DNA of 64,000 nucleotides, from contig NC_021280.1 of assembly GCF_000400935.1 (NCBI RefSeq), forward strand, positions 992,001-1,056,000, written 5' to 3'. This DNA comes from Spiroplasma chrysopicola DF-1. Lineage in GTDB: Bacteria > Bacillota_I > Bacilli_A > Mycoplasmatales > Mycoplasmataceae. Shown here in pieces: positions 1 to 64,000 of this stretch (the first letter of the stretch is position 1; the number at the start of each line of letters is the position of its first letter). The translations under genes and the position numbers were made by a program. Below the pieces are notes generated by a model. It was given only the letters and a program-made list of their open reading frames with translations. It was not told the DNA's origin and ran no database searches.

Positions 1-233
1 TCATAAATAAATTCTTGAAAATTAGAATTAAAATTTTCAAAAAAATATTCTTCTAATCATTTCATAATGTGATTATATTGTTTTTTTAGATTATTTACTA
101 ATTTTTCAAGTCCAGAAATTTTTAAATAATTTTGAAATTCTTCATTTGAAACATTAACTCTATTGATTGAGCAATTAAATTCTTGAAAATTAACAAAAAA
201 AGAATCTACTATATTAATAAAATATTCTTTCAT
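1..233 (-). CDS. hypothetical protein, 3' part beyond window
   Basis: Start codon at 231-233 (minus) with AGGAAAT about 7 bases upstream as ribosome binding site. The frame is open to the window edge and needs one TGA as Trp. The visible 77 residues begin MKEYFINIVDSFF and are Asn/Lys/Phe-rich with no motif I recognise. It lies just downstream of the OLD-type ATPase gene on the same strand, so it may be a partner gene. Function unknown. Confidence 0.6.
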
Positions 234-369
234 ATTAACTATTTCCTAACTTTCTATATACTTGATGTAAAGCATTTTATACAGTTTGGTTTTTCAAACT
301 TAAATTCTCCAACTATAGCCAAAGATATTTCATGTACTATAGTTTGATTATAAAAATAATGTTTTCACC

Positions 370-2328
370 TTACTTATTAAAAAAATCTAAATTATATTTT
401 TTTAAAATACGTTTTTTAATGTTATTAGAATCTTTCTGAATTATATTTATAACTTTTTTCTCATAATTTTTTATAAGCATTATCTTAGGATTATTAATAA
501 TTTCGTTTTTTAAATTGCAAATTTTTAATAACTCTTGTTTATTTTCATTTTCAACAAATGTTGTAATCTCTTTTAATTTTCATTCTTCTAATCTATTCAT
601 TTCATTAATAATAATTTCTTTTAGCTTTTCACTTGAACAATTAATTGTTTCCTGTGTAGATAAATCAAAATCAAAAGTTTTTTTTAATCTTTGTACTTTA
701 TTTTCTTTATAAGAATTTATTATCTTATTTAAATTTTTATTTATATAATTAAAGAAATTTTTATTTATTTCCTTTATTTTATTTTTTATATCATTCTTTT
801 TCCACAAAGGATACAAATCTTTATATACTTCTTCAATAAATAAATCATCAAATAATAACATTTCAATTTCATTACAATCTAAAATTTTTATATTTTCTTC
901 AAAAGTATCTTTATTTTCATCTCTGTCTACTATTCCATATGCTTCCAAATTATATAATTTCTGGTCATTCAGTAATTTTACCTTATTAACTACCTCTTTT
1001 TTTCCACCAGATGGAATAACTTGATATTCTGAAAATAATTCATCAAATATTATTTTGTCGGTTTTTCCCTCACAAAATAAAATTTTTTCCTTAGAACCAT
1101 ATATTTTCATTCAATAATCAGCATCTAATTCTTCTACTGTAACTTTTTTTATATCTCAAAAGGATGGAAAACTGAATGAATTAACTCTAAAAAAAACTGC
1201 ATTTTTCTTAAAAATGTTAACCATTTCAGGACTATGGGATATAAAAATAAATTTTGAATCCACTTTAATTTTAAATATCTCTTTTCAAATTTTTTTATAT
1301 AAAGCTGGATTTAAATGAGTTTCTGGTTCATCAATAAAAATTCAACTATTTGGTTCAGCAATTAAAATATTAGCAATCATTCATAGCGTTTTCTTTTCTC
1401 CATCGCTTAATTCATTTCAACCATATTCAGCTGAGTCATTTTTTGAAAAATTTAACTTTCTTTTTATCATATCTTTTTTTACTTTAATATCGCCAAATAT
1501 TGATTCAAATAATTTAATTATTTTATAGAGTAAAATAGTATCTTTATTTTTTTCCATATCATTTGCTTCATTTGCATCATTTATTAGTGCAGACAAAATT
1601 TTTGATACATCATATACTATTTGACTATAATGTTGTTCATAATTTTTGTCATACATTTTTTTATTATTAATTGTTTCAATTTTTTCATATGTTTCTACTG
1701 CTGATGATAACTGGACATAATTTAAAAAAACATTAGATTGCAGTACTTTAATTTTAATATCAGAAAAAATATTATCTACTAAAAATTTGATTAGTTTAGT
1801 TTTACCAACACCATTTGGGCCAAGAATAAATGCAAGTTGATCATTTTCTTCAAATTCATTAAAAGATATCAAAAAATTAATTAAAAATAACAAATTTTTA
1901 ATTTCTACATATTTTTTATTATAAATTAAATCAGCTAAATATGAAGATTTAAAATTTTTACTATATGTTTTCTTAAAAAAATCTATAACTTCTGATCTTT
2001 GATTTTCTAATAAACAAACTAATTCATAAACATTATATTCATCATTTTCTTTTATATATTCTAAAAGAGCAAAAAAATCATTATTATCTATCAATATAAA
2101 ACTGAACTTATGAATAATACCATTGATAATAAAACTAATTATTTTATTATCTAAGTCCAAAATTCCACTTTCTAAAACTACTTTATAATCTATAGAATTT
2201 AAATCAAATTGATTTAATTGATAAATTTTATTAAAAGAATTCACTCTAAAAAACATATCATTTCCAAATGGAGTTATCATATTCCCCAAAAAAGTGTTAT
2301 GAATTTCTATTTTTTTTAATTCTGACAT
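370..2328 (-). CDS. OLD-family ATPase with C-terminal TOPRIM nuclease domain
   Basis: 652 residues after reading several TGA codons as Trp. An ABC-type ATPase comes first: Walker A GPNGVGKT near residue 170, an ABC signature-like LSDGEKK near 307, Walker B IFIDEPETHLNP and the switch histidine in FISHSPEMV. A TOPRIM domain follows (CEGKTDKIIF, then the acidic GIVDRDEN). This order is that of OLD (overcoming lysogenization defect) nucleases, which act in anti-phage defence, either alone (P2 Old, class 1) or with a UvrD-like helicase (GajA of Gabija, class 2). No helicase partner is visible, although the next gene downstream runs off the window. Inferred role: mobile-element defence or exclusion. 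ATG at 2326-2328, 8 bases after the previous stop. Confidence 0.85.
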
Positions 2329-2335
2329 ATTTATC

Positions 2336-2722
2336 CTACTTACTATTTTCTAGCTCTTTTAACTTTAGTTTCATTTCAAGGATTTCTTTTTCAATTTTTA
2401 ATGCCTCTAGATCTTTACTACTATCTTGGTTAATTTCTGGTTGAATATAATAAGGGTTATATTCAGGTGGAATTGCATCAGGATAACGACTAAGGAAATC
2501 TTTTATAGACTTTTCTTCTAATTCATAATATTTTGGTCCAACAGAATCAAGCAAACTCTTTACAAAGTTTTCTGGTCCTACCAATTCTAATCTTTTAAAA
2601 TAAATTGAATCAGATTCACTAATAAATTTTTGTTTTTCAGCTAATTTTTTATATTCCTTTTGATAATGCTTATTAATTGCCTTGTAGTTTGTTTCGCCTC
2701 CAAGTAAACTTTTAATACCCAT
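2336..2722 (-). CDS. hypothetical protein, C-terminal coiled coil
   Basis: 128 residues, ATG at 2720-2722 with AAAGGAG upstream, stop TAG. It has no signal peptide or membrane segment. The N-terminal half is basic and helical, the middle is proline-rich (around PDAIPPEYNPYY), and the last ~25 residues alternate Glu/Leu/Lys as a coiled coil. It follows the VirB6-like gene on the same strand, separated by a terminator. I do not recognise a family; a soluble element-encoded protein is all that can be said. Confidence 0.7.
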   Translation of the reverse strand: MGIKSLLGGETNYKAINKHYQKEYKKLAEKQKFISESDSIYFKRLELVGPENFVKSLLDSVGPKYYELEEKSIKDFLSRYPDAIPPEYNPYYIQPEINQDSSKDLEALKIEKEILEMKLKLKELENSK

Positions 2723-2789
2723 ATTAAATCTCCTTTATAAATTAATAATGGTTAATACAGTTGATATTTGATTTTATTATAATATAAAA

Positions 2790-2817
2790 AACTAGAATTT
2801 ATAATAAAATTCTAGTT
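2790..2817 (-). terminator. intrinsic terminator of the virB6-like transcription unit
   Basis: Perfect 10-bp stem (AACTAGAATT / AATTCTAGTT) with an 8-base loop. On the minus strand it is followed by a run of T. It overlaps the stop codon of the VirB6-like gene. Confidence 0.75.
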
Positions 2818-4419
2818 ATTTTTTTTAGATTTTTCCAATTTTTTATTATCACGTGCTTTAATTTTTTTAATTTTAGCATCTTTAATCTCTTGTGGAATTT
2901 CCTCAGCACGTTTATAACCTTTTCTGGCTTCACCACCAAATACTTCTCCGGCTGAATTTCAACCAATACGAGCGCCTTTTTTAAATGTTCTTCCGATTCC
3001 AACAAATGGTGATGCTAAACCAGCCCCAATTGCTTTACCAAATTTACGAGCATATGTTCCGGCTTTACCTTTTCGTTTAACATCAATTCCATTTTTGGTT
3101 GGAACAATTCCACTAGTATCTTTGGCACTAGTTCAACCATTCTTAATAGCTCATATACTTTTTCCAGCACCAATTGCCGCTAATCCTCCAATAGTGGCTA
3201 ATCCTCCAATGATGCCACTGCGACCAGCCATTCTAGTTGGTGCACTAATTGGTGGAATACCTGATCTACTTGCCCCGGTTGCATCGGGTCCTAACATTGA
3301 ATTTAACGATTCATCAAATGGACTTGATAGTGGATTTGCTCCGCCCATCCCCATTTTTCGTTCATATTTCAATTGTTTTTTTGATTTTGCAAATCCTAAG
3401 GCTCTTCCAACCATTTTAGCCGAACCAGCTGCAAAGAATCCTGCGGCCATTGTTGTTCGAATTGAGTTCATTCCCTCCATGGCTCCGGCTCCTTCACCAA
3501 TAAAGGTAGCAATAATGACTGTAATTCCTCATGTTCCTAATGCCCCACCAAGTAGACATAATAACCTTAAAAGCATTTGCGCTCATCGATCAAAATTACT
3601 TGGCCCAAAACTTGGTTTAGACACAATACTTGTATAAACCATATAGATATAATATGCCACTAATGTCGCTGATGCAGCTAACATTTTGGATATAACCATG
3701 TCTTTTCAGGTTAGAGCCCGTTTCCCTTCATCTTGTACCATTCCAGCCATTACTAATGGGGAAATTAGAAATAAGAACAATAATTCAAATACTTTTTGAG
3801 TTAATGCTAAACCTAACATTGCAACGGCAATCAAGACAAATCATACCGCAAACATTTCAACGATAATACTTCAATCCCGAATATTTTCAGGAGCCATATA
3901 ATCATTTACAGACCCACTCCCACCATGGATATTTCCTGCTCAGTATAGAGCATCAGCTATTTTAACCCCAGTTGTTCCAAAAATGGTGTTTAAAATTGAA
4001 ACAAATCATACAATAATTGCATTTACAAAGAAAAATCCTAATGGAATAAAGAAAACAAATACTCCCGCTAACCCGGTAAACCGCAAACAACTCATTAATT
4101 TTGGTTTCATTTGATCAGCTTCTTTAAACTGTAAAGTTAAAAACTGTGAAATAAAAATAATAACAAGTAGCCCAACAGCCACAATTGCAAACTGTCAAAA
4201 TGCTGTTGGAATATTTTCTCACGAAAATTGACTATTTGAATTAAACAATAAATCAAATACTATCCCTGATGATAAAAATATTAGTACCTGATCAAAAACA
4301 GAAACTAACCCCAATGGCCCTCAAATAAAAATATTTCAAACAACCTTTAAAATTCCGTCCTGGACTCAATCAACAAATCCGAATAGATTTAAATTTAAAC
4401 TATTAATAGCCTCTAACAT
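2812..4419 (-). CDS. VirB6/TrbL-like conjugal transfer membrane protein
   Basis: 535 residues with many TGA-coded Trp. About six to eight hydrophobic segments fill residues 10-310 (for example FAIVAVGLLVIIFISQF and LLFLFLISPLVMAGMVQD). A Gly/Ala-rich stretch and a long, very basic cytoplasmic tail follow. A multi-pass inner-membrane protein with a charged tail beside a VirB2-like gene and near virB4 and virD4 fits the VirB6/TrbL channel component of type IV secretion systems. Assignment rests on topology and context, not on a catalytic motif. The start ATG (4417-4419) lies 3 bases after the stop of the VirB2-like gene, suggesting translational coupling. Confidence 0.75.
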
Positions 4420-4422
4420 ATA

Positions 4423-4737
4423 TTAACTAGTTGGAGGTTGATAACCCCCACTCCCATTCATTAATTCAGGTAAAATAGTATTTACAAAAATAGGGGCAAA
4501 AATACATAGTGCCAACCCAAATATACATCAAGCAATCGCAAAGATTTGAATGTTTCTCTGTTCAGGATCATCAGCAAATTTTTTAATTTTTAAGGCATGT
4601 TTAACTATATATAAAACACAAATGGCTCCCGCAATAATTGAAATTGGGGTTAAAATAGCATTTAGTAAAGTAACAACTAGCTTTGTTGTTCCACTAAAAT
4701 CGGGCACATCTGCTAAAATATTTAATAAAAATCCCAT
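4423..4737 (-). CDS. VirB2-like small pilin/channel protein
   Basis: 104 residues starting MGFLLNILADVPDF; GGAGTGAGAATAAA precedes the chosen ATG at 4735-4737 (a longer frame upstream lacks such a site). Two membrane segments, about residues 20-45 (LLNAILTPISIIAGAICVLY) and 64-88, are joined by a short charged loop with KKFADDPEQRN. Length, double-TM hairpin topology and position upstream of a VirB6-like gene match VirB2/TrbC-type pilins and their Gram-positive counterparts. No signal peptidase site is obvious. Overlaps the regulatory region of the upstream gene by design of a compact operon. Confidence 0.6.
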
Positions 4738-4738
4738 T

Positions 4739-5371
4739 TTATTCTCACTCCATTTCTTCTCTTTTTGCTTCAAATTCTTTATTTTGAATTTCTTTAGCAC
4801 TTAAATATTTTTTAAACTCAGATTCGTATTCTTTAAATGCACCTTCATTTTGAAACAGTTGTAATCCATATTCAGGTTTTAAACTTTTTAGATAATTATC
4901 AAATGGAACTCTTAATTCTTCATTTTCGTTTTGTTCAATAAGAATTTCATTATTTGTATTTAAAGTTTTAGCTTTTGTTTCTCAATCTAATACTTGCTCT
5001 GCACTAAAACCTATTTTTATTAATTTAGAACTAATCCCAACAATGCCAATTTCATTTGTTCTAAACTCTTGGTCCAAATCAGAAATTGCATCTTTAAATA
5101 CCTCTTTTTGATAGTTTTGTTCAACTCTTTTTAAGTGTTCAAGTGTTTCTAAATAGTTTTTATTTTGATTAATATCATAATCAATTTCTTCTTCTTGAAT
5201 TTCTAATTCACTTGGCGCATATCCATGCTCAACTTGATAATTTAATTCATTCTGAGCATCCTCATAACTAGTAAATGTATAAAGTAATTTATCATAATTT
5301 TCATCATAATTACCATTATCATCAAATCCAATAACCTCATGTAATTCAAATATTGTTTCTCGTTTACTCAT
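4739..5371 (-). CDS. hypothetical acidic protein in transfer operon
   Basis: 210 residues, ATG at 5369-5371. Strongly acidic and soluble (for example LEIQEEEIDYD), no membrane segment. The C-terminus reads ...KREEMEWE with one TGA Trp, and its last codons carry the ribosome binding site of the VirB2-like gene. The upstream gene ends 5 bases before. Function not recognised; tight packing suggests a role in, or co-regulation with, the transfer apparatus. Confidence 0.75.
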
Positions 5372-5376
5372 TTTTC

Positions 5377-5724
5377 TTACATCTCCATTTCAAAATCTTC
5401 ATTAGTTTCATTAATTTGATCATAACTAATTTCGTTAAGCTTTTTGATGACTTTATTTTCAACTTTTGAAATATATTCTAGATATGCCTCTGTAAAATTT
5501 TCATTTGCCGGTTTATTCCTATCATTTAAACCAAAATATTTAATTAATTCATCTTGGTCTTCATAATATATAAATTCTGAATCACAAGTTTCATTTACCA
5601 ACTCTGAAATATCATATTCCCTATTTTTAACTTTTTCAGTAAGATTTTCATTTTGCAAAATTTCTATAATTTCATTAACATTTTCTTTTAATTTATCTTC
5701 AATATTTATTTTATTTGTACTCAT
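5377..5724 (-). CDS. hypothetical acidic protein
   Basis: 115 residues, ATG at 5722-5724 with AAGGAGAAATAAA upstream. Acidic and soluble, begins MSTNKINIEDKLKEN and ends EDFEMEM. Its composition resembles the next gene and it sits in the same operon. No motif recognised. Confidence 0.7.
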   Translation of the reverse strand: MSTNKINIEDKLKENVNEIIEILQNENLTEKVKNREYDISELVNETCDSEFIYYEDQDELIKYFGLNDRNKPANENFTEAYLEYISKVENKVIKKLNEISYDQINETNEDFEMEM

Positions 5725-5737
5725 ATTTTATTTCTCC

Positions 5738-5941
5738 TTATTCTATTTCGTAATCTGTTTCTTTATTTATGTTACTTTCAATTTGTTCATCTAATCCTGT
5801 TTGTAAATCCTTAATTTCGGCAATTGTAAAATTACTTATATTTTCTTTACAATTAAGACATTCAAAATTAATACAAACATTATTAAAACTATCAAAGAAA
5901 GTTTTTGTTATATTTATTTGTTCATGCTCACAATTTGGCAT
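5738..5941 (-). CDS. small cysteine-containing protein, possible zinc ribbon
   Basis: 67 residues, ATG at 5939-5941 after GGAGATAAGACT. It has an N-terminal CEHEQ and a later CLNCKEN pair, which could bind a metal, then an acidic tail. No family recognised. It follows the 86-residue gene with an 11-base gap. Confidence 0.6.
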   Translation of the reverse strand: MPNCEHEQINITKTFFDSFNNVCINFECLNCKENISNFTIAEIKDLQTGLDEQIESNINKETDYEIE

Positions 5942-5952
5942 AGTCTTATCTC

Positions 5953-6213
5953 CTATCTATTTCATTTATCTTTTTTAAGATAATGCTTCTTTTGGTTTTT
6001 ATATTTTTTACCTTTGTGCACTAACAAATTAAAACGGTTCATATTCCAATATGATTTATTGATCTTAAAATTATTATTTAAAACTTGTTTAGCTTTAAAA
6101 TTTTCATTAATTTGATATCGTGATTTTAAATTATAATCATATTTAATATAGTTATTTTTAATTTCTTGTTGTGAAAAAGGTTGCGATGATTTAATCGTTC
6201 ATAATCCTGACAT
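5953..6213 (-). CDS. hypothetical basic protein; parent of two nearby remnants
   Basis: 86 residues, ATG at 6211-6213 preceded by AGAGGTAGTA, stop TAG; two TGA Trp codons. Basic, Asn/Lys-rich, no motif recognised. Its start region is duplicated at about 15,802-15,843 as a seven-codon stub, and its last ~17 codons are duplicated at 7,819-7,869. It therefore marks segmental duplications within the element. It lies directly downstream of hairpin repeat copy 1. Confidence 0.6.
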
Positions 6214-6234
6214 TACTACCTCTTTTACAAATTT

Positions 6235-6315
6235 GTTCTTTACCAAATAAAAAACACATGCATACGATAAAAATCGTAGCATGTGTCATTTGGTCATCTA
6301 CACAAATATTATACT
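6235..6315 (-). repeat. cassette hairpin repeat, copy 1 (probable terminator)
   Basis: One of four near-identical ~80-bp copies (others at 9527, 15845 and 19901). The core is ACACATGCATACGAT - AAAA - ATCGTAGCATGTGT, a 14-bp stem with one bulged A, enclosed by ACCAAAT / ATTTGGT. On the minus strand the stem is followed by six T, so it can act as an intrinsic terminator. It ends at the stop codon of the toxin-like gene. Confidence 0.85.
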
Positions 6316-6760
6316 ATACTTCATACAAATCGTTATTTAAAAATTGAAAAACTTTCTTTGATATTTTAACTATTTCTTGGTCTAGATCTGATTTATATAT
6401 TTCTTTTACTCTTTCCTCAATTCTTATTAAATCAGAAATAGCCAATTCCACATTTGAAAACAAAGATTTTTCAATTCCATCAAACTTTTCAATAACAAAT
6501 ATTTTATTTAATTTAAGAATAGAATCGCATTTTAATAAAGACGGGTTTTTAATCTTAGAAATTTTTAACATATTTTTATACTGAATTAATTTGTACATAT
6601 TATTTTGAGTTAATTTAGTAATATTAAAACAAACTAAAAATTTAGAAGTATCTTCATAAATTAATAATCTTCTAGGTTTATTATCATTTTTAGAAGTTGC
6701 TGGATTTTCTCCATTATCATAAGGAATATGGCATCTAAGAATTTTATTTTTCACTATCAA
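6314..6760 (-). CDS. probable toxin of Panacea toxin-antitoxin pair
   Basis: 148 residues. The frame starts with TTG at 6758-6760 inside the end of the antitoxin gene, so translation is probably coupled. The N-terminus carries IPYDNGENPATS and then KPRRLLIYEDTSKFLVCFNI, which recalls the strand-rich start of PemK/MazF-type endoribonucleases, though I cannot confirm catalytic residues. The C-terminal half is helical. Known for the family: Panacea (DUF4065) antitoxins are encoded next to very varied toxins. Inference: this is the toxin partner. The gene ends on hairpin repeat copy 1. Confidence 0.6.
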   Translation of the reverse strand: MIVKNKILRCHIPYDNGENPATSKNDNKPRRLLIYEDTSKFLVCFNITKLTQNNMYKLIQYKNMLKISKIKNPSLLKCDSILKLNKIFVIEKFDGIEKSLFSNVELAISDLIRIEERVKEIYKSDLDQEIVKISKKVFQFLNNDLYEV

Positions 6761-7280
6761 TATAATTTTCTATATTTTCAATAACTTCTAATGCATCTTT
6801 AAAATTTATTTTATATTCATCTTTATATTTTTTAATGTCCATAATTTGTGAAGAATGGTCACCTTTTATATAATTTTTTCTAGCATCGATTCACGCTGGG
6901 TCTACATGTGACAAATCTGATAATTCTTCAAAAGAAGCTCCTGATAAAAAAATAATTATATTTTTTAAAAATTTTTCTTGGGTTTCATTTAATTGTTCAA
7001 AATTATCTTGATTAAAAATAAGACTATTATCATCAATTAATGATAAATAATTAAGGCGAACTGTATTAACTACTGCTCCATTAATATAAGCAAATAAATT
7101 ATCTTCAAATAATTCCATTCCATATTTTCCGAGAAAAAGTATTTGTGCTAAATGCAAATGTTTATTTAAAATTAAATTTCCTTCAGTTACATTTACACCA
7201 TTAAATTCTAAAGGTGTTTTACTATTAAATCTATCTTTATTCCCTTTTATTAAGAATCTTGCGACTGTAATTGCATTCAT
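6744..7280 (-). CDS. Panacea-domain (DUF4065/SocA-like) antitoxin
   Basis: 178 residues, ATG at 7278-7280 with GGGGTGAT upstream and a TATAAT box at 7,313-7,318. Start MNAITVARFLIKGNKD and the central HLHLAQILFLGKYGMELF...INGAVVNTVR match the Panacea/DUF4065 fold, in which helices around this region neutralise partner toxins. The segment SDLSHVDPAWIDARK is also typical. Stop TAA at 6744-6746 overlaps the toxin frame by 17 bases. Expected to be a two-gene type II-like module stabilising the element or acting in abortive infection. Confidence 0.8.
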
Positions 7281-7441
7281 TTCATCACCCCAAAATAATA
7301 TTTATATACTTAATTATACCTCAAATTTTATTTTTATTATCCTATGAAAAAAATAATAATTTGAAATAAATATCAATATTGTGACTTTAAATTTTTATTT
7401 TTTATTAAGTTAAAATTTTGAATAATAATTTTATTTTAATT

Positions 7442-7807
7442 TTATCTTGAAAACTCTTCTTCACGTTCATCTTCTATTTGTTTTATATAATTATTAAACT
7501 CATCTTTATGGATATTAGGATCTAATCCATATTGGTCAAAAAAATAAACTTTCATCTCATCATTAGTTGTAAAGATTAAGTTATCTTTTTTATCAAAAAA
7601 TGCAAATTCAACATCGTAACCGTAATAATCTTCACTTAATACATATGAAGAAAATTTATCATTTGTTTTACGTTCATGGATTTTATATTCATGATAATTA
7701 TTATAACCATCCTTTTCATTAAGAGCTAGATGTTTATTCCATCTTCTAAAAACATCTTCTTTCGTTTTTTCGCCGAAATATTCATTTTTTAACATTTCTT
7801 TTTCCAT
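7442..7807 (-). CDS. hypothetical protein
   Basis: 121 residues, ATG at 7805-7807 after GGAGATAAGATT. Charged and soluble, with a Tyr/Phe-rich centre (SEDYYGYDVEFAFFDKK). No domain recognised. Its leader is the same sequence that precedes the 67-residue gene at 5,941, showing that an upstream gene end was duplicated here. Confidence 0.65.
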   Translation of the reverse strand: MEKEMLKNEYFGEKTKEDVFRRWNKHLALNEKDGYNNYHEYKIHERKTNDKFSSYVLSEDYYGYDVEFAFFDKKDNLIFTTNDEMKVYFFDQYGLDPNIHKDEFNNYIKQIEDEREEEFSR

Positions 7808-7818
7808 AATCTTATCTC

Positions 7819-7869
7819 CTATCTATTTCACTTATCTTTTTTAAGATAATGTTTCTTTTGGTTTTTTAA
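7819..7869 (-). pseudogene. 3'-end remnant of the 86-residue gene
   Basis: About 17 codons ending in TAG reproduce the C-terminus of the 5,953-6,213 protein (K-N/K-Q-K-K-H-Y-L-K-K-D-K-W-N-R), including its TGA Trp and the following GGAGATAAGA site. No start remains. This is a relic of a duplication. Confidence 0.7.
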
Positions 7870-7901
7870 TTTTTACCTCATTTTTAAATAAAATAATAAT
7901 T

Positions 7902-8297
7902 TTATTCTAATTCATAACTATTATCATTTTTAAAATGATAAGGCTCATTATTTAACAATACTTCTTCTTTTGAAATTCTTAATTCTTCGAATAGTCTATT
8001 TAATGATGTAATACCTCATGTTTCATATCGTTCATTGATTATTTTAGCATTAGATAAAATTCTAAATGTTATGTCTTTATTTTCCAAATAATTTTGATCA
8101 TAATTATCTGCAAATACTAAATAACTAACTTTATTATTTACTTCCGTATATCCTATTAATTCATTAGCAAATTCCTTTAAAATATTTTCAACATTTACAA
8201 AATTTTCACTAGCTAGTTCATTTCAATCAATTTTAGTTGTTTCTAATAGCTTAATTTTGTTATTTATTGGTTCATCAAATCTAAATAATTTAAGCAT
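7902..8297 (-). CDS. hypothetical protein
   Basis: 131 residues, ATG at 8295-8297, two TGA Trp. Starts MLKLFRFDEPINNK; soluble, acidic, no membrane segment. It begins a few bases after the lipoprotein stop and its ribosome binding site lies within the end of that gene. No family recognised. Confidence 0.65.
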
Positions 8298-8298
8298 A

Positions 8299-8850
8299 TT
8301 ACTCTTTACTCAATTCACTAATTAATTGTTGAACTTTGCTAATTTGGTCGTTTACTTCATTAAGATCTTTTTCTTTATAATTATCAGGATATAATTTCAT
8401 AATTAATTTAATCGTGGTTAAAGTAGTTAATTCATCTGTCAAAATTCCAGCAGCTTTTACTTTTGCTTCCGGATTGGTAATATTTTTATTATTTTCTAAA
8501 TAAAGAATTTGATATAAACAATCATCCATAATTACGTTATATCGATATAATTCAATTGTCGTTAAATCAATTAGTTCTTGTAAATCTGCACAAATTGTAA
8601 CGCCTCCACAAAGTTCTTTAATTGTTTCCGGAGATTTTAATTCATCAATTTCTGCTTTGGTTTTTAAATAATCTTTCTGTTTTGCTTCATATAACTTTTG
8701 ATAATATTCAATATCTTTTTCTGGTTCTGGATTGGGCGGTGTTGGTGGAGTTGGGTTAACTCCTCACCCTGTTCCTTCACATGCAATGGCTGTATTAACA
8801 ATTGGGAATGTTAAAACTATTGCTCCTAAAAAACTTAGTAATTTTTTCAT
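8299..8850 (-). CDS. element-encoded lipoprotein
   Basis: 183 residues, ATG at 8848-8850 after AAAGGATAG. Signal peptide MKKLLSFLGAIVLTFPIVNT and lipobox AIAC put the mature protein on the outer face of the membrane. A short proline-rich linker follows (PTPPTPPNPEPE), then a helical, charged domain. Surface lipoproteins encoded among transfer genes may serve in mate contact or entry exclusion, but that is inference. Confidence 0.75.
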
Positions 8851-8873
8851 ATTCTATCCTTTTGAATAAATTA

Positions 8874-8898
8874 AAGACTTTGTATTTTACAAAGTCTT
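8874..8898 (-). terminator. hairpin between two operon genes
   Basis: Perfect 10-bp stem (AAGACTTTGT / ACAAAGTCTT) with a 5-base loop, between the 164-residue gene and the lipoprotein gene. The T-tract is weak, so it may attenuate rather than end transcription. Confidence 0.5.
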
Positions 8899-8969
8899 AC
8901 TAACCTAAATATTTTGTTTAGTCTCATAAAATGGCATCATCACCATCAAATGAGATTACATCAGTTTCG

Positions 8970-9464
8970 TTATTCGATGCTGTTACTGACGTCTTTGTTT
9001 TTAATAAATTCTTGTTTTGCCTGGCGCATTTCTTCTCAAATTTGAGCTGTTTCTTCTTTAAAATGTGTTTTTAAACCTGTTAATGCACAATCTCTATCAC
9101 CATAAACAGGTTTTCCTGCTTCATCATGTCCTTCAAAAGTTGAGATTTTAATTCTATCTCAATCTTTATTGTCTTTTGGAAATGTCATTTGTGCATAATC
9201 AGCTGTTTCTAATGAATCTGCTTCTTTGATTAAATGCTCACCATCATTTGCCAATTGTTTAAGAAAGACTGAATTTTGTGGGTAAAAGAATGTTTCTTTT
9301 TCCGATAATCTTACCAGGAATTTTGGTTTCATTACTTTAACTCTTCCATCTGCTAAAGTAATTTCCTTTGCGTCCATAACTTTTATAATTCTTTCTTTTT
9401 TAATTAAAAAAGAATCATAGTTTGGTTTTAAATTTTGTTCTGTATTTTGTAATTGATCTGTCAT
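8970..9464 (-). CDS. hypothetical protein, possible ssDNA-binding type, with frameshift near the 3' end
   Basis: As read, 164 residues from ATG 9462-9464 (AGAGGAAATT upstream) to TAA at 8970. If one A is skipped in the A5 run near 9,008, the frame continues to 8,918 and ends with the acidic tail ISFDGDDAILWD, like the interaction tails of single-strand binding proteins. The body has strand-rich segments (RVKVMKPKFLVRLSEKE) but I cannot confirm an OB fold. Either a homopolymer indel has removed the tail or the read contains an error. Located just downstream of hairpin repeat copy 2. Confidence 0.6.
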
Positions 9465-9526
9465 ATATTAATTTCCTCTATACTTTCTGTAAATAAAAAT
9501 TAATATTTAGGTTAGTTTGTCCTTTA

Positions 9527-9602
9527 CCAAATAAAAAACACATGCATACGATAAAAATCGTAGCATGTGTCATTTGGTCATCTACACAAATATTATACTA
9601 TA
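9527..9602 (-). repeat. cassette hairpin repeat, copy 2 (probable terminator)
   Basis: Same imperfect palindrome as copy 1 (ACACATGCATACGAT / ATCGTAGCATGTGT). It ends 4 bases from the stop codon of the 238-residue cargo gene, whose transcript it probably terminates. Confidence 0.85.
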
Positions 9603-9605
9603 AAC

Positions 9606-10322
9606 TTATTTATATTCTAAAATTTTATTTAAAATTAGCTTAGCAGCAAGTAAAAAAATTATTTTAGTTAAACAATTAAATGGATTATCTAATAAATTAT
9701 TTTTTTCTTCTTTTTCTAAATTGTATAATATTTTAATCCAATATTCTTCTTCCTCATTTTCGGCTAAACCTGCATTTAAAAATATATTAGCAGTAGGGTA
9801 ATGAACCATTAAATTTCTAATACCCACAATTATTTTAAATATAGAAAATTGTAATTTATTTTTGTGTTTTTTTCAAAAAGATAATTTTCTTAAGTTATTT
9901 AAATCAGTATTTAATTTACCTTCTTTAGTATTTTTTATTATTTTTTCTAAAACTACAAATTTATCCAAAATAGTATATGAATTAGGCAATAAAATAAAAT
10001 CATTAGTAGAAATAAGTAAAATTTGATTTTTTCTATCAAAATAACCTCTTTTATTATAATTTGTTTCTAATTCATTCATTAAATTAGAAACAAAGCAAAG
10101 TTCACTTAAAAGATAAGTATAGTCCAAAATAAAACCACACTTATATTTCATAAAATTTTTAGGGAAATTTAAAACAAAACTACCTACGACTTGAGTTGTT
10201 TCAATATACAATTTAGAAGAATTATTTAAAAAATTAATCAATTTTTCATTTGATTCATCAAGAAGAAATTTATTTTCGTATCATTTATTAAGTTTAGGTA
10301 ATATTTTTTTAATGTCTTCCAT
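9606..10322 (-). CDS. hypothetical cargo protein
   Basis: 238 residues when two TGA codons are read as Trp; ATG at 10320-10322. Starts MEDIKKILPKLNKWYENKF. Mixed helical and strand prediction by eye, Asn/Lys/Leu-rich, a hydrophobic segment near the C-terminus (TKIIFLLAAKLIL). No family recognised. It occupies the same position relative to a hairpin repeat as the toxin and KAP genes and abuts the left 204-bp inverted repeat, so it is likely accessory cargo, possibly a defence or toxin gene. Confidence 0.65.
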
Positions 10323-10349
10323 ATTTCACCTCTAATTATATAGTAACAT

Positions 10350-10553
10350 AATCCTCGGCTGTCCGAGAAAGAGGGCAAAAAGAAAAGTGCGCGCACTTTT
10401 GCGCCCACGAAAAAGGCTGTAAATACAGTCTTTTTTATACTTTAGCGCGCACTTTTATGCCCTCTTGTAGAGTGAGTGCGCCCACGATTTTTCCGATATC
10501 TATCGGAAAAATTGGGGTTGTGCGCACACTCCTTATCCTGCTTCTGAAATTAC
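10350..10553. repeat. 204-bp inverted repeat, left copy
   Basis: Nearly identical, as reverse complement, to 15,951-16,154 (only a few differences over 204 bp). It is far richer in G+C than its surroundings and packed with palindromes: AAAAGTGCGCGCACTTTT at 10,383-10,400, TGTGCGCACA, a hairpin at 10,488-10,511 with TTTTTCCGATA arms, and long-range arms GAGGGCA...TGCCCTC. The motif GCGCCCACGA occurs twice. It could be an origin, recombination or transfer site. Confidence 0.9.
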
Positions 10554-10570
10554 CATGTAATTTCTAGAAG

Positions 10571-10607
10571 AAAAACAGACTCGGGTTAAAAACCCGAGTC
10601 TGTTTTT
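10571..10607. terminator. bidirectional intrinsic terminator
   Basis: 17-bp perfect stem AAAAACAGACTCGGGTT / AACCCGAGTCTGTTTTT with a 3-base loop, A-rich on one side and T-rich on the other. It closes the virB4-HU operon on the minus strand and insulates it from the inverted repeat. Confidence 0.9.
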
Positions 10608-10621
10608 AATGTGATATCCAG

Positions 10622-11197
10622 TTAAAAAGTTTGTTTATCATTATTTTCTAATTGTTTTGATAATTTTTGATTTTCTAATTTTAATGTTTTGTTTTCTTTT
10701 TCTAATTCATCTATTTTAAGTTTTAGTTTTATTCGAATAATAGTATTATCAATATCATCATAATTATTTACTATATTTTCAGTAATTTTATTTTTTTCAT
10801 AATAGTCACTTCTATCTTTTAAAATAAGTAGTATTTCTGTAATTTTATTATGACCATGTATTAATTTTAAAGTATTATCATTAACAATTTTTCTTAGGTT
10901 TTCACCTTCACCAGTACCGATAATTTTTTCTAAATTTTTTGCATTGTTATTGTTAATATTGTTATTTTTTATTTTTAAAATTATCCAGATAAATATTACT
11001 GATATTATCACTACTAGTGTTGGAACAATAATTGCTGATACTATATCTATAATTTCATGTGTTGTCATATTAGTATTTACTTTTTTATTAAATATAAATA
11101 CATTTAACAAATTTAGGATTGGTAAAATTGTACCAATAGTTATTGGGAAAATAACTAAAAATACTTGTAAAAACTTTTCTCAGTTAAACTTTTTCAT
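10622..11197 (-). CDS. membrane-anchored coiled-coil protein
   Basis: 191 residues, ATG at 11195-11197 after AGAGGTAAAAAAT. Two N-terminal membrane segments (about residues 8-32 and 45-72, the latter IVPTLVVIISVIFIWIILKI), an Asn-rich linker, then a soluble part ending in a Leu/Lys/Glu coiled coil (about 150-185). Start overlaps the stop of the preceding gene by one base (TAATG). Could be a membrane anchor for the transfer nucleoprotein complex; that is inferred only from position. Confidence 0.75.
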
Positions 11198-11670
11198 TAT
11201 TTTTTACCTCTTTCTTTACGGCGGTTTTCTTTTCAAACTTCATAATCTGTTTTAATTTGTTGTGAAAATTCTTTTATATAATCTAGTTCTTGTAAAATTT
11301 CACTATCTGGATTGTTCAAAGTGTTTAAATCAATTGCAAGTTGTTTGGCTAAGATATTTTGCATTACTTTAATTCGCTGATCAGTAATTATTTGTTGCGA
11401 TAACAAATAAGAAACTAAATCATCGGTATAATTTTTTGTAGCTTTTAATAAAAGACTTGTTGATTTGTTTATTTCTTCTCGAACTATATCTGCTATCATG
11501 TCAGTTTTATCTTCTAAGTTATTTTTTTGAATAGAAGAAATATATGTATTAGCTAGTAATTCATTAATTGAATTGTATTTATCTTTATGACTTTCGACAA
11601 ATAATTTGTGTTCTTGAATTTGGTTTAAATGTCTTAATTTAAATCTAACTTCTACTATCTTTTTGCTCAT
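11197..11670 (-). CDS. putative DNA-binding accessory protein
   Basis: 157 residues, ATG at 11668-11670 within the end of the HU gene; one TGA Trp near the C-terminus, which is very basic (KENRRKERGKK). The N-terminus (VEVRFKL, then helices to about residue 45) has the strand-helix-helix look of ribbon-helix-helix proteins such as MobC-type relaxosome factors. The rest is helical. Not confirmed by any catalytic motif. It is translationally coupled to HU and to the membrane coiled-coil gene, which suggests a nucleoprotein role. Confidence 0.6.
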
Positions 11671-11953
11671 GATTTATTCTCCTAAAATACTGATTAAATT
11701 TCTTTGCTGATGAAAAACTAACTGTTTTACTGGCCCTTATTTTATATGGGGCTTGTTTTAAAACAGTTTCTTCACGATTTACATTTGTTGTTTTAAATTT
11801 ACCAAAGTTAGATATTAAAACCTCATTATCATTAATTAATTCATCACTAATTAATTCAAAAGTTAAATTTATTAACTCTTTTGCTCGCTTTTGAGTTAGA
11901 TTAGTTTTTGATGCTAACTGTTTGGCCAAGTCATTAATCATCACTTTTTTCAT
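11645..11953 (-). CDS. HU/IHF-family DNA-bending protein
   Basis: 102 residues, ATG at 11951-11953. MKKVMINDLAKQLASKTNLT and the arm region ISNFGKFKTTNVNREE...PYKIRASKTVSF are the classic HU signature, including the proline at the tip of the DNA-intercalating arm region (QAPYKIRA). A C-terminal extension of about 12 residues is extra. As an element-encoded HU it probably shapes the origin of transfer or the phased repeat array close by. Overlaps both neighbouring genes. Confidence 0.92.
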   Translation of the reverse strand: MKKVMINDLAKQLASKTNLTQKRAKELINLTFELISDELINDNEVLISNFGKFKTTNVNREETVLKQAPYKIRASKTVSFSSAKKFNQYFRRINHEQKDSRS

Positions 11954-12110
11954 TTTGTTTTAGTCCCTCAGTAATAAAATATCGAATTACATTACCCAAT
12001 GAATGTTCTTCATCAGTATATTTTTTAACTTCAAAATATGTTTCCGGGGGTAATTTTAGTTGGATTCTAAAATTATTTGATTTTGTTGTTGTTTTACTCT
12101 GTTTTCCCAT
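11934..12110 (-). CDS. small ribbon-helix-helix protein
   Basis: 58 residues, ATG at 12108-12110, stop TAA at 11934-11936 overlapping the HU start. After a polar start, NNFRIQLKLPPETYFEVKKY supplies a strand plus first helix and EEHSLGNVIRYFITEGLKQ a second helix, the arrangement of CopG/Arc/MetJ-type repressors and of conjugation regulators. The 21-bp repeat array lies immediately upstream and overlaps its ribosome binding site region, so autoregulation is likely. Confidence 0.75.
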   Translation of the reverse strand: MGKQSKTTTKSNNFRIQLKLPPETYFEVKKYTDEEHSLGNVIRYFITEGLKQNEKSDD

Positions 12111-12114
12111 TTTT

Positions 12115-12240
12115 TACCTCACTTTTTTTGATTAAGTGTTCACTTTTTAGTATTTTGTGTTCATAATTTAGCATTTTATGCTCACTTTTTGTCATTTAAT
12201 GTCATATTTTTGTCTTTTTATGTCATTATTTAATTTTCTG
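12115..12240. repeat. six 21-bp direct repeats upstream of the RHH gene
   Basis: Six consecutive units of exactly 21 bp (12115, 12136, 12157, 12178, 12199, 12220). The core TCACTTTTT, or a variant of it, recurs at the same phase, as in GTGTTCACTTTTTAGTATTTT and ATGTCATATTTTTGTCTTTTT. The period is two helical turns, so all units face one side of the DNA. The array fills the gap between the virB4 stop and the RHH start. Probable operator or iteron array. Confidence 0.75.
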
Positions 12241-14902
12241 TTAGTTTAATACCTATTGCTTCTTGTTCAATTTCAGTTAATTCAACATGTAGGCAATGAC
12301 GATTGTAATCCGTTGCCATAAATAACATATCTCCCCTTTGCGCAGTTGCACAAAAGTTAATTTCAGCTGATGATAATCCACCACTTGCCTGGTACAAATC
12401 GCTCACATCCTGTAAATCTTTTTGTTTTAGTTTTAAAATTCCAACATATTGAGCATTGTTCAAAATTGCTGTTGCTTCACGTTCTAATTCAGGGGTTGTT
12501 TTAAAGTCTGATAAATTTTGAGTAACCAACATAACACCCCCATTAAATCCTCTAATCATTTTGACTGTTTCAAATAAGAATTTTAAAGCTTGTGGATTAT
12601 CTCGATCAATAACAACGTGGGCCTCATCAACAGCAAGAATGATTTCATTATTATCATTAAAACGATTATTATTAATTTCATTTCGAATGAAATTTAACAT
12701 TAAGAACATTTGAGCTTTTAAAACATTAGATTGCGATTTTGAATATAAGGTTTGAATGTCTAGCACATTTAATAAGTTATTAGCTAAACTAACGGATGAC
12801 TGCTTATTTCATAAAGCCGCATATTTCCCATACCCGGTAAAATCATATTCAATTGTTTTAATAATTTTATTTAAAAGGATTTCTTCACCCAAATTTGGAA
12901 TTTGTTCTTTTAAAAAGATAACTAAATCACTAAAAATTGGCCAATCATTATTTTTCATTTTTATGATGTTATTTGATTTATTAACCTTTAAAGATAAATA
13001 AAAATCTAATATTTTTTGCAATAAGAATTTTATTTCTTCTTCATTAAAAGATGGTTCTGTAAAACGAAAGAATGTTTCTAGAATTTGTAAATGATCACCA
13101 ATTATCATCTCAATACTAATACTTTTATCAACCGGGGTTTGAATTTGCAAAGGATTAAAATTCCCTTTTGTTCCACTCCCAGCATCAATTCAATTTCCAT
13201 CATGGTAATTACATAAATGGCCAAATTCACGTTTTGGATCAATAATAATTACTTTCCGACCCAGTGCAATATGGTAATTTAGAAATTTGCTAACAGTTGT
13301 TGTTTTACCTCCCCCGGTTGTTCCAATAAAAAAGGCATTAGAATTTTGGTAATCTCCCCCTCGCTTAAACTGATCAGAAAAAACAACATCACCAGTTGAG
13401 TTATAACCAACAAATAAACCTTTTTCATCTTCTAAAGCATTATTTAGAAATGGAAATGAATTACCAATAGTTACACACGGCATTTCGAAAGAATTTGTAT
13501 ATGCTGTTGGGTCAGTTGGTTTGGGTAAAATTCCACTATATCCATCTATTTGTTTAAATAATAGATAATCCATTTTCATATTCTGTTGTTTTAAAAGCAT
13601 TTCAACTCCTTCTTCTGCTTGTTTTAAAGTTTTCTTATCAACACCATAATTTAAAAATAAAACATTAACTCTTTTAATTGTTTCTTCTCCACAAGAAATC
13701 AAATTTACTAAGTTTTCAAAAGATTGGTATTCATTTTCTTTTTCTGAACGATTAACTGTACGTTTTATAGAAAACAAGTTTGTCCGAGCATTGACCATTG
13801 CCCGGTGTAATTGTTCCTTAACAGCATCTAAATTAGTTTTAGCAATGTTTATAATAACTGTACTATCGGTTGCACATAATTTAGCTGCTCAACCATTCTG
13901 AGGATAAATTGGATAATCACGAATTCCTTTTGTTGAATAATAAACATCATTAATTTTAAAGTTATTTTGAGTAAATGTTATATTATCAATTGCTAATAGT
14001 TCATTTAACTTGTTATTATACTCATCTATTTTTTCATTAGAAAACGGTTCATCATATGGGTTAAAAATAAGTTTAATGTTATTTACTAATTCATACTTAC
14101 TAATTTCTTCAGCTCGCAAATTTATTTCATTAATTTTATTTTTAATTAATTTAACAGCTTTAAATAGTTTTGAAACTTCTGTTTCATAAATAAATAAAAT
14201 AAAAGTCTTTGCCGTTTGCGAATATCCTAAAATTCCTTCTTGATCAGAGTATAAGTTTTGATAACCTTCCAATTGTTTTGTTCTGCTATCATAACCATGT
14301 TTAGATAATTTTTTAGACTTTTTTAAGTGTTCCAATTTATTCATGACTGTTTGTAAAAATTTTAAGTTTTTATTCAAATTATGCGGACGCTCTATTTTTA
14401 CTAAACTTAATTGGCAATCAGTTAAACGAAACATATTAGATAATTGTTCTAACTTTAGGATTTGTTCTTCGGGATCTAATGTTGTGATGTTAATTCCTTT
14501 AATTTCTAAGGCACTAATATATCATTTTTTACCACCCTCTAAAACACTAGTCTCAATATAACCATCATATAATTTTCGATAGGGCATTAATAAGGATGTA
14601 TTATTAGATTTTGAATCAATACTAAACTTTTTCTTTTTACTTCAAAAGATGAAACCCCTAATTGCGATCATATAAATTTTGGCATTATATCGTTCAGAAT
14701 TAATTAAAGTTAGCATTAAAAACATAAAAACACTGATGCCAATAATTATTCGAATTGACATTGATAAAAATATTAAATTATAGCCAATAAGAAATGCCGT
14801 TGTAGCATAAATAAGCGTAAATACTAAATCAACAAGGGTAAAATTATCTTTTAACTTTAACTTCTGTTTTTTCAATTGAGGGGCAATGATACTATTATTC
14901 AT
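12230..14902 (-). CDS. VirB3-VirB4 fusion, conjugative transfer ATPase (TraE-like)
   Basis: 890 residues after joining five frame segments through TGA Trp codons. Residues 1-86 are a PrgI/VirB3-like domain with two membrane segments (LVDLVFTLIYATTAFLIG and IIIGISVFMFLMLTLI). The following ~800 residues are a VirB4/TrbE ATPase: Walker A GTTGGGKTTT near 527, Walker B EIILAVDEAH near 755 and the later LVTQNLSDF. It powers assembly or substrate transfer in type IV secretion at the inner face of the membrane. VirB3-VirB4 fusions are known in other systems. Starts 3 bases after the 242-residue gene ends. Confidence 0.92.
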
Positions 14903-14904
14903 TT

Positions 14905-15633
14905 TTATATCTCCATTTCATAATCTTCTTCTTTTTGTTTAATTTGATTATTTTTTAAATTATCATTTTCATATTTTAATTGTTCATTTTCTTTTTCAAG
15001 CAGATTTATTTTTTGATGAGCCTTAGATAATTCGGTTTTTAACCACTGTGCATCCTCATAACCCTTATTTAAGTGAGCATATGTTTCAATGTCTAAAACA
15101 ACCCCCTTTTCACCTGATACATGCTTATTAGCTAATTCATCGATCAAATTCCCGGTTGCATCATAAGCTTGATCAAGATTTTTGTTGATTCCTTTTAACA
15201 AAGTATTTGCCTGATAAAAATAGTCAATTTTCTCATCTTGATCTAATGAATGGAATTTGAACTCTCTAACAGTGCGATATTCTTGCAAGTTAAAATGTTC
15301 AATGATTTTCTTCCTATTTTCTGCATTTATATCAATGAATATCTTTTTACCCTTTATAGTTTGATAATACGGAGCTACTAAATTTGAATTGAATATTCTA
15401 ACTAAGTTATTTGGTAATAATTTATTTTCTTTTTTATTATTCAATAAATCTTTTATGACTAATTGATTAGTTATTTCATTAGTTTTATACGAAGTTGTTG
15501 TTAATATTCCATACGTTTGATATGGATTACTACCTCGTCCTAAAGCAATAAAAGCTCTTCTTTTTTGAACTCCAAATTGATCTAAATCTCCGGGATTTTG
15601 CACTTCATATACTTTTCATGTACGTATTTTCAT
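14905..15633 (-). CDS. hypothetical protein with possible PemK-like N-terminus and coiled-coil tail
   Basis: 242 residues, ATG at 15631-15633 after GAGGAAAAAA. MKIRTWKVYEVQNPGDL and QKRRAFIALGRG at the N-terminus resemble a PemK/MazF-type barrel, but this is weak. Residues ~190-235 form a coiled coil (LLEKENEQLKYENDNLKNN). It is the first gene of the virB4 operon, downstream of the long structured leader at 15,650-15,790, and may be a transfer accessory protein. No relaxase motif seen. Confidence 0.65.
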
Positions 15634-15650
15634 TTTTTTCCTCATTCCTA

Positions 15651-15678
15651 TTGTTTTTAATTTAAACTATGCTATTAT
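15651..15678 (+). promoter_or_regulatory. plus-strand promoter antisense to the virB4 leader
   Basis: TTGTTT (15,651-15,656), 16-base spacer, extended -10 TGCTATTAT (TATTAT at 15,673-15,678). It points away from the minus-strand operon and toward a hairpin-rich stretch ending in a terminator. Confidence 0.55.
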
Positions 15679-15684
15679 TTAAAT

Positions 15685-15781
15685 ATCTTAGTGTTATAAG
15701 TTTTACTTATAAGATGAGACCTCGTTACCTGATTAATTCAGGTAAATTAATTATTAGAGCCCTTACCCCGGCTCTTTTTTT
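15685..15781 (+). ncRNA. putative structured small RNA antisense to the transfer-operon leader
   Basis: Downstream of the promoter at 15,651-15,678 lie three consecutive hairpins with no open frame: TTATAAG-TTTTA-CTTATAA, TTACCTGA-TTAAT-TCAGGTAA, and AGAGCC-CTTACCCC-GGCTCT followed by seven T. The T-tract is on the plus strand, so the terminator faces opposite to all neighbouring genes. The RNA would be complementary to the 5' leader of the 242-residue/virB4 operon. Not a class I recognise. Confidence 0.5.
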
Positions 15782-15801
15782 ATTTCTATAATTCCATTTC
15801 G

Positions 15802-15825
15802 TTACTTAGTTCATAATCCTGACAT
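15802..15825 (-). pseudogene. 5'-end remnant of the 86-residue gene
   Basis: Seven codons (MSGLWTK) then TAA. From about 15,809 to 15,844 the sequence equals the start and leader of the 5,953-6,213 gene, including AGAGGTAGTA, and runs on into hairpin repeat copy 3. This is a truncated duplicate. Confidence 0.7.
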
Positions 15826-15844
15826 TACTACCTCTTTTACAAAT

Positions 15845-15927
15845 TTGTTCTTTACCAAATAAAAAAACACATGCATACGATAAAAATCGTAGCATGTGTC
15901 ATTTGGTCATCTACCTTAACATTATAC
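15845..15927 (-). repeat. cassette hairpin repeat, copy 3
   Basis: Same palindrome as copies 1, 2 and 4. The outer end diverges (TCTACCTTAACATTATACC). The right 204-bp inverted repeat lies between this hairpin and the stop of the 359-codon cargo gene. Confidence 0.85.
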
Positions 15928-15950
15928 CCCATTTCTTCGAAAATTACGGA

Positions 15951-16154
15951 GTAATTTCAGAAGCAGGATAAGAAGTGTGCGCACAACCCCAATTTTTCCG
16001 ATAGATATCGGAAAAATCGTGGGCGCACTCACTCAACAAGAGGGCATAAAAGTGCGCGCTAAAGTATAAAAAAGACTGTATTTACAGCCTTTTTCGTGGG
16101 CGCAAAAGTGCGCGCACTTTTCTTTTTGCCCTCTTTCTCGGACAGCCGAGGATT
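15951..16154. repeat. 204-bp inverted repeat, right copy
   Basis: Reverse complement of 10,350-10,553 with only a few differences. Together the copies bracket the 5.4-kb virB4-HU-RHH module. It ends 4 bases from the stop codon of the disrupted cargo gene at 16,158. Confidence 0.9.
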
Positions 16155-16157
16155 ATT

Positions 16158-17272
16158 TTAAAAATATTTTAAATTATCTAACAAAATATCAATTTTTTCT
16201 CTTAATAAAAATTGTTTATTTTTATTAAATAATTCTTTTATTTTTATTAAAGAAACTAAATATTTAGGATCAGAACTATCATAATTATTTATTCGCTCTT
16301 CCAGTTCAATGAATATATAATAAGAATTATTTAAATCTATTTTTACTTTTGGAATTTTAGAAGAATTAAAATATAATCCATCAAATCCTTTGTGATTATT
16401 ATTTTTGTATTTTATATATAAATCATTATTAATAGTTCTATCATATAATCTATTTTGTAAAAATCATTTATCTTTACCATGAATTGAACAATCTAGTTCT
16501 AAAAAAAGTGGCACATTCATTTTATTAGCTCATTCTTCTATCATATTTTCATAATCATTAGTATAATATTCTAATAATTTTTTGTGTTTTGATTTTTTAA
16601 TATTTTCTAAATATAATTTTTTAAATCTCTTTTTTTCTAATATAGTTGCATAATTAAACTTTAATATAGAATCAGTATTTAAATCATATGAAGCATCAGA
16701 AATTTCAAGTCAGAATGTATAATCAACTTTAATTTCAATATCTTCTAAAAATTTTTCAACTCATCTAGGTGTTGAATAAGATTCCATTTTTTTAATGAAA
16801 TCATTTTTAGAAATTTTAATAACATTAAATCTATAATTAATGCCCGCCGGATAATTTCCACCTTTTTTTGAAGAGACTGAATAAATAATATTAGTTAATT
16901 TTGGATAATATTTATTAGCTTCTAATAAATATTTTTTAATTTTTTTAATAATGTCTAGAATTTTTTCTTTTTGTCTTGAACTTTTGTCAAAAAAAAATTC
17001 ATGTAATCAGTCTAAATATAATATAACTTGTTCTTTAAAAATTATTATTTCATAATTTTTTTTTGATATATTAATTGAATAAATTTTATTTATCTTTTTT
17101 TCTATTTTATTAGTATAATAATCTTTATCTTTTTTTCTATTTTATTAGTATAATAATCTTTATCTTTTTTTCTATTAAAAATTTTCTTTATAATATCTGG
17201 TATATGTACTGTAAAAATTGCAGTAATAATTGCAACTCCAATAGTCATTAATATGGATTGTCAAATTTCCAT
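16158..17272 (-). pseudogene. cargo membrane protein frameshifted by a 35-bp tandem duplication
   Basis: ATG at 17270-17272 after AGTGAGG. One N-terminal membrane segment (ILMTIGVAIITAIFTVHI), then a long soluble part. The frame breaks at a 35-bp unit present in two full copies plus a partial third (17,091-17,176). Removing one unit gives a single 359-residue frame with code 4 up to TAA at 16,158-16,160. With the duplication the product stops after about 50 residues. No family recognised. Its position beside the inverted repeat and hairpin copy 3 marks it as cargo. It may be phase-variable or recently inactivated. Confidence 0.75.
17091..17176. repeat. 35-bp tandem duplication
   Basis: Unit begins TATCTTTTTTTCTATTTTAT; full copies at 17,091-17,125 and 17,126-17,160, and 16 bases of a third. 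Since 35 is not a multiple of three, copy number decides the reading frame. Confidence 0.92.
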
Positions 17273-17309
17273 TTTTAAAACCTCACTTCTAACTTTATTT
17301 TACACATAA

Positions 17310-17336
17310 AAACAAGATTTATTTCAAATCTTGTTT
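17310..17336 (-). terminator. intrinsic terminator after virD4-like gene
   Basis: 11-bp perfect stem AAACAAGATTT / AAATCTTGTTT, loop of 5, then T-run on the minus strand; overlaps the virD4-like stop codon. Confidence 0.8.
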
Positions 17337-19592
17337 ACTTTTATTTATTAAATTTTTGTTTTCTTCCTTATTTATTTTGGTTTGAATATTACGATATTTT
17401 TCAACAATTTCACGTTCTTCCGGAGTTCTTTCACTTGGTGCTTTAGCTAGTAAACTTGTAATATTTGGTAATTCAATCTTTTCTTTGCTTTGTGAAATTT
17501 CTCTTTCGGTTTCATGTTTGACCAAAATATCAACATCAATATTATTTTTACCGGGAACATATGAAAATAAATTAAAGAAATAATCATTCAAGAAATCAAC
17601 AGTATTGATTTCTTTTTCTTTTCGCTCTTTCCCTAGATTAAATTCCTTCGCAAATTTTCAAGCTGATTCCATGTAAACTAATCCTGGATTTTCTTTCGAA
17701 CTAAAAATAATTCCATAAGGATTTCTTAGTTTCATTAAATCCCCGGGTTTAATCAATGGCATTCCCTCTAATCTAGTTTGTGGTGGATTTTTAATAATTT
17801 TCTTTGTTTTTGGATCGCGACTAGTTGTGTAGCTGACAACTTCTACTGTTTGATCACCTAGCATTTTTGAATACATCTCGGCAGTTTGTGTATCGTTTGT
17901 TTGAATATAAATGTTTAAGTTACAGTTGGAGCGAATAATTCCCCCGTTTTCTTTGCCATATTTTTGATCTAATTGTAAAAAATCTTGTAGAATAAGTAAG
18001 AAAAACATCCCTCGACTTCGAGCAACCGTTACGAATCCTTGGAAGTTTGGAATCATCGGCATATTCCCAAATTCATCTAAATAAAATTGAATATCTCTTG
18101 GCAAACGTTTATTAGATTGTGAATTTGCAACTAAAACATTTGCTTTGTACAACTGCGAAACAAATAAACTGGCCAGAATATGGCGGTTAGTTTTTTCATC
18201 AGGTACTATTAAAAATAACGCTTTTGGTTTATCAGTAAATGTAAATAAATTAATATCATTTTTACAGACAATAGTCTGAATTCCGATATCTTGATAAATT
18301 TGTAAGCCCCGATCTAAAGTTGAAAGAATAGAACCCAGTTCTTTATCTCCTGTTTTCAAAGCATTTGACCCTACTATTCGGGCCATTGATTTTAAAGATA
18401 AGGAATTATGTCATTGTTTCATTTTTTGGCGGTCAGCAACTAAAATTCCAATAGTTGGTAAATTAAACATTTCTAGTGTCAATTCGTTAGGGTCTTTATC
18501 CAATATTTCTAGCATTCCTAGCATCAAGCATTTAGCAATGCTTCCGGCCATTGTAGAAAAGTGGTCGTTATCGCTCCCTTTTAATGGCCAAATTGTTAAA
18601 ACTAGATCATTAATTTCTTCAATAGCAAAAGACTTTAATTCTCGTTTCATTGTTTCGCAAAGCAACTCAGCTTTACTTACTTTTCTAAATCACATCTTTT
18701 CAAAAATAGCGACTTGTCCTTTTTCTTCTAGTGAATTTAAACAATCATAACAAAAACTTTCTTCATGATCATAACACTTAATGCCTTTCAATTTTTCTTT
18801 TAACTCTTCTAAATTATTAAAATTAACTCTTTTAATTTGTTCATGCAATGTAACTGAATCATAATAATATTTGAATGCAATAGCTAGTGGATTTCAAGAT
18901 GATGATAATTTAGCATCACGTAAATTTAAGGTCAAAACTTCATATCCCTTTTCTTGCAATGGTTTAGAAAGATTTTGATATAATTCCCCTTTTGGATCTG
19001 TAAAAACCATACATGGTTGTTTTTCAGAGGTTAAATTTGCATTATAAATTGCTGAGGGCATTACTATTTTTTGAGACTTTCCGGAATTTGTCGCCCCTAA
19101 ACAAACAGCATGAGTATTATCTCGAATGTTGAAAACTAGCTCATTTTTGTTTTTAATAAATCTTGTTGCTCAACCAGGCTGCTCAGAATTTATAAGACTA
19201 TGACTAGGATATAGTTCATTAAAATTATCTATTTTACCTTTGTTTTTTAATTCGTTAACAATTCATTTTGCTGCTCCATATTCAGTTGAATCTACTTCTT
19301 TGATATAAACTTTTTCCAATTCTTTTTTAATTAAAATAACCGTAAAAGCTATAGTTCAAAAAATGGTAGTTAGAATTACACATAGCAAAATTATAAAAAC
19401 CGGATTTGTTTTAATAAACAATCATAAAAAATCAAAATATTTAAATAATTTAAACCCTTCCATTTTTCATACTTTCAAAAACGGAATTATTACAATCCCA
19501 ACTCCTAAAACAAAAGGAAATATAATAATAGAGTTAATTAAAGATTCTTTTCTAGGTTTATTTCAAAATTTCTTTTTTTCTTGATTATCCAT
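17319..19592 (-). CDS. VirD4/TraG type IV coupling protein
   Basis: 757 residues, ATG at 19590-19592, with several TGA Trp. Two N-terminal membrane segments (about 20-40 and 60-95), then Walker A GATNSGKS near residue 167, DPKGELY near 202, and the later conserved block with VARSRGMFFLLILQDF typical of TraG/VirD4. An unusual CYDHEESFCYDC insertion carries four Cys/His pairs that might bind metal. The C-terminal ~120 residues are charged. It couples DNA substrate to the secretion channel at the membrane. Start overlaps the end of the 97-residue gene. Confidence 0.92.
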
Positions 19593-19878
19593 TAAAACTT
19601 AACACTCCAAAAACTATAATTCCAATTATTGCAATTGCTAATACTGTTAAATTAAAAATTAATCTAATTTTTATTTCTCTTTTAGCTTTGCAAATTTGCT
19701 CCTCATCTAACTTTTTAATTTCTTGTTTTAATTCAGGTTTGCTATTAACTCATTTTTGAAAATATTTTGATCATATTTTTTGACAGTACTTATTTCACTT
19801 AACAAAAATAATAATTTCATAAATTACTAAAACAATTGATAAAAACATCAACGCCGACATTGTTGTTTGATAAGTCAT
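19585..19878 (-). CDS. small two-TM protein upstream of the coupling protein
   Basis: 97 residues, ATG at 19876-19878 after GAAAGGATATAAAT. Hydrophobic segments at about 5-25 and 75-95 flank a basic, Trp-containing loop (three TGA Trp). It overlaps the coupling-protein start by 8 bases, so expression is coupled. Probable membrane partner of VirD4; family not recognised. Confidence 0.7.
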
Positions 19879-19900
19879 ATTTATATCCTTTCATTCTAAT

Positions 19901-19983
19901 TTGTTCTTTACCAAATAAAAAAACACATACATACGATAAAAATCGTAGCATGTGTCATTTGGTCATCTACACAAATATTATAA
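19901..19983 (-). repeat. cassette hairpin repeat, copy 4 (probable terminator)
   Basis: Same element as copies 1-3, with one base change in the stem (ACACATACATACGAT). It ends 6 bases before the stop codon of the KAP NTPase gene. Confidence 0.85.
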
Positions 19984-19989
19984 ACTAAA

Positions 19990-21357
19990 TTAATCAATAA
20001 CTGTTTTTTTAATTATTAAATGATAATCATTTGGATAATTACCATTATCAAATAAAAATATATCATGTTTTAAATTAAAAGAAATAAGAATATTTAAATA
20101 TTCTAAAAACTCTTCCATTATAAAAGGTTTAATACTATCATAAGAAATATTTGCAGTTATTGTTCTACTATCTCTTTCTAATTCACTTATACTATTTTTT
20201 AAATCTAATTTTTCAAGTTCTTTAACAAACGGTAATAAATAAATAACATTTACATATTCAATAGAAAGATCTTTTAAATTAAAATAGACATATAAATTAA
20301 AATTAGCTGGTTTTTTAGTAAATATATTTTTTTCTTGTTCTAGATTAGATATACTTGATAAAATAGATTCTATAACTGCATTTTTTTCTTTTTTTGCATC
20401 AACTAAAGAATCAATAATTTTTTTAGGATTAATAGCAATTTTTTCTAAGTTATTTAATATATTTTTATAGTTACTATCAAAAAATTTAAAATAATATATA
20501 ACAAATATAAAAGATTCTCATATTAATCTATCATTTTTATGCATAGATTCATAAAATAAAGTCAAATTTTTTTGGAAATACTTATTTGTTTTATTATATG
20601 CATACTCAATTGAACGAAAATCTTTTTTATCTAATATTCATTTATCAATAATAATGTTGTCAATAATATTGGGAATTAAACTTTTATCAAACATAGTAAT
20701 ATATTTTATATCCAATGTATTTGAAAAAATTTTATTTGTATAATTTTCAGCAGACGAGGAACTTAATACTTGATTTATATGATCAGAATCTGAACATATA
20801 ATAAAAAACAAATTTTCAATATGAAATAAAACATTTTTAATGGTACTTAATATTTTTATCATTTGTTCTGATGTACATCTATCTAGTTCGTCAAAAATAA
20901 TTATTATTTTTTTAACCTCACTTTGAGCCTTTGTTAAGCTATTAATTTGGTTTATCATTTCCTGTAAACTTTCATTAAAAAAATCTAAAGAATATAAATC
21001 ATCTATTTCTTTTGCTTCATCAATTTCTTTTTTTATTCATTTTGTTCTAGTTAAACTTAAAACTACTCCTGTTAAAATTTTTTTAATATTAGGGTTAGCA
21101 CTTGGTTCATATTTTAAAATTTTTAATATATCTGATAATATTGAAATAAATACATTATCTGATATTTCATACTTTCATAAATTAAGTACATTACAATTAT
21201 AAGTGTCTTTATAATTTTCCTTAAATTTATTAATAAAAGTTGTTTTACCATATCCCCATTTGCCTTTTATATTAAGATTATTATCATTACTATTTGGATT
21301 ATTAAAATAATTTAATACCGTATCATTAATTAACTCAAATACATCATTTTCATTCAC
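19990..21357 (-). CDS. KAP-family P-loop NTPase
   Basis: 455 residues, ATG at 21355-21357. Walker A GKWGYGKTTF near residue 31 and Walker B IIIIFDELDRC near 150 are diagnostic of KAP NTPases. The usual pair of membrane segments inserted in the P-loop domain is not seen, so this is a soluble type. The C-terminal half is helical and variable. Known for the family: phage T7 exclusion protein PifA and many predicted defence NTPases. Inferred role: exclusion or anti-phage cargo. It ends at hairpin repeat copy 4. Confidence 0.85.
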
Positions 21358-21524
21358 AAATTTTCTTCTCCTAACTTTAGTTAATAATCTAAACTGAATT
21401 ATTTTTCAAAAAAATAGAAAAACTATTTTTTATAATGTAATTATATAATTCATTTTTTAAAAGTGAATAACATTTTGATGTTTAAATTTATAATTTTTAA
21501 AATATTTTAGAATATTAATTAAAA

Positions 21525-21543
21525 ACACATGTTTAACATGTGT
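21525..21543 (-). terminator. intrinsic terminator
   Basis: ACACATG / CATGTGT stem with a 5-base loop and five T on the minus strand, just downstream of the 85-residue gene. It ends the methyltransferase-MazG operon. Confidence 0.65.
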
Positions 21544-21558
21544 CCCTAATATCTTAAT

Positions 21559-21816
21559 TTAATTATTAATTAAACTTAATAAAATTTCATATTCATAATA
21601 TTTAAACAAAGTACTTCTAATTCATCAATAGTGTTTTCGGTCTAGTTCAGTATCATTTGCTCAGGGCATAATTTCTTGGCCCTTTTTTGCTTTTTCAACT
21701 GCAATATTTATTTTATTAAAAGCATCTAAAATTTGTTCTTTAGTATAGAGGCGAAATAAAGTATTTTTTATCCATCAATAATGTCTGTGATCAAGTTTAT
21801 TATTTAAATTTTCCAT
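21559..21816 (-). CDS. small protein of two HYWW repeats
   Basis: 85 residues, ATG at 21814-21816. Two ~24-residue repeats: DHRHYWWIKNTLFRLYTKEQ (from ~9) and DRKHYWWIRSTLFKYYEYE (from ~57), joined by a charged linker. Three of the paired Trp are TGA. It lies 3 bases after the MazG-like stop. No family recognised; the duplicated aromatic-basic motif could contact nucleic acid or a partner. Confidence 0.65.
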
Positions 21817-21819
21817 ATT

Positions 21820-22113
21820 TTAATTACTCTCCTTTTTAATTCGCGCTTGAATTTCTTGATCAACTTGTCTAATAGTTCGATGTAATTTTTTAAGCATGAT
21901 ATTTTTAATATCTTCTGAATCAAAACTAAATAATAATTTTAACTGTTCTAACATTACATAACAGTCTGCCATTTCTTCTTTAATTTGTTCTTTATTATTT
22001 GCTCCTTTAATATTTTTACAAAGTTCTTTAATCAGCTCAGATAGTTCTTCAATTGTCTGGGTAATTTGCTTATCCCCATAATGCATTACAATTGGTTCTA
22101 ATAATTTATCCAT
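21820..22113 (-). CDS. MazG-like nucleotide pyrophosphohydrolase
   Basis: 97 residues, ATG at 22111-22113. EELSELIKEL and KEEMADCYVMLEQL give the two acidic helices (ExxE...EExxD) that bind Mg2+ in MazG-type NTP pyrophosphohydrolases. Similar short proteins are common in phages and mobile elements. They clean up modified or excess nucleotides. It is embedded in an operon with three DNA methyltransferases. Confidence 0.85.
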   Translation of the reverse strand: MDKLLEPIVMHYGDKQITQTIEELSELIKELCKNIKGANNKEQIKEEMADCYVMLEQLKLLFSFDSEDIKNIMLKKLHRTIRQVDQEIQARIKKESN

Positions 22114-22340
22114 TTATTTTTTTCCTTTCTTTTTCAAATATTCACTATGAGTTCAATAATGGCCTAAATATCATCCACAAGGTTTTAAACAATCACATAT
22201 CGGGAAATTTTTTATTTTATACATTTGAATCCAAGGTCTTTGTTCTGTATAACCCAACCAATCTCCTTCACCAAAATATGTTTCAACCCCATCAAAATCT
22301 TTCTGAAATAATTGATTTTGTTTTAGTTTTTCGTTTTCAT
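22114..22340 (-). pseudogene. hypothetical gene with a one-base frameshift at its start
   Basis: A long frame (stop TAA at 22,114-22,116) has no ATG, GTG or TTG in a suitable place at its start. The ATG at 22,338-22,340 lies one base out of frame: its A4 run at 22,334-22,337 would need a fifth A. Corrected product is about 75 residues, with GEGDWLGY and CDCLKPCGWYLGHYW, the latter possibly metal-binding. It is either recently disrupted or a sequence error. Confidence 0.5.
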
Positions 22341-22342
22341 TT

Positions 22343-22537
22343 TTAAAATGATAATTCTATTTCTTCATTATTTTTAATTTTTTCTTTTAATTGTTCAATT
22401 TCTTTCTTTTTTTCATCAATTATATTTTCAACACTTTGAAATATTAATGTTAATAATTCTGGTTTTAAACTTGGTTTATATTCAATTAATGTTTCCATAA
22501 ATAATGAAAAAGTTGATTTTTGTTTAACTGTTGCCAT
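22343..22537 (-). CDS. small helical protein
   Basis: 64 residues, ATG at 22535-22537 after AAAGAGGTGCAAA. MATVKQKSTFSLFMETLIE then a charged coiled coil (KKKEIEQLKEKIKNN). Operon position between small genes; function not recognised. Confidence 0.6.
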   Translation of the reverse strand: MATVKQKSTFSLFMETLIEYKPSLKPELLTLIFQSVENIIDEKKKEIEQLKEKIKNNEEIELSF

Positions 22538-22551
22538 TTTGCACCTCTTTC

Positions 22552-22671
22552 CTATTTACAAATAAGACATTTTTTATCATTAATTATTCCTTTTTGTAAA
22601 TGTATAATATGTCATTTTAATAAAAATAAAGCTCTAATATCTTCAATCATTTTTATTGTTGATTTAGCCAT
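22552..22671 (-). CDS. 39-residue peptide
   Basis: ATG at 22669-22671, overlapping the methyltransferase stop; TAG at 22552-22554; GAGGT lies upstream. One TGA Trp; ends KKCLICK. Too short to classify, but overlaps and a ribosome binding site support translation. Confidence 0.45.
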
Positions 22672-24283
22672 ATTTTAAAACCTCTTTTCTACTTTGATAT
22701 TTATCTTTTAATAGTTCTTTAAAAATTGCCTCTAAAACCTGTATCACAATAGCATTTCCTGCCAAAAAATACATTTTTGTTTTTGGTAAGTTTACTTTAT
22801 TAATATCTTTATCTTCCCATCCCATTAGCCTTCAATATTCAATATGAGATAAATGCCGGATAGCATATAATTTATTATTAATATTAAAAATTGCAATATT
22901 GTTTTTTTGACAATATTCAATTGTTAATTCATTATCAAGTTCTTTTGCTATTTTTTGACTTCAACCATGATTTTCTGTCAATGTTGGAACGATTCCATTT
23001 TCATTAACTACTGTATCTACTTGGGAATAATTTTGATGAGGAATTTTAATTCTACCTTGATTAGTAAAACCTTTTAATGATATTGGAAATGCGATTTTAG
23101 AACTCTTTAAATTAGTTGTTAATGTATCAATAAAAGTTTTGTAGTTGGAACTATCATAAATTCTTGATTCTTGTTGATAATCATTTTCAACGTTAATTTC
23201 AGTTTTACCCCTATCATTAAATTTAGGATTATTAATTGGAATTAAAATCTTTCTAACATCACTTGAAGGCATAGCACAAAGATAATTGTCATCTTTCCAA
23301 TAGCGGTTATATGCTCCATTAGCTTTATTAATAGCTTTGGCTTTACCATCACTTTCTCGTGGTAATTGTCAATAATTCGAATATTCCTCATATTCTAACG
23401 GAACTAAAATTTGAACTGGTGACTTATAATCCCTGGCACATAATGTTCTAGTTTGTGTTAATCCAATATCATTTGCACAATTAAAACTAGTTAATGGAAT
23501 AAGAACTTTTGTTTGAGTATTATGAGCTTGCAATGGTGCTGTAATATTATTACCAACCTTATTGTCAGATTTACGGCTACTTAAAGGCAAATAGCAAAAG
23601 CCATTCTCATTAAAAACTCACTCAGTAGTTTTGTAATAGCCTTTATCAATTGCCTTTGATAATTTTTCTTTTGTGAATCATAATTTATGATCAACATCAG
23701 TAATTGGATGAAGAAACTGTTTTAAAGGTTTCATTTCTTGTTTGGTCAAATTATCTCAATTAAAAGTATTATCTTCACCATTCTTAATTGAAATGACAAA
23801 TACACGTTCACGTGATTGAGGAATACCAAAATCTTTACTATTCAAAACTTTTCAAGTTGAACTATATCCTAACTCTTTTAATTTATTAATATAATAGTCA
23901 AAATATTTCTTGAATTTCTTGGAAACTAAATTTTTAACATTTTCTCAAATTATATATTTTGGTCTTAATTTAAAAGGTAAATCTTCTATTAATCTTAGAA
24001 CTTCCATATATAAAATGGAACGTCCTTTAGTAATGTCTTGCTTTCCGGCATTTGAAAAATCGGTACATGGTGATCCATGTGCAAAAATATCAACAATTCA
24101 ATCATATTCTTTGATATCCTTTGTAACTTGATTATTATTATGTAATGCATTATATGCATCAACAGCATATTTTCATCATTCAATATAATCACGAGTTTCA
24201 ACTTTAAAACCAATATTTTCTAATGCCTTTCGAAATGTTCCAATTCCACCAAATGCTTCAATTAACTTAATAGTTTTATTCAT
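22664..24283 (-). CDS. DNA (cytosine-5)-methyltransferase
   Basis: 539 residues, ATG at 24281-24283; at least ten TGA Trp. Motif I EAFGGIGTFRKAL, catalytic motif IV HGSPCTDFS (Cys ~73), motif VI WENVKNL, motif VIII QSRERVF and motif X YFLAGNAI are all present. The region between VIII and IX, about residues 190-450, is a large variable target-recognition domain with many Thr/Asn. No restriction endonuclease gene adjoins it, so it is probably an orphan enzyme that protects the element from host restriction. Confidence 0.95.
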
Positions 24284-24287
24284 TACC

Positions 24288-24833
24288 TTAATTTTCCCCT
24301 GTTCCTTGATATTCTGACATTGTTATTTGTTTAGGCAAAACATTCCCATAACAAATAAATACTGTATCGTAAGGACTACCTTGAACTTTTCCATCTTGAT
24401 TAAAAAAAATTTGTCTTTTTTTAAAAAATAATATGCTTAAGTCTTCTATTCTATCCCGTACACATTTTTTAGTAATAGTTACTAATGGAACTAACATTGC
24501 AAACGGAATATTTAGTTCATATAATTTCATAAATACTTCATTTCTTGTACTAAACGGAGGATTATCAATTATAAAATCAATATTTTTTAAATCATTTTTT
24601 GTATAAGAATAAAAGTTTTTCAAAATAGTTCCTTTTGATAAATGAGAATAAACAACATTATGATATTTACTTAATACTTTTACAAAGTTACTTTCCTTCC
24701 AACTAAAAGGGCAAAGAATATTACTATTTTGTGGTAAATAAATATTTAAGGCTTCAATTGTTTTGGGGAAAGTATATCACTCATCAGTAGTTTTGACATC
24801 ATAAAGTTCCTCAAACAATCTAAGTTGTTTCAT
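24288..24833 (-). CDS. putative N6-adenine DNA methyltransferase (short)
   Basis: 181 residues, ATG at 24831-24833. DEWYTFPKTIEAL near the N-terminus and FIIDNPPFSTR near residue 88 (motif IV, [DN]PP[FYW]) indicate a phage-type adenine methyltransferase. A clear SAM-binding FxGxG is not visible, so activity is uncertain. Four bases from the cytosine methyltransferase start. Confidence 0.7.
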
Positions 24834-24857
24834 TTTATTTAAAATTCCTTTCAATAA

Positions 24858-25646
24858 TTATTTTCTGAAATTTGTAATTATTAGTTCTTTGCCTAATTTA
24901 GGTTTACGATTATGACAATTAGTTGATGAATAAAATCATTCAAATTCGTAAATATTAAATTCCTTAAATAATTCTTTAATAAAATCGGAGTTATCTATAC
25001 TCATTATTCATTTACCTTTGATTTTCATAATCCATGTTTTTAATTCTTCAAAATTAATTTTTGAATGTTTATATGGTTTCCCTTTGTTGTAATAATATGG
25101 GGGATCTAAATATCAAATAATATTTTCATTATTTCCATATCTATTAATCATCACTTTGTAATCAAAATTAAAAAATTTAATATCATAATTAGGATGTACC
25201 AATAGTTTTCTAACATTTTGGACTCTTATCAATTTGTTAGTATTAAAGTTTTGCTGTAATCTCTTATCTGTTCATGTTCCCCATTCTTTACCGTTAAAAG
25301 TTAAAGCATTTTTAAGTAAAAATTTTTCTCCTTGGTTTAAGCAATAATTATTAGCTAGTTTTAATTTCATTTCACTAATGGTCTTTGAATTAGGATATGC
25401 AAGTGTCTTTAAATAATTTAACTCTATTAAATGGATTCCTTCTTGTCAAAAAGAAATTAATTCAGTATGTAAGTCATTTAAAATTACTTGATTACATAAA
25501 TTTTGGTCTAAAACATTTAAACCAACTGAGGCACCCCCACAAAATAGATCAATGAACATATCAAAATTACCCGGTAAAAATGATTTTATTTTATCAAAAT
25601 GTTTAGCTTTTCCACCCGGCCAAGTTAATGGACTAATAAATTTCAC
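24858..25646 (-). CDS. Dam-type (D12 class) N6-adenine DNA methyltransferase
   Basis: 262 residues from a GTG start (25,644-25,646) that overlaps the stop of the 32-residue gene. Motif X TWPGGKAKH, motif I DLFCGGASVGLN and catalytic DPPYY near 185 are as in Dam and DpnM. Such enzymes usually recognise GATC-like sites. No partner nuclease nearby. Probable anti-restriction or regulatory methylation. Confidence 0.93.
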
Positions 25647-25744
25647 TATTTATTTTCCTTATTAACATATTTCACTCTATTATTCCGAATAACTTTCTTA
25701 CGATGTAACTGTTTGCTTGATAACTTACTTCACTTCTTTTTCAT
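25646..25744 (-). CDS. 32-residue basic peptide
   Basis: ATG at 25742-25744, TAG at 25,646-25,648 overlapping the Dam-type GTG start. Very basic (MKKKWSKLSSKQLHRKK). Its ATG lies inside the end of the 58-residue gene. Probably translated as part of the chain of overlapping genes; function unknown. Confidence 0.45.
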
Positions 25745-25901
25745 TATTGTTTTCTCCTTTACATTGCTTACATTTATAAAACTTGTTCATTGTTAATCAC
25801 TCTGAATTTGTTATCTTAAATTCTCTATCACTCCTAATGCAATCAATAACAACTATTCCATTAGCATACGATTTAGGTTTTGAATAATCTTTTAATGCCA
25901 T
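25725..25901 (-). CDS. small protein with CxxC
   Basis: 58 residues, ATG at 25899-25901, one TGA Trp; ends with KCKQCKGENN, a single Cys pair that could form half of a zinc site. It directly follows topA by overlap-free packing. No family recognised. Confidence 0.55.
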
Positions 25902-25902
25902 A

Positions 25903-27693
25903 TTAACTTACGATATTTTTGCAAGCCGGAAAGTTATTACATGTTTTGAAATAATTACCTTTGTAATTTTTGCGCTGAATAATATAACCAACATCGCATT
26001 TAGTACATTTAACTGAATCTTTAAATATCATGTTAGTTGCATTATTAAAATCTAAAATAAAGTTATTATAAAATAATTTTAGAAATTCAATATGATTAAT
26101 TTCTCCATCTGCAATTCTGTCCAAAACTTTTTCCATATCAGCCGTATACTTTTCATTAATAATATTTGAAAAATATTTTTGCAATAAATTATGAGCTTTA
26201 ATACCATCATCAGTAGGATAAATACTTTTCTTATCAAATTTAATATATTCACGATTAATTAAGGTTTTCATAATTGTGGCATATGTTGAAGGTCTTCCGA
26301 CACCTTTAATTTCAAGTTTTTTAATTAAAGAATGTTCTGTATATCTTGAACTAGGTTTTGTAAAATTTTGTTCAGCTAATCATTTTGATTCTAAAGTTAT
26401 CATTTCTCCAACTTTAAAATGATAATTAAAATTATCTAAAACAATTTCTTGTAAATCATAATAACTAGTAAAGTGATATTTTTTAAAATTTAATTTAAAA
26501 GTATATCCGTTATTAGAAAATAATACTTTATATTTAACACCAGTTTCATTTGCCATTAAAGCATATAAGGTATTATTATAAATTAATTCATATAATTTAA
26601 ACTCATCATGATTACTAATTTCTTTTTTAGCTTTATCTAGTGTTAAATTAATATTTGTTGGCCGAATTGCTTCATGAGCATCTTGCACATTATCTTTATT
26701 CTTACCGAGTTTATATTGACCAACATATTCTTGGCCATAATTTGTCGCAATAAATTTATGTACTGCTACTACAAAATCATCATTAAGTCTTGTAGAGTCT
26801 GTTCGTGGATAGGTAATATATCCATTTTCGAATAAATGTTGCAATAGATTTGTTGTTTTTTCACTAGAATAATTTAGATCTATATTTGCATCTTGTAAAA
26901 TACCTGATGTTGTATATGCGTTATAAATATTTTTGTTGAATTCGGTTTCAATGATTTCCTTTACAACTAGATTATTAGTAATTTTAGATAAAACTTGTTC
27001 TGCTTTTTCTTGTGAATTAAGAACTTTATCTTTCACAATTTCTTTACCATCTTGATCTAAATATAATTCAATTTCGTTTTTATCTTTATATTCTTGTTTA
27101 ATAGTTCAGTACTCTAACTTATTGTGTTCTTTTCTTTCTAACTCAGTATCTACAATTAACTTTAAAGCTACTGATTGAACTCTCCCAGCAGATTTTAAAT
27201 TTTCTGCTTTTTGTAATAAATTAGATAATTTAAACCCCATAATACGGTCAATCATTTGTCGTGATTGTTGAGCATTAACTAATTGATAATCTAATTGCCC
27301 TGGATTACTAAAAGCATTTTCAATTGCTTTTTCTGTAATTTCATTAAAAGTTAATCTAATTGTTTTATTTTGACATTTTAATTGCTCTTGTAAATGCCAT
27401 GCTATAGCTTCTCCTTCTCGATCGGGGTCAGTTGCTAAAATAACTTTATCAACTTCATTGGCGAAACTAATTAATTGTTTTATAGTATCTTTTTTGTTTT
27501 CCACAACATTAAATATTGGAGTCATAGTATCTAATTCTATTCCCAATGGATACTTTTCATTTTTTATCACTAATTCTGTAATATGACCCATTGAGGCCTT
27601 TACAAGAAAACTATGCTGAGGAAATACTTTTTCTAGATAAGATTTTACTTTGGATATTTTGTTAGGTGATTCTAACACTACTAAATATTTCAA
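25903..27693 (-). CDS. topA: DNA topoisomerase I (type IA), element-encoded
   Basis: 596 residues from a TTG start (27,691-27,693) preceded by GTAGGTGCTAAA. TOPRIM domain: KYLVVLESPNKISKVKSYL and ATDPDREGEAIAWHL. Catalytic tyrosine near 295 in GYITYPRTDSTR. One C-terminal Cys4 zinc motif (CTKCDVGYI...CNNFPACKN). The enzyme relaxes negative supercoils through single-strand passage. Conjugative plasmids often carry their own type IA enzyme. Host TopA is expected elsewhere, so this copy probably serves element transfer or replication. Confidence 0.95.
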
Positions 27694-27737
27694 TTTAGCA
27701 CCTACTTTCTATTTGATTTATTGATATAATTTTGTTA
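27681..27737. repeat. topA leader, first copy of a duplicated divergent promoter region
   Basis: The stretch around TTTCAATTTAGCACCTACTT, followed by TTGATATAATTTT, recurs at 28,372-28,430. On the minus strand it gives the ribosome binding site and TTG start of topA; on the plus strand it holds a TATAAT box for the 146-residue gene. Confidence 0.8.
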
Positions 27738-27751
27738 AAAGAGGAACAAAT

Positions 27752-28192
27752 ATGGATATATATGAAATAGCTAATAAATCAGTTAATACTAATATATGAA
27801 TTTGCTTAGGCATGTTATTTTTAATGTACACAGGTTTTTTCTTTATAGATTTTTACCTAATTTATATTAATAAAAAACTTAAAACTGGAGTTAAAGTTGA
27901 TAAGTATCTATGGAAATTACAATTATGAAAAGAAAGGAAAGAAATTTACATAAGAAAAATAGTCATAAATACAGCATTTTATGTTTCATTCAGTTTTATA
28001 ATAATTGTTTTTGAAAAAGTTCTAATAATTAATAAATCAATTTTAATTTCTTACTTATGATTTAGAATATTTTTTATTGAAGCTTTAATTCCTAGTTTTA
28101 GTTCCATTTATGTAGTAACTTTTTTAACTTATATTTCATTTAAAATTTTTAAGCATAAAGCAATTTCATCTAAAGAAAAATTAATCTGATAA
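27752..28192 (+). CDS. membrane protein, divergent from topA
   Basis: 146 residues, ATG at 27,752 after AAGAGGAACAAAT, stop TAA after a TGA Trp. Four hydrophobic segments (about 18-40, 75-95, 102-112 and 117-135) with a basic loop. It overlaps the convergent 67-residue gene at the 3' end. Unlike nearly all element genes it is on the plus strand, and it lies between two copies of the topA leader, so it looks like an insertion. Confidence 0.65.
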
Positions 28193-28384
28193 TTTTTTAT
28201 ATTTAACTATTTTGTTATTGAAATAAACGATTATACAAATAATTATTAACAAGATTATATTTAAAGATCCCAAAATAATTAATGTATAATAATTATTTTT
28301 AAAATCAAACGCAAATAAAAATATAATGGTTAATAAATTTATTATTTGAGGAATTAGAAAATAAATAATATTAATATATTTCAA
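28181..28384 (-). CDS. small membrane protein sharing the topA leader
   Basis: 67 residues from TTG at 28,382-28,384, with the same AGTAGGTGCTAAATTG context as topA. Two hydrophobic segments with a short loop (FLIPQIINLLTIIFLFAF, then YTLIILGSLNIILLIII). Converges on the 146-residue plus-strand gene. Possibly a two-component membrane cassette; unknown function. Confidence 0.55.
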   Translation of the reverse strand: MKYINIIYFLIPQIINLLTIIFLFAFDFKNNYYTLIILGSLNIILLIIICIIVYFNNKIVKYKKLSD

Positions 28385-28430
28385 TTTAGCACCTACTTTC
28401 TATATAAAATATTGATATAATTTTTAAAAG
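28372..28430. repeat. topA leader, second copy
   Basis: Repeats 27,681-27,737: the same TTTCAATTTAGCACCTACTT block, then TTGATATAATTTT. It drives the 67-residue minus-strand gene and the 248-residue plus-strand gene. Confidence 0.8.
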
Positions 28431-28441
28431 GATGATAAATT

Positions 28442-29188
28442 ATGTTTAAAAACAAGAATAATAGGATTTTATTTGAAAATAATATTTCTAAACAAGATTT
28501 TATAATTCGTTTAATTTATGCTGAGTTAAGATTTATTTCAATTCACGAAATTACTAAAATCATTATTGATGAGACACTTGAAGAAATTAGATTATCTGAT
28601 GGATATGGAAATTCAAATAGTCCAAAAAGTTTTTTACTTGATTTACAAGCTGAATTTATTAATTTTTTTAGTTTATGAAAAAATGAATATAGTGAAAATG
28701 AAATAACAATAGATATCTATTCAAAAATTGGGGATTTAGTGCCTATTATCAAACCTTGAAGTAAATCTAAATACTTAGAAATTGCACCAGGAAAACCTAC
28801 AAGAACAAATAGAATTAATACATTTTCAAATCCATTAGATAAAAACAATAACTTTGGAGGAACTCTATATTATCCATTTCCACTTTTAACAAGAACGGAG
28901 CATAATCACACAGCATTTATTTTATTTGAAGAATCAATTGTAGACAAAAAAATAAAAGATACAGTATATAAAACATATTCTCTTAAAAATGTTTCATATA
29001 TTTTGGATAAAGTTTATTTCAATAAAAATCGATTAGTATTAAAAGATATAGAAATAAATAAAGATACAAATGAACAATTACATAGATTACAAGGAATAAT
29101 TAAAACATGGCCTTGATTTGCTGTTATATTGTTTAATTGTATATTTAACAAAGATTGAAAAATAATTAATAGATTTCAAATAGATTAA
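28442..29188 (+). CDS. hypothetical soluble protein
   Basis: 248 residues, ATG at 28,442 after AAAGGATGATAAAT; several TGA Trp. Starts MFKNKNNRILFENNISKQDF. Includes a polar centre with NFGGTLYYPFPLLTRTEHNH and a C-terminal NKDWKIINRFQID. No membrane segment, no motif recognised. It has its own TATAAT box (about 28,415) and overlaps the convergent 212-residue gene by 23 bases. Confidence 0.65.
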
Positions 29189-29804
29189 ATTCTACTAATG
29201 TTTTTATAAAAATATACATATTTAAAATTTCATCTTTATTATAGTCACTTGCTAAAATTCATTCTTCATTTCTTATAATTTTTTTATATGATTTTTCTAG
29301 TTCTTCCAGAAATATTTGATTATTTGATCAATATTTTTTATTTTCAGAAATTAATTTTAATATAAAAGGTTTATAGCCAGAATGAATAAGGATTGATTTT
29401 GAAATTACTGATTCCAAATTTTCAAAAAAACTAGAATTTTTAAATAAATTTAACTCTATAACATCTCTAATAAAAGAAAACATACTTAATATTTTTTGAT
29501 TATTATAATTACTTATTAAGATAAGTTCTTTATTTTTTAAAATTTTTTGTTGTTGTATTTTTAATTTCTTTAAAAATATTTTTATATTTGACCAGTAGTC
29601 ATAATTCTCAAAAATTAGTTTTAAAAGAAATATTTTATACTCTGAAGAGATAAATATTGAAACTGAAATTGTTGATCCCAAATTTCTAAAAAATTCTGAG
29701 TTCTTAATGTCTCTTGAATTATACTTTGCTATTTTTCTCATTTTATTTAATTTTAAAAAATTTCTTTTAGTCATATTTCTATTTTCTTTTTTTAAATTTG
29801 CCAT
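29166..29804 (-). CDS. hypothetical protein of two tandem ~85-residue repeats
   Basis: 212 residues with two TGA Trp; ATG at 29,802-29,804. Repeat 1 (about 38-122) starts EFFRNLGSTISVSIFISSEY; repeat 2 (about 123-211) starts SFFENLESVISKSILIHSGY. Both then carry PFILKLI/KIFLLKLI, YWSN, IFL, and end with an ELNLF/EFNLF motif. The leader MANLKKEN is shared with the next gene upstream. Function unknown. Confidence 0.65.
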
Positions 29805-29887
29805 TTAATATACATTCTTTCTATTTTAGTAATTAATATTTAAATATTTTTAAATTTTTAAAGTTCTGTTTTGCTAAGAAAAATGTT

Positions 29888-30145
29888 TTAACTATTTTTG
29901 CATTCAATGCAACATAAATAATTGTCCTTAATAAAAAAAATATTTATTATTTGTTTGTTGCATATTTCACATTGTCCAATAACATCTTCCATTGGACAAT
30001 TTAATAAATCCAAATAACATTCAGAGCATAGAAACATATTTAACGCGTCAAATTTTCTAAAAGCTAAAGGTCTTATTTTTGCCCCAGCTTCAATGCATAA
30101 CTCACAAAATTGTTGTTTTTTATTTTCTTTTTTTAAATTTTCCAT
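29888..30145 (-). CDS. zinc-finger-like small protein
   Basis: 85 residues, ATG at 30,143-30,145. Four Cys pairs: CELC, CSEC, CEIC and CIEC, so probably two treble-clef or ribbon zinc sites. The first residues (MENLKKENKK) and the upstream leader resemble the 212-residue gene, showing duplication of a gene start. Probable nucleic-acid or protein binding; family not recognised. Confidence 0.65.
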   Translation of the reverse strand: MENLKKENKKQQFCELCIEAGAKIRPLAFRKFDALNMFLCSECYLDLLNCPMEDVIGQCEICNKQIINIFFIKDNYLCCIECKNS

Positions 30146-30168
30146 TTAATGTACAGTCTTTCTATTAA

Positions 30169-30303
30169 TTAGCAACTTAAAGATATCTTTCACTTTTGTA
30201 TTTTTTTATAGCATAAATAATGCATTATCATATTAAATTTATTAACTGTATTACCATGTCTTATTTTTTTATTACAAAAATTACAAATTTCAGATTTCTT
30301 CAT
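30169..30303 (-). CDS. 44-residue CxxC protein
   Basis: ATG at 30,301-30,303, within a few bases of the upstream stop, stop TAA. MKKSEICNFCNKKIRHG has a CxxC and a later H...C, a plausible single zinc finger. One TGA Trp. Small but well packed in the operon. Confidence 0.5.
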
Positions 30304-30307
30304 AACT

Positions 30308-30739
30308 TTATTCTCCTTCTGGTAATTGATCTATTTTTCCTAAACCATCTGACGTAACTATTCACTCATACATATGATTATGAATATCTTCCTCACCATC
30401 AAATTCGCTTGGGGATTTACAATTCTTACAAATATCCTTGTTTTCTATTTTTTCAGTATTAGTATAAGGACATGCTTTAAAAAAATCTTTTTGAGTTAAT
30501 TTTACTTCTTCCTTATTTACTCCATATTTTTCAATAGACCATTCTTGTAGTTGATCTAATGTATTATGTAAAATATTTATTAAATTAATGAAATTTGTTC
30601 CTTCTGAATTTTGTCTGGTTTCTTTCCTAATTACTTCAGCATATCTAAGTCGTTCTAAAATTTCATTACGGTAACTGTCATTACTAATTATTTGTTTTAA
30701 TTTTTTACCATCAATATTTTCTTTAAGTATTTTACTCAT
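30308..30739 (-). CDS. hypothetical protein with Cys pair
   Basis: 143 residues, ATG at 30,737-30,739, one TGA Trp. Helical N-terminal two thirds, then KDICKNCKSPSEFDGEED, a CxxC near the acidic tail. Ends before the 44-residue gene. No family recognised. Confidence 0.65.
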
Positions 30740-30741
30740 AA

Positions 30742-31185
30742 TTAATTAAACCTTCCTATATTTAAATAAGTATCACTTTTGTTAGCTAATGCATTTTGTA
30801 ATTGCATTGCTTGCTGTAAGTATTGTTTTGAATTATTTCTTTTCATTTCTTCAAATGCTTCAAAAAGTTTTTTACCATTTATCGAAATAATTTCTTCAAC
30901 TCCTTTTTCTCCATATACTATTTGTTCATAATCTCTGTTAAAAACGCAGGCTGTCGCAAAATACCCTGTCGGACAATAAATATGCCCTGGATTATTTTCA
31001 CCAACTCCTAAACATGTATTTTCACTTCCACATGGCCATTTTTTGCTGATTTGAAATCATTCTCTTGATCACCAAATAACAGCTTTAGGATTAACTGGCG
31101 ATTGAACTGCAAAAGCTGTTTTCTTTTCAGTTCATTTAACTAAATAACGTTTATTTAAAAAAACTTGTTTTTTAATTTGTTCCAA
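30742..31185 (-). CDS. hypothetical protein, phage-like
   Basis: 147 residues from TTG at 31,183-31,185 with AAAGGAA seven bases upstream; no ATG is available in frame before residue 108. Trp-rich start (four TGA Trp within 40 codons) with WWSREWFQI, a Cys-containing centre (KWPCGSENTCLG, HIYCPTGYF), then a helical Gln/Asn-rich tail. Function unknown. Confidence 0.6.
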
Positions 31186-31201
31186 ATTAGAATGTTCCTT
31201 T

Positions 31202-31606
31202 CTATAAATTTTCTAAATCTTTTAATAATTGTTCCATATCTATTTTTGTATTATTTAATGAATTATTCGTTTTTTTATACATTTGATTAAACTCATCAAT
31301 TCTATTTTGTTTTTTACTATTTGAATTAATGAAATTTTTAATAATCTCACTACCTGGTTTGTAATCGTTCAAATTCTGTAAATCTGTTTTTAAAAATATT
31401 GGATACAGATCTGTATTACTAATACCAACCGTTAAACAGTTAGCAAATCCTTCATCATTAAAAACTCAATTAGCTTTTACATAAAATACTTCCAAATTAA
31501 CACATGGATTATTTATGAAATAACCTATTAATTTACCCTGCTTATTTTCTAAACGATGATAAATTTCAGAATTTAGTATGTATAGATTGTAAATATTCTT
31601 TGCCAT
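31202..31606 (-). CDS. hypothetical protein
   Basis: 134 residues, ATG at 31,604-31,606 after TTAGGAGTTTTAAC; a longer frame from GTG 31,678 is less likely because that site lacks a ribosome binding site. MAKNIYNLYILNSEIYHRLE at the start, a FINNPCVNLEVFYVKANW core, and a helical tail. Unknown. Confidence 0.65.
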
Positions 31607-31616
31607 GTTAAAACTC

Positions 31617-31751
31617 CTAACTAAGCCCCAATCAATGTTGTTGTCACTGATTGGAATCATTGATTTTTTCAGCAACACCCACTCACTGTTTTTTAATCAA
31701 TTTAAAAATCTTTGTTTTAATCATTGATGTGTCGCCAGGGAAAAAAATCAA
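31617..31751 (-). CDS. short basic, Trp-rich protein (start uncertain)
   Basis: 44 codons from TTG at 31,749-31,751, or 34 from an in-frame ATG near 31,720. The TAG overlaps the ribosome binding site of the next gene, as usual in this operon. Sequence includes FFPGDTSMIKTKIFKLIKK and later Trp encoded by TGA. A competing 20-codon frame lies upstream, so a frameshift is possible. Confidence 0.4.
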
Positions 31752-31991
31752 AATTTACGCAATAAAAAACACTTTTCATAATTAGACACTCCTTTCGTCC
31801 TAATTTTTAAAGCTTGATATGTTTAATTTTGAAATTGCGCGCATAAAATAATTTTGTAATATAATTTTTAAAATAAGTAACATTTAAAATGGTAATTAAA
31901 GAAATCAAAATTAGTCACTACGAGTTGAATGATCATTGTAATAGTAAATTATATAAATTAGATGAAGCTGCAAATAATAATTAATTAAGTA

Positions 31992-32183
31992 TTATTTTTT
32001 AATTAGTTCTAAAACTATTTGCATAATTGAACCAATCATTTTTGTCCCTCAATTATTTCCGGTCTTACTATTTAAATTTTCAATATATTTGTGTGTTTCT
32101 TCTCATGTATTTAATTTTATATTTTCTTCGTTTATTTTTTTTACAATTTCAGTAGATATTTTAATAAATATTTCTCTTGCCAT
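31992..32183 (-). CDS. small hypothetical protein at the element's right side
   Basis: 63 residues, ATG at 32,181-32,183 after AAGGAGAAAAA; two TGA Trp. MAREIFIKISTEIVKKINEE then a helical tail (MIGSIMQIVLELIKK). The N-terminal strand-helix look could fit a small DNA-binding protein, but this is weak. It is the last minus-strand gene before the chromosomal junction. Confidence 0.55.
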
Positions 32184-32298
32184 TTTTTCTCCTTATTAAT
32201 TAATATAGTTTGTATTTGACTTTTTGACACATATTTATAGTTGTATTTAATTTTATTTATAGTTAAAAAGTAATGTTCCTGTTGCACTTCCCTTCAAC

Positions 32299-32446
32299 GT
32301 ATATACACTAAATTCTTGAGACTAACCATATTATTATTAGCAAGATTCTAAATGGACTCAATCAGATAGACTAGAAAGGAGATTATCAATAGGAACATAT
32401 CGATAATTAAGTGCTTTAGCTAATCCCAAGAATTTAGTGTATATAC
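32299..32446. mobile_element. MITE-like relic with perfect 20-bp terminal inverted repeats
   Basis: Ends are GTATATACACTAAATTCTTG and its exact reverse complement, 148 bp apart. One interior frame reads SDRLERRLSIGTYR then a stop and LSALA, which recalls the N-terminal helix-turn-helix of IS30-type transposases. No transposase gene remains. No clear target duplication flanks it. Confidence 0.6.
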
Positions 32447-32462
32447 AATTTAAGCAGTAAAA

Positions 32463-32484
32463 AAGACTGAATGATTTCAGTCTT
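32463..32484. terminator. hairpin with T-tract character
   Basis: AAGACTGAA / TTCAGTCTT stem with a 4-base loop preceded by A-rich sequence; could terminate leftward transcription. Confidence 0.5.
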
Positions 32485-32658
32485 CTAGAATGCTTATAAA
32501 ATATGGGTTTTACAACAACCACTTTTTTTATTCGGTCTTTTAAAACAAAAAAATTTTACTATTGCATAACCTTCTAATAGCTAATATTAAAGTTATATTC
32601 TACAATAAAATGACAGCCGACTAAAACGTTCTGCGCGTTACCAAAATCAGGTACAGCG

Positions 32659-32689
32659 TTATTAATTAAAATTTCTTTTTAATTAATAA
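32659..32689. terminator. AT-rich perfect hairpin
   Basis: 13-bp arms TTATTAATTAAAA / TTTTAATTAATAA with a 5-base loop, second hairpin downstream of the D-LDH gene. Confidence 0.4.
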
Positions 32690-32700
32690 TTATTAAATAA

Positions 32701-32723
32701 AAAAGACATATTAAATGTCTTTT
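32701..32723 (-). terminator. intrinsic terminator of the ldh-permease operon
   Basis: AAAAGACAT / ATGTCTTTT stem, 5-base loop, T-rich after the stem on the minus strand, 16 bases after the D-LDH stop. Confidence 0.75.
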
Positions 32724-32738
32724 ATTAATTAAAATTTT

Positions 32739-33743
32739 TTATATTTTATTTTTACATTCTTGCCCACTAAGAATAACTTTTAAATTTTCATAAGTAATTT
32801 CAATCATATTTTTAACTGCCTCATCAGTATAAGAACCAATGTGCGGAGTAATAATTACTCGGGGATATAATTCTAATAATTTATTAGTAATCGCATCCGA
32901 AGTTGGTTGACCCTTAAAGTCTTTGAAGAAAACTGCTCCTTCATTTTCTAAAACATCTAGCCCCACTCCTTTTAAATACCCACTCTTAACCGCTTCATAA
33001 ACTGCTTCTAAATCAGCTAATGGGCCGCGAGCAGCATTAATTAAAACTGACCCTGGTTTCATTCTTGCTAAAAATTCCTTATTAACTAAATGATGATTTT
33101 GTTCTTTAATATAAGGACAATGTAATGAAATCAAATCACTTTCTTTAATTAAAGTATCTAAATCAACATAAGTTAAGATTTTTTTAGCCTGATCACTTTG
33201 ATAAACATCATATCCTAAGACTTTAGCACCCATTCCAGCTCATGCTTTGGCAGCTTCTAAGCCAATGCGCCCTGTACCAATAATTCCAATTGTTGAATTA
33301 CGGATTTCTTTAGCAAACATAAAGTCATCAACTTTAAAATTAGTATGATGTTGACGATCAGCCATATAAAATAAGTTTCGTAATAAAGCATTCCCCATTG
33401 CGACAGCTAATTCACTAACCGCATTTGGTGAATACCCTGGTACATAAGCCATTTTAAAGCCTAATTCATGGGCTTTGTCTAAATCAATGTGGTTATAACC
33501 AACTGTTCTTGTTAATAAGTATTTAATGCCATATTCTTGCATTTTTAACAAGTTTTCCGCTTCACAATCACAATTAGCACGGACCATGACCGCATCATGG
33601 CCCTTCGCTGTAACAATATTATCTTTTGTTAAATATTCTTCTAATAATGTTAATTCATAACCATAGTTTTTATTAAGTTCTTCAAATAATGGGCGTTCAG
33701 TTTTACGAACCCCATAACATACCATTTTAATCTTATTACTCAT
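32739..33743 (-). CDS. D-2-hydroxyacid (D-lactate) dehydrogenase
   Basis: 334 residues, ATG at 33,741-33,743, one TGA Trp near 168. NAD-binding GIIGTGRIGLEAAKA with the Rossmann GxGxxG, then ALINAARG-type INAARGPLAD, catalytic His in ITPHIGSYTDEA, and RTVGYNHIDLDKA. Closest to D-lactate dehydrogenases: reduces pyruvate to D-lactate with NADH in the cytoplasm, regenerating NAD+ for glycolysis. Follows the AEC permease gene with its own GGAGG. Confidence 0.93.
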
Positions 33744-33752
33744 CCGAACCTC

Positions 33753-34964
33753 CTAGTATGTAAATAAGCTTGTTGCCCCAATTGCTGTTGTTACAATTAC
33801 TCAAATTGGTAACACAATAATTGAGAACAAGGTTGCTGTTAATGTTAAATTACTTGTTAATAGTGGTTGTTTTTTATAGTTAATTGAATAAGCCACGATA
33901 ACCGAAGCTGGTGGAGCTGCTAACATAATAACAATTACTGATAGACCAATTGTATCCAAATGTCATGCTCCTGTTGTTTTTCCAATAGCGGCAAAAACAA
34001 TTGTTAATAATAACCCAACTGCTGGGGCAAAAATAACTTTCATCATTGTCCCATATCATACTTTTTTATCAGCCATTGCTTCTTTAAAGTTTCCTTTTGC
34101 TAATGTAATCCCAATTGCTAATCATGCTAATGGGGTACAAATTCCTTCTAAGGTTTTTGTTACTTTAAATAATGGTGGGAAAGTATTGTCCAATCGTAAT
34201 GGTGAAAACAATTTTCCTGAGCCAATAGTTGTTTGATCTGGGACAACTTTAATTCCAGGAATTAATTGCGTTACTCAGAATGTAAAGCCAATTAATGTTG
34301 CAATTAAAATTGGGTTTAAAAAGATTTGTTTTAAATTCGTTACAACAGCTTTTTTCTTTGCTGCTTTAATTTCACCAACTGTTTGTTGCGCCATAGCACT
34401 GTTTTGCCCAACATCAACAATTGTTGACTTAACTGTTTGGGCTTCTGTTGCAACTAAAGTTGCAACTGGTTTACTCATTACAATAAATCCTAATGAATAT
34501 AGGAAAACACGGTACGGAATATTGAAAATATTGGCTGGTACCGATGATTCTTTCCCAAATAAAGCTGTTACAATTGGAATTCCAAAAAATGTTGTTGATG
34601 CGAAAACTGTACACATTGTTAAGGCATCACGAACATCTTTTTCGTATTTAATGTAAAAATACTTTGTTATAATCCCTAATATTATATAAAATAAAAATCC
34701 AACTAATAAAATAGCTAATTGGGTTTTAACTTCCCCAACTGAAGTATCACTCATAAATCCATTAAATGCTAAGGCTGGTAGTCCCACGACCATTACCACT
34801 TTAATTAATACTGCTTCTCAGTCTTTCTTAAAAGTTCCCCGTTTTGTTAAAAATCAACCTAAAAAAATAACAAACATGGTCGCTAAGATTGCGCTTCAAA
34901 AAGCTCAGTCTTTCAAGGTTGTCACAACTGCTTCGCCCACATTTGCTTGTAGATATCACTGCAT
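33753..34964 (-). CDS. AEC-family permease (malate/auxin efflux carrier type)
   Basis: 403 residues, ATG at 34,962-34,964, about ten membrane segments in two bundles of five separated by a charged loop (near KAAKKKAVVTNLKQ). LPALAFNGF and the C-terminal block LAWLAIGITLA...MLAAPPASVIVAYS are typical of the AEC family, which exports or imports organic acids. Its stop TAG overlaps the ribosome binding site of the D-LDH gene, so the pair probably handles lactate or malate together. Confidence 0.88.
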
Positions 34965-35066
34965 ATCTTGTCTCCTTTTCTTAACACTTTTAATAAATTT
35001 GGTACGTATTAGGTACTTAAATATATTATATGCCCGAATTTGATTAAAACTTGGATAAAAAATAAA

Positions 35067-35092
35067 AAATTACTAAAAGATTTTAGTAATTT
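35067..35092. terminator. intrinsic terminator after rplA
   Basis: 12-bp stem AAATTACTAAAA / TTTTAGTAATTT, 2-base loop, with A and T tracts on either side; 12 bases downstream of the rplA stop on the minus strand. Confidence 0.85.
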
Positions 35093-35103
35093 TGTATACA
35101 GAA

Positions 35104-35790
35104 TTATAATTCAATTAAAACTTTGATTCCTGGCCCCATTGTTGTTGAAACAGCAATATTTTTAATATATGCTCCTTTAACAGCAGCTGGTTTAGCACGA
35201 CGAATTGTGTCAAAAATAACATCATAGTTAGCTTTTAAAGCATCTGTTGCAAATGATGTTTTTCCTACAATTGCGTGAATATTCCCGTTTTTATCAACAC
35301 GGTATTCAACTTTCCCTTTTTTAACATCTTCAATTGCTTTCTTAACATCTGGTGTTACTGTTCCAGTTTTAGGGTTTGGCATTAAACCTTTTGGTCCTAA
35401 AATTTTCCCAATTTTTCCTAATTCAGCCATGATATCTGGGGTTGCGATAATAACATCAAAATCAAATCAGTTTTCTTTTTGAATTTTTTCAATTAAGTCT
35501 TTCCCCCCAACAAAGTCTGCCCCAGCTTCTTTTGCATCAGCTTCTTTTGTATTAGTTAAGACTAAAATTTTTTGAGTTTTTCCTGTTCCTTTTGGTAAAA
35601 CAACAGCTCCTCTAATTTGTTGGTCAGCATGACGAGGATCAACATTTAAGTTAAAAGCGACTTCAACTGTTGCGTCAAATTTAGTTGTTGAAGTTTTTTT
35701 AGCAAGTTCTAAAGCTTCTAAAATTGGATAAGGCTTATTAGCTTCCACTAATTTTATTGCTTGGTTATATTTTTTTCCAAATTTAGCCAT
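35104..35790 (-). CDS. rplA: 50S ribosomal protein L1
   Basis: 228 residues, ATG at 35,788-35,790, one TGA Trp near 109. [19 protein letters not shown], the [16 protein letters not shown] block and the signature [20 protein letters not shown] are diagnostic. L1 binds 23S rRNA at the L1 stalk and represses its own operon through the leader. Start overlaps the rplK stop (TAATG). Confidence 0.98.
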
Positions 35791-36227
35791 TATGCTTTCT
35801 TCCCTTCATTTGAAGGCATTCCTTCAACGACAATTCCCATATTACGAGCAGTTCCCGCAATAATTTTCATTGCTGCTTCAACATCATTAGCATTTAAATC
35901 AACTAATTTATATTCCGCAATTTTACGCACATCATCAGCCGTAATCGTTGCCACTTTTTGTTCTTTCGCTTTTGGTGATCCTTTTTGAATTTTAGCCGCT
36001 TTTTTTAATAAAATTGCTGCTGGAGTTGTTTTCAACTCAAATTTAAATGACTTGTCGTCAAATGCTGTAATAACAACGGGAACAACATCTCCCATTCGGT
36101 CTTTTGTTGCATCATTGAATTGAGTACAGAATTGAGGCATATTAATTCCCAATGAAGCCAATTCTGGCCCTGGTTTTGCCTGTCCTGCATTAAACTCTAA
36201 TTTTGCAATTCTTGTAATTTTTGCCAC
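35790..36227 (-). CDS. rplK: 50S ribosomal protein L11
   Basis: 145 residues from GTG at 36,225-36,227; AAGGAGG sits 8 bases upstream, while an upstream in-frame TTG is too close to that site. [20 protein letters not shown] and the C-terminal rRNA-binding domain ([20 protein letters not shown]..., [14 protein letters not shown]) are typical. Part of the GTPase-associated centre. First gene of the rplK-rplA operon. Confidence 0.97.
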
Positions 36228-36257
36228 GAGCAATTCCTCCTTGTTTGCATTCTCGCT

Positions 36258-36291
36258 GTGGTCCTAACGCAAATAAATAATTTGCTACCAC
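36258..36291 (-). promoter_or_regulatory. putative L1-binding autoregulatory leader of rplK-rplA
   Basis: Between promoter and rplK the mRNA folds as GTGGT / ACCAC around GCAAAT / ATTTGC, with unpaired bases between the stems. A short helix with an asymmetric internal loop just upstream of rplK matches how L1 autoregulatory sites are built in bacteria. Recognition is inferred. Confidence 0.5.
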
Positions 36292-36345
36292 ATTTAAGCA
36301 CATTTTGTTCAGTAAAAATACTTATTTAAAATAAGTGCCTATATA

Positions 36346-36374
36346 AATATAACAAGAAATCAGAAGAAATGCAA
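36346..36374 (-). promoter_or_regulatory. rplK-rplA promoter
   Basis: On the minus strand TTGCAT (36,374-36,369), a 17-base spacer and TATATT (36,351-36,346). The leader to the GTG is about 110 bases. Confidence 0.7.
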
Positions 36375-36780
36375 ATGAAATTTAAAATAGGATGGAATAA
36401 ATTATGTGGTTGTTGAGGCATATTTTTGAATGCTTATATTATTAAAATAAGTATTCAGAAGATGAATAGTCTTTTTTACTTACATTTATTAAACCATCCT
36501 TAACAAAAAATACAATGCCAAAAATGCTAATTTTATAAATTAGCTAATAATTTTATTAAAGGTTTAAATTAATATTTTAATTTTTAATATTTAATGTATT
36601 TAAACTGCCTTGACAAATGCACTGTTCCTTGATTTTAAAATTGGCACATAATCTTACTTTGCGATATACTCTTCATTAATAATGTAAGTGTTTTTATTCA
36701 AATATTTTGGAAAAAGTAATTCTTTCTATTTTTAATTTCATCATTATAGTAATTTATAATAATTTCAATAGGATATCTTA
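36375..36780. other. gene-free AT-rich region with a conserved motif and hairpin
   Basis: No gene seen. Near 36,390 it contains GGATGGAATAAATTAT followed by a hairpin (TGAATGCTTAT...ATAAGTATTCA). A close copy of the motif with a similar hairpin lies at about 39,602, on the other side of the repeat-protein gene. Confidence 0.5.
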
Positions 36781-39393
36781 TTAATAAATATTCTTTGTTT
36801 TAATTATAGTTATATTTATTTCAATTGGTAAGGCATTGTCAGCATTAACAATAATTTTGAATGTTCCAGGCTTATAACCAATAATTACTATTCTATCTTC
36901 TTCTAAAATAGCTGAGCCTATTTTTTGCTCAGTTGAGTGGACTCAAACATTTACTAAATCATCAAAATTAATTATATTAATAATTTCTATATTGTTTACA
37001 TATGCAGTCAGATTATAATAATCAACTTTAATTTTTGTATTTGATTTTGTTACAGTAACTGCAATATTAACAGAATTAGCATTATCAGCTGTCACAGTAA
37101 TAATTACTATACCTAAACTTTTTCCATTTATATTAACTTTATTATTAGCAAGATGTGCTATTGCAATTTCTTCATTGTTTGATCATACATGAGGATTTAT
37201 TAAATCATCAAAATTAAGAATAGAAACACTAGTTGGTTTAGTTGTTGTTAAAATAGCTGAAGTTGAACTTAATTGAATATTAATTTTTGGAATTGAATTA
37301 ACAATAATAGTCAATGAAGTAGTTTTACCATTATCAGCTTTAACTTTTACAACTGTTGTTCCTTCTGCTAAACCAGTAATATTAATATTATTATCAATTA
37401 ATCTAGCATTTACAATTGAAGAATCGTCAATTAATAATTGGATATTTTCCAATTCATTAAAATTAATGATTTCAACATTAGTGTTTGAATTAACTTCAAT
37501 TGTTGTTGAATTAGTTAATAAATTAATATCTATTTTTTCTTTTGGATTAACAGTAACATCAATAGTTGCAATAAAAGCATCATTAGCACCTACTAATACA
37601 GAGGTTGTTCCAACAGTTAAACCTTTAATTATAATTGTGTCATCTTCTAAACTAATATCTGCTATTAAATTATTTTGAGCAACTAATTTAATTTCTGATA
37701 AATCAGCAAAGTTAGTAATTACAATATTAGCACTTGCTGTTTCTGTAATTGTTATTTCAGTACGCTCCAAATTAATAGTTTTAAATTGTTTTTGGTTAAC
37801 AATTACATTTAAAATATTACTTATCCCATTAGAAGCAGTTATTGTGATAGTAGTTTCTCCATAAGAAATACCAGTAACTAAAATATTACTTCCTTCCAAT
37901 GTGACACTAGCAATTGATGAATTAAAAACTGCGACTTGAGGATTTACTAAATCAATAAAATTAAGAATTTGAACATTAGTGCTTGAATCTACATCAACTA
38001 TTGCTGATGATGCTGATAAATCAATATTTATTTTAGCGCGTGGTTCTACTGTTACTGCAATTTGATTATCATAAGCATTATCAGCAGTTACTATTATATT
38101 AGTTGTTCCTTGTGCTATACCAATAATATTAATAACATTATCAACTAATTCAGCATTAGCAATCAAAGAATTGTCAGTAGATACTTCAACATTTTCTAAA
38201 TCAATAAAATTAATTATATTAACATTTACTATATTGCTTGTTTGGACACTAGCATTTTGAGAATCTAAATTAATATTAATTTTAGATTTTGGAATAACTC
38301 TTACTGTAACAACTTTAATAAAGCCATTATCAGCTCTAATTAATAATGATGTTGAACCAACATTAATAGCTTTAACAATAACTGCATTATCAAAAATAGA
38401 ATAATTGATAATATTTATATCTTCTACTCATACTTTAACATTAGTTAAACTAATAAAATTAGTAATTTTTACATCAGTACTTTTTCCTACCTCAACTATA
38501 ATTGAATCAGAACTGGTATTAATTCCCCCTCGTAATTGTTGTACTACCTTAGTAGCAATTGAAGTAGTATTACCATTATCAGCTGTAACAGTAATTATTG
38601 TTGATCCTTGTAAATCTCCAATAATGATTATATCATCATTAAAAAGTGCTACCCTAGCAATTAAACTATTGTCTGATGATACTTGAATATTTTTTAAATC
38701 ACTATAATTTAAAATATTAACTACTGAAATTGTATTAATACGAACCACACTTGAATTTGCATTTAAAATAATATTCTCTTTAATATCAGGATTAGGATTC
38801 ACTGATACAGTTACTAATGAATGATAACCATTATCAGCTACAATATTTATTATTGTTGTTCCTACTTTTTTGCCAAAAATATTAATAGTTCCATTTTTGT
38901 AACTTGAATCAACAATAGTATAATCTTTTGGACTAACTCTAATGTTTACAAACTGACTATAGTTTGTAATTAAAACATTTTGTTCAAATCCTTCTTTCAT
39001 TGAAACTGCACTCTTATCTAAAATAATTTGTTTTTTTATTAATTCATGGACTTTAACGCTAACTTCTACCATTTGTTTATTATCAGCTACAATATTAATA
39101 GTTGTTTCACCAACTTTAATACCTGTTATTAATATTTTATTATTTTCTAAAAATACTGATATTAATGATTCATCTCAATTTACTATTTTAACATTTTTTA
39201 AATCATTAAAATTTTTAATAGTAACTTCATCTGTTTGTTTCTCAAGAAGTTCAACTCTTGTTGAGTCCAATATAATTTCTTCTTTTTTTGAGTTTATTGC
39301 TAAAGAAAATATAATAAATATAGTAACAATAGATAATAATGTAGTCATGAACAATAAAGTTAATAACTTTAACATACCGTTGTTATAATGCAT
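36781..39393 (-). CDS. surface protein of ten Ig-like repeats, membrane-anchored
   Basis: 870 residues, ATG at 39,391-39,393, TGA Trp codons joining three frames. An N-terminal membrane anchor (LKLLTLLFMTTLLSIVTIFI) is followed by ten tandem repeats of about 83 residues. Each has the pattern INL...V.I.NF.DL.NI.V..., then a strand block such as INITGLAEGTTVVKVKADNG, then a hydrophobic strand ending VxVN. This resembles BIG_2-type bacterial Ig domains. No C-terminal sorting signal. Expected to project from the cell surface as an adhesin or structural fibre. Few aromatic residues and low sequence complexity. Confidence 0.85.
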
Positions 39394-39806
39394 AGCTTTA
39401 GTGAGAAATATTTTAAATAAATATTTCCTTTCCTTTCTAATATAATTAAATTATTAATAAAAAATGCTTTTTATAAGTTATTATTAAATTATTTATTAGA
39501 TCTTTTTAGTATAAAGTTTTAGTTTTCTAGTTAATATTCTAATATATTTCTATGGATTAATTATATCATAGAAAAATTTTTTATTAAATGAGAAGAATTT
39601 TAGGATGGAATAAATTATAAGGTTATTAAGAGCTATTTTTAAATGATTATTTTCATATTATAAGCATTTAAAAAATCAATAATCTTATTTACCTATAAAT
39701 AGAATAATTAACTTTCTTAATATCACAATAATATTGCCAAACAACGGATAAATTATTACATTGTTTATTAATTATTTAAATAATAAATTCAACCTATCTT
39801 TTTACT
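39394..39806. other. gene-free region with surface-protein promoter
   Basis: No gene. It holds the promoter of the repeat protein (39,547-39,574) and, at about 39,602, a copy of the GGATGGAATAAATTAT motif with a following imperfect hairpin. Confidence 0.5.
39547..39574 (-). promoter_or_regulatory. promoter with overlapping inverted repeat for the Ig-repeat gene
   Basis: TATAAT on the minus strand at 39,565-39,560 lies inside the inverted repeat TTTCTATG-N12-CATAGAAA. This is a possible operator on the surface-protein promoter; the -35 element is weak. Confidence 0.45.
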
Positions 39807-40595
39807 TTAATGTAAAACTTTATTTGATGGCTTTTTTCTTTTTTTAATTTTTGCTCAAGCAACATTTGATCATGTTGGATGTAAAAACTGGTTTTGTTGT
39901 AAATCATAGATTGGTTTAAAAAACCACAGTGGTAAAACCCCAATCAGAATGACAACCGGACCAATTACAAAAAAGAAAACGGCGCTAATAGCTGGTCGTG
40001 ACCATTCTTTCATATGTCATCCTTCTGGAAATAAACATGTCATATATCAATAGGTATCTAAAATATATTCAGTTCCAAAATAGTTATTAAATAATTCAGC
40101 ACATAAGTAGATAATAATTAAAATAATCACTGACCTTGAAACAGTCCGATGGTCAAATTTATAATTAGTAATACCATACCAATAAACATATAAATAACCA
40201 TAAGTAATCAACCCATGACCAAAATAATATTCATAATATCAAAAACTACTTGGATAATAATTTAATGGTACCGCTAAGGCAAATAATGGCCCGGTAATTG
40301 CTAAAGGACCAAAACACTCTAAGAAAATTTTTTTTGGATAAATTAATAAAATTATTAAGGCAAAACTTGTAATAGTACAAACTTGCAAATAAAAATAGGA
40401 AATAATATTATTAAACCCTTTTTCCATTGCATAACTAATAAAATGTGAAACTTGGACAATAATAATTAATATTAAAATAATTCCTCTCAAATAAAGCTTT
40501 TTGGTTGTTTTAGCATAAAATTTTGGGAACATATTTAAAGATAAACAAGCAAAAACAATTAGAACAATAGCAATTAATCAATAAAAAGTTGTCAT
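39807..40595 (-). CDS. TIGR02206/YwaF-like multi-pass membrane protein
   Basis: 262 residues, ATG at 40,593-40,595, many TGA Trp. About seven membrane segments. LYLRGIILILIIIVQVSHFI, the Trp/Tyr-rich WYYEYYFGHG and HGLITYGYLYVYWYGI fit the YwaF (TIGR02206) family of integral membrane proteins of unknown function. The C-terminus is basic and cytoplasmic. Function not known; a small gene precedes it. Confidence 0.7.
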
Positions 40596-40601
40596 TATTT
40601 T

Positions 40602-40685
40602 TTAGTCTTTTGTTTTTTGTGGCTTTCTTCTTTTTACATAAAATTTCTTTTGTTCTAAAAATGGTTCCAATTGTTTTAACATCAT
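40602..40685 (-). CDS. 27-residue basic peptide
   Basis: Two adjacent ATG codons after AAGGGAGCAGTTAAA; stop TAA 6 bases before the YwaF-like start. MMLKQLEPFLEQKKFYVKRR. Good ribosome binding site and spacing, but too short to classify; it may be a leader peptide. Confidence 0.4.
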   Translation of the reverse strand: MMLKQLEPFLEQKKFYVKRRKPQKTKD

Positions 40686-40848
40686 TTTAACTGCTCCCTT
40701 ATAAATTAATAATTTTTGATATTTTTAATAATTTAATAAAACTGTTATCCAAGGTAATTATAGTATATAAAAAAAATAATTTACAATTGAATTTTATTTT
40801 TATCTTTAAAAATTTAATTAATTTGATTTGTTTTGGCAATTTTTATTA

Positions 40849-41087
40849 TTATTTTTTAACTGGAAGATCAATTAATTTAGCATAATACAGTTGAATAAAT
40901 GTTACTATAGCCCCCAAAACTATAACACTACTTGTCTCTAAGGTAAATAAGACTAAAATTTGTAACCAAAAATAATAAATAGTGTACGGAGTAATTGAAT
41001 ATTACTTGATCTTGTTAACGGTTTTACGATATTTTTAACAACAAAATTATCATTTAAAATTTTGTTCCTCATCAGTTTTGCATTCAT
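40849..41087 (-). pseudogene. remnant of an ABC-transporter membrane domain
   Basis: A frame from ATG 41,085-41,087 stops early. A second frame continues with YFWLQILVLFTLETSS, VIVLGAIVTFIQLYYAK and LIDLPVKK before TAA. The latter resembles a transmembrane stretch of an ABC exporter of the bacteriocin/lipid type. The nucleotide-binding part is missing. At least one frameshift plus truncation. Confidence 0.5.
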
Positions 41088-41287
41088 TATTGCTCCATTT
41101 AATAAATATTTTTTTATTTAATTATAAACTATAAAAAGTGTTACAAAGAAAAAATATAAAATTGAATAACAAAAATATTTTTGTTAGAATTAGGATAGAA
41201 AATTATGACTGCTAGAAAAGGTTATCCTGAAATGACCCTAAACTTTTAATTCTCATAGAACATTAAAAATTTTGGAGGAAAAGAACA

Positions 41288-42409
41288 ATGTCAAAAATTA
41301 ATAACAAGTATTTTAAGATTACGCTTAGCATTGCAATTATAGCTTCAACCTTTTTAATATATGATTTCTTTCTTGCTGTTTTTGACCCAATGCCAAAATT
41401 TTCGCACTTACATTATGGTCTAAGAATTCTGACATACTATTCTTTTTTTACAATTCAAACTAATTATTTTGTCACAATCTTTTTTTACATTGTCGCTATT
41501 AAAATGCATAAAAAGAATCAATATCCACAATTCCCATTATTATTAGCAATCACAACCTATATTACAATTACAATGATTGTTTTTTGAGGGGGGATTGCTT
41601 CAAAAGGAAATGAACTTAATCAATATGATGTTTGGCATTGAATAGGAACAGTTGTTTTACATTTAATTATTCCAATCACAATGATTACATTTTTTTGTCT
41701 TACTAGTGGCGAAACCTATTATTTTTGAGAAGATCATGCAAAAAAAAATCTATGGTTAATTTTAATTTATATGTTTTTCTTCCTAATAACAACTCTAATT
41801 AAAGGAATTATTCTTCACCATTTTCAATATGATAGTGACATTATTTTTCCCTATTTTTTCTTAGATATCTATTCTAAGATTTGATTTTTTTTATTAACAT
41901 TAGCCTTATTAGCAATATTAACAATTACCATTGGAATGCAATACTTCTATATTTGAATTAATAACAAAGTATATTTAAAAAACCATAAAAATAAAAATGT
42001 CCACGAATGAATTCCACCAAATAATATTCGCTTAATATCAAAATTTGATCGTAAAATTAAAGTAGGAATCAGATTATCTCTTAGTTGTAATATTATAATC
42101 TTCATTATCAATCTTGTTTTGATTCTATTTTGAGCATTGTTAGCCATTGGTGAGGATATTGCAACCGGAGAGTCAATGTGATATGGTGCAGTTTCTCTTG
42201 CTGCCATATCTTTTATTATTTTAATAATTCTAATCCCAGCAGTTATATATACTAAAAAAGGTTCTCTGCAAGCAAAAAATTTAATTGCAATCCTAATGAT
42301 TATTTTAACAATTTTTAGTTGGTTCACTGTAATTGGACCAATTCTAGGAATTATTAGTATTGTAAAAATTCTAAAAGGAACAGAAACATCAGAATTAGTA
42401 CCCCACTAA
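41288..42409 (+). CDS. Pr6Pr-like multi-pass membrane protein
   Basis: 373 residues, ATG at 41,288 after GGAGGAAAAGAACA. Residues 1-220 hold about six membrane segments, with YYSFFTIQTNYFVTIFFYI (the F-TIQSN type motif of the Pr6Pr family) and WHWIGTVVLHLIIPITMI. The last 110 residues add three more segments (NIIIFIINLVLILFWALL and others) after a basic linker. Function of the family is unknown. It converges with ogt, with stops one base apart. Confidence 0.7.
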
Positions 42410-42410
42410 A

Positions 42411-42917
42411 TTAATTATTTTTTTCAAATTCTAACAACCAGTTTTTCAAACCTAAGCCAGCACGAAAACCAGTTAATTTCTTATTTTTTCCAATTACACG
42501 ATGGCAAGGAACAAAAATCAAAAGAGGGTTAGTCCCAATCGCATGGCCAACAGCACGAGTTGCTTGTGGACGATTAATAGTTTTTGCAACTGCTTGATAA
42601 TATTGTGTTTGCCCATATGGAATTGTTAACAAACTTTTTCAAACTGCTTTTTGAAATCCTGTTCCAATTAAATCTAATGGTAAAGTAAATGACTGACGTT
42701 GATGATTAAAATATTCTTCAAATTGTTGGATATATGGTGCTACTTTGCTTTCATTTTCGATTAAAACAATTTCCTGGCCTTTCACCTTATTCACATAATT
42801 AATTAATTCTTGTTCCGTTTGACCAACAAAAGTCAATCCTTGTTCCGAACATGCTAATATTCAAGGCTCAGTATTAATTGTTATTTTTTGATAATATCAT
42901 GATACTACTGGTTGCAT
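42411..42917 (-). CDS. ogt: methylated-DNA-protein-cysteine methyltransferase
   Basis: 168 residues, ATG at 42,915-42,917, four TGA Trp. Active site PCHRVIGKN with the acceptor Cys, preceded by IPYGQTQYYQAVAKTINRPQ and VGHAIGTNPL, all typical of Ogt/MGMT. It repairs O6-methylguanine by suicide transfer of the methyl group to cysteine. Confidence 0.96.
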
Positions 42918-42966
42918 TGTTATCCCACCTTTATAATATAATTAAATACATTGTATCAAAATAAAA

Positions 42967-42995
42967 AAATAGATGATCTTTATAATCATCTATTT
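42967..42995 (-). terminator. intrinsic terminator of the riboswitch-controlled operon
   Basis: 11-bp stem AAATAGATGAT / ATCATCTATTT, 7-base loop, T7 on the minus strand. About 25 bases after the 121-residue gene. Confidence 0.8.
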
Positions 42996-43020
42996 TTTTA
43001 TTTTAATTTTTATTAATTTT

Positions 43021-43386
43021 TTATTTACGAATTAAAACTCAACCAAGAGCTCCAATTCCAATTAGTAAATTAGGAACTGCTCCCAAATATGTTCATACTG
43101 ATTTATAATCGGCATTAACAAAAAAACCAATTAAAAAGATTATCGCTAAGCCAGTAATAACTGATCCTCAAATAAATGATCAAATGCCCGGTTTAACTGA
43201 AAATGGAATTAAAATATATAAAATCCCTAAAATTAATAATAACGGTCAAATTAATGACACTTTGTCATTTCCCCATCCGTAAATTGATAATGATACCGCA
43301 ACCCCGGCAGCTGATAAAATTCCAATTAAGATAATTCAAGTAGCACCAATTAGCATCAATATTTTTGGTCAAGTAAGTGTTTTCAT
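43021..43386 (-). CDS. small integral membrane protein
   Basis: 121 residues, ATG at 43,384-43,386 after AAGGAGAAAAAAT. Four membrane segments fill it; Trp-rich (seven TGA). Last gene in the series permease - lipoprotein - membrane protein downstream of the cobalamin-type riboswitch. Family not recognised. Confidence 0.7.
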
Positions 43387-43439
43387 TATTTTTTCTCCTT
43401 TAATATTTAATTATACCGCAAAGCCAATCAGAGCACAAT

Positions 43440-44429
43440 TTATTTTAAACTAGTACTATTTTGGTAACCTTTGGCATTAAACGAATAAAAATCCCGTTCT
43501 TGCAAATATTGATTAAATTCTGTAGAAGCAAAAGTTTTTGAACGATAAGGAATTAATTGACTTGAAGTATAAGCTTTCTCACCCTTAGCATCTAAAATTG
43601 AAAAATAATATCCCCAGTGTGGTGAATCATATTCTACAATGTTAAAGTTATTATCAATTCAATGCTCCTTAAAATTAAGCGTTAAGGCAAAAACATGCTC
43701 TTCTGGGGTGATTTGTAATTTAATTGAATCTTCTGTAATTAAACTAAGCGGAACATTCATTCCAACAGTTAGGGGGTTACTTGTGTTACTTCAAACCCCA
43801 TAAATATCTTGCTGAGTCTTTGTTGTTAAAAGCTTGTCTCATTTATTAGAATTCCACCAAACAAATTGTTCACCATCTGAACCCGGTTGAATTGGATGAC
43901 CATCACTAATTGTTCCATGGTTCTTAAATTCTGCTTGAAATTTATCATTTAACTGTTTCATATTTTTACTATTTTTAATATCTGCTCATTTTTGATTAGG
44001 AAAAACTGAACGGCCATTAACTCATGTATTTTGAGTTAAAAAGGACTCAGAACCATAATAGTTTTCATTCTCTTGCAAAATAATTGGTTCTAAAATATGC
44101 GTTGTTAATTCTAAATTAGCAGAATCACTAAATTTTAAATATTTAGCCGCTTCTGATAACGTTGTTGCTTGTTCTAAATATAAATACAGATAATGATTAT
44201 CCTCTAGATCAACCCAATTAGTTTGTTGATACGGATTTGTGACTGATGGTAATAAATAACCATTATAACCAACCCCAATTCCATTTGTGACTGATGTTTT
44301 TAAATTCCCTAATCATTGTGGAATCGGAACTTGATCATTAACTGTTTTTTTAGTCTGACATGCCACCAATAATAATGATGGACTGACAGTAATCGTTGTA
44401 CTTAACATTAATAATAAAAGTTTTTTCAT
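43440..44429 (-). CDS. lipoprotein
   Basis: 329 residues, ATG at 44,427-44,429 after AGGAGGAAAAGA. Signal peptide with lipobox LLLVACQ; mature protein is surface-exposed, Asn/Trp-rich, with no repeats. No match to BtuF or other binding proteins that I can see. It lies 55 bases after the permease stop and probably shares its transcript, so cobalamin-type control may extend to it. Confidence 0.8.
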
Positions 44430-44484
44430 TCTTTTCCTCCTTCTAATTTTAAAGATTATTATTTATTGTAATTTTCTTGTCTGA

Positions 44485-45279
44485 TTATTTATCCTGGTAA
44501 CTATTTTGTCAGAAAATAATTGTTGTGAAAACTAAGATTCAGGCAAAAATAATAATTGTTGGTAACCAAATATTATGTAATTGCGAAAAATAAGTTAAGT
44601 TCGGATATAAATTTGAATCCAAGATTCAGCTCGGAACATTTCAAAAGAAACTACTATTCATTAAATTAGCTAAAAAAGTTGTCGGGAAAAAATAACCTAA
44701 AAAATTTAAACTTTGATCACTACGAATAACTCCTAACGGAAATAACATTCCCGTTAAAAAAGCCAAGATTAAAAAGACACTAATTGCTAATACTAAAATT
44801 ATTTTTAAATCACGATGAAAATAGCCAATCATGATTCCAATTAAACCACTAACACTACTTGCTAAAATAATTGTTCACCCTAATGTTATCCAATTAATTC
44901 ATGACAAATGGATTGCTTGATAATAACTGGATATTGCTACTAACATTAATCAAAACCCCGCTGTTATACTTACACAAAAATTAATAAATAATAACGTAAT
45001 AATTAAGTGTCCTGTTGAAGCCCGTAGCAAATGTAATTGCCGAGCAAAGGTTGTTTGTTTAAACTCAAAAAAAGCAATTGGTAAATCAACCAACCCATTA
45101 ATAACAACCGCTAAAAGGATACTACCTGGCAATGCTAAAAAACTAGCATTACTATTAAACATATTTGTAACACGCGTACTAATAAAATATAAGGCAACTG
45201 GTAAAACAAACGATAATAGATAAGTGTGCCACGAAGTAAATCAATATTTACAAAGAACACGGAGTAATGGTAATTTCAT
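44485..45279 (-). CDS. ABC-2-type transporter permease
   Basis: 264 residues, ATG at 45,277-45,279, six membrane segments and a cytoplasmic FFEFKQTTFARQLHLLRAS loop of the kind that meets the ATPase in ABC-2 permeases; later MLFPLGVI and FLGYFFPTTFLANLM are typical of the family. No ATPase gene adjoins, so it must use one encoded elsewhere. It is the first gene after the cobalamin riboswitch and terminator. Confidence 0.8.
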
Positions 45280-45342
45280 TTTAAGTCCCTTCTAAAATAT
45301 CATATTTTTATGAGCGACCAATTTAATAACCTAACAAAGAAA

Positions 45343-45365
45343 AAAGCATTTAATTAAAATGCTTT
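45343..45365 (-). terminator. riboswitch expression-platform terminator
   Basis: AAAGCATTT / AAATGCTTT stem, 5-base loop, followed on the minus strand by six T. It lies between the aptamer and the permease start, as in transcription-terminating riboswitches. Confidence 0.8.
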
Positions 45366-45436
45366 ATATAACTTTATATCATTAAATTATTCAAAAAATA
45401 ATTACATGACTCACACCCAGGAGTTATATAATAGGC

Positions 45437-45585
45437 TAATTATTATTAGAGAGGTCTTCTGGCTTAACATCACTTTACTTACCCCCTTCCCAAAATTACT
45501 TTCAGTGGCTAATGGCTTTCATCCGTATTACAGTTGCTGGGACAGCATAAGAATTTCACTTATTTCCCTGGTTCTAACATAACTA
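45437..45585 (-). promoter_or_regulatory. cobalamin-class riboswitch
   Basis: The minus strand contains, in order, the conserved blocks AGTGAAATTC, GCTGTCCCAGCAACTGTAA, GGATGAAAGCC, AGCCACTG, GGGAAGG and AAGCCAGAAGACCTC (B12 box). These are the cobalamin (RF00174) aptamer consensus with correct order and spacing. TTAGA / TCTAA near the ends can close P1. Binding of a corrinoid should favour the terminator at 45,343 and reduce expression of the permease operon. Confidence 0.88.
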
Positions 45586-45626
45586 TTTTTATTAAATTGT
45601 CTTATTTATCATATCATACTTTTTCT

Positions 45627-46181
45627 TTACCCAACAATAATCTCATCTAATTTGACATCTGTTTGCTCTGTTGGCAATAACGCTGAATGCTTTTGCTCAT
45701 AAAACGCTAGACCTAATTTAAATCCCTGATAATCTGCAAAATAACGATCATAAAAGCCCCCACCATAGCCCAAGCGATTATTGTTATCATCATAACTAAC
45801 AATGGGAGCAATAATGACATCTAACTGATTTTTGTCGCTTATTTTAGGATTACTTTCCTTTGGTTCAAGTAAGTTATGATAGACTGGATGTGGTTCTAAA
45901 GTATTTAAAAGATTATTAATTACACAAAAGATTAATTCCTGGTCATCAATTCGTGGTAAACAAACGATTTTATCCTGCGCTAAAAGAGCTTTGATTAAAT
46001 CAACTGTCCCAACTTCATTATTAATAGAATAATAAACGCCAATTATTTTAGCTTTTTTAACAAGTGGATGGGCTAAAACTTTTTTAGCAATTTCCGCTGT
46101 TTTTCTCTCATGCAAACCTGGTTTAATTCCTTGCCGTGTTTGTAAACTATTTTTCCGTAACGTTTTTTTATTTTTTGGCAC
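45627..46181 (-). CDS. 5-formyltetrahydrofolate cyclo-ligase
   Basis: 184 residues from GTG at 46,179-46,181, overlapping the sufB stop. The C-terminal signature RLGYGGGFYDRYF and the basic start MPKNKKTLRKNSLQTRQGI are typical of the family, which converts 5-formyl-THF to methenyl-THF using ATP. Last gene of the suf operon here. Confidence 0.93.
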   Translation of the reverse strand: MPKNKKTLRKNSLQTRQGIKPGLHERKTAEIAKKVLAHPLVKKAKIIGVYYSINNEVGTVDLIKALLAQDKIVCLPRIDDQELIFCVINNLLNTLEPHPVYHNLLEPKESNPKISDKNQLDVIIAPIVSYDDNNNRLGYGGGFYDRYFADYQGFKLGLAFYEQKHSALLPTEQTDVKLDEIIVG

Positions 46182-47593
46182 TAACCAACACTACCTTCCA
46201 TATCCATTCGAATTAATTGGTTTAATTCAACAGCATATTCCATTGGTAATTCCCGCGTAAATGGTTCTAAAAATCCCATCACAATCATTTCTAAGGCTTG
46301 TTGTTCATTTAAACCACGACTTTTTAAATAAAATAGCTGCTCTTCTGAAACTTTACTTACTGTTGCTTCATGTTCAATTTGTGATTCATTATTAAAAACC
46401 TTATTTTGGGGAATTGTATCAGAATGTGATTTACCATCTAAAATTAAGGTATCACATTCCACCCGCGCTTTAGAATATTGAGCAGCAGGACCAATATGAA
46501 CAAGCCCACGATAGTTTGCTGTTCCACCATTAAAGGTCATTGATTTTGAAATAATTTTTGATGAGGTATATTTTCCTAAATGAATCATTTTTGCCCCAGC
46601 ATCTTGAATAACATTTTCCTTTGCCACCGCAATTGAAATACATTGGCCCTTACTATGATCACCTTTTAAAATAATGCTTGGATATTTCATATTAATTCGT
46701 GAACCAATATTCCCATCAATTCATTCCATTTGACCATTTGTGTCAACAATACTACGTTTTGTTACTAAGTTAAGAACATTATCACTTCAATTCTGAACGG
46801 TTGTATAACGCATTTTGGCATTTTTACCAACAAAGATTTCAACAACCGCCGCATGCAATGAATCTCGTGAATAAACAGGAGCAGTACACCCTTCAATGTA
46901 ATGTAATTCAGCGTCATCATCAACAATAATTAATGTTCGCTCAAATTGCCCACCATTTTCATAATTAATTCGGAAATATGCTTGTAACGGTTTATCTAAT
47001 TTAACACCCTTAGGAACATAAATAAATGATCCCCCTGACCAAACAGCACTATTCAAAGCAGCATATTTATTATCAGTATTTGGCACTAATGTCGCAAAAT
47101 ATTTTTTAAATAATTCTGGATGTTCACGTAAAGCACTATCACAATCTAAAAATATCACCCCTTTTGCTTCGACTTCTGCTAACATGCTCCCATAAACTAA
47201 TTCACTATCATACTGTGCTTTAATTCCTGCTAAATAATCCCGTTCCGCTGCTGGTAAACCTAAGCGATCAAAAGTGTTTTTAATTTTTTCTGGCACATCA
47301 TCTCATGTAGTTGCGACATGATCAGTTGGTTTAATGTAATAAACATAATCATCAAAATTCATAAATGATAAATCGGGTCCTCATTTTGGATTATTAATTT
47401 TTAAAAACTGGTGATATGAATCAAGACGAAACTGTAACATTCATTCTGGTTCACTTTTATAATGTGAGATTGTCCGAATTACCTCTTCATTAATTCCTTC
47501 CCCCGTATTATAATATGAAATTTCTCCATCATTAAACCCATACTTATAACTTGAAAGATCTTTAATTTCTTGTTCTTGTTTTAATTTTGGCAT
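46181..47593 (-). CDS. sufB: Fe-S cluster assembly scaffold SufB
   Basis: 470 residues, ATG at 47,591-47,593. [39 protein letters not shown] and the C-terminal [21 protein letters not shown] are hallmark SufB segments. Forms SufBC(2)D with SufC and SufD and assembles clusters from SufS/SufU sulfur. 15 bases after sufU. Confidence 0.97.
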
Positions 47594-47608
47594 TTTATCA
47601 CTCCTTGC

Positions 47609-48049
47609 TTATTGATTATCATTTGTTAATAATTTTAAATAACCATTAACCCCAATTGTCGCACATTTAATGCGATTTGGTTGTTTAGGGACATTGGTAA
47701 AGGCAACTAATTCATCTAGTAAATCTTCTTGGTATGGTTTCGCATAAATCATTGCCAAGTAATTTTCAATAATTGTAATTGCCATTGATACTGATTTATT
47801 AATTATTAAATCAGCAATAATATCGGTTGTTGAAGTTGAAATCGCACATCCAACACCCTCAAAACTAGCGTTACTAATGACATCATCCTTGATCAATAGC
47901 TCTAACTGTAAATCATCAATACACGAATCAGAGGCTTGATGAATATACAATGTATCCTCTTGTTTTGTTAATCCTTTATGACGAGGATTACTATAGTGAT
48001 CCATAATGATTTGACGAAGATATAACGGATCTTTATTATCAATATTCAT
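47609..48049 (-). CDS. sufU: SufU-type sulfur transfer protein
   Basis: 146 residues, start at 48,047-48,049. Three conserved Cys in ASDSCIDD, GVGCAISTS and RIKCATIG bind zinc in SufU, which accepts persulfide sulfur from SufS. Typical firmicute arrangement next to sufS. Confidence 0.95.
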   Translation of the reverse strand: MNIDNKDPLYLRQIIMDHYSNPRHKGLTKQEDTLYIHQASDSCIDDLQLELLIKDDVISNASFEGVGCAISTSTTDIIADLIINKSVSMAITIIENYLAMIYAKPYQEDLLDELVAFTNVPKQPNRIKCATIGVNGYLKLLTNDNQ

Positions 48050-48050
48050 A

Positions 48051-49277
48051 CTATAACCTTCCTAAAAATGTTGTTTCATTTTTGATTGCTTGAACTAATT
48101 TATCAATATCATTTTTATCATTATATATTGTAAAACTAATCCGGACAGTATTTTTTTCATTAATTACGCCCCCAATTAATCGCGCACAATGATCACCACT
48201 GCGCACAGTAATATGATCAATTGTCCCTAAGTGGGTTGCAACATCTTGAGCAAAGACTTCCTTAATATTAAAGACTAAGATTGGGGTTGGGGTTGTTTTA
48301 TTATAAATAATAACTTTATCACTTAAATGCTGGTCAAATTGCCTAACAGCATAGGCTTTTAAACTTTCCGCATAACTAATAATGTTATCTAAACCAATTT
48401 TTTGGATAAAATCAAGAGCGGCCCCAAAACCAAAGATTCCACTAGCATTAGGGGTTCCTCCTTCAAAACGAGCAGGAATGGATTTTTTATGATAAGTTAA
48501 ATCTGTTGGATTAATGGCACTATTCATTCCCCCACCCAAAAGTAAAGGTTCTAATTGTTCTAACAAGTTAGTTTTTCCTCATAAAATCCCAACTCCAGTT
48601 GGACCAAACATTTTATGAGCAGAAAAAACAATAAAGTCAGCTCCTCATTCTTGGACATCGGTTTTGGTATGTAATACCCCTTGCGCACAATCAACTACAA
48701 CAATAATATTTGGATTTATTGTTTTAATTCGTTTAACAATCCCTTGGACATCATTTTCATAGCCAAGAATATTGGGGATATTAGCAAAGGTAACAATTTT
48801 TGTTTGTGGACCAATGACCTTTTCCAAAGCTGTAATATCAATCTGATAGTTTTGCTCTGGTAAATACTTAATTTTGCCCTGGCATTCTTTTGCTAACCGA
48901 TATCATGGTAAAATATTAGCCCCATGTTCTTGCTGAGTTAAAAAAATTTCATCACCTGGTTGCATAATTGATTTTAAACCATAAGCAATTTGGTTAATTC
49001 CAGCTGTTGTTCCAGCGGTAAAAACAATTTCTTCAACTTTCGGGGCATTAATAAATTGTTGGACTTTAACTCGAACTTCCTGAAATTTAGCAGCCGTTTG
49101 ATATGCTAAATCACTATCAGTATTATGAGGATTAGTTCCATATTTAGCATAATAATCGACAATTGCGTTAATCACACTTTGTGGTTTTAATGTTGTTGCC
49201 GAATTATCAAAATAAACTTCATTGGGATGATTGGTAAAAAATGGAAATCAAGTTTTAGCTTCACGAAAATCTTTCAT
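48051..49277 (-). CDS. sufS: cysteine desulfurase SufS
   Basis: 408 residues, ATG at 49,275-49,277. PLP enzyme with YFDNSATTLKP, TAGTTAGINQIA, QQEHGANILPW, PLP lysine in SAHKMFGPTG and active-site Cys in RSGDHCARL. Releases sulfur from cysteine for cluster assembly. One base from sufU. Confidence 0.97.
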
Positions 49278-49279
49278 TG

Positions 49280-50113
49280 TTATTCACCAATTTCTGCATC
49301 AATTTCATTGATAATTTCCAATTGCAAGTCTGGATCAACAATCGCATCAATCACATTTTTAAAATAACCCATACAAATTAATTTTCGGGCTTGAGACACC
49401 GATAATCCTCTTGTTTGTAAATAAAAAATCTGGTCTGGATCTAACATCCCAACAGCATTAGCATGGCTAGCTTTAATATCATTTTCATCAATTAATAAAA
49501 TTGGGTCCGAAATTGCTTTTGCTGTTTTATCAAATACTAATAATCGTAATTCTTGATGTGCTTCTGATTTTGCCATTGTTTTTTCAATATGACTCGTACA
49601 TTTCACTTGTTGGAGTGCTTGATCTTTGGCAATCGAATAAGTTTTAATATCACTTAATGTTTGAGGGGCTAAATGATGAGCATAAAGATTAGCTGTTTTT
49701 TGATTACTATTAACCGCTAAACTAGCTAAATAATAACTAACAGCACTCCTTTTCCCTTCCAATTCAAAATTAACATTTGCCAACATATTAGTATTAGCAA
49801 TATTTAAATCATAGATTTTCGCTTTACTATTAGTACTATGATAATATGTAATATCACAATTCTGGTCTTGTTGGTTAGTTTTATAAATATTAATAATATT
49901 AACAATAACATTTTCTTCAAAACGAAATTTAACGGTTACCTTTTTATCAAAATAACAAAATAGTAAGATTGTAAAATCTTGTAAGTTTTTCGCGATTGTA
50001 ATTTCGATATGATCATTATCACTTGTTGCTCTTAGAACTAAATTTTGGTTTTCAGCTATGGTTATTAAGATATTATGGTCTGAATGAATTTTTTTATTAC
50101 TTGTTATTGCCAT
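49280..50113 (-). CDS. sufD: Fe-S cluster assembly protein SufD
   Basis: 277 residues. ATG GCA at 50,111-50,113, after AAAGGAAATA inside the end of sufC, is preferred to longer frames. Short and divergent for SufD; the C-terminal DIKASHANAVGMLDPDQIFYL and RGLSVSQARKLICMGYF are the conserved part that pairs with SufB. Confidence 0.93.
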   Translation of the reverse strand: MAITSNKKIHSDHNILITIAENQNLVLRATSDNDHIEITIAKNLQDFTILLFCYFDKKVTVKFRFEENVIVNIINIYKTNQQDQNCDITYYHSTNSKAKIYDLNIANTNMLANVNFELEGKRSAVSYYLASLAVNSNQKTANLYAHHLAPQTLSDIKTYSIAKDQALQQVKCTSHIEKTMAKSEAHQELRLLVFDKTAKAISDPILLIDENDIKASHANAVGMLDPDQIFYLQTRGLSVSQARKLICMGYFKNVIDAIVDPDLQLEIINEIDAEIGE

Positions 50114-50927
50114 TATTTCCTTTGTTAGCAGCACAGCCAATTCCACCAATAATTGATTGTTGTTTTTTTGCAACTGGTGTTGTTAAATTTAGTTCCGCTA
50201 ATAACCATTCATAACCTTCTTTATTAATTCGTTCAACTAGGTGATAATCACCTGATTTAACAATTTTTCCCTTAATAATAACATGGGCATGTGTTGGCTG
50301 AACCAAATTGAAAAAACGATCATAATGAGAAACAATAATTGAGGCAAAATTATCATTGATTCGTTTATTAATTTCTTCACTAACAACGCTTAGAGCATCA
50401 ACATCAAGACCCGAATCAATTTCATCAATTAAAGCTAAATTTGGTTTTAATAAATTTAACTGTAAAATTTCATTTTTTTTCTTTTCTCCGCCCGAAAAAC
50501 CATTGTTTAAATAACGGCGAATCATAGTATCATCAATTTTTAAATTTTTAACATTAACATTAATTTGACTATATAATTCTGGTAATCTAATTGGTTCATC
50601 ACGATGGGCATTAATGATGCTTTTTAAAAAATCTAAGTTTAAAACACCAGGAATTTCAACTGGTGATTGCATGGCATAAAAAATTCCTAATCGACTACGT
50701 TCATCAACTGACATTTCTAAAACACTTACATCATCAACTAAAATATCTCCGTCTTCAACAGTATAACTAGGATGACCCATAATTGTTGCTAATAAGGTTG
50801 ATTTACCATTTCCATTGGGCCCCATTAGGGCATGAATTTCATTATTATTAACTGTCAAGTTAATTCCATTTAGGATTTTTTCTCCATCAACACTTACAAC
50901 TAAATTTTTAATCTCAATTTTTTTCAT
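50097..50927 (-). CDS. sufC: Fe-S assembly ATPase SufC
   Basis: 276 residues from ATG 50,925-50,927 with GGAGG at the right distance. ABC ATPase: Walker A GPNGNGKST, signature FSGGEKKK, Walker B ALIDEIDSGLD. The last ~25 residues (from KKQQSIIGG, with IGCAANKGNNGN) are an unusual extension overlapping sufD. First gene of the suf operon. Confidence 0.97.
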   Translation of the reverse strand: MKKIEIKNLVVSVDGEKILNGINLTVNNNEIHALMGPNGNGKSTLLATIMGHPSYTVEDGDILVDDVSVLEMSVDERSRLGIFYAMQSPVEIPGVLNLDFLKSIINAHRDEPIRLPELYSQINVNVKNLKIDDTMIRRYLNNGFSGGEKKKNEILQLNLLKPNLALIDEIDSGLDVDALSVVSEEINKRINDNFASIIVSHYDRFFNLVQPTHAHVIIKGKIVKSGDYHLVERINKEGYEWLLAELNLTTPVAKKQQSIIGGIGCAANKGNNGNNK

Positions 50928-50986
50928 TTTTGCCTCCATTTTTCATAAATAACCTTCTTACAACAAGAAATTTTTATTTTGTTTAT

Positions 50987-51030
50987 AAATAAAGTCTACT
51001 TTTATTGTACAATAAAAGTAGACTTTATTT
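50987..51030. promoter_or_regulatory. perfect 44-bp palindrome between suf and lipoprotein promoters
   Basis: Arms of 22 bp (AAATAAAGTCTACTTTTATT, then GTAC at the centre) with no mismatch. It lies between divergent genes, so it is not a gene-end terminator. TTGTAC at the centre can serve as -35 for both directions, with TATAAA about 17 bases away toward suf. Confidence 0.75.
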
Positions 51031-51102
51031 TATTTTTTTAATACAATATAGTTGCTATTTAAGAATTATGGTTAATAAAATAAGAAAGAAGGATGAACCT
51101 AA

Positions 51103-53346
51103 ATGAAAAAACTTTTATCAATTTTAAGTAGTTTGGTGCTAACTGGAACTGCCGCTTCTGGGGTTATTGCATGTAGTAAAGATGAAAATCAACATAAAAA
51201 CTCAAATGGGGATAGTATTTGAGCATGATTGCCAGGAATCTATGGGGGTCAAGATGTTACATCCCCTGATATTTGAAATAGTTTAACAACACCCAACATT
51301 AGAACGGGGCAAAGTTGATCAAATGATCCTAACCAATGGGATGGTAGTACACAATTAAAAATGTCAAAACAATTAATGCAAATTTTAAGTGTTGCTGTTT
51401 TAGCTAACCCAGAGAAATTTTTAAGTGACAATACTAAAAAAGATATTGCCCTTGCTGATTATAAAGACTTAAGCGATATTTTAAAAGCGCAATGAAAATT
51501 ATTAGTCCAAGCAACAAATAACAGCCTTGAAAATAAAATCCAAGATTTTAAAAATTCAGCTGGGAAAAAATGAGAAAAAGAATATCATAAATTCTTAGAT
51601 GACAACTACCCTGATATTTCAGGAGCTAGTGGTGGACAAAAGTATAAAATTGAAGAACAAAATTTTAAAGCAGCGATGATGACACAGGGGGTTGAAAATA
51701 CCAAAAGTGCTTCAGCATTATTAACAGAAATTTTGTTAAATAACAATATGCGTACTTACCGTACTAATGATAATCAATCAACACAAAAAATTCTTGAAAA
51801 CTTTAATAGTTATTTACAAACACCTAATGCTGTTGTAAAAGATTGACCAGTAAATAAAAATGATAAGATTCAATTAGCTTTAGCATACAATTATGAAAAT
51901 GGCAATTATGATGTTGAATTAAGTGCATTAAATTTAACAAAAATTAATGAATACTTAGGTAAAATTGCAGTAAAACTAAAAAATAACGGCTATGATTATA
52001 AAGAATTTATCAAAAATAATAAATCAGTCTTAACACCAGTCTTTAGTGGCGGGGATGAAGATGAAATTGGCACACCAACTTTGAATTTACCATATGATGC
52101 TGGTCAATATTCAATGTTCCAAAAATATATGGTTGACAAATGATTCCAAAATCAAAAACCATTAGCTTATTCAGAAGTTGTTTATTCTTTTAAAACTGAT
52201 GCAAAAGTAGAAGAAAATGGAATTAAAAGTGATTCATTTGAACAAGCAGTTAAAGACAAAATAGAAGCTGATTTGGGAAGATTAGAAAATAACGACTGAA
52301 GTGAATTTATTAAGCAAACTGATGAAACTGTTAGCCCTTCAGAAAATCTGTTAACATTAACATCAGATAAATCAGGTATTGTAAAAGCTAGTCTTTATGA
52401 TGGAATTAATCAAGCATCTACGACGGCTACTAATTTGCCAAGTAAGTTAGATGAAATTATGAGTGCTATTAATCGTTCAGAAGGAACACAACTAAGCAAA
52501 ACTTGAAAAATTGGTACTTCAAATAATGACTATATTATTGCTTACTTTGATGTAACAGATGGCTTACATATTGCCCACATTGATGGAAATGAATTTTTGC
52601 TTGATAGCACTAACGAAAAACCATTAAGCTCTTTTGATAGCAACTGACAATTTAGAGAGTTAAATTACTCAAGAAATGTTTATGGGGAAATGACTGATAA
52701 GTCACAAATAATTGTTCCAAAAGCTCAAACACAAGAAATGAATACCCACTTCAGTGACACTCAATACTTATGATATTTAGCAAACCGTAGTTTAGTTAAT
52801 GCTAGTTCACCAGCAACAAGTCCATTAAAATTTAATCTTTTAAATGAAGTTAAAACATATACAGCTGGTGATAGCGCAATGTGGTGAACATGAATCTTTG
52901 ATTTCTTTAATAACTATAATGCAAAAATCTTAGAGTCAACTAATGATAAATGATATACTAATTTCTTAACTTTTAAAGATTCAACTGGGAAAACTGTTGA
53001 GCCAACATGGTTCATTAACCAAATTAATGCTGCTGATACTAATATTTCAGGGGGAGCCTTATCAACTTTAAGAACTAAATTAGAAGAAGAAAATACTAAA
53101 ATTAAAAACTATAAAGAAAATGGGCCAGCCTTAACAATTAAAACTAATGAAATTTTAGAAAAGATTAATGACGATAAATTCTGAAATACTAATCCAGATG
53201 GTAATATTGACGATCAAAAGGCGACAAAAACTAGCCTAAGTACGATAAATTTACAAGATGAACAATATGTCATTCAAAATTATCAGGTAACTTTACCTAA
53301 TAATGTTAGTGGAAATCGTTTTTACACTACTAGAAAGGGGCAATAA
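51103..53346 (+). CDS. large Spiroplasma-type lipoprotein
   Basis: 747 residues, ATG at 51,103 after AAGAAGGATGAACCTAA. Signal peptide MKKLLSILSSLVLTGTAASG with lipobox VIAC. Mature part is Asn/Lys-rich with conserved Trp mostly coded by TGA and a WLPGIYGG start. It is followed by a related second lipoprotein gene 2 bases later. Surface-exposed; function unknown. Confidence 0.88.
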
Positions 53347-53348
53347 CA

Positions 53349-55016
53349 ATGAAAAAATTATTAAGTTTATTAGGTTCAATTACTCTTATCTCGGCAACAG
53401 CAACTAATGTTATTGCTTGTAATAGTAATAAAAACGACCGTTTTACAAAGCCAGCCATTAATGATGAAATTAAACGTTGAATTTTAGCCCAAATTGATTC
53501 AGATAATGAGTCAAATAAAGTTAAATATTCATTTAATGACATCTTTACAAAAGCAGAATTAAAAACTGCTGCAGTTCGTTTAATTAATACTGTAATTTCA
53601 AAATTCTTCTATGGAGCTGAAGAATCAAGTCGTGCGCGTTTTACTTCTGTATCATTACCAAATGATAGCCCTAATTCACAAAGTGCGCAACAATTAGTTA
53701 ACTTTGTTGAACAAGTAGCGACAGATAATTTATATACTAGCTATTTAAATAGTATTGAAAAAGCTGATCCCTTAGAAATTCAAATTGCGCGTGATGGTTA
53801 TTCAGTTGATTATCAAACAAGTGGTTGATATGTTGCTGGTGTTAAATCATACTTCTGAAAAGATGGTGCAACAGGCTTAGATTATACAAAAAGTCGAATT
53901 GATCTTGGTGAAGAAAACTTTATCTTGGATTCAAAAACTCTAGGGACAACTTACAAAGATTTTGAAGACAAAGATGTTAATGTACAAAAACAAATGTTAA
54001 GGGTTCGTTTTAAAGACTATTTCAACCACGTTCTAGTACCAAAAGTCCTTGATAATATCTTAACGGCAACATATTTACATCAAAACCAATTACGTACAAA
54101 TGGACAAACATCAATTTATTTAAACAAAAATGGAACACTTTTTAATGCTATTCAATCATGAACAGGTTCAACTTGAAATACCTATGCTAAAATGGCATGA
54201 GAATTAAAACTTCCGATTGATAAATTAAATGCTTTATTTGCATCGGGAGGGCCATTTGAAAATCCTAGTCAGTTTAATGCTACTTTTAGAACTGATAGTA
54301 CACTACTACAAACAAAAGTCAAAAACGCATTTAGTACTGCTGACAGTGAAATCCGTGAAGGAATTGACCCTATTTTTGGAATAAATAACTTTAAAGGCTT
54401 TATTGGAATGAAAAAAACATCAGGAGCTCCCACAGCCGGGGACATCTTTACAACCCATACTGGAATCGATGCTTATAAAGATAAACTAGTTGACCCCACA
54501 GCCGTTGGATTATTAAAATCAGGGGAAGGTCAAAGTACATCAAGTTATCAATTTATTGATAGTAATAAACGCTATGGTTCAGTTGTAATTGTTTTACCAA
54601 TTTATGCAATTGATTTAATGAAAAATACTAGTTTAAATTACAGTGAAAAAGCAGAAACATCACATAATGTTGATTTAAACTGATACGCTGGTAATTCACC
54701 AATTGAAGATTTAGACCAAGAATGATTACAACAACAAAAATCAATTGTTTGATTATACGACCAAATTGGATACTTAGGAACCCACACAGAAAACGGAATA
54801 GCAATCTATAATGAAGATGGCAGTCTTATTGAAGATTCAGTAGAAATCCAAAAAGCAAAATTATTAAAATGATTAGAGTATACTTTTGCTACTCGCGATG
54901 ATCTCCAAACAGCAGCAAAAACTAAGTTATATTCAAATGCTTTTGCGAATAATCCTGATAATATATATTCACAATCATTATATGATGAAATTGGTTCATA
55001 TATTCAAAAAGACTAA
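53349..55016 (+). CDS. second lipoprotein of the pair
   Basis: 555 residues, ATG at 53,349 after AAGGGGCAATAACA. Signal peptide MKKLLSLLGSITLISATATN with lipobox VIAC. Contains conserved-looking DYFNHVLVPKVLDNIL and a hydrophobic VVIVLPIYAIDLM stretch near residue 415. Co-transcribed with the first lipoprotein and closed by the terminator at 55,015. Confidence 0.88.
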
Positions 55017-55040
55017 AAATGTTGATTTATCAACATTTTT
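55015..55040 (+). terminator. intrinsic terminator of the lipoprotein pair
   Basis: 11-bp stem AAAAATGTTGA / TCAACATTTTT with a 4-base loop, then T7; overlaps the stop codon. Confidence 0.9.
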
Positions 55041-55084
55041 ATTTTTTTATTGTATAATTACATTAAAATAAGGAGTGTTAAAAA

Positions 55085-55498
55085 ATGAAAAATGATTGTC
55101 TGTTTTGTCAAATTATTACCCAACAAATTCCTAGCCATAAAATTTATGAAAATGAATTTATTTATGCCTTTTTAGACATTTTTCCCAACAGTAATGGCCA
55201 TACCCTTGTCATTCCAAAAGTTCATTCGCAATATTATACTGATACAGCTGATCAATATTTAAGTGAAGTAGCAATTGCCGCAAAAAAAATTGCCCAACAA
55301 ATTTATCAAACCTTAAAACCAGGGGGAATTAATTTTATTAGTAATGAAAAAGAGTTGGCTTTTCAACAAGTTTTCCACTATCATTTACATATTGTCCCAA
55401 AATATGAAAAAGACAAAGGCTATAACTTTAACCTGGTCCCTGATCAAAATAACATGCAGGATTTAACAACAATTAAAAGTTTATTAGAAATTAAATAG
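55085..55498 (+). CDS. HIT-family protein (HinT-like)
   Basis: 137 residues, ATG at 55,085 after AAGGAGTGTTAAAA. Zinc-type CLFCQII start, FLDIFPNSNGHTLVIPK, and the histidine triad HYHLHIVP. Hydrolyses nucleoside phosphoramidates. Promoter TTGTATAATT just upstream, after the lipoprotein terminator. Confidence 0.95.
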   Translation: MKNDCLFCQIITQQIPSHKIYENEFIYAFLDIFPNSNGHTLVIPKVHSQYYTDTADQYLSEVAIAAKKIAQQIYQTLKPGGINFISNEKELAFQQVFHYHLHIVPKYEKDKGYNFNLVPDQNNMQDLTTIKSLLEIK

Positions 55499-55508
55499 GT
55501 TAGTAAAT

Positions 55509-55539
55509 AAAAACTCCGAATAAATTATTTGGAGTTTTT
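55509..55539. terminator. bidirectional terminator
   Basis: AAAAACTCC / GGAGTTTTT stem shared by the convergent HIT and radical SAM genes; the left T-tract serves the minus-strand operon. Confidence 0.85.
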
Positions 55540-56139
55540 ATTTATATCAAGCTCTTGGTCATTTTTTTCAAATAAATGGGCCCCATCACCATTAATAACT
55601 AGGCTATTAGCCGCAACAGTAAATTCGGCTTCAACAATATTTTGTTCAAAATAATCACTATCAGCATAAGCTGGCGATAGTTTTAAAACCCTTTGATTTG
55701 TTGAGCCAATTAAACGGCGCGTTTTATCTAATTTTTCAATAACAAAGGGTCCATCGATTAAAATATCAATTTTAGCTAAAATATTGGGGTGTTTTTCTAG
55801 TAATAATTCATATAAATAACCGGAAAAAACTAGTGTTGTTAAGTCGTGTGCATGACATAACGCCAAAAATTCTAGTAACGCTTTGGGTTGGATAAAGGGC
55901 TCACCCCCCAAGATAGTAACTCCTTCAATGTCAAAACGGGTTTTTGCATCTAGAACAGCCTTAAATAACTCTTCAACTGGCATAACATTTTTATTTAGTA
56001 ATGGAATCATATCTTGGTTACTACATCCGCGACAATTTAAAATACACCCTTGCATTCACAATGCAAAGCGTTTCCCGGGCCCTTCAATTGTTGTTAAAGA
56101 AACAAAGCGATTAAAATTTATTAAATTACTATTTGTCAT
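55525..56139 (-). CDS. radical SAM activating-type protein (NrdG-like)
   Basis: 204 residues, ATG at 56,137-56,139, one TGA Trp. Cluster motif CILNCRGC (CxxxCxxC) near residue 31, GPGKRFALW upstream, and VTILGGEPFIQPK as the GGE motif, all as in anaerobic ribonucleotide reductase activases. No nrdD is near. It starts 6 bases after the ClpB-like stop, so it is the last gene of the helicase-AAA+ operon and probably acts with it rather than with a reductase. Confidence 0.85.
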
Positions 56140-56145
56140 TAATGT

Positions 56146-57969
56146 TTATCTCAACGCATATTCAATCTGACTGTTACGAACAATTAATTGAATTGTTTGC
56201 CCAGGGCGAAACTGGGCTTGGTTATTGAAAATAAACTCACTTAAACTATCAACAACATGTTGTTCAATACTATTTAATAAGTCCCGTCCACCTTTTTTGT
56301 CATCAGCATCTTGCATAATGATTGGTAACAGTTCATTAACATTCATAAATTCTAAATTTACTTTATATTTTTCTTTAACAGCGAATTGAATTGGTTTTAA
56401 TTTATGTAAAATCAAGGTTGCTTTAAAATGTTCATCTTTAATAAAGTTAAAGGGAACAATATTATTTCCAATTCGCCCTAATAATTCTGGTCGTTTTAAT
56501 TCTGTCCTGAAATGATTAGAAACTTTTTCAATAAATTGTTTTTGAATTTCGGAAAATGGTAATTTATCATCAACTTCACTAGCCCCAATATTTGAAGTAA
56601 AAATAATAAAGGAGTCAGAAAAACTAACTGTTTGACCCTTATTATCTGTTAAGCGCCCATCTTCTAAAATTTGTAAAAACTTATCTAAAATACGGGGGTG
56701 GGCTTTTTCAATTTCATCAAATAATAAAACACTAAATGGTTTTTCCTTAATGGCATTTGTTAGTTGTCCCCCTTCTTCATAACCAACATAACCTGGAGGC
56801 GCTCCAATTAATTTTTGGTCACTAGCTTCTTGATTATATTCAGACATATCAAAACGAATACAATTTTTTTCATCTCCAAATAAAAACTTTGCTAACGCTT
56901 TTGCTAATTCTGTTTTCCCAACTCCAGTTGGACCAACAAAAAATAATGTTCCTTTTGGTTTTGTTCGGCGAGCTGAATATTGGACCCCAGATAGCCCTGT
57001 AAAGGCTTTATAGACAACTTTTTTAACCTTATCAATCGCATGGTCTTGACCAATTACTCGTTTTTTTAATTCTTCATTAATTGTTGCTAATTTTTGGTAA
57101 TTCATTTCTTCTCATGGTGATACTTTTTCCCCGTACTGATATGAATTTAACAGCTTTTCAAATGGTAAGCGTTCAGGAATATTATTTGAGTACTTAATTA
57201 ATTGATAAACTTCTTTTAAAGTTCATCCTTCCATTGTGTCATAGATGTCTTGTAATTTTAAAAGATCTTGGTTTAAATCTTCTGTAATTTTAAAGAAGTT
57301 TTTATTTGTTAAAATAAATTTTTCGCGTTCTTCACGGTTTGGTTTACTTAATGTAATTGTTGTAACATCGGGATTATTTAAATAAAATGATGTTGGTAAT
57401 TTTCCGACATTATTAGTAATAAAAATTAACGCTGTATCAAAATCAATAATTTCTGATTGGTCAAACTTTTTATCACGAAAAGCTTTACTAATTGAGATTA
57501 AGTTAACACGTTCTTCTTCACTTAAACTTTGTTCATTAGAAAATAAATAATCCGAACAATCAGCAATAAAAGCAACTTTTTGAGGACTTGTATCAAGCAT
57601 ATTACGACGAACTATTGCAAAAAATTCGGTAAGGGACGTAAATTGACCTTGTTGTTGGTTTTTATTCTCATTATTACTATTAATCAATTCTTGACCAAAG
57701 TCATAGGCTTCACCAGCTTGGTCTTTTTTAGGGGCATTTTTATCAACTAGCGTTAATTGACTAATATTTCCTCCCGTTAAACCATCAATACGATCCCAAG
57801 TAAAAACTTGATTAAAACCACGTTCTTGCAATAATAATTTAACTTTATCTTTGATGCCTAGATAAGTATTTTTATTTTCATAAATATCATTAACATTACC
57901 TTCAACAATTACACAACGCTTAATTCCAACTTGATTTTTTAATTTATCTAAATTACTTTTAACACTCAT
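56146..57969 (-). CDS. ClpB-like AAA+ ATPase with atypical N-terminal half
   Basis: 607 residues, ATG at 57,967-57,969, four TGA Trp. Residues ~310-500 match the second (AAA_2) ring of ClpB: VIGQDHAIDKV, Walker A GPTGVGKTELAKAL, pore-type APPGYVGYEEGG, Walker B LLFDEIEKAHP, RPELLGRIGNNIVPF. The N-terminal ~250 residues (KRCVIVEGNVNDIY, IISIS..., FITNNVGKLP) look like a second, Walker-A-less AAA fold. No ClpB N-domain or M-domain. Not a plain disaggregase; it probably remodels a protein or nucleoprotein complex with the flanking genes. Partly overlaps nothing; 69 bases separate it from the coiled-coil gene. Confidence 0.85.
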
Positions 57970-58038
57970 TTGCTATTCCTCACTTTAATTTTCTTTTATA
58001 TATTATAATTTTTTTTTGCAGTATTTAAAACCTTTCAT

Positions 58039-59136
58039 CTATTTTTTATCGGTTTTTGTCTTAACGGTCATTTTAGCTTGATTCATAATTTTATCTGGAT
58101 TTAAATAGACCTTATTTTGTTCTTTTGATAATGATACATCATACATTGAAAGATCATTAACAAATGGTTGTTCATCAACATCATGGGCATGACCTTCATA
58201 GCCTTCAAATTTATAGGTAAAACGACCGTCAAGATAAACTTTAAAAATCGCCTCTTCCCCAGTTACTTTTTTAGCATATAAAATAACAACATTATCTTCA
58301 TTTTCTTTAACAAGACGAATATCATTTACATCAACAATAAAACCACGATTTTTAATCGCTTGTAAAATTGAACTAATTGCATGCTTTCGCGCTGATTCAT
58401 CTAATTGTTTATTAATAATTTTCTGTTGTAATTTTAAAGCTGCTGCTGCTAATTCATCTTGACTACTAAAGTCTTGCTGATTAAATTGTTCTAAATCAGC
58501 TATTAACTCAGCTTTAACAAATTTATCTTCAGCAATTTGTTGATTAAAATTGCCTAAATATTGCAATTTAACAAATTCTTGCGACATTTGGAAGTTACTA
58601 ATTTCTGTTTTAACAACTTCGGCAATTTCAGCTGGGGTAAAATTAATAAGTTTTGTTCGATTGTTTTTAAAAAAAGTTAACACAATTGCTTTTGAATTAC
58701 TATCACTAATAGAAGCAACTAACTCTTGTTCTAATTGTTCTAAATTAAGATTAGTTCGCTGTTGTAAATTTGTTAACCGTGCTTTTGTCTCATCTTCAAC
58801 GACTCGAATTTTTAGATTTTCAATATTTTGTTGAATTTCTGCTAATCGCAAGGTTTTTTGTTCTAAAAAAAAGTTAACGCGCTTAGCTAATTCTAAGTCA
58901 ACATGACTAACTTTTGAAAATTCTTTCACTAATTCATTTTCTAATAAATCACGGTGAATTAAATCTAATTCTACTAAATATCCTTCAATTTCTTGGCAAT
59001 TTAAACCACTAACATCAATACTTTGCAGTTGGGTTAATAGTTGCGCTAAATTTTCTTTAATAAAATTAATATTAATTCCTAATCGTTCGATCTTTTTCTG
59101 ATAATTATACATTACCTGCTCAACACTCATACTCAT
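58039..59136 (-). CDS. coiled-coil protein of the helicase-AAA+ operon
   Basis: 365 residues from the first ATG at 59,134-59,136 (second ATG two codons on). Residues 10-250 are almost all helical with coiled-coil stretches rich in Leu, Gln and Asn. The C-terminal ~100 residues form a compact strand-rich domain with VVILYAKKVTGEEAIFKVY and YKFEGYEGHAHDVDEQPF, including a conserved-looking GH-H. It overlaps the 789-residue gene (TAATG). No catalytic motif recognised; possibly adaptor or scaffold. Confidence 0.75.
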   Translation of the reverse strand: MSMSVEQVMYNYQKKIERLGININFIKENLAQLLTQLQSIDVSGLNCQEIEGYLVELDLIHRDLLENELVKEFSKVSHVDLELAKRVNFFLEQKTLRLAEIQQNIENLKIRVVEDETKARLTNLQQRTNLNLEQLEQELVASISDSNSKAIVLTFFKNNRTKLINFTPAEIAEVVKTEISNFQMSQEFVKLQYLGNFNQQIAEDKFVKAELIADLEQFNQQDFSSQDELAAAALKLQQKIINKQLDESARKHAISSILQAIKNRGFIVDVNDIRLVKENEDNVVILYAKKVTGEEAIFKVYLDGRFTYKFEGYEGHAHDVDEQPFVNDLSMYDVSLSKEQNKVYLNPDKIMNQAKMTVKTKTDKK

Positions 59137-61505
59137 TATTTAAACACCTCTTTGATTTCTTGATATCATTTATTAATTAGATCCCGGTTCTTGGCTGGGA
59201 CAACTTCATTACGCCCTTGGTCACAATATAGATAAAGTTTTAATTCTTCATACAAATCAATAATTCTTTTTGCTTGGTCTTTTGACCCCTCTTTTTTTAA
59301 AATAAATAATTTTTCATTTAAATACTTAACACCTTGCATTTTATCTTTTAGCAAGTGATCAAGCTTTTCTTCTAATAAATTAGCCAAATATAAGGCTGCT
59401 CTTCCTCAGGTTCCAGCCTCTAAATACTCTTGAAATTTGGCCTCGGAATTAAACATATTTTCATATTTAATCATACGGAACTTGTACTCTAATTTTGAAA
59501 GGACATGTAATAATTGCAACGATAAGTCAAAACTTGTTTCAAAATGACTAAACCGTTCAATAATAACACTGACAAAAGACCAAATTGTTGGTCAATAACG
59601 TTGGATATTATTAATATCACGGCGGTTCATTTCTCCAAGATATTTCAAATAATCGGCGGTAAAACTATATAAATAATTTAATAATTGGACATCCCCGGTT
59701 GGTTGACGATATTTATTAAAATATTGTTCAATGTTATCAACACTAAGAGCAAATAAAACTTTGTTTAAAATATGAAAAAGATTTTGATTCCAAATTTTTT
59801 CTAACACAACGGGGTCACACTGGACTGATAGTTCTAGTAATTCTTCTAAGGAAACGTTATTTTTATTATAATATTTTTGCAAAATTGTCAGAACTTCTTT
59901 TGCTGGAAGAATATTTTGTTGGCTTAAAATTCGATAGGCCTCAATAATGTTGGTACTTGTTGTTGTTATCTGTTCTAATAACTTTAATAATGAAGAATGA
60001 ATTAAATTTTGATAATTTGGTTTTTGTTGGAACGCTTTTGTTTTTTCCTGTCAACTTTGTAAAAAACTAACTTTATTTGGATAATCGCTTGTCACAACAA
60101 TTTTAATGAACCCGAGCATTGCATCTTCATTATCATTTAATAAATCTAATAAATAAATAAACATTAAAATAAGTTCATCTTGGTTTTGGTCAGCTAATTC
60201 TGTCCATTTGCTAATTAAATATTTACTTTGCTCAATTAATTGTTTGGCAATTGCTTTATAAATTCCTGCCCCATAATCATCTTGATATTTGTTCACTAAT
60301 GTTAAATTTTTATTATATGTAATTAAATCTAATTTTTGAAAATTATAAACTTCTGATTGTTGTTTATAATTAGCAAAAATAATTAAAAATTCTTTTGTTA
60401 AATTAAATTCATTTGTGGCAAAATGAAAGATTGGCAAAGAACCTGATAAATCAGTTAAAGTTGTTTTCTTATCATTATTAACCAAAATTAAACAACTAAA
60501 ATTATTTAAGTGATAATATTTTTGCGTCAAAAGTTTTTCTTCTTTCAAAAGATCACTATTAACAATTGCAATCTTCGCATTTAGTAATATTGGATTAATC
60601 ATCCGCGGATCTTGATAATAATCTGCTTCAAAAGCACTAGCTGGAATTTGACGATTAGATAATACAAAATCTTGTTTTAAATCATAATTAATTGTATCGA
60701 TAAAAAATGATGTAATTTTTTCGCGCAGCGGTTGGCTACTATCTATTAAATTTTGAATTTGAGGATTATTAACATACATCTTAAGATCTTTAAAAGTTGT
60801 TAAGGTTAAATTAACTTCAACAATTTCATATTCCTCAACAGTGTAATGTCCTAAATCAAAATCTGTCTGTGAATTAGTCAAATGTTCTTTTCCAATTCGT
60901 AAACTATTAAAAATTGTATCTTTATTAAAGTTGAAAACACTTTGACCACTTTTTTTGACAGTTTCTAAAACATTTAATAAATCATTAATATTAATTTTTG
61001 TTATTGTTGGTGCTGTAATTTTTAACTGTTCATTTGTTACCGTTGCTATTAACTCTAAACGGGAGGGATTAATTATTATTTCACCACTAAAATCATCAAT
61101 TAAAAATTCAATTGCTATTTCTTTTTGTTGATTTTTTCCAATTAAAAAACCTTTTTCTAATGTATTTAGCCCTGCTGGGGAAATGTAAAAAATTCCAATT
61201 GCACTATCAATTCAATCTGTTTTATTATAACTTGCTGAAAGATAATTAAATGAGGTTTGGGTATCAATTTCAATAATTTCTTCTTTTTCAATTAAATCTT
61301 TTAAACACTCCTGATAAATTCGCAAATTTTGGAGTTGTAATTCTTGTTGTAAAATATCTTTTAGCGAGGCATTTTTATCTGGATAATTTGCAATCGCATT
61401 TAAAATTAGATACTGAAAAAAAGATGGTCGTTTTGGTGTTTGATAACCCACCATGACTGATAGTTTTCTTCATTTTTTAAATATTTTAACGACCCCTATT
61501 TTCAT
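59136..61505 (-). CDS. large helical protein of the helicase-AAA+ operon
   Basis: 789 residues, ATG at 61,503-61,505 (a later in-frame ATG GTG is possible), joined through many TGA. An N-terminal segment (FFQYLILNAIANYPDKNASL, residues ~30-90) could be a winged helix; a strand-rich middle has YYHLNNFSCLILVNNDKKTT; the last 350 residues are helical repeats. No P-loop or nuclease motif recognised. It starts 4 bases after the helicase stop. Possible substrate-recognition subunit. Confidence 0.75.
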
Positions 61506-61509
61506 TTTC

Positions 61510-64000
61510 TTACTCCTTTACATTCTCACAAATATCTTCAGCTGTTCAGACATTCCCAAATGTCCGAATAATCTTAATAATCTCATCATAAACTCTTGTT
61601 AATTTTGTTAAAACTGGGTTCATTATTGTCGGAATTTCTACTTCAATATTTGCAAAAAAATTAATTGCTCCAATAATTACTAGCATATTTTTGGCCCGGG
61701 AAAAAGCAACATTTAATCTTTCATATTTCTGAACAAATTCCTTGTTAGCCCGAGCTTGATTTTTTGGATGACGAACAGTATTAACAATAACAATATCACT
61801 TTCACGCCCTTGATAATCATCAACAGTTGAAATTTCTAAACTAATATTTTTTAATTTCACCGTTTGTAAAGCCTTACGTAATTTCTTAACATGCAAACCA
61901 TAAAAACTAATCACAGCAACATTTGGTTTATGTGTTAACTTAGCTGGTAAAGCACCATAACCTTGATCGATTAATTTTAATGTTGCTATTGTCAATTCAA
62001 TTTCTAACCAGTTAAACAAACTTGTACTTCCTGCTTCGCCTTGTTCATAAACTAATTCTTGATTTATATCACGAGAGGAATCTAATCAGTAAATTGCTTT
62101 ATTTGAACTAAAAATTATTGGTTGTTGATTATTACCAACATTTAGATAATGTTGTTTTTGCAAGTTTTGATGTGTCGGATCTCCTAATTGTAACTGATTT
62201 TCATAAAAAACATTAACAACTTTCATAATATCTCCATGACTGCGATATTGTTCAACTAAAATTCCTTTAACCGAATCATCACATTGTGAAATTAGCTTTT
62301 TGAACATTGATTGTGTTACTAATTGTGTAAAATCAAAATAGCTATAATTTTCATGGTATAATTCATTAATTTTGCTAACATCGCTTTCTTGGAATTGCAT
62401 CAGTGGCGGTAATTGACGGTAATCGCCCACTAAAACAACAGCTTTTCCATATACTAATGGCATTAAAATTTCCATTGGCGTTAATTTACTTACTTCATCA
62501 ATAATAACCACATCAAAACTAAAACTCTTAATATCAATATCACTAATATTATAATCGGCTAAAATTTTATTTTTACTTTGTAAATAAATTTGATTTGAAG
62601 TTGCCGTCATTGCCACAACATTAACATTATTTTGTAAAAACTGATTAGCATAAGTCTTCGTATCTTTTTCTAATGCTGAGTTAAAAATATTATTGTTAAA
62701 GTTTTCCCCGGTTAAAAATTGCGCCATTTGATAATTCCGGTCTAAAAAGTTAATCATATTATTAACAAACTTTCCTTTCGCAATTTTTTCTTTTTGAATT
62801 GTTTTAATTTCCTGGTCAAGGTTAACAATAATTTCGTCTAACTCATTAATTGTTGTCGTAATATCTTTAATATTTAATGTCAGATTAAAAATTTGATTAA
62901 TGTTGTAAACAATATTTTCAACATCAACTTTTAACTGGTTAATTTTTTGTTCTAAACCATTAAATTCGGTTTCTAAATAAAATAACTCTTGGTCTGTTTG
63001 ATTTTCTTCTGCTGTTGCTATTAATTTTTCATTATCCTTAATTTGATTTTGATATTTATATTTTAAGGCCTCTAACCCTACTTGTAACTCCCTAACTTGT
63101 TGGAGATGCACAACATTGCCTTGTTTTAAACTAGTTTGTTTTTGTAAATTAATAATTGCTTCATTTAATGTTAATAATTGTGTCGCTCAATTATCATCGC
63201 GATAAGCTGGTTCAACTTGTTTTAACACCATCAATTGTGCTTTTTTATCAGCAATTGCGTTGATTGTTTCTGGATCTAAACTATCGGCTAATAATTGACG
63301 ATAAACTTCCGGAATTGAATAGGAAACATCAAAATCTAAATTTAGTTTTTCATGAATTAAAGTTCCAAAATGCTGATTAAATAAAGTTGTTAAATCATTG
63401 GTATTTTGAACATGACCATTTCACTCAGAATCATTTAATAATTCCTGAAAATTATCAATGTTATTAATTTCAACTAATAATTTTTTATTATGATTTTTTA
63501 GTTTTAATAAATTTGTCAAATTTTCTTCTTGGGTTGTTTTTAACCTTAAGATTTTACTTTCTAATTCTTGATACTCCTTAATTTCTTTTGCCAGCATTTT
63601 TGCATTAGCCTTTAAATTTTGTAAAGCTTCTTTTTGCAATAGATATTGGTCATCAATCCCTTCTCATTTTGTTAAATATTCGAGGGTTAAATAGGAATAC
63701 ATAAAACGATAGTTATTAAAAACAACCCGATCAGGATTAAAATCATTGAAACGATTCTTTTTCCGCACTTCTTCACCTGTTAAGCGTAATGGGACAATCA
63801 AAGGTGATTTAAAAAGGCGGGTTAAAACATTATCAATTGCCGTATGATTTTGCGAAGAAATTAAAACTTTTTTATTTAATTTTGCATATTGATAAACCAA
63901 TTCTGCAATAAACTCTGTTTTTCCAGTTCCTGGTGGCCCTTGTAGTAAAAAGATATCTTGAGAATTTAGCGCTTTAACAATCGCCGCTTTTTGACTGTTA
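61510..64000 (-). CDS. UPF1-like superfamily 1 helicase (5' part beyond window)
   Basis: At least 830 codons, continuing past the right edge. Walker A QGPPGTGKTEFIAELVYQYA near 63,930; DEVSKLTP (Walker B) near 62,500; VLVGDYRQLPP near 62,420; motif V TVDDYQGRESDIVIVNTVR near 61,800; motif VI ERLNVAFSRAKNML near 61,710. AAA_11/AAA_12 (DNA2/NAM7/UPF1) type. A ~270-residue coiled-coil insertion separates motif I from motif II (about 63,640-62,730). Nucleic-acid unwinding from this class is on RNA or DNA; the substrate here is unknown. First seen gene of the five-gene operon. Confidence 0.9.

What the first reader, a model, noticed from the sequence alone, without database searches (positions are those of the whole stretch)
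55525..64000. Five-gene operon combining UPF1-like helicase, coiled-coil proteins, atypical ClpB-like AAA+ and a radical SAM protein
The genes are packed with overlaps or 4-70 base gaps on one strand. The helicase and AAA+ motifs are intact, the AAA+ lacks the usual ClpB N and M domains, and the radical SAM protein has no reductase nearby. Two partners have no recognised family. The set looks like a single machine, such as a nucleoprotein surveillance, RNA/DNA quality-control or conflict system. I know of no described system with this composition, but I could not search for one.
Basis: partly seen in the sequence, partly recalled or inferred. Interest (0 to 1): 0.75.

Follow-up and report, generated by a model that had tools for sequence, protein, structure and literature searches.

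The report
Mokosh-like helicase–Clp–radical-SAM conflict operon
A five-gene block in a Spiroplasma chromosome turns out to be a travelling cellular-conflict system, also found on plasmids and mobile elements of unrelated bacteria, that pairs a UPF1-type helicase with a swappable RNA-cutting partner and a half-dead Clp protein motor; the combination appears not to have been described, and in Spiroplasma it seems to be kept by inheritance with no recognisable cutter left.

Summary
Five same-strand genes follow rplM-rpsI in a 1.12-Mb Spiroplasma chromosome: a UPF1/MkoA-type helicase (1297 aa; it starts beyond the window), a 789-aa protein, a 365-aa protein, a ClpB-like protein and an NrdG/PflA-type radical SAM protein. 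The same five genes in the same order occur on five unrelated proteobacterial plasmids, in several Bacilli, and on an IMG/VR contig beside a serine recombinase. A four-gene form without the radical SAM gene occurs in mycoplasmas and, as a second copy beside restriction-modification genes, in one Spiroplasma. The 789-aa protein shares its N-terminal domain with these relatives, where the C-terminus is a PIN nuclease (Proteobacteria) or carries a HEPN RNxxxH motif (Bacilli). The ClpB-like protein is a two-ring Clp whose first ring has lost its ATP site. The closest described system is Mokosh, but there is no PLD nuclease and there are three extra genes. Best reading: an uncharacterised Mokosh-like nucleic-acid surveillance/defence system. 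In Spiroplasma it is inherited vertically under purifying selection, and its effector shows no recognisable nuclease site, so repurposing is possible. No function was tested.

The parts
61510..64000 (-). Gene 1: SF1 UPF1/IGHMBP2/MkoA-type helicase; C-terminal 829 of 1297 aa lie in the window, the gene starts (TTG) about 1.4 kb beyond it
   Evidence: AAA_11/AAA_12; PADLOC MkoA E 3.2e-92; SMUBP-2/DNA2/SEN1/UPF1 are the nearest solved structures
59136..61505 (-). Gene 2: 789-aa adaptor/effector protein; N-terminal domain shared with PIN- and HEPN-motif relatives; C-terminal half helical in a low-confidence model, no recognisable nuclease motif
58039..59136 (-). Gene 3: 365-aa protein, divergent N-terminal part and conserved C-terminal domain (about residues 229-352)
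   Evidence: (hhalign prob 98.9, E 2.3e-17 to the plasmid copies)
56146..57969 (-). Gene 4: ClpB/ClpC-type protein; ring 1 (1-286) without Walker A, ring 2 (287-607) with Walker A GPTGVGKT and Walker B LLFDEIEK
55525..56139 (-). Gene 5: radical SAM (Fer4_12) protein with CxxxCxxC (C32, C36, C39), NrdG/PflA type; absent from the four-gene variant

Best explanation
The operon is a member of a widespread, undescribed Mokosh-like conflict (probably anti-phage or anti-plasmid) system. Shown here by comparison: a UPF1/MkoA-type helicase, a modular effector protein with a constant N-domain and an exchangeable C-terminal nuclease (PIN, or a HEPN motif; both classically RNases), a small conserved partner (gene 3), a two-ring Clp-type ATPase whose first ring lacks the ATP-binding P-loop, and an optional radical SAM protein, inherited as a block and carried by mobile elements. 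Inferred: the helicase senses or loads on foreign or aberrant RNA or DNA; the gene 3 / Clp module remodels or releases the effector using ATP in ring 2; the gene 2 nuclease then degrades RNA and stops the invader or the cell. The radical SAM protein would modify a component or product and is an accessory. In Spiroplasma the effector either uses an unrecognised active site or has lost its nuclease.
For: Same five genes, same order on plasmids of Acinetobacter, Photobacterium, Polaromonas, Moellerella and Leisingera, in Bacilli (L092-L095; L097 with a truncated radical SAM gene) and a Mollicute (L098), and on an IMG/VR contig after a serine recombinase. PIN_4 with conserved acidic residues in all five plasmid gene-2 proteins; RNxxxH near the gene-2 C-terminus in all seven Bacilli-type gene-2 proteins and in one mycoplasma copy. 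N-domains of the three gene-2 groups are homologous, while the C-termini differ. Helicase matches MkoA; plasmid gene-2 N-domain matches MkoB. Neighbours include a methylase plus restriction-type enzyme and HNH protein (L103), DpdE/ZorD-like SNF2 (L098), a DarT family protein (L063), and a restriction S subunit, ArdA and integrases (L066).
Against: No activity of any kind was tested. MkoB similarity is weak (E 1e-5 and 1e-4) and is not seen for the Spiroplasma protein itself. In Spiroplasma the operon is vertically inherited, conserved in nearly all of the genus and under purifying selection, unlike a patchy defence gene, and its gene 2 has no PIN hit or RNxxxH motif. No copy was found in the phage collection or in E. 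coli. The HEPN assignment rests on motif and position, not on a Pfam hit. Defence-gene neighbours were not compared with a background rate.
Confidence: 0.6

Rival explanations
1. Domesticated housekeeping machine in Spiroplasma: an ancestral conflict system lost its nuclease and was retained for RNA/RNP or protein quality control or for life in the insect host.
For: Single origin and vertical inheritance; all five genes constrained, the ClpB-like one at dN/dS 0.005 between G000 and G008; no PIN hit (P0002) and no RNxxxH motif in any of the 12 single-copy Spiroplasma gene-2 proteins examined; present in 13 of 14 genomes of the genus.
Against: Missing from one congener, interrupted in several (G009, G004, G005, G002), gene 2 split in G005, absent from several other genera of the family. 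An unrecognised nuclease cannot be excluded, because the gene-2 model is poor.
Confidence: 0.22
2. It is simply Mokosh (type I) with accidental neighbours.
For: MkoA match E 3e-92; MkoB N-domain match of plasmid gene 2.
Against: No PLD domain found in gene 2; genes 3-5 travel with genes 1-2 in unrelated bacteria, so they are not accidental.
Confidence: 0.08
3. The radical SAM protein activates a glycyl-radical enzyme and the operon serves anaerobic metabolism.
For: Gene 5 is closest to NrdG/PflA.
Against: No glycyl-radical enzyme recognised in the operon or in the related loci read; the genome's PFL has its own activase; four-gene systems lack gene 5.
Confidence: 0.04

Closest known systems
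Mokosh type I/II (MkoA/MkoB/MkoC)
   Same: COG1112/UPF1-like helicase of the MkoA family; gene-2 N-domain of plasmid copies weakly like the MkoB N-terminus; helicase plus nuclease logic
   Different: Nuclease is PIN or HEPN-motif (none recognisable in Spiroplasma), not PLD; three additional conserved genes (gene 3, dead-ring Clp, radical SAM)
ClpB / ClpC disaggregases and unfoldases
   Same: Ring 2 matches the ClpB NBD2; ring 1 aligns to the NBD1 of ClpC/ClpB
   Different: No N-domain, no M-domain, no Walker A in ring 1; tied to conflict-type operons in the loci read; housekeeping ClpB is a separate gene
Dodola (DolB) and PADLOC candidate PDC-M37 (PDC-M37B)
   Same: ClpB-like ATPase; P0004 matches the DolB and PDC-M37B profiles
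   Different: No match to any other component of these systems among the five proteins
vWA-MoxR / FtsH ternary conflict systems (PMC7159879)
   Same: AAA+ regulator plus exchangeable effectors, with helicase-PIN combinations and radical SAM in some
   Different: No vWA or MoxR component in the five-gene block
Eukaryotic UPF1-SMG6 (nonsense-mediated decay), an analogy from general knowledge
   Same: UPF1-type helicase paired with a PIN nuclease in the proteobacterial copies
   Different: Analogy only; no evidence of mRNA surveillance

Membership tests
Mokosh type I | MkoA-family helicase | tested here: met
   MkoA E 3.2e-92 over residues 288-1271
Mokosh type I | MkoB partner (N-terminal domain) | tested here: inconclusive
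   E 1.1e-5 and 1.4e-4 for two plasmid gene-2 proteins; no hit for P0002 or the HEPN-type proteins
Mokosh type I | PLD nuclease (PMC10952713) | tested here: not met
   No PLD domain hit in gene 2 of the three groups
ClpB | Active second AAA+ ring | tested here: met
   AAA_2 E 9e-54, Walker A and B, NBD2 match Z 21.9; met by sequence, activity not tested
ClpB | Active first ring, N-domain and M-domain | tested here: not met
   No Walker A in ring 1 in 37 homologues; no Clp_N hit; ring 2 follows directly at about residue 287
NrdG / PflA activases | CxxxCxxC radical SAM core | tested here: met
   C32, C36, C39 invariant
NrdG / PflA activases | Linked glycyl-radical enzyme | tested here: not met
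   None recognised in the operon or in related loci; NrdG score below the curated cut-off
Dodola | DolA partner | tested here: not met
   No DolA match among the five proteins
PIN/HEPN effector proteins | Catalytic motif in the Spiroplasma gene 2 | tested here: not met
   No PIN hit and no RNxxxH; C-terminal profile comparison without support
Anti-phage defence system | Measured protection | not testable with these tools
   Needs an experiment

The most novel reading that the evidence does not exclude
A mobile five-gene immune system became fixed in the Spiroplasma lineage, mostly beside the rplM-rpsI locus, lost its RNase active site, and was converted into a conserved helicase-unfoldase-radical SAM machine with a new cellular or host-related role.
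Probability: 0.22. Interest if true: 0.78.

Novelty: new variant of a known kind. Interest (0 to 1): 0.62.

Why it matters
It links a UPF1-type helicase, exchangeable PIN/HEPN effectors, a Clp motor with a dead first ring and a radical SAM enzyme in one inheritable block found from mycoplasmas to Proteobacteria. If it is a defence system, it extends the Mokosh kind with an unfoldase and a radical SAM component, and the exchangeable effector makes the sensor and killer parts separable by experiment. In Spiroplasma it offers a case in which to test how an immune system is retained or repurposed in a reduced genome.

Tried and rejected
Structure of gene 2: AlphaFold model too poor (pLDDT 44.7, pTM 0.29), so no fold search was run on it. 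A degenerate HEPN at the Spiroplasma gene-2 C-terminus (RNE...KNR patch in the window's clade) looked attractive but had no profile support (hhalign probability 0.3%), so it is not claimed. DUF2997-like identity of the gene 3 C-terminal domain: only one of ten members hit, at E 0.02; not claimed. No solved structure for gene 3 or the HEPN-type gene 2 by sequence. The IMG/VR scan with the ClpB-like N-domain found nothing. The E. coli and phage collections gave only partial Clp matches. Scanning with the MkoB profile gave mostly generic PLD matches. Promoter and terminator scans were about at the shuffled level; the AT-rich hairpin after rpsI is visible by eye only. Ten literature searches found no description; most subscription papers and bioRxiv are outside that library.
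Full report
What is in the sequence. The window is G000:C1:992001-1056000 of a complete 1.12-Mb chromosome. It must be read with code 4. On the minus strand, rplM and rpsI (L007 11435-11875 and 11021-11422) are followed by a visible AT-rich hairpin and then by five genes: helicase 1297 aa, 789 aa, 365 aa, ClpB-like 607 aa and radical SAM 204 aa, with gaps of 4, -1, 69 and 6 bases.

Conservation and linkage. Searching relatives with the 365-aa protein found it in 13 of 14 genomes of the genus (the window's own plus 12 others; the exception is G007) and in several other Spiroplasmataceae. A profile of the ClpB-like N-domain found 39 carriers in the family, and none in genera g2-g5, g9 and g10 of the same family. 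Reading 15 loci shows the same order throughout, with reservations: in G009 and G004 extra genes lie between genes 3 and 4 (genes 4-5 follow after them), in G005 inserted genes lie there and gene 2 is split into two frames, and in G002 the two halves are about 56 kb apart. G007 has only the housekeeping ClpB. The helicase tree and the rplM+rpsI tree of 11 Spiroplasma agree in their supported groups, and the ClpB-like tree makes the single-copy Spiroplasma genes one clade (100/99). This is vertical inheritance. All five genes are under purifying selection (dN/dS 0.005 to 0.24 in nearly all comparisons, reaching 0.36-0.40 for genes 2 and 3 in the closest pair, where rplM is also 0.39); gene 2 evolves fastest in most pairs and gene 4 slowest.

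Relatives outside Spiroplasma. tblastn of the ClpB-like protein against plasmids gave full-length matches of 41-46% identity on plasmids of Acinetobacter, Photobacterium, Polaromonas, Moellerella and Leisingera. In all five the annotated neighbours are, in order, AAA domain-containing protein (the helicase), PIN domain-containing protein, hypothetical protein, AAA family ATPase and 4Fe-4S single cluster domain protein: the same five-gene system. A scan with gene 3 of Moellerella counted five plasmid lineages. A profile of the gene 3 C-terminal domain found strong hits in six Bacilli genomes and one further Mollicute, plus weak ones in mycoplasmas. Reading those loci gave complete five-gene sets in L092, L093, L094, L095 and L098, a set with a truncated radical SAM gene in L097, and a partial one in L096. 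A four-gene form without the radical SAM gene occurs in mycoplasmas (L101, L102, L106, L108; L099 is cut by the contig end), and as a second copy in one Spiroplasma (L103). IMG/VR contig L071 holds all five genes downstream of a serine recombinase.

The effector is modular. Gene 2 of the five plasmid copies ends in PIN_4 (E 7e-24 to 3e-6) with invariant acidic residues. Gene 2 of the Bacilli-type copies has an RNxxxH motif near its C-terminus: RNSLIH, RNDVAH, RNANVH, RNGFQH, RNAFVH, RNSLIH and RNVYTH, and RNGIFH in one mycoplasma copy; R, N and H are invariant in the alignment of seven. This is the HEPN signature, identified by motif and position and not by a Pfam hit. The N-terminal part is homologous across the groups: Spiroplasma to Bacilli over about 400 columns (prob 96.5, E 9.6e-10), Bacilli to plasmids over about 215 (E 2.8e-6), Spiroplasma to plasmids over about 218 (E 1.4e-5). 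The Spiroplasma C-terminal half is all-helical in a low-confidence model and shows neither motif. An RNE...KNR patch is conserved in the window's clade, but a profile comparison with the HEPN region fails, so I do not call it HEPN.

The other parts. The helicase is SF1 of the UPF1/IGHMBP2/SEN1 type and matches MkoA in PADLOC. The plasmid gene-2 N-domain matches the N-terminus of MkoB, whose later part is the PLD region (compare). Gene 3 has a variable N-terminal part and a C-terminal domain conserved into Proteobacteria (prob 98.9); its fold is unknown. The ClpB-like model (pLDDT 67, pTM 0.60) aligns over residues 2-491 with both rings of ClpC/ClpB and over 281-491 with ClpB NBD2. Ring 1 has no Walker A in any of 37 homologues, while ring 2 has it in all. 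Gene 5 has the CxxxCxxC cluster and is nearest to PflA/NrdG. The genome's PFL has a separate activase, so gene 5 is not needed for that.

Function, and what is inferred. A conflict role is favoured by carriage on plasmids and near recombinases or integrases, by exchange of nuclease domains on a constant adaptor, by MkoA/MkoB similarity, and by neighbours such as a methylase with a restriction-type enzyme (L103), a DpdE/ZorD-like SNF2 protein (L098), a DarT-family protein (L063) and restriction S and ArdA genes (L066); this association was not measured against a background. The mechanism (helicase sensing, Clp remodelling, nuclease release) is inference. The radical SAM step is the least certain; four-gene systems show it is not indispensable to the architecture. 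For Spiroplasma, vertical inheritance, constraint and lack of a recognisable nuclease leave open that the system has been repurposed; insertions and losses in some species argue that it is not essential.

Known or new. Ten full-text searches found no description of this composition. Kaur et al. 2020 (PMC7159879) describe other AAA-based conflict systems, some with helicase-PIN or radical SAM components, but with vWA-MoxR cores. PMC10952713 lists the PLD-like domain for Mokosh type I and II. The system is therefore best filed as a new variant of the Mokosh-like helicase-nuclease kind and not as Mokosh itself, because the PLD nuclease is absent and three further genes are present. The library lacks most subscription papers and bioRxiv, so a description elsewhere cannot be excluded.

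Noticed in passing
window 370-27693 (- strand): Block resembling an integrative conjugative element: VirB4/TraG-type ATPase (12230-14902), VirD4/TraG coupling protein (17319-19592), KAP NTPase, C5-cytosine methylase, topoisomerase I, and an AAA_21+DUF4435 OLD-like ATPase at 370-2328.
   Followed up: partly
L123 1614-8703 (G000:C1 about 735,100-742,200): PFL core gene (688 aa) lacks its glycyl-radical end and is followed by an IS-like transposase, while an 86-aa separate glycyl-radical (GrcA-like) ORF lies upstream of the PFL activase and AdhE: a split or rescued pyruvate formate-lyase.
   Followed up: partly
L103 3051-18451 (G095): A Spiroplasma with a second, four-gene copy next to an HNH protein, a fused C5/N4-N6 methylase and an NgoFVII-type PLD restriction helicase.
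   Followed up: partly
L068 1137-18999: Aristaeella plasmid: the same ClpB-like/4Fe-4S pair with a DUF4011 helicase, Ser/Thr kinases, FHA protein and phosphatase, suggesting a wider family of conflict systems around this ATPase.
   Followed up: no
L120 1144-15123 (G475): Bacilli locus with vWA-, phosphatase- and kinase-like ORFs before a helicase and a 706-aa protein; MkoB profile positions 8-200 match at G475:C5:66503-67072.
   Followed up: partly
L071 2100-2639, L097 1490-2026, L098 971-1513: An HTH-like protein of about 180 aa directly precedes the helicase gene in some five-gene loci, perhaps a regulator.
   Followed up: partly
L032 2338-3444 and L034 921-2048: In some Spiroplasma the radical SAM gene reads on in one frame into a thiol-peroxidase-like sequence (about 370 aa in all), a possible fusion.
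   Followed up: no
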